DNA of 34,472 nucleotides, taken from contig JAOUMT010000005.1 of NCBI GenBank assembly GCA_029881355.1, forward strand, positions 1 to 34,472, given 5' to 3'. This document shows, one piece after another, positions 1 to 34,472 of the stretch. Origin of the DNA: Acidimicrobiia bacterium. GTDB taxonomy: Bacteria; Actinomycetota; Acidimicrobiia; Spongiisociales; JAENVV01. The position numbers and the translations under genes are program-made. The notes below the pieces were generated by a model that ran no database searches, was not told where the DNA came from, and saw only the letters and a program-made list of their open reading frames with translations. The first letter of the stretch is position 1. The number at the start of each line of letters is the position of its first letter.

Positions 1-48
1 TCAATCGAGTTGGACACCAGGGGAGCAGTGTGGTCTCATATGGCGGAC

Positions 49-124
49 GGGGATGTAGCTCAGTTGGGAGAGCGCTGCCCTTACAAGGCAGAGGTCGTCG
101 GTTCGAGCCCGGCCGTCCCCACCA
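49..124 (+). tRNA. tRNA-Val (anticodon TAC)
   Basis: A complete cloverleaf can be folded. The acceptor arm GGGGATG pairs with CGTCCCC (one G-T pair). The D arm holds GCTCAGTTGGGAGAGC. The anticodon stem CTGCC/GGCAG encloses the loop with TAC, which reads GTA valine codons. The T arm contains GGTTCGAGCCC. The 3' CCA is encoded. No other tRNA is adjacent. ORFs drawn through this region are spurious. Confidence 0.96.
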
Positions 125-467
125 CCCGAATCCCTTGCTCGACGGGGGTTTCCGCAATCCACGTCGACCGAATCCGTAGCTCAAGTCGGCGTCATTGGCC
201 GCTGACAAGTCGGACACGCACCTGCCTGTCGCCTCGGCACCGTTGTGAATATGTCAACCTAGGGATCGGTGAGCTTCGCTACCGTCGGCACAACTCACCC
301 GAGCTTGAGCTGCTCCAAGTCAGTAGCCTTGCTGATCAGCAGCCGCCCTGGTATGTTCGTTCGCCAACAGCCGCACGGCTCAGTGGGGCGTATGAGGTGG
401 GCCGCGACATGGCCGAGGGATTCGGGTCGGGGCCCCGTTAACTCCCGAATGGGGAGGAAGGGGAAAC
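125..467. other. gap without a recognisable gene
   Basis: The 343 bases between tRNA-Val and the first secreted protein hold only short overlapping ORFs with no protein-like composition. The one visible structure is a 7-bp inverted repeat (ATTCGGG at 420-426, CCCGAAT at 444-450) enclosing CGGGGCCCCG. It ends directly before the ribosome binding site of the next gene. Confidence 0.5.
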
Positions 468-1922
468 ATGAGGCACAGACGCATAGGCCTGGTGTCCGCA
501 TTTGTCACGATCATGATGATCGCATCCGCAGCACCGACGATGGCGCACGACACCGGTGAGTTCGGCGAGCGGCCGGAGGCATCGAAGGGGCGAAGCTTCG
601 ACGTCAAGCTCGACGGCCACATATCACCCGGAGGGGTCCCCTTGGAACCTCTCTCGGACATCCGCTGTGAGGACGGGATGGCGGGGATCTTCCCATGTCA
701 TAAGGTCGACCTGGCGTCCTTCACCCCCCTGTCGGGCATCGACGCCAGCTTTGTCAGTGACGTGTGGGGCTGGACGGACCCGGTTACCGGCATGCAACTG
801 GCGATAGTCGGCACGTTCGAGGGCGCCGCCTTCATTGACGTGACCGACGGTGCCGTCCCGGTATACCTCGGCACGCTGCCGTCGGCGTTCCCTGCGACGT
901 TCCGCAACATCTGGTACGACATGCGGGTCTACCGCGACCACGCCTACATCGGCAGTGAGGCGGCGGGCTTCAATCCCGCCACCTTCGAGGTCGACGGCTT
1001 CGGGATGCAGATCGTAGACCTCACGCAGTTCAGGGGTGCCACGGGACCGATCGACGTCGAGCTGGCCAACCGGGTCACCGACTTCACCCAGTCCCACAAC
1101 CTGTCAATCAACGAGGAGTCCGGCAGGCTCTACGTTGCGGGGGCCTTCGCCGGGCTCGATGTGTGCCAGGTGTTCCCATCACCCTTCGAAGGCACGGGGG
1201 CGCCGATCGTTTACGACTTGTCCACCGATCCCGTGAACCCCGAGTTCCTCGGCTGCCTATTCGGTGATGAATACCAGTACAGCCACGACATCCAGTGCGT
1301 GACATACCGCGGACCGGACACCCGCTACACCGGAAACGAGATCTGCTTCGGCTCCAATGAGGCAGCGCTCGTGCTATACGACGCCACCGATCCGACCGAC
1401 CCGGAGGTGCTCGCAGAGGTTAAGTACCTGGACCTCCCGTTCTTCGATGAGGACAGGGAAGTCCCGAACTACTACACCCATCAGGGCTGGCTGTCGGAGG
1501 ACCAGCGCTACTTCTTCCTGGGCGACGAGCTCGACGAGTTCTTCGGCCCGGCCGAGGAGCGCACGACCTACCTGTGGGACATGGCGGATCTGGAGAACCC
1601 GGCGTTGATCGGTGTGCACACCGACGGGAACACCTCGATCGACCACAACATGTTCGTCTCGGGGAATCTGCTCTATCAGTCGAACTACACCTCGGGTCTC
1701 TGGATCTACGACACGTGGAAGATCGACCAGGGACGGCTCAAGAGCCGCGGGTACTTCGACGTCTTCCCCGCCGACGATCGCACCGACTTCTTCGGAACGT
1801 GGGGCAACTACCCCTTCTTCGGCGATGGGAAGGTCGTGGTGACCTCCAGTGACGAGGGCGTCTTCGTACTCCAGTCACGCGCCAAGTCGGCTGCTGACAA
1901 TCGCGGTCGCGGCCCGGAGTAG
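468..1922 (+). CDS. secreted choice-of-anchor B family protein (LVIVD-type beta-propeller)
   Basis: This 484-residue exported protein belongs to the choice-of-anchor B family of propeller proteins, whose biochemical role is not established. Residues 1-26 form a signal peptide (basic MRHRR, hydrophobic core, cleavage after a TMA-like site). The body repeats blocks of the type 'xxIVDLTQ' and 'LVLYDATDPTDPEVL'. The C-terminal half shows the family run SHDIQC, EICFGSNEAALVLYD, YTHQGWLSEDQRYFFLGDE, DHNMFVSGNLLYQSNY and GTWGNYPFFGDGKVVVTSSDEGVFVL. The ATG at 468 follows a strong GGGGAGGAAGGGG ribosome site. The gene is monocistronic, converges on a second propeller gene, and is followed by a 13-bp stem hairpin. 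No sorting motif is visible at the C-terminus, so it is probably released. Family assignment is firm; function is unknown. Confidence 0.9.
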   Translation: MRHRRIGLVSAFVTIMMIASAAPTMAHDTGEFGERPEASKGRSFDVKLDGHISPGGVPLEPLSDIRCEDGMAGIFPCHKVDLASFTPLSGIDASFVSDVWGWTDPVTGMQLAIVGTFEGAAFIDVTDGAVPVYLGTLPSAFPATFRNIWYDMRVYRDHAYIGSEAAGFNPATFEVDGFGMQIVDLTQFRGATGPIDVELANRVTDFTQSHNLSINEESGRLYVAGAFAGLDVCQVFPSPFEGTGAPIVYDLSTDPVNPEFLGCLFGDEYQYSHDIQCVTYRGPDTRYTGNEICFGSNEAALVLYDATDPTDPEVLAEVKYLDLPFFDEDREVPNYYTHQGWLSEDQRYFFLGDELDEFFGPAEERTTYLWDMADLENPALIGVHTDGNTSIDHNMFVSGNLLYQSNYTSGLWIYDTWKIDQGRLKSRGYFDVFPADDRTDFFGTWGNYPFFGDGKVVVTSSDEGVFVLQSRAKSAADNRGRGPE

Positions 1923-1938
1923 TCCCAACCGCAACCGA

Positions 1939-1972
1939 GAGTCGGGCGCTGTCACCTGGCAGCGCCCGACTC
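1939..1972 (+). terminator. intrinsic terminator-like hairpin after the choice-of-anchor B gene
   Basis: A perfect 13-bp stem, GAGTCGGGCGCTG with CAGCGCCCGACTC, surrounds an 8-base loop 17 bases after the stop codon. No T-tract follows, as is frequent in high-GC actinobacteria. Confidence 0.75.
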
Positions 1973-2273
1973 GCGCTCACCGAAGCGTACCGGCAAGCTG
2001 CCCGACAGCCCTGACCGGCGGACGGTCACGCCGGTTGGTCTTAGCATCGCCCATCCGCTCCCGCTCGCTTATCTCGGCGCGACGTCTTGATGGTCGCCGA
2101 GCCTACTGACCGTGGGTGCCGACTGACGCCCGAGCGTTGCGGGCATGAGACCTTTGTCCCGCCGGCTTCCTTGTGCCGTTCCGGGCAAGTCGTCGCAGGA
2201 CTATAAGAATCATCCCGAAGTCACCGCTCGACACTTCAGCAACGGAGGCGAGCGTCTGTACGGGGTAGGTGCA
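1973..2273. other. gap between two convergent genes
   Basis: About 300 bases between the two convergent hairpins contain no ORF with believable protein composition. No RNA fold or repeat was recognised here. Confidence 0.45.
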
Positions 2274-2305
2274 AGGGCCCGGACCGATGGCTCGGTCCGG
2301 GCCCT
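2274..2305 (-). terminator. strong hairpin after the LVIVD-repeat gene
   Basis: A perfect 14-bp stem, AGGGCCCGGACCGA with TCGGTCCGGGCCCT, has a 4-base loop. It lies 20 bases past the stop codon of the minus-strand propeller gene. It lacks a T-tract. Its symmetry means it could also stop transcription arriving from the left. Confidence 0.75.
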
Positions 2306-2325
2306 CTCAGCGTACGGATGTGCAA

Positions 2326-3708
2326 TCAGGGCAGGCTGAACTCCTGCGTCTGTGGGTTGAGGCGGTCGAGTTTGATCGCGCCGCCGGTCAGACTGTCGCT
2401 CACCCGGAAGACGTTCAACCCCCGGGTGATATCGGACTCGTAGACGAAGTTGTTGTACCAGTAGCTGGACCACGATCCGCCGATCTGGCATTGTCCACCG
2501 CAGAACGGGCCGGGTCCAAGCGACACGGGGTCCGACCACGCGACCGAGATCGGATTGGCAGGATCTGTGAAGTCGGTGACCCAGGTCCCGCCCTGGTAGT
2601 TGCCGCTCACCACCACATACCGGCCGCTGCGCAGCGGCACGATGTTGTAGTTGTGGATCGTGCAGTTCTCGTCCGCTCCCTGGGCGCGCTCGAGCACCCA
2701 TTCACCCAGCTTGGCTCCGTTGCTCCCGTCGTAGAAGAACATTGTCTTGTCGATTTCGGGATCGGTGGCTTCGCATTCGCCCGCGCCGCCACCTCCCGGC
2801 TCCCAACCGGCCACGAGGACCTCGCCGTCCCAGGTGAAGCCGGCCGAGTGCCAGCGACCGTTCGACGCCGAGTCACCGACGCCGGGCTCGACCACCGTGA
2901 ACAAAAGCACCGGATCCCGCGGGTTGGTGATATCCCACACGTTGATCGTGTCGGCACTGGCGCACATGGCCTTGTTGACATCCCCGAGGATGACGGCGGC
3001 GTCATGACAGCCTGTGCGCACGGCCGGGTCGTTGGGTCCAGCCAGCGGTTCACGATGGATGAGGCTGATCGCGCCGGGATCATCTAATGGCACCGCGATG
3101 ACGTCCATGAAGTCACCGAGGGCGTTCTGCGCGCCTGTGTCGAGACCGACGCCGCACCCGCTGCTGCTCGAGTTGTTGCTGTAGATGATCAGGTCGCCGT
3201 CATCGACCCCAGCGGCCGTTGCGGTGTGTGAACCGCAGGGCAGCTCCAACGAGCCGAGCAGCGCGGGGTCGGCGGGGTTGGTGATATCCCACACGTGAAC
3301 TCCCTCGAACCCGGCCGGTACGATCGAGTCATCACAGAGCCGGTCGGTCGAGACTTTCGTGTTCCACGTCCTCACGAGGACGTTGTCCCACACGACGATG
3401 TCGCCCTGGTCGCCGTTACATTCCGGGTGGGCGATGAGTTTCGGGTTACCTGGTGCAGAGATGTCGATCACTCGGAACCCGTTGTAGTTCCCTTGATACG
3501 CCAGGTCCCCCTGGAAGGCGATGTCCGAGCTGATCACTCGCTGCCCGTCGGGTACCGAGAACGTAGCCGGCTGCGGGCTGTGGCCCAACGCATGCATGTT
3601 CTGGGTGGACGGCTCGGTGTCGTGTTCGGCCGAGGCCGAACCGACGGTCGTTACCACCAAGCCGAGGGCCATCGCCACTACGACAAGTGGCAGTCGAAAG
3701 CGACTCAT
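2326..3708 (-). CDS. secreted LVIVD-repeat beta-propeller protein
   Basis: This 460-residue exported protein carries LVIVD-type repeats, which form a propeller of unknown function at the cell surface or outside. Residues 1-27 are a signal peptide (MSRFRLPLVVVAMALGLVV, then SASA before HDTEP). Repeat signatures include LAYQGNYNGFRVIDISAPGNPKLI, VHVWDITNPADPALLGSL and INVWDITNPRDPVLLFTV. Several cysteines (CNGD, PCGSHT, CEATD, CGGQC) suggest disulphides after export. The ATG at 3708 follows AGAGGAGAAGGA on the minus strand. It points toward the choice-of-anchor B gene and shares its general architecture but not close sequence, so the two look like distant relatives rather than a recent duplication. 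Confidence 0.88.
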   Translation of the reverse strand: MSRFRLPLVVVAMALGLVVTTVGSASAEHDTEPSTQNMHALGHSPQPATFSVPDGQRVISSDIAFQGDLAYQGNYNGFRVIDISAPGNPKLIAHPECNGDQGDIVVWDNVLVRTWNTKVSTDRLCDDSIVPAGFEGVHVWDITNPADPALLGSLELPCGSHTATAAGVDDGDLIIYSNNSSSSGCGVGLDTGAQNALGDFMDVIAVPLDDPGAISLIHREPLAGPNDPAVRTGCHDAAVILGDVNKAMCASADTINVWDITNPRDPVLLFTVVEPGVGDSASNGRWHSAGFTWDGEVLVAGWEPGGGGAGECEATDPEIDKTMFFYDGSNGAKLGEWVLERAQGADENCTIHNYNIVPLRSGRYVVVSGNYQGGTWVTDFTDPANPISVAWSDPVSLGPGPFCGGQCQIGGSWSSYWYNNFVYESDITRGLNVFRVSDSLTGGAIKLDRLNPQTQEFSLP

Positions 3709-4419
3709 TCCCTTCTCCTCTCACTTGGGCCACCGCGCTCGATGACGAGGGTGGCCACCTGCGAATGATCCTACGCGCGCCAATGGCGATTGTGTACCCG
3801 CGTCTTGCTGACCCAACACCTCTCAGTGCGCCCCCGTCGCCATGGTCTCTCGTCCGGGAGCACACACCTGATCCAGAGGCGAGAGCTCCTGAGGCCGGAG
3901 CCGAAAACGTCCGAGACGAAGAACGTCGCAATGATCACCTCGGCAGACTTGTGAACTGGTCCCTCGGCTTGGAGTTCGCAACTCCCAACACCACCGCAAG
4001 CTCGGTGAACCAGATGAACCAGCACACGGACCATCGAAGCGACACGGTAGAAAGTCTCCAGACGTCACGATGGCGATGGTCCTCGAATGGCTTCGGTTTG
4101 CTCTCAGGGTGACTGCCATGTCGGGCCGCCCTACTACCGACCCTCTCACGTTCCCGCGTCTCTCGAGTAGACGACGAAGCTAGATGTCTCAGAGGTTCGA
4201 GCGTTGGGCTGGTCATAGGTTTGAATCCCTGCGACGAGGCTGATTTGCCAGGGTAGATTTCGGGCGATCCGGGTTGGCCTGACCCGGATCTCGCCCTCCG
4301 TATGGCTGCTCATTCGGTCTACGTTCGGGTATGGATGTTGGTGACAGGATCTTTGTTGTCACGTTCGCTCTCATGCGAACGTTCCTCCTACGTGAGACGC
4401 CTTCTGACTGGTGCTGGTG
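3709..4419. other. long gap, no gene recognised
   Basis: About 700 bases separate the divergent LVIVD gene and first sigma factor gene. The ORFs listed here have scrambled, Arg/Ser/Thr-rich translations typical of non-coding frames. Two structures stand out: a tRNA-like T-arm string (GGTTTGAATCC near 4219) without a foldable tRNA around it, and an 8-bp inverted repeat at 4361-4382 close to the sigma gene. Confidence 0.5.
4361..4382. promoter_or_regulatory. inverted repeat upstream of the first ECF sigma gene
   Basis: ACGTTCGC and GCGAACGT form a perfect 8-bp inverted repeat around TCTCAT, 37 bases before the ATG at 4420. An overlapping shorter repeat, GTGACA/TGTCAC, sits at 4341-4362. It could be an operator or an RNA hairpin in the leader. 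No ECF-type GGAAC/CGTC pair was found next to it. Confidence 0.4.
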
Positions 4420-4968
4420 ATGACGATTGCTGACGAGAGGTTTCGAGAGCTTTATGACTCTTACTTCAAGCCCGTCCACGCCTATTGCCACCGTCGCACC
4501 GAGCCTGATCGGGTGGATGATGCCACCTCCGAAGTCTTTCTCGTCGCCTGGAGGAAGATCGATCAGGTACCAGCTGGCACCGATGCCCTGCCATGGCTCT
4601 ATCAAGTGGCCTACGGAGTTCTTACCAATGTGTGGCGCGGCGCCGGGCGCCAGACCCGCCTCCGACAGAAGTTGGACGCATATGGCGTGGGCACTGCACC
4701 TCCGGCGGATGAATTTGTGGTGATGCGTCAAGAGGCGCGACAGATACTTGAAGCGATGGCCCTGCTCAAGGCTTCGCAACAAGAGGTGTTGCGTTTATCC
4801 GTGTGGGAGGGCCTGTCGGGATCAGAGTTGGCTATCGCGTTGGACGTCACTGTCGACGCCGCCAAACAGCGACTGTCTCGGGCTCGGCGTGAATTGGCTG
4901 ATTCTTATAACCGTCTCGAAGCTGGAAAGAAGCCGTCATTGGTTGCTCGGAAAGGAGGTGCGTGGTGA
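4420..4968 (+). CDS. ECF-type RNA polymerase sigma factor
   Basis: This is a sigma-70 family, extracytoplasmic-function sigma factor of 182 residues that would direct RNA polymerase to a small regulon. Region 2 spans roughly residues 5-65, with RFRELYDSYFKPVHAYCHRR, the DDATSEVFLVAWRKID recognition helix and the ALPWLYQVAYGVLTN run. Region 4 spans roughly 112-165, with LKASQQEVLRLSVWEGLSG and the helix-turn-helix ELAIALDVTVDAAKQRLSRARREL. An upstream in-frame GTG at 4411 is possible; neither start has a clear ribosome site. The gene overlaps its neighbour through a GTGA junction, so the two are translationally coupled, as ECF sigma and anti-sigma pairs often are. The signal sensed is unknown. 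Confidence 0.9.
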   Translation: MTIADERFRELYDSYFKPVHAYCHRRTEPDRVDDATSEVFLVAWRKIDQVPAGTDALPWLYQVAYGVLTNVWRGAGRQTRLRQKLDAYGVGTAPPADEFVVMRQEARQILEAMALLKASQQEVLRLSVWEGLSGSELAIALDVTVDAAKQRLSRARRELADSYNRLEAGKKPSLVARKGGAW

Positions 4969-6182
4969 TCAACGAAGCCCAAGCCTTGGCGCTTTTGGAT
5001 GAAGTGAATCCGGTTCCGGATTTGGAGTCCTACGAGGTCGAGGCGGCAGAAGTCACTCCGCAGCTCACGACCCTTGTTCAAAGGAGCAGCGAAATGACAC
5101 AACTCGATACCCGACGCGCCAACGTATCTCCGCGACCGAAGCAGCCCACTTTCTGGGTGGCGGCAGCGGTCGTCATCGTGCTTATCGGAGCAGTTGCGCT
5201 GCTCCTCAGTCAGACCCGTGAAGTGGCGCCGGCGGCGCCTGTAGCGCCGATCCCGCATTCGTCGTCGTCCACCATGTCAACTGAGGGGGTGGATATCTCT
5301 CAGTTGGTCGACGTGAACGACTGGATTGCCTACCAGGGGCCCGGACCAGATGGCACGGCGTTCGTTTTCCTGGTGCATCCAGGCGGCACTGAAAGACACA
5401 AGATTGGAGAAGAAGTCGGTGCCTCTGGCCTACCTGATTGGTCGCCAGATGGAACCAGCGTCATCTTCACAACCAGAGGGGGTGTCACTGAACCGCTGTA
5501 TTCCTACGATTTGGCCACTGAAACCTCGAGTGAGGTCTTTGCGTGCGAGGACCCCTGCGTAGCGGACGACGAACCGTCCTATTCCGCCGACGGATCCCAA
5601 ATTGTGTTCACCAGATACTTTGGGCCTATCGTCAATGACCTGCCGTCCGATTGCGGCCTGTGGATAGGGAACGTGGACACCAAGCAGGTGACGCAGATAA
5701 CTTCCAATCCTGGTTGTGACAAAGAATACGCCCCTCGCTTGTCGCCGGACGGAACCACAATCGCCTATCACCGATACGACGAGAACGGATTTGGGAAGAG
5801 GACGGCGGTGTTCCTGATCGACGTGGCGGGTGGAGACGAAACGCAACTCACTGATTGGTCTATTAGTGCAGCAGAGCCCGTCTGGTCGCCCGACGGGGAA
5901 TGGCTCGTGGTCTCTTTCGACCCTGAGGGAATTGACCGATCGGGCAGTGATCTGCACAGGATGCGACCAGACGGATCCGAAGTCGAGCAGCTGACGTTCT
6001 ACGAAACCGTCGTACGGCGGCCATATCACCCTCGGTACACGCCGGACGGTGAATGGATCGTCTATTCGCTCCATAGCAGCGCGGGCACGGAGCTATGGAT
6101 GATCCCCGCCGAGGGCGGGAACCCCGTAGCCCTCGTCACGGGCGGCCATTTCGTGCACCCGGCGTGGCAACCCACCCCCTAA
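4965..6182 (+). CDS. probable anti-sigma/sensor membrane protein with TolB-like WD40 propeller
   Basis: This 405-residue protein probably anchors and controls the sigma factor encoded just upstream. Its cytoplasmic N-terminus (about residues 1-60) has ALALLDEVNPVPDLESYEV, resembling short tails seen on actinobacterial ECF partners. One membrane segment follows at about 65-85 (FWVAAAVVIVLIGAVALLL). The outside part carries at least five PD40/TolB-type blades marked by WSPDG, YSADG, LSPDG, WSPDG and YTPDG, each followed by a hydrophobic strand. The GTG at 4965 overlaps the sigma stop codon and sits 6-7 bases after AAAGGAGG; a tandem GTG at 4962 is too close. No zinc-binding anti-sigma HxxxCxxC motif is present. 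The anti-sigma role is inferred from position and topology. Confidence 0.78.
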   Translation: MINEAQALALLDEVNPVPDLESYEVEAAEVTPQLTTLVQRSSEMTQLDTRRANVSPRPKQPTFWVAAAVVIVLIGAVALLLSQTREVAPAAPVAPIPHSSSSTMSTEGVDISQLVDVNDWIAYQGPGPDGTAFVFLVHPGGTERHKIGEEVGASGLPDWSPDGTSVIFTTRGGVTEPLYSYDLATETSSEVFACEDPCVADDEPSYSADGSQIVFTRYFGPIVNDLPSDCGLWIGNVDTKQVTQITSNPGCDKEYAPRLSPDGTTIAYHRYDENGFGKRTAVFLIDVAGGDETQLTDWSISAAEPVWSPDGEWLVVSFDPEGIDRSGSDLHRMRPDGSEVEQLTFYETVVRRPYHPRYTPDGEWIVYSLHSSAGTELWMIPAEGGNPVALVTGGHFVHPAWQPTP

Positions 6183-6196
6183 CCGGGAGCCCGGTT
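6181..6196 (+). terminator. short hairpin at the stop codon of the TolB-like gene
   Basis: AACCGGG and CCCGGTT pair with only two unpaired bases between them, giving an effective 6-bp stem with a tetraloop. The stem includes the last bases of the TAA stop. It is a weak terminator candidate. Confidence 0.4.
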
Positions 6197-6382
6197 GCCC
6201 CGTACGCCTCGCTGCCAGAAGTCGAAGGTTCGGTCGCATCGTCTCCAGCTGGGGATTGATGCGGCCGTTCCGGTCGCCGGGTTGGGTTTTCTCGGCGGGG
6301 AATCGGTTGCCTCGGCCGGAATGGCCGCGTATTGAACCATCTTGGTATTCATCGACATCGCTGAGGAACCGTCGTAGTCGCG

Positions 6383-6388
6383 TATTGT
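6383..6388 (+). promoter_or_regulatory. -10 box TATTGT, leaderless geometry
   Basis: TATTGT ends seven bases before the ATG at 6396. This fits a transcript starting at or within a base of the start codon. No ribosome site precedes this ATG, which supports leaderless initiation. Confidence 0.5.
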
Positions 6389-6395
6389 GGTGGGC

Positions 6396-6988
6396 ATGAG
6401 AATCGCTGTCTTGGGTTGGGGGTCGTTGGTGTGGGACCCCCACGGACGTACCGGCAGCCCTTTGAAGGTCCGCCCCGGATCGGAATGGTCGGCGACGGGC
6501 CCCAAGCTGCCAGTTGAGTTCGCTCGCATTGCGGAGAACGGTCGGCTCACGTTGATCATTGTCCCTGGATACGAGATCGTCAGCCGAACAAGTTGGATTT
6601 TGAGTGCCGAATCTGACCTTGAGAAGGCTGCGCTGAATCTCGCTGATCGTGAAGTCATCAAGTCTCCGCACGACCGCCGAAGCCGTATACATGGAATCGA
6701 CTCGGACGGCGCCCGGCGAGGGCCGATAAACGTTTCAGTGGCCGCACCGTGTCGAGATGGGTAAACGAGCGAGACGATGTGAACGCCGCGGTATGGACCG
6801 GCTTGGAAGGCTGGGACCGATGGCAGGACCACGGTTTCGACTCATTCAGTGTCGATAACGCTCCGGACTACCTCGCGAAGGCCGATACCAGAACTGACCG
6901 CGAGATCATTTTCGAATACATCAGAAACGCACCGCCCGAGACGGATACACCGGTTCGGAGAGGGTTCGAACAACTCTTCCCTTGTTGA
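6396..6988 (+). pseudogene. gamma-glutamylcyclotransferase-like gene, split by a frameshift
   Basis: Two ORFs together resemble one protein of the gamma-glutamylcyclotransferase-like family that begins MRIAVLGWGSLVWDP. The first frame (6396-6764) gives that start, then LPVEFARIAENGRLTLIIVPGY and RIHGIDSDGARRG. The second frame gives SRWVNERDDVNAAVWTGLEG, then YLAKADTRTDREIIFEYIRN and the family-like end APPETDTPVRRGF. The reading frame must change by -1 (or +2) near 6716-6727, around GCGAGGGCCGAT, which fits loss of one base or gain of two. Without the shift the product stops at about 120 residues and lacks its C-terminal half. This is either a true pseudogene or a sequencing or assembly error; the downstream part has kept protein-like composition, so any damage is recent. 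Confidence 0.72.
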
Positions 6989-7603
6989 TCCGATCCAGCT
7001 CCAGACCGCCGCGGGAGACGTGACAGAATCCCCATGAGGCCAACCCCATTTGCCGTCGTCCGGTCGGTCGCATCGGCCTTGATAGCGCGGGTGACCCGTT
7101 CGGTCATGACGGTCGTGTTCATGGCAGCACTCACTCGGCGATTCGTACAAGCCGACGATAACCAATTGGCAAGTCCCGGGCGCCGGACTCGCCAATTGAA
7201 AGCTCCACGAAACGTGGGCGTATCCGAAGCTCGTAACTATGTCGTCGACCAGCAACGAATAAGGTTTTCGCCTGAAGCCACTCGACCGTTACGACCGGCT
7301 CGCCCGCCGCTCCACGGATAGACCCAGACTGCAGGGTCCTAATCGGCAAGCTGTGCCACGATCGACCGAGAGAGTCACCCAGAGACTTCTTCTGCCTTCC
7401 ACCAGGCATGCAGGTTCGGCTCCTCCGTCGTGAATCGACTCGCTTGGAGCACGCCCCGTTTACCGACTGGCGGCCAGCCAGGGGTTGGATCTGGGATCTT
7501 CGGTCTCCTTCCGCGAGATAGGTGAAATGACGGAGGGTCTGCCGGACACAGGGGGTTTGAAAGCAGCAAGAGGTGCTGCATCTAAGACTCAAAGGAGATA
7601 GAA
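6989..7603. other. long gap, no gene recognised
   Basis: About 615 bases lie between the frameshifted gene and the small repeat protein. ORFs on both strands here (for example 7034-7321 plus and 7131-7592 minus) have random-looking composition and no ribosome site, and look like shadows. A candidate promoter lies at its right end. Confidence 0.5.
7557..7586 (+). promoter_or_regulatory. candidate promoter of the repeat-peptide gene
   Basis: TTGAAA (7557-7562) is separated by 18 bases from TCTAAG (7581-7586), a plausible but imperfect -35/-10 pair. A short inverted repeat, GCAGC/GCTGC (7563-7567 and 7575-7579), sits between them and might bind a regulator. The ribosome site AAAGGAG follows before the ATG at 7604. 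Confidence 0.3.
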
Positions 7604-7900
7604 ATGAACAAGAAGATCGTGTTGGCCATTGCAGCCCTGTTGGTGGCGGGATCGACTACGGGGTTCGTGCTGGCCAATTCCTCTGATGACGGGGTTGCCG
7701 GGAGTGGCATGCCAGTTCCAGGCTTTGAAGGCTCCGTGGAAGAGACCGTCGTTGACGGCGTGTCGAGCAGCGGGATGCCAGTTCCGGGTTTTGAGGGTTC
7801 CGTGGAAGAGACCGTCGTTGACGGGGTGTCGAGCAGCGGGATGCCGGTTCCGGGTTTCGAGGGTCAGATCGACGACACAGTGGTCGAAGTTTCTCCCTAG
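7604..7900 (+). CDS. small exported protein with three 22-residue repeats
   Basis: This 98-residue protein has no family that I recognise. Residues 1-25 look like a signal peptide or membrane anchor (MNKK, then IVLAIAALLVAG, then TTGFVLA). The rest is almost wholly repeat: SGMPVPGFEG begins at residues 34, 56 and 78, a period of 22. Copies one and two are identical in protein (the unit continues SVEETVVDGVSS), while copy three diverges and ends the protein (QIDDTVVEVSP). The repeats are acidic and lack cysteine. The ATG at 7604 follows a good AAAGGAGATAG ribosome site and a strong hairpin follows the stop, so it is its own transcription unit just upstream of an ECF sigma gene. It might be a surface or signalling peptide, but no function can be assigned. 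Confidence 0.82.
   Translation: MNKKIVLAIAALLVAGSTTGFVLANSSDDGVAGSGMPVPGFEGSVEETVVDGVSSSGMPVPGFEGSVEETVVDGVSSSGMPVPGFEGQIDDTVVEVSP
7703..7897 (+). repeat. three tandem 66-bp coding repeats
   Basis: Copies start at 7703, 7769 and 7835. The last is 63 bp before the stop codon. Copies one and two encode the same 22 residues and differ at a handful of synonymous positions (for example CCAGTTCCAGGC against CCAGTTCCGGGT). This indicates duplication followed by selection on the protein sequence. Confidence 0.9.
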
Positions 7901-7916
7901 CAATGCGGCTCAGAAG

Positions 7917-7942
7917 GCGGGGAGGACCGGGGTCCTCCCCGC
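7917..7942 (+). terminator. strong GC-rich hairpin after the repeat-peptide gene
   Basis: GCGGGGAGGACC and GGTCCTCCCCGC are exactly complementary. With a minimal loop this gives an 11-bp stem and a CGGG tetraloop, 16 bases past the stop codon. Confidence 0.75.
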
Positions 7943-8069
7943 TTGCGCGTCGTGGCCAAGGTGCCATCCCCCGGACCCGGCACGGTCGAGTACGCGGAAG
8001 GACTGTTGTGGTAGCGTCTCACCTGTTTCTTCCTGGCCTTTCGAGGCCACCGTCGGCTCAAGGGAGGAA

Positions 8070-8666
8070 ATGACTGACGAAGCTCGTGTCGCACAATTCC
8101 GCTTGTTGTATGACGCCGGATATCCTCGGATTGTGGCCTACGCACTGCGGCGAGCCCGTTCCCACGACGAGGCATATGACATCGTCGGGGATACTTTCAT
8201 GACGGCCTGGCGTCGCCTTGACGACATGCCGCCGGAAGACGCACGGATCCCCTGGCTGTATGGGATTGCCCGCCGCGTGCTCTCGAATCACTATCGCTCC
8301 ACTGATCGACGACGGCGCCTTGCCGAGCGGCTTCAGACAGAAACTCCCGCCATATCGTCGGCCTCGGAGGACGGACCCGAAGTTGTCCGAGTCGCCCTCG
8401 GCCGGCTCAGGCCGGACGACCGGGAGATCCTCACCCTGGCAACGTGGGACGACTTGACGAACGAGGAGATCGCCTTCGCCCTTGACATCACCGCTGCAAC
8501 GGTAGCGTTGCGCCTTCATCGGGCACGCGGGCGGCTCGCCAAGGAACTTGCCAGGCTGGGATATGCCCCAGAAGGGGAACATGAAGTGCAATCTGCCGAG
8601 GGGAGCCGGACACTTAACGCAGTGAACGGCATCGACGAAGCACTGATCGAGGAGGCCGAGACATGA
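8070..8666 (+). CDS. ECF-type RNA polymerase sigma factor (second module)
   Basis: This 198-residue sigma-70 family ECF factor resembles the one at 4420 in layout. Region 2 covers about residues 8-75 (FRLLYDAGYPRIVAYALRRA, then AYDIVGDTFMTAWRRLD and IPWLYGIARRVLSNHYRS). Region 4 covers about 108-160 (LGRLRPDDREILTLATWDDL, then the helix-turn-helix EEIAFALDITAATVALRLHRARGRL). A tail of about 38 residues follows. The ATG at 8070 is preceded by AGGGAGGAA at good spacing; the longer ORF from 7629 runs through the neighbouring gene in another frame and is not real. It overlaps the next gene by ATGA. The residue identity to the first factor looks modest by eye, so it likely has a different regulon. 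Confidence 0.92.
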   Translation: MTDEARVAQFRLLYDAGYPRIVAYALRRARSHDEAYDIVGDTFMTAWRRLDDMPPEDARIPWLYGIARRVLSNHYRSTDRRRRLAERLQTETPAISSASEDGPEVVRVALGRLRPDDREILTLATWDDLTNEEIAFALDITAATVALRLHRARGRLAKELARLGYAPEGEHEVQSAEGSRTLNAVNGIDEALIEEAET

Positions 8667-9283
8667 GCAGGAAGTACGAGGGTGACGCGCTTGCGGCGCT
8701 TCGTCGCGCCGATCCGCTCGATCCAGCGGATGCGCCCGCAGACACCTCCGGACCGCACGCCACAACCCTTTTTCATAAGATCACCACTATCGACGCGGCG
8801 TATGCACCCACCCGGGCGCCGGTCACGCGCCCCCTCTACCGGATGGCCCTGGCCATGGGCGGAGCTGCGGTCGTCGCGGTAGCGATCATCGGCGTCACCG
8901 TCGCACGCAGCGGCGACCGTCAGCCTGAACAGATCGCCGGGGGAGTTCCGATCGCGTCACCCGCGATGTGTCTTGAGTCATACGATCTACAAACCCTCGC
9001 CAACCGCGATGTGGCTTTTGACGGAACCCTGGCGTCCGTCGACGGTGACACCGTCAGCTTCGACGTGAATACATGGTTCACGGGCGGCCCGGCCGACCAG
9101 GTGACACTCGATGCCCCCGGACTAATCAGCGGGATCACCTCTGTTTCACCGACCGGAGCGACCTTCGAGATCGGCTCGCGCTACCTGGTGTCGGGCTCCA
9201 GCGGATTTGTGTTCGCCTGCGGATTCACCATGACCTACGACAGCGCCATCGCCGCCGACTGGGCAAATGCGTTCGGACCGTGA
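8663..9283 (+). CDS. probable anti-sigma/sensor membrane protein
   Basis: This 206-residue single-pass protein is coupled to the sigma gene by an ATGA overlap, so a role as its membrane-bound controller is likely. The cytoplasmic part (about residues 1-55) includes DALAALRRADPLDPADAP, echoing the ALALLDEVNPVPD segment of the protein at 4965. A membrane segment at about 70-87 reads ALAMGGAAVVAVAIIGVTVA. The outside domain (about 100-206) has three cysteines (MCLESY, FACGF) and a beta-rich run (VAFDGTLASVDGDTVSFDVN, FEIGSRYLVSGS), somewhat like small OB/NTR-type folds; this is a guess. No zinc anti-sigma motif is present. A convergent gene follows on the other strand. Confidence 0.75.
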   Translation: MSRKYEGDALAALRRADPLDPADAPADTSGPHATTLFHKITTIDAAYAPTRAPVTRPLYRMALAMGGAAVVAVAIIGVTVARSGDRQPEQIAGGVPIASPAMCLESYDLQTLANRDVAFDGTLASVDGDTVSFDVNTWFTGGPADQVTLDAPGLISGITSVSPTGATFEIGSRYLVSGSSGFVFACGFTMTYDSAIAADWANAFGP

Positions 9284-9375
9284 GACGAGGACAGTCCTTC
9301 TTCCCTTCTTCCTGGGACCCTCTGGACGAACTCCGTCCGCTGAACTAAGGAACCGATTTGCCTACGGGATCGTGC

Positions 9376-9918
9376 TTAGAGCGTTTGGCGCCGCTTCAGC
9401 GACTCCTCGATCTGGTTGACGCGAAACGCCATCCGTTCGATTTCGCCCGCCTGCTGTTGCTTGCCCTTGAACGCCAGTTCTGCCATTGCCCCGGAGGACG
9501 GCGATGAACTGCCGCCACCCTTGCTCGTCACCAGACCTCCGGTCCGCGTGGCCATCGACTCCATCCGTTTCCGAAGAGACGCGGCCTCGGCGACGAGAGC
9601 GTCATCAGGCAAACCCTCGTCCGGATCGTGGGTACTCCGGAGCGCTTCGGCAGCTTCTCGGAGCCGGTCTTGGACTGTCTGGAGTCGATACCGTTCAGCC
9701 CAGGCATCCTGAGGTATCCCCTCGAGGTCCCTCTGGACTTGGGTGAGCACAGCGAGAAGGTCGTCAAGCTCCACTACGTCACACAGATGTCGCGCCGCCG
9801 GGACCAGCCACCGACAAAGCCATGAAGCGTATTGCGCAACGCGCGCATACCTCTCGCCATAATGCCGATCGCAGTCCTCGTCGGCGACCTGAACGATCAG
9901 TTCTTTTCCCAGACGCAC
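9376..9918 (-). CDS. hypothetical coiled-coil protein
   Basis: I do not recognise this 180-residue protein. It is cytoplasmic by composition, with no signal peptide or membrane segment. The first half holds aromatic and Cys-containing helices (RYARVAQYASWLCRWLVPAA), the middle and end are charged helices typical of coiled coils, and a low-complexity linker near residue 135 reads SKGGGSSSPSSG. The GTG at 9918 has no clear ribosome site. The same frame stays open and protein-like for about 20 more codons upstream without a standard start, so the true start is uncertain. It converges with the anti-sigma gene and diverges from the lipoprotein gene. Confidence 0.6.
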   Translation of the reverse strand: MRLGKELIVQVADEDCDRHYGERYARVAQYASWLCRWLVPAARHLCDVVELDDLLAVLTQVQRDLEGIPQDAWAERYRLQTVQDRLREAAEALRSTHDPDEGLPDDALVAEAASLRKRMESMATRTGGLVTSKGGGSSSPSSGAMAELAFKGKQQQAGEIERMAFRVNQIEESLKRRQTL

Positions 9919-10017
9919 GGAAGATTCGCGACGAAGAACCTCGCCCGTGCGTTCGTCGCCTCCTACATGGTGGGCATGCCGTGGCTAGCGCCGAGATCCA
10001 CTGGCATACTCACGGTG

Positions 10018-10482
10018 ATGAGAGATCTCACACGGCCGAATTTGGGACGGCGGGGCAGCCTGGTCGTACTCGTGGTGCTCGCGGTTGTGCTGGCGATTGC
10101 CTGCAGTGCCGACCGCGAAGTTGTTGCGGACTTTCGAGTGCCGCCTTCCGAAATCGGCAGCAACGAGGTGCTGCTGTACGTCAGCAACCAGAGTTACGAA
10201 GATCCTGACATCCAGATCAACGTCACGATCGATGGTGAAGTCGTTGTCGATGATCGGTTCCTGGTCGACAATCAACACAACTGGGTCCCTTATTTGCTCC
10301 GCCTATCGCCTGGTAAGCATCTTCTACGGGCCGAGTCCAGTACCGGAGCCACTTTTGAAGGTCCGTTCGAGACCCTCCCAGGCCAGCCCCGATGGGCGGT
10401 CCTCGACTACTGGAACGAGTCTGGAGAAGAGGGAAAGCGGTTTGTCCTCACCAGCTACGACGAACTTGTCCGCTTTTACTGA
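10018..10482 (+). CDS. hypothetical lipoprotein
   Basis: This 154-residue protein is an exported, lipid-anchored product of unknown role. A basic start (MRDLTRPNLGRRG) leads into a hydrophobic core and the lipobox LAIAC, with the cysteine at about residue 28. The mature part is beta-rich and resembles a small immunoglobulin-like sandwich (NEVLLYVSNQSYEDPDIQIN, VTIDGEVVVDDRF, RLSPGKHLLRAES). I chose the ATG at 10018 because it places the signal peptide at the N-terminus; the longer ORF from 9832 adds a non-protein-like leader overlapping the opposite gene. CATACT seven bases before the ATG may be a -10 box. Confidence 0.75.
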   Translation: MRDLTRPNLGRRGSLVVLVVLAVVLAIACSADREVVADFRVPPSEIGSNEVLLYVSNQSYEDPDIQINVTIDGEVVVDDRFLVDNQHNWVPYLLRLSPGKHLLRAESSTGATFEGPFETLPGQPRWAVLDYWNESGEEGKRFVLTSYDELVRFY

Positions 10483-10593
10483 GACCGTGTTTGCGAGATA
10501 CCGAATGTCAACCGCCGGTGAATCACACAAGCTGCGTCCAGAGGAATTTGGCCCTTGACGAACCCTGCCGATCAGGCGTACAACTTGCTAATG

Positions 10594-10611
10594 ACTGGAC
10601 GATCGTCCAGT
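10594..10611. promoter_or_regulatory. 18-bp perfect palindrome, possible operator
   Basis: ACTGGACGATCGTCCAGT is an exact palindrome in the 240-base gap before the secreted protein gene. The size and the GGAC...GTCC symmetry fit operators of TetR-type dimers, though no TetR gene lies in the window. It is 113 bases before the ATG at 10724, a reasonable place for transcriptional control. Confidence 0.5.
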
Positions 10612-10723
10612 TAGGAAATCGAGGGGGAGTACTCGTGGCCAAAGCGCATCGTTTACGGGCTTCGACTCCGATCTTTTTTCTCTCTTCGAACGCCCAAAAG
10701 CGGGCCGATCTCAGGAGGTCGAT

Positions 10724-12469
10724 ATGCGACGGATTACCTTTCTGACCGTGTTGACGATGATTATGTCGGCGGTCCCGACCGCGGCGATGGCCGCAGCACC
10801 GAACAACGACGATTTTGCAAGTGCCACGGCGGTCGCGGCGCTGCCATACTCCGAATCGGTTTCGGTTGGCGAAGCGACGACCGAAACCGGTGAACCGGTA
10901 GAGACCTGTGCTCCATTTGCGAATACCGTCTGGTACGCGGTCACGTTGGCCTCAGATCGTGACGTACGGGTCGACACGGCCGGCTCCAACTACGACACCA
11001 CTCTGGCGGTGTGGGCAGGGACGAGTTTCGAGGACGCGGTACTGATCGCTTGCAATGACGATACGTCTATGGGGCTTCAGTCGGCGTTGACCTTCTCAGC
11101 GGCTGCCGGCACCACGTACTTCGTCCAGGCGGGGGCCTTCTTTGAGGCACCGTCTGATGCGGTGCTCAATATTTCCTTCGCCAAGCCAAAGCCCGGTGTG
11201 CGTCCAACCATCCAAAGTGACCGGTTTCGCGGCTCCATCGCAGAGGCTTTCAACGAGTCCTACGACGACGCCACGGGTGGCTCCAGCTTTGCAGGAGTTC
11301 AGGTGATTGACGGGTCGGTCAAGACCAAAGGGCAACGTCCCGAGCAGTTCTCGGTGCTCGTCGTGAACAGCTCTGAGTCGGCGTACGACGAAGCCAGTGA
11401 CGTCTACACATTCACCGACTGGTACGGGATGGTCGACCTGGCCTCTGATCAGTTCTCCATGGACCGTCGACTCGCCGGCGCATCCGTATCGGCCGGGCTT
11501 ACCATGTATGGCTTCAGCTGTATCGATGACTTCGCCAACCAGACGTTTGAGTGCGTCGACCTGGGTCCGGCGGATGTCACCGTAGATGTCGCTTGGTCCG
11601 GCGAGGGACGAGTGATTCCTTCGAGTTGGCGCTCGAGCGACCAGTATGACGGTTTCAGAATGCGCTTTTCCGGTCGATCGGATAGCCGTTCGGCGACCGT
11701 CGCCGGAGGAGCCTATGGAGACTTAATCATCGATCTCGAAGGAGCGTTCGGACGGTTGTCGAACGAAGCCAGCGGATCGTGGTTCTGGGCATCAGCAGAC
11801 GCCGGAGGTGGTTTCTTTGCCACCGGGACATCGCTCTTCCAGAGCCAAATGCAAGACACCGGATTGGCCGGAACCCCATCGATCATGTTCGATCGGTTCA
11901 GCGGAAGCTTTGCAGACGCCTACCAAGAGCACTACGACGAAGAGAATGGGGGCTACGGATATCAGCAGGTGTCCTTGACGTCCGGGCGCAGCAAGGTCAA
12001 GGGCGATCGGTGGGTTTCGACGGACCAGGTGTGGGTGTATGGGTCCGAAGACTCCTTTGACGAGGTGGCCCGAACGGTCACTTCAACAGTCTGGTACGGC
12101 GGCACCGAGGTCGGAGCGGACGAATTCTCGATTGATCGGAAACTCGGCAGTGCCAGCGTCGTGACAAGCGTGCCAATGGTTGGCGAGACCTGCACGTACT
12201 CGTATAACGACGATTCGTTCGAGTGCGAGTCGATCGGCGAGACCACCGTCGATGTCGAGATCGACTGGGAAGGGGTTGGAGCCATCTCCCAGTCCTCAAG
12301 CAGCTACCAGGACCGATATGACGGGATGACCTACTCGTTCCGGGGTCGGTTCAGCGGGCGCTCGGCGATCGTCACGGGTCATGTCAGCGGTGACCTCTTC
12401 GATTGGGATATGGGAGGCGCCTACGGGCAACTGGGACGCCAGGCGATGGGCAGCTGGTACAAGAGCTGA
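10724..12469 (+). CDS. secreted protein with PPC-like domain and two related domains
   Basis: This 581-residue secreted protein has a signal peptide (about residues 1-25, ending AMAAAP). Residues 26-155 match the bacterial pre-peptidase C-terminal (PPC-like) sandwich: NNDDFASATAVAALP, then VWYAVTLASDRDVRVDTAGS, YDTTLAVWAG and TYFVQAGAF. Two copies of an unrecognised domain of about 190 residues follow (about 160-345 and 380-575), sharing DRFRGS/DRFSGS, DWYGMVD/VWYGGTE, FSMDRRL/FSIDRKL, a Cys pair, and DQYDGF/DRYDGM with RFSGRS. Each has two conserved cysteines (FSC..FEC; ETC..FEC), suggesting disulphides. The ATG follows AGGAGG at good spacing. No catalytic motif is visible, so a binding or surface role is likely but unproven. 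Confidence 0.85.
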   Translation: MRRITFLTVLTMIMSAVPTAAMAAAPNNDDFASATAVAALPYSESVSVGEATTETGEPVETCAPFANTVWYAVTLASDRDVRVDTAGSNYDTTLAVWAGTSFEDAVLIACNDDTSMGLQSALTFSAAAGTTYFVQAGAFFEAPSDAVLNISFAKPKPGVRPTIQSDRFRGSIAEAFNESYDDATGGSSFAGVQVIDGSVKTKGQRPEQFSVLVVNSSESAYDEASDVYTFTDWYGMVDLASDQFSMDRRLAGASVSAGLTMYGFSCIDDFANQTFECVDLGPADVTVDVAWSGEGRVIPSSWRSSDQYDGFRMRFSGRSDSRSATVAGGAYGDLIIDLEGAFGRLSNEASGSWFWASADAGGGFFATGTSLFQSQMQDTGLAGTPSIMFDRFSGSFADAYQEHYDEENGGYGYQQVSLTSGRSKVKGDRWVSTDQVWVYGSEDSFDEVARTVTSTVWYGGTEVGADEFSIDRKLGSASVVTSVPMVGETCTYSYNDDSFECESIGETTVDVEIDWEGVGAISQSSSSYQDRYDGMTYSFRGRFSGRSAIVTGHVSGDLFDWDMGGAYGQLGRQAMGSWYKS

Positions 12470-12548
12470 CATCGGGCAACCAACGAGCAGCCGAAGGGGT
12501 CTGGCCTTGGTCGGGCCCCTGGCTGTTTGGTTGACTGCCATCTCCTTG

Positions 12549-12566
12549 CATCAACGCACGTTGATG
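12549..12566. promoter_or_regulatory. inverted repeat upstream of the HTH gene
   Basis: CATCAAC and GTTGATG form a perfect 7-bp inverted repeat around GCAC, 48 bases before the start of the HTH protein. It could be an operator for that protein itself or an RNA hairpin. Confidence 0.4.
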
Positions 12567-12613
12567 TGGTTAGATCTACCTCTGTGTTAGTTCGCCTGTG
12601 AGAGGAGACAGAG

Positions 12614-13219
12614 GTGGCTGCGTCAACACTTCAGGATATTCTCGCCGAGGCCTTTGAAACGGGGGCTCGCTGGCGCGACGATATCGCCAAGGACTATCCC
12701 GACGACGAGCGGAACAAACGCTCCGCCCGGGGCCTGCGAGATCTAGCCGTCTATGTCCGCGAGTTGCCGGACGACGACCCACGTTTACTTGCGCTCGAAG
12801 ACAGCCGATTTGGTGATCTGGAAGCCCAGTTCAACATTGTGATGAACGACGAGAGTCCGTACCCGTCTTACTTGCGCCAGAACCCGGCAATGTTTCGCTT
12901 CCACGACCCGGACGAGACCGTCTCGGCCACGTTCGGCATATTCGTCAAACGATGGCAGGCTGCCCGGGTGGTCAGCCTGATCGGAGATGATCCGAACCAG
13001 CTCGTGAAGCGGGCGGCCGATGGGATGTTCGTCGGGGTGGATGGTCTGTTGGCGGTCGATGCTCTCCGTATGTGGATCAACGACTTCGAAGCGGCGTGTG
13101 TGCTTCAAGCACGCGCGGACGGGGCGACCTGGGATTACATCGCCCAGAACCTCGGTCAAAGCACCCAGGCGGTCTGGAAGCGATATCAAAAGGACAGTGA
13201 CTCCGCCGCAGCAAGCTAA
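12614..13219 (+). CDS. hypothetical protein with C-terminal helix-turn-helix
   Basis: This 201-residue cytoplasmic protein is not one I can name. Its N-terminal two thirds are acidic and mostly helical (TLQDILAEAFETGARW, LRDLAVYVRELPDDDPRL). The last 45 residues resemble a helix-turn-helix: ACVLQARADGATWDYIAQNL followed by GQSTQAVWKRYQ, the pattern found in small actinobacterial DNA-binding proteins. The GTG at 12614 has a GAGG-rich stretch upstream (GAGAGGAGACAGAG). It is monocistronic, with a palindromic hairpin after it and an inverted repeat before it. A regulatory role is plausible. Confidence 0.75.
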   Translation: MAASTLQDILAEAFETGARWRDDIAKDYPDDERNKRSARGLRDLAVYVRELPDDDPRLLALEDSRFGDLEAQFNIVMNDESPYPSYLRQNPAMFRFHDPDETVSATFGIFVKRWQAARVVSLIGDDPNQLVKRAADGMFVGVDGLLAVDALRMWINDFEAACVLQARADGATWDYIAQNLGQSTQAVWKRYQKDSDSAAAS

Positions 13220-13237
13220 CCAAGCCGGGAACGGTCG

Positions 13238-13278
13238 GACACCGACGCCCGCGAACCGTTCGCGGGTAGGCGAGTGTC
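13238..13278. terminator. bidirectional hairpin between convergent genes
   Basis: CCCGCGAA (13248-13255) pairs with TTCGCGGG (13259-13266) around a 3-base loop, and an outer GACAC/GTGTC pairing extends it. It sits between the stop codons of the HTH gene and the ABM-fold gene and could serve both. Confidence 0.6.
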
Positions 13279-13279
13279 G

Positions 13280-13576
13280 CTAAGCAATGGTTTGGATATC
13301 GTCGAAGTTGCCGAACTCGGGGTCTCCATCAATGAGCTCGGAAAGCTTCGCTGCCCAGGTCTGGGTTTCGACCCGATCGTTGTTCAAATGGGCTTCCTCG
13401 GCAGAAGCGAAGTCGATGATCAGCTGATAGCGGTCTGGCGATTCGCGGTCGGCCAGTAGTCGACTGCCGAGATAGCCGGGAGCGTTGCCAGCTTCGGTGG
13501 CGTGCCAGGCCGCCATCAGATCGGCGAGTCCGTCCTGGTCGCGGGTTCGGACGATGATCGTCTGAACGAACTTCAT
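13280..13576 (-). CDS. antibiotic biosynthesis monooxygenase (ABM)-like domain protein
   Basis: This 98-residue protein has the size and pattern of a ferredoxin-like dimeric alpha/beta barrel of the ABM type: a first strand MKFVQTIIVRT, a helix (DGLADLMAAWHATE), APGYLGSRLLADRESP, a strand with YQLIIDFASAEEAHLN and a final helix. Members include small monooxygenases and heme-related enzymes, and many have no known substrate. The ATG follows CGGAGGTGAC at ideal spacing. The gene stands alone, so the substrate cannot be inferred. Confidence 0.72.
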   Translation of the reverse strand: MKFVQTIIVRTRDQDGLADLMAAWHATEAGNAPGYLGSRLLADRESPDRYQLIIDFASAEEAHLNNDRVETQTWAAKLSELIDGDPEFGNFDDIQTIA

Positions 13577-13773
13577 GTCACCTCCGTGTGAGTTCTTGCT
13601 TCGACGTTAGGCCTTCGACTCCAAGCTTGGAAGAAAGGCGGATGGTTTGTTGTGGTTGGTCGAACGCGGGTCGCGAAGAATATCCGCCAAAAACTGCGTC
13701 GTTATTGCTATTTTGTTTGCTTATACAGACAGCAAAGCGCTGGAAACAGCTGTCAACGGCCGTAGGAGGGCGT

Positions 13774-14067
13774 ATGAACAAGACAGAAATGGCAGCCAAG
13801 CTTGCCAAGAAGGCCGAGATTACTCAGGCCAAAGCCGCTGAGATTATTGACATCATCTTCAGCTCGGAGCCAGGCAACGGCATCATCGCCGTTGAGTTGG
13901 ACGCCGGGCGCAAGGTAGCGATCTCGGGATTTGGTGGGTTTGAGACCCGTCGCCGCAAGGCCCGTACGGGCCGTAACCCGCAGACGGGAGCGCCGATTCA
14001 GATCGCCGCTACGACGTACGCAGCCTTCAAGCCTGCCAAGGGCCTCAAGGATCGTGTCGCCCAGTAA
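13774..14067 (+). CDS. HU family nucleoid DNA-binding protein
   Basis: This 97-residue histone-like protein bends and compacts DNA as a dimer. The start MNKTEMAAKLAKKAEITQAKA, the helix AEIIDIIF, the GRKVAISGFGGFETRRRKAR segment before the DNA-embracing arm, and the arm GRNPQTGAPIQI with the closing AFKPAKGLKDRV are all canonical. The ATG at 13774 follows GTAGGAGGG; the longer ORF from 13588 adds an unrelated leader. The region just upstream (13701-13730) is unusually AT-rich with TATACA, fitting a strong promoter. A perfect intrinsic terminator follows. Unlike mycobacterial HU, there is no long Lys/Ala-rich C-terminal tail. Confidence 0.96.
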   Translation: MNKTEMAAKLAKKAEITQAKAAEIIDIIFSSEPGNGIIAVELDAGRKVAISGFGGFETRRRKARTGRNPQTGAPIQIAATTYAAFKPAKGLKDRVAQ

Positions 14068-14090
14068 TCATCGGGTAATACGCAATACGC

Positions 14091-14121
14091 AAATGGGCCC
14101 CACTGCTGGTGGGGCCCATTT
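14091..14121 (+). terminator. intrinsic terminator of the HU gene
   Basis: AAATGGGCCCCAC pairs with GTGGGGCCCATTT (13 bp) around a 5-base loop, followed by GTATTTGG. It begins 24 bases after the stop codon and is the cleanest terminator in the window. Confidence 0.9.
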
Positions 14122-14196
14122 GTATTTGGGCTCGTCCGCCGCAGCCGAGCGATCTCAGCCCATGAATACTGGGTTTTTCGGTTGGAGGGCTCCGGC

Positions 14197-14688
14197 TCAG
14201 ACTGTCGAGTCGGTTGAGGGTGGGCGCTGCCAAATGAAGAAGTTGGCTACCCCGCCCAGGATCAAAAAGGCGAGGAGCGGGACGGTCAGGATCGAGGCTG
14301 ACGGGTCGACCGCGTAGATCCACGCAGCAACGATGGCGATCAGCGTCCACGCCACACACAGCCAGAAGAAGGCGTTTCTTGGCTGGTCACGTGTCACCAG
14401 TAAGGTCGCCCAGATGGCCGCGACGATCGGCACTATGAAGCTTGCCGCCAGGAGGCCTTTTTGTTGGTCGTCGGCCAGCGCGACCCCGGCTCCGAACAGT
14501 GCCAGCGTCCCGAGCCACAGGAACATGGTGGCGGGAGGCGACGGTGAGATGATCGGCTGGTCGGGAAGCCAGGAACCCAGACGGTTGCGAATCGGAAGAT
14601 ACCCGATGAGCAGGAAGAATCCGGGGATGATTACGAGAGCAGTCGCCACATTCATCCCTGGCATCATACTTGTGACTAGTTCGCGCAC
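14197..14688 (-). CDS. hypothetical membrane protein, four segments
   Basis: This protein of up to 163 residues has about four or five hydrophobic segments: VATALVIIPGFFLLIGYLP, TMFLWLGTLALFGAGVALA, LLAASFIVPIVAAIWATLLV, AFFWLCVAWTLIAIVAAWIY and LTVPLLAFLILGGVANFFIW. No family is recognised. The GTG at 14688 has no ribosome site and the ATG pair at 14667/14664 is equally possible. It diverges from the Nif3 gene across a very short gap, so the two promoters must overlap. Confidence 0.68.
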   Translation of the reverse strand: MRELVTSMMPGMNVATALVIIPGFFLLIGYLPIRNRLGSWLPDQPIISPSPPATMFLWLGTLALFGAGVALADDQQKGLLAASFIVPIVAAIWATLLVTRDQPRNAFFWLCVAWTLIAIVAAWIYAVDPSASILTVPLLAFLILGGVANFFIWQRPPSTDSTV

Positions 14689-14701
14689 CGTCAGGCGGGA
14701 C

Positions 14702-14707
14702 TAAGCT
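14702..14707 (+). promoter_or_regulatory. -10 box TAAGCT for the Nif3 operon
   Basis: TAAGCT ends seven bases before the ATG at 14715 and no ribosome site precedes that ATG. This is consistent with a leaderless transcript. Confidence 0.5.
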
Positions 14708-14714
14708 CGTCGCT

Positions 14715-15488
14715 ATGACTACTTTGGCTGCTCTGGCCAGCGCCATTGACTCGCGCATCGCTTTTGCAGATGCAGCCGATTGGGACCGGGTTGGGGTCCA
14801 GTTCGGCGACCTTTACGCGCAAACCGGATTGGTGGGTGTCTGCCATGAGGTCAACGAAGCGGTCATGAAGGCGGTCCGTGAAAATGGTGTCCGAACCCTG
14901 GTCACCTATCACCCGCTTTTGTTCGAACCGGCTACCGCGCTGATCGCCGGCGGATCGGCCCACGGACGTACCTACCGCCTCATCCGCGACGGGGTGGCCC
15001 TTATCTCGGTGCACACCGCATTCGACGCAAGTTCTGGAGGGACCGCCGACGCGCTCGCCAGTGCGCTCGGGATCGAGACCGCCAAATCGTTCGCCGTCGA
15101 AGTGGATGGTCCGCTCATCGGTCGGGTCGGGCCTATCCGACCACAACGCCTTGAACGGTTCGCCGAGCAGGTCCAAGAGTTATTGGGGAGTCCGGCCGTA
15201 CGGGTGGCCGGTTCTCCTGATTCGATGATCGGTCGGGTCGCCGTCCTACCCGGTTCGGGCGGTGGTGCGGTCAAGGCGGCTCTCGATGACGGAGCGGATG
15301 CTTTGGTGACCGGGGACGTCTCCCATCACGTTGCGGCTTCGGCGGTCGCAGCCGGGTTGGCGATCGTCGACGCCGGCCATATGCCGTCGGAACGACCGGG
15401 GATGGTTCGGCTCGCACGACTGGTCGCCGATGTCGTACCATCTGCCCTCGATTTGACCACGGTGACGACAGATCCCTGGGAGGGATAG
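14715..15488 (+). CDS. Nif3-like dinuclear metal centre protein
   Basis: This 257-residue protein belongs to the NIF3/DUF34 family, toroidal hexamers with a two-metal site; some members are linked to GTP cyclohydrolase-like or nucleotide-related activities, but the general role is unsettled. Metal-site motifs are visible: TYHPLLF (usual THHPL), SVHTAFDASSGGTADALASA, TGDVSHH and DAGHMPSE. The GSGGGAVKAALDDGADALVTGD segment is typical of the second half. The conserved first-His motif has Tyr in place of the first His. It is the first gene of an operon with the zinc-ribbon protein, whose ATG follows its stop directly. Confidence 0.93.
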   Translation: MTTLAALASAIDSRIAFADAADWDRVGVQFGDLYAQTGLVGVCHEVNEAVMKAVRENGVRTLVTYHPLLFEPATALIAGGSAHGRTYRLIRDGVALISVHTAFDASSGGTADALASALGIETAKSFAVEVDGPLIGRVGPIRPQRLERFAEQVQELLGSPAVRVAGSPDSMIGRVAVLPGSGGGAVKAALDDGADALVTGDVSHHVAASAVAAGLAIVDAGHMPSERPGMVRLARLVADVVPSALDLTTVTTDPWEG

Positions 15489-16199
15489 ATGCAACAGTTC
15501 AAGAGCCTCGCCGACCTGCTCGACCTGCAGGATGTGGATTCCCAAATCGATCGGCTGCTCCATGAACGTTCCCACCTTCCGGCGCTCGATGCGTATAAGA
15601 AGGCCCACAAAGCCCATGAGAAGGCCACCGCTACGCTCGCGCAACTTACTGCCGATCATAAGGAAACGGCTCTGACGCTCGACAAGCACGAGGGCGAATT
15701 GGAGTTGTTCGAGGGAAAAATCAACGCTCATGAGCAGCGGCTATTCGCCGGGGGACTCTCGGCTCGAGATGCCGAACACCTGCGCCTCGATGTCGCTTCG
15801 CTCAAGAAGCGTCGCTCCACCATGGAAGATGACGTCCTCGCCCTCCTCGACAGGAACGAAGAACTGGAAGCAGCCGTGGCCAAGGCCACCGAAGTCGTCG
15901 AGTCGACCGAGGCCACGATGAAAACCCATGAGGTGGAAGTCGCCGAAGCCTGGAAACGAATCGACGGCGAGATCGCCAGAAAAGAGTCCCGGAAAGAGGC
16001 CATCGTTCCACTGATCGATACGGACATCCTTGAACTCTACGAATCGTTGCGCAGCCACAAGGAAGGCGTCGGAGCGGCCCGACTTGCAGACGGGGTATGT
16101 GGCGGCTGCCATCTGACGCTATCGCCCGCCGAACAACTCGAAGTCCTCAGCGACGAACCGCCTCGTTGCCTCCACTGCAGGCGCATTCTGGTCGTCTAG
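15489..16199 (+). CDS. coiled-coil zinc-ribbon protein (DUF164 / CT398-like)
   Basis: This 236-residue protein has a long antiparallel coiled coil (about residues 1-180: SLADLLDLQDVDSQIDRLLH, then repeated heptads) and a C-terminal C4 zinc ribbon, CGGC about 199-202 and CLHC about 227-230. The AGGLSARDAEHLRLDVASLKKR turn and the DGVCGGCHLTLSPAE motif are typical. Relatives are annotated as C4-type zinc-ribbon proteins thought to act in nucleic-acid or secretion-linked regulation; the exact role is unsettled. The ATG abuts the Nif3 stop codon, and this pairing with Nif3 is common in actinobacteria. Confidence 0.93.
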   Translation: MQQFKSLADLLDLQDVDSQIDRLLHERSHLPALDAYKKAHKAHEKATATLAQLTADHKETALTLDKHEGELELFEGKINAHEQRLFAGGLSARDAEHLRLDVASLKKRRSTMEDDVLALLDRNEELEAAVAKATEVVESTEATMKTHEVEVAEAWKRIDGEIARKESRKEAIVPLIDTDILELYESLRSHKEGVGAARLADGVCGGCHLTLSPAEQLEVLSDEPPRCLHCRRILVV

Positions 16200-16714
16200 T
16201 GCTGCTCTATCACGTGGCAGGAGCCATCCTGCTGTTCCGGTATGTCTTCCGGGACCCCAAAGTCGACGTAAGGCTTCTGGCGCTCGGAGCCGTCCTGCCG
16301 AATCTCATCGACAAGCCGCTCGGTACGGTGCTGTGGCCTGACTATTTCGGTGCTGATCGGCTATTCGGACATAGCTTGCTCTTTCCGACTGCGATCATGG
16401 GTTTTGCCCTCCTCGTTACGAGACGAGGACGCCGGCGCCGAGGCATCATGGCGGTGGCCATCGGAGCCATGCTCCACCTCCTGCTTGATGGGATGTGGAC
16501 ATCGACGTCAACATTCCTTTGGCCGCTCTTCGGTGTGGCGTTTGAGGCTGGGCGGGCCGACTACTGGGGAAACCTCGGCGCGATTTTCACTCCAACGGCA
16601 ATAGTTCAAGAGCTGGCCGGCTTGGCCTACGTGGTGTACCTATACCGCAGTCGAGGGCTTTCGGACCCGGATGCCCGTCGTGCCGTGCTGGCGACTGGTC
16701 GCCTTCCGGTTTGA
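16199..16714 (+). CDS. membrane-bound metal-dependent hydrolase-like protein
   Basis: This protein of about 171 residues has several membrane segments and the sparse His/Asp motifs of membrane-bound metal hydrolase-like (YdjM/DUF457 type) proteins: ALGAVLPNLIDKPLG, RLFGHSLLFP and MLHLLLDGMW. I chose the GTG at 16199, which overlaps the last base of the zinc-ribbon stop; the ORF start at 16097 would run inside that gene. The enzyme activity of such proteins is generally untested. It lies third in the Nif3 run. Confidence 0.75.
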   Translation: MLLYHVAGAILLFRYVFRDPKVDVRLLALGAVLPNLIDKPLGTVLWPDYFGADRLFGHSLLFPTAIMGFALLVTRRGRRRRGIMAVAIGAMLHLLLDGMWTSTSTFLWPLFGVAFEAGRADYWGNLGAIFTPTAIVQELAGLAYVVYLYRSRGLSDPDARRAVLATGRLPV

Positions 16715-16732
16715 AGCTACCCTGATCGGCCG

Positions 16733-17428
16733 ATGAAAAGATTCAGGTTGTTCGCTGGAATTGCCGTGCTGTTGACTCTCGGGGCGTGCGGTCAGTCTGG
16801 CGTGCCCGTTTCGACAACGGCGAACCAGGTGAATGCCAACGAAATTATCGGGCCGGAAGTGGTGCTCGGCCAACTGTTCCAGGCGTTGGGCAGCGAGGAC
16901 TATGCGGCTACCGAGAGCCTGGTCGATGAGAGCCAGCTCGGCCTACTAACGGCTATCGAGGTGCCAGATGCTTCTGCGTATTTTGCCTATCAGCGCGATG
17001 GCCTGTCGGCCCAGGCACGCGACAACTTCTGGTCGGCATTTGCCACGTCCATGACCGGACTGGCCGGCGCTCCAGCCGAAGACATCAGCGCCCGAATCGA
17101 CCGGCAATTCGCGGCCGACGGTACTCGCTTCGCGATCGGACGGGTGCGGCAAGGAACCGTCGAGATCTCCGGCGATTTTGTTCTGAGGCTCGTCGACGAT
17201 CAGTGGCGGCTCGATGCGATTGCCACCTTCGGAGGGGCGTTTGTCGCTCCGATTCGTAACTGGCTACGGGTCATACCTCCGGCCGACATTGCCCCGGTGA
17301 GCGAACTGCTCCGACGCGACGCAGCCAGTTGGCAGCTGCTCGGCGACCTTCAGACCGACGAAAACGAAGCGGGCATCACCATCTCAAGCGAGGTGGCCGA
17401 TCTGCTTGTCGAAATCGGCGCCCGGTAA
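16733..17428 (+). CDS. hypothetical lipoprotein
   Basis: This 231-residue lipoprotein has the signal MKRFRLFAGIAVLLTLGAC, with the lipobox cysteine at residue 19, followed by a Ser/Thr-rich linker. The mature part is helical at first (VLGQLFQALGSEDYAATESL), then has strands reminiscent of NTF2-like or SnoaL-like folds (FVLRLVDDQWRLDAIATFGG). The family is not recognised. It follows the membrane hydrolase by 18 bases; TACCCT nine bases before the ATG may give it its own start. Confidence 0.78.
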   Translation: MKRFRLFAGIAVLLTLGACGQSGVPVSTTANQVNANEIIGPEVVLGQLFQALGSEDYAATESLVDESQLGLLTAIEVPDASAYFAYQRDGLSAQARDNFWSAFATSMTGLAGAPAEDISARIDRQFAADGTRFAIGRVRQGTVEISGDFVLRLVDDQWRLDAIATFGGAFVAPIRNWLRVIPPADIAPVSELLRRDAASWQLLGDLQTDENEAGITISSEVADLLVEIGAR

Positions 17429-17437
17429 GGCCGCCAA

Positions 17438-18427
17438 CTAGCCGGCGAGGGTTCGCAGCTTGGGAAGAACGTCGCGGCCCAGCATCTCGATGAGGGCTGG
17501 CTGATCCAGCGAAGCCATCTGGAACGTCACGACGTCCGCTTTGAGGTCGGTGACCAGCGGTGCGTACGTATCGATGATGTCTTCTGGCGTCGAGACCAAT
17601 GAGTATCGACCAAGCACCTCTTCGCGAGGTAGCTGATCAGCCCTCGTGCGAAGGTCCATGGGGTCCACGGCTTCAAGTCGCCCCGGGGCTCGGAGCCCAC
17701 GCCACGAGTAGAGCGCTTCCCAAGCTTCATCATGGTTTTCAGCTTTGATCGACCACCGGGTAGCAAGAATCTTGGGCGGGAGGCGACCGGCGGCGTCGGC
17801 CGCCTTTCTGGCAGGCTCGATGACCTTTTCGCGCGTTTCGGCGGGATCCTTGACCGACGTCACGATCCCTTCGGCCATCTCTGCCGCCAGCGCGGCCGAT
17901 TTTGGTCCTCCGGCTGCGAGCCAGATGGGTACGGGACCGAGGGGAGGGGAGTACAGCTTGGCGCGGTCGGTGACGTAGTGCTCCCCGTTGAAGGTGAGTT
18001 TCTCTCCGTCGAGGAGTCTGCGCATGATTTCAAGTGCCTCGCGCATCCGGGCGGCGCGCCCGGCGTAGTTGGGGAACTCGTAGCCGAGTGGGCCTTCATT
18101 GATGTTCTCACCGGTGCCAACACCGAGGTTGAATCGTCCCCCAGAAAGGCGATCGAGGGTAGCTGCTGCCTGGGCGACGACCGCCGGGTGATAGCGGAAC
18201 AGGGGCGTGGTCACACCCGTGGCGAAACTGACCCGGTCGGTGGCTTGAGCCATCGCGCCAATAGTTGAAAACGCGAACCCGGAAGCCGACTGGTCGTCGA
18301 CCCACGGATGGAAGTGCTCCGAGACGACGAGCATGTCGAAGCCGGCCTGTTCGGCCAGTTGGGCATGCTCGACGAGTTCTTCGGGTTGCCATTGCTCATG
18401 GCCGCAAAAGTACGCAAAAGTGGTCAT
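17438..18427 (-). CDS. F420-dependent LLM-class oxidoreductase (G6PDH-like, TIGR03557 type)
   Basis: This 329-residue flavin-independent oxidoreductase of the luciferase-like monooxygenase superfamily uses coenzyme F420. The sequence begins TFAYFCGHEQWQPEELVEHA and contains VVSEHFHPW, the SFATGVTTPLFRYHPAVVAQ segment, GGRFNLGVGTGENINE and a later PIWLAAGGPKSAALAAEMA. The E/H pair and GTGENINEG match the F420-binding G6PDH-like subfamily. The true substrate is unknown: enzymes of this group include glucose-6-phosphate dehydrogenases and others of unknown function. It is a single gene divergent from the AAA+ operon. A TAGCCT box lies six bases before its ATG. Confidence 0.93.
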   Translation of the reverse strand: MTTFAYFCGHEQWQPEELVEHAQLAEQAGFDMLVVSEHFHPWVDDQSASGFAFSTIGAMAQATDRVSFATGVTTPLFRYHPAVVAQAAATLDRLSGGRFNLGVGTGENINEGPLGYEFPNYAGRAARMREALEIMRRLLDGEKLTFNGEHYVTDRAKLYSPPLGPVPIWLAAGGPKSAALAAEMAEGIVTSVKDPAETREKVIEPARKAADAAGRLPPKILATRWSIKAENHDEAWEALYSWRGLRAPGRLEAVDPMDLRTRADQLPREEVLGRYSLVSTPEDIIDTYAPLVTDLKADVVTFQMASLDQPALIEMLGRDVLPKLRTLAG

Positions 18428-18433
18428 GGCTTC

Positions 18434-18439
18434 AGGCTA
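18434..18439 (-). promoter_or_regulatory. -10 box TAGCCT for the F420 oxidoreductase
   Basis: On the minus strand TAGCCT is separated by six bases from the ATG at 18427, with no ribosome site. This gives a leaderless arrangement. Confidence 0.55.
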
Positions 18440-18500
18440 GTCGGCCTGTCCAGTTGCTCAGTACCATCAAAACTTCGCTCTCGTATCCACCGGACTCAGA

Positions 18501-18506
18501 TAGGGT
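18501..18506 (+). promoter_or_regulatory. -10 box TAGGGT for the AAA+/VWA operon
   Basis: TAGGGT lies six bases before the ATG at 18513, matching the leaderless spacing. The 85-base gap also holds the divergent F420 gene promoter. Confidence 0.55.
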
Positions 18507-18512
18507 GCCTAC

Positions 18513-19916
18513 ATGGACTACACGGCAATCAACACCATCGGGGCTTTGCGAGGATCAGGGTGGGTGGATCGCAGTGTCAAGGACGAGTTGCGCGACAACC
18601 TGATGCAGAGAATGCGGGCGGGTGCCGAACTCTTCCCGGGAATCGTCGGATTCGATCAGACGGTTATTCCGGCGCTGGAGAGGGCAATTCTCGCCGGACA
18701 CGACATCATCATGCTCGGCGAGCGAGGGCAGGCCAAGACCCGCCTGATCAGGAGGCTCGTCGATCTGCTTGATCCGCAGTCGCCGACCATCGACGGATGC
18801 GAAATCAACGATTCACCGTTACGGCCGGTGTGCGCCGCCTGCTTGGCGACCGTCGCCTCCGAGGGTGATCTGACCCCGATCCGCTGGGTGACACCCGAAG
18901 CTCGGTATGGAGAGAAGCTGGCCACGCCCGATACTGCGGTTGGTGACCTCATCGGAGATGTCGACCCGATCAAGGTGGCCGAGGGTCGTTATCTGGCCGA
19001 TCAGCTCACGATCCACTACGGTCTCGTTCCCCGCTCGCATCGGGGGATCTTTTCGATCAATGAGCTACCCGACTTGCCGACCCGGATTCAGGTCTCACTT
19101 CTGAACGTCCTCGAGGAGCGTGACATTCAGATCCGCGGGTATCGAGTGAGTCTGCCACTCGACATCTTGCTCATCGCCTCGGCCAACCCCGAGGATTACA
19201 CCAACCGGGGCCGGATCATCACCCCGCTCAAGGACCGGTTTGGATCGGAAGTGCGTACGCACTATCCGCTGACGATCGAAGACGAAATCGCCATCATGGA
19301 GCAGGAAGCCGCACCGCCTCCTCCCGGGGTCGAGGTGGCCGTCCCGACTTTCTTGAAGGAGATACTTGCGGAACTCACTCACGCGGTCCGCGTTTCGTCA
19401 CATATCAACCAGCGGTCCGGTGTGTCGGTTCGGTTCTCAATTGCCAACCTCGAAACCCTGGTTGCCTCCACCGTCCGCCGAGCGTTGCGGGTCGGTAACG
19501 GCGCGGCGGTCGCCCGGGTTGCCGACCTGCCAGCCGTACTGTTGGCGTCGCTCGGGCGCATCGAGTTCGAGGTTTTTGAGGAGGGGCGGGAGATGGATGT
19601 GTTGCGGCGACTCCTGGCGACCGCAGTTGTCGAAGTTTTCCGCGACCACTCCTACGGAGTGGAATTCACCGACCTGCTGGATGTTTTCGAAGGTGGCGCC
19701 ATCATCGAATCCGGCGACCTCGTCCCTTCCGAGGCAATGTTGTCCTCGGTTGCCGGACTCGAAGTTCTCACAGAGTTTGCGCGCCGGATCGGGGTCGTCG
19801 AAGAGTCCCCGCACCATCTTGCGAGCGTCCTTGATTTTGCACTTGAAGGCCTACACCTGACCCGCCGTCTCAACAAGGACGGCGACGCCGGGAGCTCTCT
19901 TTACGGCCTTGGCTGA
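18513..19916 (+). CDS. MoxR/ChlI-type AAA+ ATPase
   Basis: This 467-residue AAA+ ATPase belongs to the magnesium-chelatase ChlI / MoxR group that works with VWA-domain partners as a chaperone-like machine. Walker A is GERGQAKTR (about residue 70), with Ala replacing the usual Gly of GxxGxGKT. The Walker B region reads GIFSINELPDLPTRIQVSLL, with Asn before the Glu. The sensor 1 segment IASANPEDYTNRGRIITPLK and the arginine-containing KDRFGSEVRTHYPLT follow. A zinc-like pair, CAAC (about 110-113), is present. As I recall, the NELPDL form is common in this actinobacterial subfamily rather than a defect. It shares one base with the VWA gene, so the two are coupled. Confidence 0.9.
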   Translation: MDYTAINTIGALRGSGWVDRSVKDELRDNLMQRMRAGAELFPGIVGFDQTVIPALERAILAGHDIIMLGERGQAKTRLIRRLVDLLDPQSPTIDGCEINDSPLRPVCAACLATVASEGDLTPIRWVTPEARYGEKLATPDTAVGDLIGDVDPIKVAEGRYLADQLTIHYGLVPRSHRGIFSINELPDLPTRIQVSLLNVLEERDIQIRGYRVSLPLDILLIASANPEDYTNRGRIITPLKDRFGSEVRTHYPLTIEDEIAIMEQEAAPPPPGVEVAVPTFLKEILAELTHAVRVSSHINQRSGVSVRFSIANLETLVASTVRRALRVGNGAAVARVADLPAVLLASLGRIEFEVFEEGREMDVLRRLLATAVVEVFRDHSYGVEFTDLLDVFEGGAIIESGDLVPSEAMLSSVAGLEVLTEFARRIGVVEESPHHLASVLDFALEGLHLTRRLNKDGDAGSSLYGLG

Positions 19917-21850
19917 TGTTGCCCTATCGGTACTCGGCGTGGGATGGTTCCCAGGACCCGCTGTCGGCCGAGCTGCCTGTAGACCAACTGGTTGAACAAT
20001 TCTCGGAGGATCTTCTCGACGGCTGGTCAGCTGACGAATCTCTAGAACGGCTCCTTCGTCGCGGGATGCCTGGTCGTTTTTCGGGTCTTGATCAGTTACG
20101 GGAGCGGATCGAACAGATGCGGCGGGAGGCTTCCGAGCGGTTGGGAACCGAGGGTCCGATTGCCAAGATCCGCGAACGCCTCGAAGAGATCATCGAAACC
20201 GAACGTATGGAGCTTTCGGCCCTCGATACCGATGATGCCCGCTTCCGGGAGGTTGCACTGGACGCGCTGCCAGACTCGTTGGCTGAGACGGTGGCCGAGC
20301 TGAAGAATTATGACTTTGCCTCTGCCGCCGCGGCTGAAGCGTTTGAAGCGCTCCTCGACGACCTCCGACGCGACGTGATGGATCGGATGTTTCGACAGCT
20401 TTCTGACTCGATGGCCGACCCCGACGCAGAAACGATGGCAGCTCTCAAGGACATGCTGGCCGACCTGAACAGCCTGCTCGATCAGCGCCTGGCGGGGACC
20501 GGTCCATCTGAAGAGGAATTCGCCGCATTCATGTCCAAGCACGGACAGTTCTTTCCCGAGAACCCCGGTAACCTCGACGAATTGCTGCATGCGCTCGCTC
20601 AGCGAGCGGCAGCGTTTTCTCGTTTCATGGCCAACCTGTCGCCTGAGCAGCGAGCCGAGTTGTCTTCGCTCATGGACACCGTCATGGACGATCTTGATCT
20701 TGCCTTTCAGATGGATCAGCTGGGGCGATCGCTCCGGTCCCTGGCGCCCGACCTCGACTGGAGCGGGCCGATGGACGGCGACGGTGAGGGCCCCGACGGA
20801 CTGGGGGCCGCCCTCAACGCCATAGAGGACTTGTCGGCGATGGAGAATCTTGAACGGGCACTCGGTCAGAACTACCCGGGAGCATCACTGTCCGATGTAG
20901 ATCCTGATGAGCTGGCTAGAACCCTCGATGACGACGCAAGGCGTGATCTCGAACGACTCAAGAAGATTGAGCGAGCTTTGGAACGGGCTGGCGTAATCGT
21001 GCGAAGCTCCGGACGATTGGAGCTCACGCCCCGGGGGGTTCGCAAGCTGGGAGAGCGAGCCCTGGCGAAAGTGTTCGAGCGAATAACCACCGACCATCCA
21101 GGTTCGCATGACGTTGACGCACCCGGAGGGATGGGCGAACCGACCGGCTCATCGCGACCCTGGCAGTTTGGAGACGCGTTTCGCCTTGATCTGCAACGCA
21201 CTTTGAGCAACGCCGTGCTGCGCGAAGGACCCATGAAGGGGCGAATATCGTTGGCGCCAGAAGATTTCGAGATCGCCGAGCACGAAGTGAAGACGTCGGT
21301 GGCGACGGTGCTGTTGCTCGATATGAGTCGGTCGATGCCCTTGCGGGGCCATTGGTTGGGCGCCAAGCGGATGGCCCTGGCGCTCCATTCGCTGATTTCG
21401 ACGGCGTACCCGGAGGACCATCTCGAAATCGTCGCTTTTTCCGACTACGCCAGAGTGATGTCCCCCGCCGACCTCGGCCAGGTTGACTGGGAGCCCGTAT
21501 ATGGAACCAACATGGAGCATGCGTTCAACCTGGCTGGTCGTATCCTCGCTCGTCATCGGGACGCCACCAAACAGGTGCTGCTGGTGACCGACGGCGAGCC
21601 CACTGCTCACCTTGAGGGCGATGAAGTCTTCTTCCAGTGGCCTCCTGCCCGGCGGACGATTGACCTGACGTTCAAAGAGGCGATGCGGCTCGCCAAGTCC
21701 GGAGTCACGATGAACATTTTCATGCTCGAACAAGAACCAGCCCTGGTGGCGTTTGTTGACCGGTTGGCCAAAATCGTCAACGGGCGGGTGTTTGCGGCCC
21801 GTTCTGACGAGTTGGGTGACATGATCGTCCGCGACTACCTCGCCCGATAG
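19916..21850 (+). CDS. VWA domain protein, partner of the AAA+ ATPase
   Basis: This 644-residue protein has a long helical, acidic N-terminal region (about residues 1-440) and a C-terminal von Willebrand A domain (about 465-640). The metal site DMSRSMP (DxSxS) and the LLVTDGEPTAH loop are intact, and the NxxHAF and T (YGTNMEHAF) positions supply the remaining metal ligands. The helical part is rich in Met/Glu (LDQLRERIEQMRREASERL; the repeated DALPDSLAETVAELKNYDF run). Such pairs typically insert metals or remodel partner complexes, but the client is unknown. It begins at the A of the upstream TGA stop (TGATG). It converges on the SCO1664 gene almost end to end. Confidence 0.9.
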   Translation: MLPYRYSAWDGSQDPLSAELPVDQLVEQFSEDLLDGWSADESLERLLRRGMPGRFSGLDQLRERIEQMRREASERLGTEGPIAKIRERLEEIIETERMELSALDTDDARFREVALDALPDSLAETVAELKNYDFASAAAAEAFEALLDDLRRDVMDRMFRQLSDSMADPDAETMAALKDMLADLNSLLDQRLAGTGPSEEEFAAFMSKHGQFFPENPGNLDELLHALAQRAAAFSRFMANLSPEQRAELSSLMDTVMDDLDLAFQMDQLGRSLRSLAPDLDWSGPMDGDGEGPDGLGAALNAIEDLSAMENLERALGQNYPGASLSDVDPDELARTLDDDARRDLERLKKIERALERAGVIVRSSGRLELTPRGVRKLGERALAKVFERITTDHPGSHDVDAPGGMGEPTGSSRPWQFGDAFRLDLQRTLSNAVLREGPMKGRISLAPEDFEIAEHEVKTSVATVLLLDMSRSMPLRGHWLGAKRMALALHSLISTAYPEDHLEIVAFSDYARVMSPADLGQVDWEPVYGTNMEHAFNLAGRILARHRDATKQVLLVTDGEPTAHLEGDEVFFQWPPARRTIDLTFKEAMRLAKSGVTMNIFMLEQEPALVAFVDRLAKIVNGRVFAARSDELGDMIVRDYLAR

Positions 21851-22537
21851 TCACCACATCGGCCAGGGAACCGCCGGACGGTCGAGTGGGGGGTGTGGAT
21901 GTACTCCACTCTCCAGCAAATGAGCGGTTCGAGTCGCGAGCGCGTCGGCCTCGACCCGACTAAGCAGGTCACTGACCCGGGCGTGCAAGCCAGATTTGAG
22001 CGAGTCGGTCAGATTTGTCAATCCTTTGATGAGCGGGGCCGGGAGGGGACGTCCCGCGAAGCCCCATAGGATCGTCCGGAGCTTCTCCTCGTAATGGAAC
22101 GAAAGCCCGTTGTCGATCGCCCACAGGTCGTGGGTGCTTTCTTCAACAATGATGTGTCCGAGTTTGCGGTCAGCGTTGTTGATAATCACATCGAGGACTG
22201 CGAACGGCCAGAGCCGCTCGGATGGTTCCTCGAGCAAGGGGCGGGGATCGAACTCGAAATCTTCTTTGATGAACAACTGGGTCGAACCCAGCCCGAATGG
22301 CCCTTCGACGAGGTAGGTCGGTGGGACGATCGAGAGTCCCATGGCTGCCGACACCTCCCAGGTCAGAACCTCCCGCGCGGCGAGCGTGCCAAAGGGAAAA
22401 TCCCACAAGGGTCGTTCTCCGTCGGCGGGCTTGTAGATGCCTTGGTGTCCGTCATCGAGGTCAACGAGGAGGGTGGCATTGGAAGCGTACGGCATCCGGC
22501 CGACCACGTTGACGATGGCTGGGCCGGTGGACGTCAC
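21851..22537 (-). CDS. SCO1664 family protein
   Basis: This protein of about 228 residues belongs to the SCO1664 family (TIGR03843), which has a PI3/PI4-kinase or HipA-like fold. Recognisable parts are GRMPYASNATLLVDLDDGHQ, YKPADGERPLWDFPFGTLA, REVLTWEVSAAMGLSIVP, WPFAVLDVIINNADRKLGHI and AIDNGLSFH. The Asn/Asp residues in the NNADRKLGH and DNG segments look like the catalytic loop and metal site of an ATP-grasping kinase. I place the start at the GTG overlapping the DUF3090 stop (GTGA); an upstream GTG at 22567 is also possible. It is third in a conserved actinobacterial trio with DUF3090 and the phosphatase. Confidence 0.85.
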   Translation of the reverse strand: MTSTGPAIVNVVGRMPYASNATLLVDLDDGHQGIYKPADGERPLWDFPFGTLAAREVLTWEVSAAMGLSIVPPTYLVEGPFGLGSTQLFIKEDFEFDPRPLLEEPSERLWPFAVLDVIINNADRKLGHIIVEESTHDLWAIDNGLSFHYEEKLRTILWGFAGRPLPAPLIKGLTNLTDSLKSGLHARVSDLLSRVEADALATRTAHLLESGVHPHPPLDRPAVPWPMW

Positions 22538-23025
22538 CCTGCGTGATGACCGTTGGAAGCCGGACACTGATGGTCACCCGGCCCCATGGGGAGCTGGCAT
22601 CGGGGACAGATCGGGCGTCCTTTGTCCACGACCTCGAATCCCTTGATGGCGGCCGCCTGAAGTTGTTCGGGGGCGATCACGAAGTCAAACGCTTCTGCGC
22701 CGTCGACCGAAACGAGTTCGAGCGTCATGAGGTCCGATTCAGGCTGAACGGCCATGCTCATGGCACCCACCCTGAACCGAACTTCGTCCGGCTCGCCGAG
22801 GGTCAGTCTTGTCAGGATCAAGTTCATGCCGTCGGGATCGGGCAGAATGTTGGCCTGGGCGAGGGCCGTCAGTGCATAGTCGGCCAATGCGGCGATCTGG
22901 CCTTTCTCGGCGATGAACCAATACGATACGGCGTTGGCGACAACGTGAAGGTAAAACGTGCGCTCGCCCGGCTCTCCGATTGCCCCAACGGCAAAACGCT
23001 CGGCGGGTCCGAGGTGTTCAGTCAT
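22534..23025 (-). CDS. DUF3090 family protein
   Basis: This 163-residue protein is of the DUF3090 (TIGR03847) family, known almost only from Actinobacteria and of unknown function. Typical pieces are ERFAVGAIGEPGERTFYLHV, YWFIAEKGQIAALADYA, VRFRVGAMSMAV and a C-terminal CPRCQLPMGPGDHQCP zinc-ribbon-like cluster (CPRC, C after DHQ, one further His). The ATG at 23025 overlaps the end of the phosphatase gene by 8 bases; the longer ORF from 23175 runs inside that gene. The order phosphatase, DUF3090, SCO1664 is the conserved one. Confidence 0.9.
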   Translation of the reverse strand: MTEHLGPAERFAVGAIGEPGERTFYLHVVANAVSYWFIAEKGQIAALADYALTALAQANILPDPDGMNLILTRLTLGEPDEVRFRVGAMSMAVQPESDLMTLELVSVDGAEAFDFVIAPEQLQAAAIKGFEVVDKGRPICPRCQLPMGPGDHQCPASNGHHAG

Positions 23026-23623
23026 TGAGTCTCCCGTACGAGTTGATGGTCTCGACCATGGGAAAGCCGAGCGTGGGGACGTGCACCACCGAAACCGAGG
23101 CAGGCGACACGATGATGCGTTGGAACGTGTCGAGCGGTTGACCGAGGTAATGAGCCAGGATCGCCTTGATGACATCCGAGTGCGACACGATCGCCACGGT
23201 TTGCTTCCTATGGCGGGAGGCGATCTCGTTGCAAGCCGTGACCGCCCTGGTCTGCATCTCCGGGAAGCTTTCTCCGCCAGGGAACCGGGCTTGGGAGGGA
23301 GTCGTGATGACCTGGCCCCACAGTTTAAGCTTGCGCAGGTCTGACAGATTGCGGCCCTGCCACGTTCCGAAGTCGACTTCTTGAACTCCGTCTACTTCGA
23401 TCGGGTCGAGCCGGTGGGGTCGAGCGATGATGGCAGCGGTTTCAGCGGTCCTCGTGATCGGCGACGTGTAGATCGCCTTGATCTTGACGTCGGCAAGGCA
23501 CTCGGCGGTACGGTGGGCGATTTCTTCGCCGGCCTCACCGAGTGAGATGTTGGGTAGTCGTCCGGTGAGTTTCTTTCCGGTCTCAGGTGTCGGAGCATGC
23601 CGGATGAGGAGGAGTCGGGCCAT
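23018..23623 (-). CDS. histidine phosphatase family protein (MSMEG_4193 type)
   Basis: This 201-residue protein is of the histidine phosphatase superfamily (MSMEG_4193, TIGR03848). The catalytic His is in LLLIRHAPTPETG (RHG-type, here RHA). The second Arg is in YTSPITRTAETA, the Glu in EVDFGTWQGR, and the second His in IVSHSDVIKAILAHYLG. Substrate is unknown. It is first of the actinobacterial trio and overlaps DUF3090. It lies 11 bases after the membrane protein gene. A TAGCCT box eight bases before the ATG suggests a possible internal start. Confidence 0.92.
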   Translation of the reverse strand: MARLLLIRHAPTPETGKKLTGRLPNISLGEAGEEIAHRTAECLADVKIKAIYTSPITRTAETAAIIARPHRLDPIEVDGVQEVDFGTWQGRNLSDLRKLKLWGQVITTPSQARFPGGESFPEMQTRAVTACNEIASRHRKQTVAIVSHSDVIKAILAHYLGQPLDTFQRIIVSPASVSVVHVPTLGFPMVETINSYGRLND

Positions 23624-23634
23624 AGATGAGCAGG

Positions 23635-24183
23635 CTAGACGGTATCTTCAGGTGTTTCGACGGCGATGACCCGATCCGTCCCGAAGGCGGCGATGGCAAC
23701 CCCGATACCGTGGGCGGCGATGAGACCGATGGCCGCCACCGAAAAACCGACGCCACTGTTCGCGGCGACATCGCCCACCGTCGGAGCTCCCACGACGTAA
23801 ACGAGACCGGCGGTAACGGCGAGCAGCGGGACCACGAGACTAATCAGACTGCCGATCCACACCGGTAGCGGGTAGATCGATGGCTGGAGACTGACGGCCA
23901 GATTGCCGGCCCCGAGTGCGAGGGCCGCCGCCAGGATGATCAGAGCGGTGCCAGGCAGGTCAGCTGCGACTGCGACACCGAGGACGGGCCACGCCAGTCG
24001 GAGAATCTGTAATCCGACGCCGGTGACGACGTGGGAAAGTCGCCAGTAGAAGTATCCGATCGCCAGGCATCCAGGTCCGATGGCATAAGCGAACGGGTCC
24101 CAAACGGCCAGTGCCGTCGCCGCGAGCACAATCAGCATGCCGCCAAGCGCTCCGATCGTCGTTCGAGTTTTGAGCTTCGTCAC
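23635..24183 (-). CDS. hypothetical membrane protein
   Basis: This 182-residue integral membrane protein has about five or six hydrophobic segments (for example IGALGGMLIVLAATALAVW, GTALIILAAALALGAGNLAV, VWIGSLISLVVPLLAVTAGLVY and VGFSVAAIGLIAAHGIGVAIA). No family is recognised. The start is GTG at 24183, without a ribosome site; instead TAAACT, which contains the stop codon of the upstream gene, sits seven bases upstream. Confidence 0.72.
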   Translation of the reverse strand: MTKLKTRTTIGALGGMLIVLAATALAVWDPFAYAIGPGCLAIGYFYWRLSHVVTGVGLQILRLAWPVLGVAVAADLPGTALIILAAALALGAGNLAVSLQPSIYPLPVWIGSLISLVVPLLAVTAGLVYVVGAPTVGDVAANSGVGFSVAAIGLIAAHGIGVAIAAFGTDRVIAVETPEDTV

Positions 24184-24190
24184 CCGGAGG

Positions 24191-24196
24191 AGTTTA
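24191..24196 (-). promoter_or_regulatory. -10 box TAAACT overlapping the dehydrogenase stop codon
   Basis: On the minus strand TAAACT begins with the TAA stop of the dehydrogenase gene and ends seven bases before the GTG of the membrane protein gene. It may give that gene an extra leaderless start inside the run. Confidence 0.4.
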
Positions 24197-25153
24197 TGCG
24201 ATCACCGGAGCTTCGAGTGCCAGCCCGCGCAATCCGGCGACCAGGTTGCGAGCGGCGAGTTCGGCCATCGCTTGGCGGGTCCGGATGGTCGACGAGCCGA
24301 GATGCGGGGTGATGAAGCAGTTCGGGGTGGTCACCAACGGGTGATCGGGCGCGATCGGCTCCGGATCGGTCACGTCGAGACCGGCGGCAAATATCTCACC
24401 GCTGGTCAGGGCGTGGTGAAGAGCGGCCGAATCGACCAACGGGCCGCGACCGATGTTGACGAGCGTGGCCGTCGGCTTCATCAATCGGAGTTCGTTTGTA
24501 CTGATCAAATGGTGTGTCTCGGTGCTGAGTGGAGCTGCCACGATCACATGGTCACTGCGCTCAAGCAGTTCGTTCAACGGCACGAAGGACGGTTGGGGAT
24601 CAGAGAGATCGACCGGGCGACGCTGGGTATACAGCACCGACATCCCGAATCCAACGGCCCGGCGAGCGACCGCCCGGCCGATACGACCAAATCCGATAAT
24701 CCCCACCGTGGATCCATGAATGTCTTGGCCAATCAGGTAGTTCGGATCCCAGTCACCCCATCGTCCCGCGGCCACGTCTCGGGTTCCTTCCCCGAATCGT
24801 CTGGCTGCCGCGATCAGGAGTCCCCAAGCGAGGTCGGCGGTGGTCTCGGTGAGTACGTCAGGGGTGTGGCCAACTTTGATTCCACGGTTTCTACAGGCCG
24901 CCAGGTCGATGTTGTCGACCCCCACGGCCATCTGTGACACCACTCTGAGATCGGGAGCGCACTTCAGGAGTGCTTCGTCGACGTGGTCGGTAAGCATTGT
25001 GTACAGGCCGGTCGCGGTCGTTATTTGATCGAACAGGACCTGGCGTTCGATCGGGCGATCCTCGGTCCACATCCAGACCGAGCCCGCGGATTCGAGGATG
25101 GCCAGGGCCTGACCTGGCGGTTGCCTGGTGACTACGATCCGCTCGTTTTCCAT
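24194..25153 (-). CDS. D-2-hydroxyacid dehydrogenase (glyoxylate/hydroxypyruvate reductase type)
   Basis: This 319-residue NAD(P)-dependent enzyme of the D-isomer 2-hydroxyacid dehydrogenase family probably reduces glyoxylate or hydroxypyruvate. The nucleotide fold has GIIGFGRIGRAVARRA (GxGxxG). Catalytic residues are visible as Arg in VNIGRGPLVD, Glu in LDVTDPEP and His in ITPHLGSS. The substrate-side segment SQMAVGVDNIDLAACRNRGI and TTADLAWGLLIAAARR are typical. Cofactor preference is not clear: after the second strand comes YTQRRP, whose Arg pair would suit NADP. The ATG at 25153 has no ribosome site but a TAACGT box seven bases upstream. Confidence 0.92.
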   Translation of the reverse strand: MENERIVVTRQPPGQALAILESAGSVWMWTEDRPIERQVLFDQITTATGLYTMLTDHVDEALLKCAPDLRVVSQMAVGVDNIDLAACRNRGIKVGHTPDVLTETTADLAWGLLIAAARRFGEGTRDVAAGRWGDWDPNYLIGQDIHGSTVGIIGFGRIGRAVARRAVGFGMSVLYTQRRPVDLSDPQPSFVPLNELLERSDHVIVAAPLSTETHHLISTNELRLMKPTATLVNIGRGPLVDSAALHHALTSGEIFAAGLDVTDPEPIAPDHPLVTTPNCFITPHLGSSTIRTRQAMAELAARNLVAGLRGLALEAPVIA

Positions 25154-25160
25154 GGGTACG

Positions 25161-25166
25161 ACGTTA
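25161..25166 (-). promoter_or_regulatory. -10 box TAACGT for the dehydrogenase
   Basis: On the minus strand TAACGT lies seven bases before the ATG at 25153. The lack of a ribosome site agrees with a leaderless transcript. Confidence 0.5.
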
Positions 25167-25249
25167 CAGGGCGGGCGCGGTCGTCAGCGCCGTCGTGAGG
25201 ATGCCGTACGACGGGTCGGGACGGTGAGGTGCTGGCGGCGCCCTCGGCG

Positions 25250-25939
25250 CTAGTAACAGGCGCCAGAGTCCACGGTCGTCGATGGATCCGAGGCCTCCAA
25301 GAAGCTTCGGAGTTCGGACGCGGCGATGGCGTAGGTGACGCCGTCAACGTTTCGAGAAGAGGCGAAGGCGATCCCGACCACTCGGGCGGATTCGTCGAAC
25401 AGAGCTGCGCCGGAATCACCGGGACGAATGACCGTTTCCAGGTCGAGCGCGCGACGAAAGTGCTTGCCCTGGCCGTAGATGTCGGTACCGGATGCGACGA
25501 TGGCGCGGGTGACCTCATAGGGAATAGTCACGAACTTCCCGTCGTCCGAGAAGACCGCCACCAACCCGATATCGCCCTTGATGGGATCCTCAGCCGAGAT
25601 CTCCGGCACAAATACACCAGGCGGCATCACCCGGGTTTTGAGGAGTGCCAGGTCCAGCTTCGGATCGAAGCCAACCAGGGTCGCGTCGATGGTGCTTTCG
25701 GCTGTCCTGATCTGGATTTGCTCGCCGCCGGCGACGACATGAGCATTCGTCGCGATGAGATCGGGAGCCACGAAAACCCCCACACCTTCCGATACGAAAC
25801 CGCAGGCGAGCGCCAAAACCCGGGCGGCTGCAGGTTGAACGGCAACCGCATCAGGATATGAAGAAGAGTTGGGCTGGGAGCAAGCGGTGCCGAGGACAAG
25901 CAGTGTGGCGGCGGCGAGGCTCCCGACGATTCGGGACAT
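25250..25939 (-). CDS. secreted trypsin-like serine protease, lipoprotein
   Basis: This 229-residue S1-type serine protease is anchored by a lipoprotein signal (MSRIVGSLAAATLLVLGTAC; lipobox cysteine at about residue 20). The catalytic triad is intact: His in LIATNAHVVAGG, Asp in DPKLDLALLKT and Ser in RPGDSGAALFD. Two cysteines near the start (ALACGF) and end (SGACY) may form a disulphide. No PDZ domain follows, so it is a minimal protease, like the periplasmic domain of MarP-type proteins. I chose the ATG at 25939, which starts at the signal peptide, over the upstream 25972 start. It is divergent from the phosphofructokinase gene with 32 bases between starts. Confidence 0.9.
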   Translation of the reverse strand: MSRIVGSLAAATLLVLGTACSQPNSSSYPDAVAVQPAAARVLALACGFVSEGVGVFVAPDLIATNAHVVAGGEQIQIRTAESTIDATLVGFDPKLDLALLKTRVMPPGVFVPEISAEDPIKGDIGLVAVFSDDGKFVTIPYEVTRAIVASGTDIYGQGKHFRRALDLETVIRPGDSGAALFDESARVVGIAFASSRNVDGVTYAIAASELRSFLEASDPSTTVDSGACY

Positions 25940-25946
25940 AGCCGGG

Positions 25947-25965
25947 ATGTTACCGCTGGTAGGTT
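25947..25965. promoter_or_regulatory. back-to-back -10 boxes of the protease and phosphofructokinase genes
   Basis: Minus-strand TAACAT (25947-25952) is seven bases from the protease ATG. Plus-strand TAGGTT (25960-25965) is six bases from the phosphofructokinase ATG. Only 7 bases separate the two boxes, and neither gene has a ribosome site. Each -35 region must lie within the other gene. Confidence 0.6.
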
Positions 25966-25971
25966 GGAACA

Positions 25972-27084
25972 ATGAACATTGGAATCCTGACCGCCGGTGG
26001 AGACTCTCCCGGGTTGAACGCAGCCATACGGGCGATCGGCAAATCGGCGATCCGTTCCTACGACATGCAGGTCATCGGCTTTCTGGACGGCTTTCGGGGC
26101 CTTATGCAGAATCGTATCGTTCGGCTCGATCCCGACAAGCTGTCTGGCATTCTGACGGTCGGCGGCACAATTCTCGGAACGAGCCGTGACAAGCCGCACA
26201 AAATGGACGTCGGTGGTACAGAAATGGATATGACGTCGCTGATGATCGAAAACTGCGCACAGCACCAGCTCGACGTGTTGGTGTGCCTGGGGGGTGGGGG
26301 GACTCAGAAAAACGCCCTCCGGCTCCACAACCACGGATTCCCAGTCGTGACCCTCCCCAAGACCATCGACAACGACGTCTGGGGGACCGACGCGACCTTC
26401 GGATTCGACACGGCCCTTTCCATCGCCACCGAGGCAATTGACCGGGTGCATTCGACTGCCCACTCGCATCACCGGATCATGCTCGTGGAGGTCATGGGAC
26501 ACAACGCTGGTTGGTTGGCGCTCGGGGCGGGCCTGGCAGGCGGGGCTGATGTGATTCTTATCCCAGAGTTCCCATACGATGTGAACGTGATCGCCGACGC
26601 CATCAGCGTGCGACGAGGCGCGGGGAGCAGTTTCTCCATCGTGGCGATATCCGAAGGCGCTCGTCCGATGGACGTGCACCTTCAAATGGAGGAACTGCGT
26701 GAGCTTGCCGCCCGTTCCGAGGGTGACGCAAAGAAGGATGCGAAGGCCGCGCTGGCTGCGTTGGACGCCTCACTGGAGGGCAATACTCAGCGACTGGCCG
26801 GGCAATTGCAGGAACTCACCGGCCTTGAGGCGCGTGTCACCATTCTCGGTCACGTTCAGCGAGGCGGGATTCCATCGGCGGTCGACCGGTTGCTCGCCAC
26901 CCGGCTCGGCACTGCGGCCGTCGACTTCATTGCCACTGGAGAACGAGGAGTCATGGTTGCCACGAGAGGCGGGCAAACGGTCACGGTGCCACTAGAAGAG
27001 GTGGCCGGAAAACGCCAGACTGTTCCGCACGACCATCGCTGGGTTCAGTCGGCTACCACGCTCGGCGTTTCGTTTGGTCAATAA
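25972..27084 (+). CDS. 6-phosphofructokinase, group III / PPi-like subfamily
   Basis: This 370-residue enzyme phosphorylates fructose-6-phosphate. The start [34 protein letters not shown], the [20 protein letters not shown] segment, [13 protein letters not shown] and [20 protein letters not shown] are family hallmarks. The phosphate-donor loop reads [10 protein letters not shown] (residues 107-110 are Gly) where E. coli PfkA has GGDGS, so the usual Mg-binding Asp is replaced. The Lys of PKTIDND is the residue typical of PPi-dependent and mixed-substrate forms. The phosphoryl donor (ATP or PPi) therefore cannot be told from sequence. It converges with the SRAP gene, overlapping by 7 bases at the stop codons. 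Confidence 0.92.
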
Positions 27085-27743
27085 GCAGCCAGCAACTCCG
27101 GTCCGTTGTTCCGGACCGAATTGACGAGGGGTGGCACCGGACGAAACTGCAGGCCGTTGACTTGGCTGGCTTCGAGAATCTGCTCCAGCGTGTCGACGTC
27201 GTGCTGCTCGGCATCGAGCCAATCGTCCCATAGATCGGCGCTGAGACTGACGGGCATCCGGTCGTGGATGCCCTCGATCGCCGGATCGGCCTTGGTTGTG
27301 ATGACCGTACAGGTAACCACCCGCTCCTCGGTATCTGGATCGCGCCATCGGGTCCACAGGCCGGCGAAGGCCATCGGGCCGGATGCAAGGGATATGAAAT
27401 AGGGCTGTTTCGTGTCGTCCGGACGCCGCTCCCACTCGTAGAAACCATCAGCTGGCACCAGGCAGCGGCGACGGGTGAACGAGTCACGAAACGCCGGTTT
27501 GGTGGCAACCGACTCAACCCTCGCATTGATGTGGATGGTCTTGCGGTTTTTGGCGTAGTGCGGGATCAAACCCCACTTGAACGCCCCGAGGGTCCGATGG
27601 TCCTCATGGTCGACCAGTCCGTACACCAGGTCGGTCGGAGCGACGTTGTACGACTGTTTGAGTGATTCGGTGCGGACCACTTGCGCCCCGAAAAAGTCGA
27701 TATAGTCGTCGAGTTCCATGGCTTGGATAAAGCGACCACACAT
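27078..27743 (-). CDS. SRAP domain protein (YedK/HMCES type, abasic-site crosslink)
   Basis: This 221-residue protein belongs to the SOS response-associated peptidase family, which covalently captures abasic sites in single-stranded DNA through the Cys at residue 2 (MCGRF, after Met removal). Other sites are [17 protein letters not shown] (W-G-L-I-P), [32 protein letters not shown] and the catalytic His in EGIHDRMPV. All are intact. The start at MCGRFIQ is fixed by the catalytic Cys; the ORF from 27914 is longer only by unrelated sequence. The ATG has TACGGT six bases upstream. It supports DNA-damage tolerance. Confidence 0.95.
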
Positions 27744-27749
27744 GTCCCT

Positions 27750-27755
27750 ACCGTA
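27750..27755 (-). promoter_or_regulatory. -10 box TACGGT for the SRAP gene
   Basis: On the minus strand TACGGT lies six bases before the ATG at 27743, with no ribosome site. This fits a leaderless start. Confidence 0.55.
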
Positions 27756-27980
27756 GCCCAAGGGAAGCGGTAGCTGGTCGAGAACGTTGGGTGCATGGCT
27801 GACCCGGCGGGCGATCATCTGGCGTTTGATGGTGGCGGCATCAAAGGCGTGACGCTCACCGGTGCCACCGTGGCGACCATCGACAGGGGACTTTGAGGAA
27901 AGCAGCGACGCCACTGTTCCAGAAAGGCTGACGGCGGCGCCGCTGGCCGTTGGGTAGCGGCCTACGGGCGCTCAGTGACC

Positions 27981-27986
27981 TAGTGT
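27981..27986 (+). promoter_or_regulatory. -10 box TAGTGT for the ABC transporter
   Basis: TAGTGT lies six bases before the ATG at 27993. No ribosome site precedes that ATG. Confidence 0.55.
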
Positions 27987-27992
27987 TGCCCG

Positions 27993-28763
27993 ATGGAATC
28001 GGCGGTCTCTTACTTTGGGCTAACCAAACGATTCGGCGACAAAGTGGCCGTCGACCAGGTCAGCCTCACGATACCCAAGGGTGGGTTCTTCGGGATCACT
28101 GGCCCCAATGGGGCAGGAAAGACCACCATGCTGCGGATGACGACCGGACTCCTCCGTCCCGATGGAGGACGGGTCGTGGTCGCCGGGCACGACGTTTGGT
28201 TGGACCCCGTCGCCGCCAAGGCGGTGATCGGCCTGGTGCCTGACCAACCTCGCCTGTTCCCGAAGCTGACCGGAACAGAATTGCTCCAGTTCACCGGTCA
28301 ACTGCGAGGACTGGACCGTACCCAGGTCCGAACCAGAGCCGAAGAGCTGCTTGGTGTTCTTGGTCTCGCTGCCGACGCAACCACGCTGGTCGCCGACTAC
28401 AGCCTGGGAATGACGAAGAAGTTGGCGATTGCTGCGGCGCTTCTTCACCGACCGCTCGTGGTCTTCCTCGACGAGCCATTCGCCGGCGTCGATCCCGTAT
28501 CGCGCCAGGTGGTTGAGACCATTTTGGGTCGATACGCGGCCGGCGGCGGAACCGTCGTCTTTTCTGATCACGCGATGGACGTGGTCGAACGGTTATGTCA
28601 GAACCTGGTGATCGTCAACGACGGCGCCGTGCTGGCCGCGGGAACGCTTTCCGACATAACCAACGGTCGGCGACTGCAGGATGTATTTGTCGAGATGGTT
28701 GGTGGAGCGATCCTGGCCGATGGAGAACTGTCATGGTTGGGGTCTTCGCCCGACTCAAACTAA
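27993..28763 (+). CDS. ABC transporter ATP-binding protein
   Basis: This 256-residue ATPase drives the permease encoded next. Walker A is GPNGAGKTT, the Q-loop is LVPDQPRLFPKLTG, the signature is YSLGMTKKLAI (a variant of LSGGQ), Walker B is LVVFLDEPFAGVDP and the switch His is in FSDHAMD. The variant signature and the MTKK form match exporter-type ATPases of the Ccm/Yhi or drug-export groups. The gene overlaps the permease gene by 31 bases. Cargo is unknown. Confidence 0.93.
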   Translation: MESAVSYFGLTKRFGDKVAVDQVSLTIPKGGFFGITGPNGAGKTTMLRMTTGLLRPDGGRVVVAGHDVWLDPVAAKAVIGLVPDQPRLFPKLTGTELLQFTGQLRGLDRTQVRTRAEELLGVLGLAADATTLVADYSLGMTKKLAIAAALLHRPLVVFLDEPFAGVDPVSRQVVETILGRYAAGGGTVVFSDHAMDVVERLCQNLVIVNDGAVLAAGTLSDITNGRRLQDVFVEMVGGAILADGELSWLGSSPDSN

Positions 28764-30298
28764 GAACGCTGTACAACTTGGCCAGAACCGGCCGGTGGCC
28801 AGCGCTGGCGGTGGTGGCCATCCTGCTCATCGTTGGCTTTGGTCTCGGGGCTTCGTCTCTGGCCCGACTAGTCGTTACCCGGGTTGACGGCGATCCGCTC
28901 GTTGTCGGAATCATCTACTCGGGATTGGCGCTGATGTGGGTGGTCGGGCCGATAGTCATGGCATCGATCGATCAAACGCTCGAACCGCGCGCCTTCGAGA
29001 ATCTGCCCTTGGATCGCCTTCAGATCGCCTCGGGTTTGGCGGTGGCGGGCGTCGTCAGCCCCGGGTCGGTCTTCACGTTGTTGCTCGTCGCCGGAGTGGC
29101 CTCCGGGCAGACGTCCGCACACGGGAGTGGGGCGGCGGCAAGCATGGCCTGGTTGGCGGCGATCCTCGTCTGGGTCCTCTGCCTGCTCGAAGCCCGCTTC
29201 CTGACCACGTTCGTGAGCGACATGATGCGCTGGCGACGCGGACGCGAGATCGTGTCGCTGGTCGCCTTGATGTTGCTGGTCGTGCCAGGGTTGATCCCGA
29301 TCACCTTCGTGGACAGCACCAACCCGGACTTTGGCTGGATGGCTCGCCTGGTCCGGTTTAATCCTTTCGGGTTGCTTGCGGCTGTGTCTGGCAATGTTGC
29401 GGCAGGTGAGTGGGTAGTTGCCGTGGGTGCTCTCCTGTTGGGAGTGGTCCTGACGGGTGCACTCATCGCCGGGTTTGGTTGGGCTTTGGGTCGCCTGAGC
29501 ATCCAGACCGGTGACACGGCCGGAGGTCAGAAGCTGAGCTCAACCGGTCTTGGCCTTGGGTCGATTGGTCGTCTAAGCGGCCCGGTCGGTGCCGTGGCCG
29601 CCAAGGAGTTCAAGTACCTGCGACGGGATCTGCGGGTGAAAGGCCAATTGTTCGCCAGTGTGTTGATCATCGTAGGTCTGGCCTATTCGGCCATCACCGG
29701 TCAGCTCGGGCCGTGGGCGCCGATGACGGTGTCGGCGATTTCGTTTGCGCTGGTCGCTCCCTTGATGTTCAACACGTTCGGGCTCGATGGGGGAAGTTTT
29801 TGGATCTACGTGCTGACCGGTGCGCCAGGTCGCAAGGTGTTGGCTGGAAAGATGGTCGCGTATCTCGTGGCGGCGACCCCGGTGCTGCTCATCGTTACCG
29901 CGCTGCTGGCCTGGGCGGGGCGGAGTGTTTCGTACGTGCTCGCCGGGTTCGTGACCGCCCTGGCCACCTCGGCGCTCTTCATCGGGGTTGGAGCAGTCAT
30001 TGCGATTTATGCGGCCTATCGGCTCCCAGAGGAGAACTTGTTCGCCACCAAGACGGCCGGCCAGTTCCGGGTGGTGTTGTTTGGTCTGGGGGGTTTCATT
30101 GTGACGGGTTTGGCCGTCCTCCCGGTCGGCGTCGGCCTTGTCGCCGCCTGGGCAGTCGCCGGAGCGAGCGGAGTGACGCTGGGCGCCGTAGTGGCCCTTG
30201 TCTATGGCGGGGGAGTAATGGCAACCGGACTGTGGTTGGGTGGGTCCCTGTTTGACGAACGAGCCGTCAAGCTCATCGAGATCCTCGATGGCGAGTAG
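28733..30298 (+). CDS. ABC transporter permease
   Basis: This 521-residue permease has about 12 hydrophobic segments, such as ALAVVAILLIVGFGLGASSL, GIIYSGLALMWVVGPIVMA, VSLVALMLLVVPGLIPITF and VVAVGALLLGVVLTGALIAG. A central cytoplasmic part carries KEFKYLRRDLRVKGQLFAS, common in two-half ABC-2-like exporters. I chose the ATG at 28733, since the ORF from 28595 lies in the ATPase gene in another frame; GGAG precedes it. It overlaps the ATPase gene, so the two form one exporter. Substrate is unknown. Confidence 0.85.
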   Translation: MVGVFARLKLRTLYNLARTGRWPALAVVAILLIVGFGLGASSLARLVVTRVDGDPLVVGIIYSGLALMWVVGPIVMASIDQTLEPRAFENLPLDRLQIASGLAVAGVVSPGSVFTLLLVAGVASGQTSAHGSGAAASMAWLAAILVWVLCLLEARFLTTFVSDMMRWRRGREIVSLVALMLLVVPGLIPITFVDSTNPDFGWMARLVRFNPFGLLAAVSGNVAAGEWVVAVGALLLGVVLTGALIAGFGWALGRLSIQTGDTAGGQKLSSTGLGLGSIGRLSGPVGAVAAKEFKYLRRDLRVKGQLFASVLIIVGLAYSAITGQLGPWAPMTVSAISFALVAPLMFNTFGLDGGSFWIYVLTGAPGRKVLAGKMVAYLVAATPVLLIVTALLAWAGRSVSYVLAGFVTALATSALFIGVGAVIAIYAAYRLPEENLFATKTAGQFRVVLFGLGGFIVTGLAVLPVGVGLVAAWAVAGASGVTLGAVVALVYGGGVMATGLWLGGSLFDERAVKLIEILDGE

Positions 30299-30299
30299 C

Positions 30300-31496
30300 T
30301 CAGCCGATCCCGCCTGCCAGGGTCGAGCTGGCTGCCGACCGTTTGAGTCGGACCATGGCTGCTACGCCGGCCGCCGGTCCCAGGGCCAGGACCGGGAAAG
30401 CCCATTGCCAGGTGGACATATCGGCGATTTCGGGTATCAAGCGAATCGTCACCATCGTGAGTGAGAAACCGAGCGCCGTTTGAAGGGTCAAAGCGGTGCC
30501 GCGAACGTCATCGTGGGTTGTCTCCGTAACCATGGTCGAGAACTGGGCGGAGTCGGCCACCACGGCCGCACCCCAGACCAGGAGCACGGGAATCGCAAGG
30601 AGCGGGGAGGTCCCGAAGATGAGCGGTGATGCGAGCGCACAAGAGCCAGAGATGGCCATGGCCGTTCCCGCCACTCGCGTACGCCCATACCGGTCCGACA
30701 ATCGTCCTGCCCACCAGGCCGCCGGTCCGCCGATCGCGATGATGGCAAAAGCGATGACGGGAACCGGGCCGTATGACCGACCTGAGGCTTCTGCCGAAGC
30801 CCCGACGAATAAGGCCACCCACGTCCACATTGCATACAGCTCCCACATGTGCCCGAGGTAACCGATTGTCGACAGTCGATAACCCTGGTTAGTGACGACG
30901 CGGGTGATGTGGCGCCACGAAAACTGGGCGACGGGTGGCTCGAACGGTCCATCTTCGACGAGCCAACGCATGGCGATCGTACCGAGCGCCGCCAATCCTG
31001 ATGCGACGAGTACGACTCCTCGCCACTCAAAACCGAGCCCCCGAATCAGGTGAGGGGTGGCGCTGCCAATCGTCAACGCTCCCACGAGAACGCCCAGAGC
31101 TTTGCCGCGCCCTGCTTGAAACCAGCCGGCCATGGCCTTGAGCCCCGACGGGTACACTCCGGCCAGCGCCGCGCCTGTCACAAACCGTAGAACGATGGCA
31201 GGTGCCGGAGCCGAGACGAAAACGAGAGCAGCATTGGCGAGGACCGCGACGGAACCCGCCCACGCAAATAGGGTTCTCGTTGGAGTCACGTCACTGGTGT
31301 TGAGGACTGCCAGCGTAAAGGCCCCGACTACGAATCCGAGCTGAACTGCCAGAGTGAGCCACGCAACTTCGGAAGTCGAAAGGGTCCAGGCGATTTGGAG
31401 CTGCGGGGTAACGGCCGACGCGGAGAACCAGACGGTCAGGACCAGAAGTTGGCTAACGGCGATTACCGCCAGGGCGCGGCGCGGCTGGTTGGTCAC
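30300..31496 (-). CDS. MFS transporter
   Basis: This 398-residue major facilitator has about 12 membrane segments. The loop between segments 2 and 3 is reduced (NTSDVTPTR), and the central loop follows WLVEDGPFE. The conserved motif A on the second half is GGPAAWWAGRLSDRYGRTRV. Segments such as AVSQLLVLTVWFSASAVTPQL resemble those of nitrate/formate-like or drug/cyanate-type MFS members, but the substrate is unknown. The GTG at 31496 lies 12 bases from a GGAAGG. It converges end to end with the ABC permease. Confidence 0.86.
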   Translation of the reverse strand: MTNQPRRALAVIAVSQLLVLTVWFSASAVTPQLQIAWTLSTSEVAWLTLAVQLGFVVGAFTLAVLNTSDVTPTRTLFAWAGSVAVLANAALVFVSAPAPAIVLRFVTGAALAGVYPSGLKAMAGWFQAGRGKALGVLVGALTIGSATPHLIRGLGFEWRGVVLVASGLAALGTIAMRWLVEDGPFEPPVAQFSWRHITRVVTNQGYRLSTIGYLGHMWELYAMWTWVALFVGASAEASGRSYGPVPVIAFAIIAIGGPAAWWAGRLSDRYGRTRVAGTAMAISGSCALASPLIFGTSPLLAIPVLLVWGAAVVADSAQFSTMVTETTHDDVRGTALTLQTALGFSLTMVTIRLIPEIADMSTWQWAFPVLALGPAAGVAAMVRLKRSAASSTLAGGIG

Positions 31497-31619
31497 CTTG
31501 GATCAAACCTTCCGGAGTGATGAATTCTTCCTGGAGCAACTGTACGCTTGCCGACAATTCGGAGTAGTCGAGCCTGGCACGTGGTTGAAAAGGGTGTGTT
31601 TGCGAACCATCTACAAACG

Positions 31620-32849
31620 ATGAGCCGGCGACTCGGTATCGGAGTGGCTTTGGCGCTATTCGTGGCCGCCTGTGGAGATGCCATGCCAGACGAAGCTGCC
31701 TCCGCATCGACGGTTACGGCTGGGGCGGAACCGTCCGAAGTGGTCGGGACGGTCGACCCGGGCGAAGTCGAGTCGGCGCTTTCCGGCGGCACGGTGTCGG
31801 CCATCGACACGCTCGGCCGTGGTGGTTGGGACGGATCTCCGGCTCCGCTGATCGATGAATCTGACGTCGGAATCGTCCTGCCGCCCGACACGATTCCCTC
31901 GATCGACGCCCCCCAATTCGTGGATATCGCCACAGCAGACACGTACCTGGAGGACGTCGAGCCCGTTGTCTATTTGCAGATCGGAGATGACGTCAGGGCC
32001 TATCCCGTGCAGATCCTCATCTGGCACGAGATCGTCAACGATGTCGTCGGTGGCGAGCCGGTCGCCGTCACCTACTGTCCTCTGTGCAACTCGGCAGTTA
32101 CCTATCGGCGGGTGATCGGAGATGAAATCGTCACCTTTGGTACATCGGGAGCTCTCTACAACTCGGCTCTGGTGATGTATGACCGCACGACGGAGTCGCT
32201 GTGGACCCATTACGACGGGCGGGCGGTGATCGGCGCCTTGACCGGTGTTGAACTCGACCCGATCTCGGCGCCGTTATTGGCGTGGGCGGATTTCAAGGAC
32301 CAGTTCCCGGACGGGATCGTGCTGGATCGAGACCGTACCGGCGCCCGGCGCGATTATGGGACCAATCCTTATGGCGGCTACGACGACGTCGGGTCCTCGC
32401 CGTTCCTGTTCAGGGGTGATGCCGACACCCGGGCCGAGCTCTTGCGGCGAGTGGTCGGCGTGGTCATTGGTGAAGACGCCAAGGCCTGGACCCTCGACGG
32501 TTTGATGGACGGCGTGGCCAGCGTGACGAGCGGAGAGCTGGCCGGTCAGGATCTCGTCATTCTTTGGAAAGCCGGACAAGCGTCGGCGCTCGACAGTTCG
32601 GCGATCAGCGGAGGCTTTGATGTTGGCTCGGTCGGCGTGTTTGATCCCCATGTCGACGGGAGAACGCTGACGTTCGAAGCAACCGGGCCGGGTTTTTTTG
32701 ACATCGAGACGGGTACGCAATGGTCCATCACCGGCCGGGCGCTCGACGGCGAGTTGGCGGGGGCCCAGTTGACACCGGTGCCCCACCTCGACACGTTCTG
32801 GTTTTCCTGGTCGTCCTATCGGGGCCAAACCGATCTCATTGACGGCTGA
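31620..32849 (+). CDS. DUF3179 family lipoprotein
   Basis: This 409-residue protein has a lipoprotein signal (MSRRLGIGVALALFVAAC, lipobox cysteine at about 18), an acidic Thr/Ser linker, and a DUF3179 domain of unknown function. Family motifs are EPVVYLQIGDDVRAYPVQIL, WHEIVNDVVGGEPVAVTYCP, LCNSAVTYRR, FGTSGALYNSALVMYDRTT and LWTHYDGRAVIG. The C-x-x-C in CPLC is a typical metal- or redox-like motif of this family. A longer ORF from 31548 adds a leader without protein character. It precedes the RNase P RNA gene, about 20 bases apart. Confidence 0.9.
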   Translation: MSRRLGIGVALALFVAACGDAMPDEAASASTVTAGAEPSEVVGTVDPGEVESALSGGTVSAIDTLGRGGWDGSPAPLIDESDVGIVLPPDTIPSIDAPQFVDIATADTYLEDVEPVVYLQIGDDVRAYPVQILIWHEIVNDVVGGEPVAVTYCPLCNSAVTYRRVIGDEIVTFGTSGALYNSALVMYDRTTESLWTHYDGRAVIGALTGVELDPISAPLLAWADFKDQFPDGIVLDRDRTGARRDYGTNPYGGYDDVGSSPFLFRGDADTRAELLRRVVGVVIGEDAKAWTLDGLMDGVASVTSGELAGQDLVILWKAGQASALDSSAISGGFDVGSVGVFDPHVDGRTLTFEATGPGFFDIETGTQWSITGRALDGELAGAQLTPVPHLDTFWFSWSSYRGQTDLIDG

Positions 32850-32856
32850 TTCGGGT

Positions 32857-32862
32857 TATCGT
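32857..32862 (+). promoter_or_regulatory. rnpB: -10 box TATCGT for the RNase P RNA
   Basis: TATCGT ends six bases before 32869, the 5' end predicted from the P1 helix. This is the same TANNNT-N6-start geometry as at the leaderless genes. TTGACG at 32839-32844 is too close to be a normal -35. Confidence 0.5.
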
Positions 32863-32868
32863 TACCGA

Positions 32869-33255
32869 TGAGTTCGCCGGGCGACCGCCGGGAGCAATCC
32901 TGGAGGAAAGTCCGGACTCCACAGGGCAAGGGTGCTGGGTAATACCCAGGCGGCGCGAGCCGATGGAAAGTGCAACAGAAAGCAAACCGCCAACGCCGCA
33001 AGGCACGGTAAGGGTGAAACGGTGGTGTAAGAGACCACCAGCGCGTCGGGTGACCGGCGCGGCTGGTAAACCCCGCCCGGAGCAAGGCCATGCAGAGATG
33101 ATGACGGCCCGTCGATCCTCTTCGGAGGTGAAAGTCTCGGGTAGGCCGCACGAGGTTGTCCGGTAACGGCAATCCCAGATAGATGGTCGCTGCCTGCTTG
33201 AAGTCGAGTTTGCTCGAACAAGCAGGAGACAGAATCCGGCTTATAGGCGAACTCA
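32869..33255 (+). ncRNA. rnpB: RNase P RNA, bacterial type A
   Basis: This catalytic RNA matures the 5' ends of tRNAs. The ends pair as P1: GAGTTCGCC (32870-32878) with GGCGAACTC (33246-33254). The conserved core GAGGAAAGTCCGGACTCC plus ACAGGGCAAGG is present, as are CAACAGAAAGCAAACCGCC, GGTAAGGGTGAAACGG, the CCCGCCCGGAGCAAGG region and CAGAATCCGGCTTATAGGC near the 3' end. The length of about 387 bases suits a type A RNA. The ORFs on both strands here are spurious. Confidence 0.96.
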
Positions 33256-33260
33256 AACTT

Positions 33261-33291
33261 GTGGGATCCCGTCCAATGGGCGGGATCCCGC
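33261..33291 (+). terminator. terminator after the RNase P RNA
   Basis: GTGGGATCCCG pairs with CGGGATCCCGC (11 bp with one G-T pair) around a 9-base loop. It begins six bases after the RNA end. Only a short TGGTT follows. Confidence 0.7.
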
Positions 33292-33305
33292 CTGGTTAAC
33301 GGCAC

Positions 33306-33665
33306 CTAGTTGGAGCGACTGGCCACATAGGCGCCAACTGCTCCGAGTCCGGCAGCGAGGACCAGAAACCATGCCTGGCGAATCGGCGAGGCCGGACTCC
33401 CGCTGGCCAGTGATGCCAGCGTGACGCCGAAGCCGAAAATCAGCGCTGCCAGGACGCCGTGGAACATCTTGCGCATGGAAAGCCGACCGCCGACGTAGCC
33501 CGCTCCGATCAAGCCGACCAGCACCCCGAACACCACCGCACCCGTAAGGGCATCTCTCCCCATCACAGCGGCACCGGCCCAGATCAGGGTGGCCACCAGT
33601 GAGGCGATGACCGTCGCAGCACCGAAACCGAGCAGGAGGGCATGCCACTGCAACGTTCGGTACAT
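33306..33665 (-). CDS. small hypothetical membrane protein
   Basis: This 119-residue protein has about four membrane segments: HALLLGFGAATVIASLVATLI, LTGAVVFGVLVGLIGAGYVGG, GVLAALIFGFGVTLASLASG and AWFLVLAAGLGAVGAYVASR. The pattern resembles the TIGR04086-like small membrane proteins, but the match is only by eye. The ATG at 33665 has GGGAAGGA upstream and replaces the ORF start at 33680. No neighbour suggests a role. Confidence 0.7.
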   Translation of the reverse strand: MYRTLQWHALLLGFGAATVIASLVATLIWAGAAVMGRDALTGAVVFGVLVGLIGAGYVGGRLSMRKMFHGVLAALIFGFGVTLASLASGSPASPIRQAWFLVLAAGLGAVGAYVASRSN

Positions 33666-33750
33666 CAGGGTCCTTCCCAACGGAAGAGAATGTCGATCGA
33701 CGGTCGGCGAACTTGTGGATCCGTGGCCGTCGGTTTTGACCGATTGTTCC

Positions 33751-34257
33751 TTAGCTCGGGTCGTCCATGTGCTCTTCGAGCCCGGCGATCCAGCCGGTCG
33801 GAAGTTTCCAGTGTCGGGCGCCCAGCACGATCTGGCCCATGTACTTCTTCGACGGATGTGCTACCCGATCGGTGAGATCGGCATGGATGTGGGTGACGAC
33901 GCTATGGCGTTTGCCTTCACGATCGACTGCTTTGAAGTCATAGGTAACGGTCCTTAGTTCCAGGACTTCGGCGCTGCTGATGGCATCAAGATCTTCGTCG
34001 GTGACCGCAAACATCGCTCCCCAGACGGTGTTACCCGGTTCGGGTCGCACCGACGGCAGGGCACCTGAACCGGCCTCGAGCTCGTAGGGGAAAATGAGTC
34101 GGGTCTCGGGCAAGTGAGCGATGAATTGGAACTCGGCTCCAGGTGCGACGTCCCTGAGACGGTATGGCGACATGAGCGCCGTATATGAGAAGTACAGGGT
34201 CGTATCAGACACCGCGGCGAGTTCCTTTCTGCGCTGTTCGTGATTTTGCCTACTCAT
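33751..34257 (-). CDS. gamma-glutamylcyclotransferase-like (AIG2) protein
   Basis: This 168-residue protein (or 153 residues from GTG 34212) has the features of the gamma-glutamylcyclotransferase fold: LYFSYTALMSPYRL in place of the usual YGSNL, LIFPYELEAGSGALPSVRPE, NTVWGAMFAVTDEDLDAISS with the catalytic-type Glu in AEVL, and RTVTYDFKAVDREG. Members cyclise gamma-glutamyl amino acids or act on related amines. The Y-G-S-N motif is altered (YTALMSP), so activity is unsure. The start may be ATG 34257 or GTG 34212; the latter has AAAGGAAC upstream. It is divergent from the whiB gene. Confidence 0.75.
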   Translation of the reverse strand: MSRQNHEQRRKELAAVSDTTLYFSYTALMSPYRLRDVAPGAEFQFIAHLPETRLIFPYELEAGSGALPSVRPEPGNTVWGAMFAVTDEDLDAISSAEVLELRTVTYDFKAVDREGKRHSVVTHIHADLTDRVAHPSKKYMGQIVLGARHWKLPTGWIAGLEEHMDDPS

Positions 34258-34363
34258 GGTAGTGCCATGGCCGGTGAACACCGAAACTCCGTACGATCGA
34301 CAGGCCGAAATTTGTTTGGAACCTTTCGGGGGTGTGTTTCGTCCTACAGGACACAAGGAGGAG

Positions 34364-34472
34364 GTGACGCCCGTCATGATTGTTCAAACCCGCAACTGGG
34401 TCATTGATGAGCCCTGGGTTGACCTGGCTGCATGCCGCAATTTTGACCCTATGTTGTTCTTCCCACCGCCCG
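34364..34472 (+). CDS. WhiB-family Fe-S regulator, partial (5' end only)
   Basis: The first 36 codons match WhiB-like regulators, actinobacterial 4Fe-4S proteins that bind the primary sigma factor and respond to redox or nitric oxide. The visible part has WVDLAACRNFDPMLFFPP, holding the first cluster Cys and the conserved D-P-x-x-F-F-P. The remaining three Cys and the C-terminal DNA-contacting region lie beyond the window. I prefer the GTG at 34364, directly after AAGGAGGAG; the ATG at 34376 is a second possibility. Confidence 0.88.
   Translation, partial: MTPVMIVQTRNWVIDEPWVDLAACRNFDPMLFFPPP

Follow-up and report, generated by a model that had tools for sequence, protein, structure and literature searches.

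A predicted exported repeat protein at the head of a putatively self-activated ECF sigma factor operon in Acidimicrobiia

ECF sigma factors usually autoregulate, and autoregulated ECF promoters have been found via a two-block motif upstream of sigma operons (PMC3817407). The locus analyzed here lies in a stretch of 34,472 nucleotides from an Acidimicrobiia bacterium, the whole of which we term the window. It resembles such operons in that a sigma gene is followed by a membrane protein gene, and in the presence upstream of a promoter-like two-block motif conserved at a fixed spacing, which is the feature by which an autoregulated ECF operon is recognized. It differs from them in that a predicted exported repeat protein leads the operon and in that the motif recurs within the coding region of the sigma gene, ahead of the putative anti-sigma gene. 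We found no report of a promoter inside an ECF sigma gene in the open-access literature.

The nearest working analogy is the SigK-RskA system of Mycobacterium, a small ECF regulon whose main products, MPT70 and MPT83, are exported (PMC7509140). The shared feature would be a small ECF regulon with exported main products; unlike in that system, the product here is an apparently unfolded acidic repeat protein and its gene comes first in the sigma operon. No sequence relation of the repeat protein to MPT70/MPT83 was found, in that it matched no Pfam family. A further comparison is offered by Tt-RpoE1 of T. tengcongensis, which has the autoregulated promoter tGTTAC-N16-CGTC and a TolB-like anti-sigma factor (PMC3397946). 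Its promoter is of comparable geometry to the element described below but has other block sequences. The Tt-RpoE1/TolB pair resembles not the repeat-gene pair but the window's other ECF module on the + strand (4411-6182), in which a sigma gene (4411-4968) overlaps one for a PD40/TolB-like membrane protein (4962-6182); this second module is 86% identical in genome G003 and is without a copy of the element.

The repeat-protein gene and its immediate neighbors

The repeat-protein gene (Table 1) starts with ATG and encodes the protein MNKKIVLAIAALLVAGSTTGFVLANSSDDGVAGSGMPVPGFEGSVEETVVDGVSSSGMPVPGFEGSVEETVVDGVSSSGMPVPGFEGQIDDTVVEVSP, in which SGMPVPGFEG begins at residues 34, 56 and 78, as reported in the first-pass annotation of this DNA. 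The window's single tandem array by TRF spans 7687-7864 (period 66, 2.7 copies, score 263). The three near-identical 22-residue repeats of that annotation hold for units 1 and 2, which are identical in protein; in contrast, unit 3 has only the 10-residue core fully in common with them, its tail QIDDTVVEVSP being divergent. Over 16.3 synonymous and 49.7 non-synonymous sites, these two units differ at seven codons, all synonymously, and because no amino-acid difference accompanies them, the ORF is a real gene under protein-level selection, in agreement with the earlier claim that these units are selected. Changes in the gene between species are also mostly synonymous. Six of the seven differences between units 1 and 2 fall in the core. 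The core of unit 2 resembles the last unit's and its spacer is that of unit 1, a pattern that suggests unequal crossover in an ancestor with two units.

Judged by eye, the first 20-25 residues of the protein resemble a signal peptide or a membrane anchor. The AlphaFold2 model has a helix at residues 3-23 followed by low-confidence coil, and is uninformative. The 74 residues after the putative signal include 14 acidic residues but no basic residue and no cysteine. The annotation had recognized no matching family, and searches of Pfam, NCBIfam and the PDB likewise gave no match. Hits to Salmonella plasmids (tibA, 38% identity, E 1e-2) were of low complexity and were dismissed.

Table 1. Features of the repeat-gene locus (window coordinates)
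Feature	Position	Strand	Remarks or basis
Module: leader, repeat gene, ECF sigma, putative anti-sigma	7493..9289	+	94% identity to G002
Conserved leader of repeat gene	7508..7603	+	Alignment of window, G002 and G004
Putative ECF promoter, GTGAAAT (-35) ... CGGACACA (-10)	7522..7550	+	Exact-match search and matrix score
Ribosome-binding site AAAGGAG	7591..7597	+	Sequence
Repeat-protein gene	7604..7900	+	98 aa; acidic repeats behind an N-terminal signal or anchor
Repeat unit 1, 22 aa	7703..7768	+	
Repeat unit 2, 22 aa	7769..7834	+	
Repeat unit 3, core and diverged C-terminal tail	7835..7897	+	Best-conserved part in G017
13-bp GC-rich hairpin without T run	7915..7944	+	Putative partial terminator or attenuator
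TGGTAGCGT, extended -10-like	8009..8017	+	Possible basal sigma promoter, judged by eye
ECF sigma factor gene	8070..8666	+	Pfam Sigma70_r2, r4_2; TIGR02937
Second element copy, GTGCAAT ... CGGACAC, in 3' end of sigma gene	8586..8613	+	
Putative membrane anti-sigma protein, outer domain TIMP/NTR-like	8663..9283	+	Overlap, helix, conservation, Foldseek

The gene has its own ribosome-binding site, as had been proposed. Upstream similarity stops sharply at the start of the leader, the BLAST boundary in genome G004 falling at 7508. The leader folds no better than shuffled sequences, and Rfam searches of the window, the leader and eight related loci returned no family above cut-off at the leader. Downstream of the gene, where the first-pass annotation placed a strong terminator, the segment 7901-7965 folds at -35.3 kcal/mol (z -2.6). 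The very stable hairpin in it is thus upheld; both G002 and G004 retain it, the latter with a change in both partners of one outer pair. A classical terminator, however, is unsupported: because the hairpin is without a T run and the terminator scan found no terminator-like site there, termination may be partial. A sub-threshold match of the Rfam model Corio-PBP over the hairpin (28.6 bits against a cut-off of 63.5) was dismissed. Between the hairpin and the sigma gene, TGGTAGCGT is identical in three species and could be a source of basal sigma expression; no site passed in a scan of this region for sigma-70-type promoters.

The assignment of the next gene as an ECF sigma factor is solid, with Sigma70_r2 and r4_2 matched at 41.7 and 47.1 bits, above their cut-offs, and TIGR02937 at 70.8 against 42.9. 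The gene following it starts within the end of the sigma gene, and its product, conserved in 11 loci, has one predicted membrane helix (60-82) and an outer domain. Thus, of the sigma/anti-sigma pair named in the first-pass annotation, the sigma half is firm, whereas the anti-sigma label is putative, being given by position and architecture, with no anti-sigma family matched in Pfam or NCBIfam. The NCBIfam family CU044_5270 (NF038083) shows weak similarity in the N-terminal and membrane region (16.8 and 26 bits, with a cut-off of 100), and the protein is not a member of it. The structural model averages 52 in pLDDT and the outer-domain core about 80; a Foldseek search placed TIMP-2, TIMP-1 and another NTR-like protein on top (best E 1.4e-3, probability 0.99). 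In its tentatively predicted fold, and with its two invariant cysteines, the outer domain is comparable to TIMP/NTR-type OB-fold domains. Unlike them, it is fused to a bacterial membrane protein; moreover, the model is of low confidence and a PDB sequence search with the protein gave no match.

A two-block element shared by the leader and the sigma gene

The leader contains the bipartite element TGAAAT-N13-CCGGACAC at 7523-7549. In the form GTGAAAT-N14-CGGACAC, this copy is the only exact match in its own genome, and the copy within the 3' end of the sigma gene, with GCAA in place of GAAA, is the only one-mismatch match. The pattern GAAA-N15-CGGACA precedes the repeat gene in 4/4 loci, with CGGACA 54-56 bp before the ATG. 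In orthologs from other families, too, the pattern lies within the sigma 3' end and ahead of the anti-sigma start: it occurs in G017, G023, G036, G040, G042, G044 and G046, and with one change (CGCACA) in G043. We trained a matrix on seven anti-sigma sites of other families, holding out the genus of the window and G017. In the window it scored the repeat-gene leader first (26.2) and the internal copy second (20.6), against 12.5 for the best unrelated site; at the held-out G017 locus the two expected sites ranked first and second (15.3 and 11.1 versus 7.0). At the internal sites the element uses AAA and ACA, two codons that are rare nearby, with shares of 3-37% and 3-15% in their codon families among the surrounding genes; in this codon test as in the matrix test, relatedness is not fully corrected, and most of the families compared are distant. 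Exact matches to the pattern of this subfamily (A) number 13 across the class, five of them without an ECF neighbor, and no second element was found upstream in six subfamily-A loci.

A divergent sister ECF subfamily, with anti-sigma proteins about 31-36% identical, carries the related element GACAGRAT-N11-CGGACAY, for which there are 26 matches in 395 genomes versus 2 for the reversed control; 17/26 lie in sigma/anti-sigma loci and 9/26 are without an ECF neighbor. Where it stands before the sigma gene, CGGACA is mostly 10-11 bp upstream of the sigma start, making for a nearly leaderless arrangement; inside the sigma 3' end it is mostly 33 bp before the anti-sigma start. Both copies occur, about 520 bp apart, in G035, G121, G122 and G133. 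Loci with the sister element include L053, L055, L056, L187, L189, L190 and L195, among others. CGGACA encodes Gly-His in the sister subfamily as opposed to Arg-Thr in subfamily A, and because it is read in another codon phase, conservation of the protein tail cannot account for it and the element acts as DNA. The element reads best as the cognate ECF promoter, with the window's own sigma factor as its presumed reader. This lends support to the earlier suggestion that the repeat gene is a target of the sigma module. The first-pass annotation had mentioned neither the element, nor its copy in the sigma gene, nor the exchange of the block described below.

Two candidates for additional regulon members were rejected: another exact element in G002 corresponds, via a one-mismatch counterpart, to the interior of a coding gene in G004, and a one-mismatch site before an exported lipoprotein in G002 has no counterpart with up to two mismatches in G000 or G004.

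Distribution and transfer of the module

Among 395 genomes of the class, which are mostly draft metagenome assemblies (G005 is 68% complete, so absence there says little), true relatives of the repeat protein were recovered from three species of the same genus and from G017, which belongs to another family of the order. Other weak matches (E 0.003-0.1 in the order search, 0.002-0.05 in the class profile search) were inspected where loci were given and, G017 apart, were chance-like; a scan of genome contigs gave no additional repeat-gene locus. Repeat number varies among relatives, with two units in the G002 ortholog and three here; in G004, a run of 100 N (an assembly gap) lies over the unit count. 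The G017 homolog, of 146 aa, has a similar N-terminus and a degenerate first unit, and its C-terminal unit, SSGMVVPGFEGVVTDFIVEPSS, ends as far from the stop as the last unit does in the window.

The link to an ECF pair was borne out at every locus found (4/4): an orthologous ECF sigma gene (44-94% identical to the window's) and the overlapping gene for the putative anti-sigma protein follow downstream of the repeat gene on its strand. Two additional genes intervene between the repeat gene and the sigma gene in G017, and one or both of them encode a lipoprotein-like product. Because most ECF orthologs outside the genus are without the repeat gene, the ECF system can work without it. Divergent ECF paralogs within the genus were also found to have no repeat gene.

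Identity to G002 is 94% over the module (7493-9289) as against 75-83% in the flanks. Genome G003, with the nearest flanks (about 86% DNA identity), is without the module, the window's 7067-9372 being replaced there by a different stretch encoding a 720-aa protein, and G004 keeps the module (87-91%) beside an unrelated upstream flank. Given these observations, the block from the leader to the anti-sigma stop moves as a unit and has been exchanged between species; its boundaries coincide with the promoter and the anti-sigma stop. The site itself seems to take different gene cassettes. The G003 replacement corresponds to L160 7041-9900, and its 720-aa protein starts with a signal-like segment. 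In G046, the operon slot in which the repeat gene stands here is taken by a predicted exported lipoprotein that is a copy of the TIMP-like domain and is preceded by the element; the slot after the first promoter therefore holds different predicted exported proteins in different lineages. The G046 lipoprotein gene lies upstream of the sigma gene at L051 3302-3833; a similar gene is present at L054 2058-2678.

A proposed working of the locus and its alternatives

The reality of the gene, the gene order, the shared promoter-like element, their conservation and the transfer as a unit, all read from sequence, lead us to favor an explanation in which a self-activated ECF operon has the 98-aa protein as its first, exported product; we put the probability of this full explanation at roughly 0.7. 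Under it, a signal would make the putative membrane anti-sigma protein, which has the TIMP-like outer domain, free the ECF sigma factor, which would bring the polymerase to the leader promoter. Transcription from there would yield abundant exported repeat protein, while the downstream hairpin probably limits read-through, such that less sigma factor than repeat protein, yet still more sigma factor, is made. The internal promoter copy in the sigma 3' end would give an extra anti-sigma transcript and turn the response off. The acidic, unfolded and multivalent repeat protein would then do its work beyond the membrane, the likeliest role being that of an effector at the surface or in the envelope. 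If so, an uncharacterized Acidimicrobiia ECF subfamily gains a concrete target, promoter and transfer unit. The suggested design, in which the sigma gene carries a copy of a sigma-dependent promoter in its coding region immediately ahead of the anti-sigma gene, is kept in several reading phases across families and is traceable by sequence.

The main alternative to an effector at the surface or envelope is that the repeat protein binds the TIMP-like domain. As a feedback ligand of the anti-sigma outer domain it would tune its own sigma factor, with the regulation otherwise unchanged. That the repeat gene shares its operon and transfer unit with the anti-sigma gene fits this, as does the G017 C-terminal unit, which keeps its sequence and stop distance as a specific binding unit would, and so does the TIMP-like lipoprotein copy in the same operon slot of G046. 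On the other hand, many loci that lack the repeat gene conserve the outer domain, and we consider such a ligand unlikely. An elaborated form, in which the sigma factor of a transferable cassette makes its own repeat ligand for the TIMP-like domain, the number of units tunes the binding and the internal promoter adds anti-sigma protein, is to be regarded as unlikely. The first-pass annotation had also suggested a precursor of short peptides. Identical tandem units behind an export signal would suit cleavage outside the cell into 22-residue signal peptides, but without basic residues there is nowhere for trypsin-like or kexin-like cleavage, the neighboring ORFs scanned include no peptide-modifying enzyme, and G017 has only two diverged units; this proposal fares poorly and is very improbable.

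Doubts may also be directed at the element or at the gene. The element could be an RNA leader hairpin or the binding site of another protein instead of a promoter, in that CAC...GTG can pair at the anti-sigma sites, with some changes on both sides. Yet this pairing is absent before the repeat gene in the genus, the position of the sister element so close to the sigma start is that expected for the -10 block of a nearly leaderless promoter, and neither the Rfam nor the folding results speak for a structured leader, which together make this reading distinctly unlikely. That the ORF is a chance or decaying frame kept by a recent duplication might be argued from its shortness, its apparent lack of fold and its narrow distribution; we hold this to be extremely improbable in the face of the exclusively synonymous changes between units 1 and 2 and the mostly synonymous ones between species, the homolog from another family at the same ECF locus and the conserved upstream element.

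Elsewhere in the window, G003 has no counterpart of the segment 10503-12543 with its 581-aa ORF (10724-12469); positions 10502 and 12544 are directly joined there. The window also contains a tRNA gene at 49-121 and a class A RNase P RNA at 32869-33259, both on the + strand.
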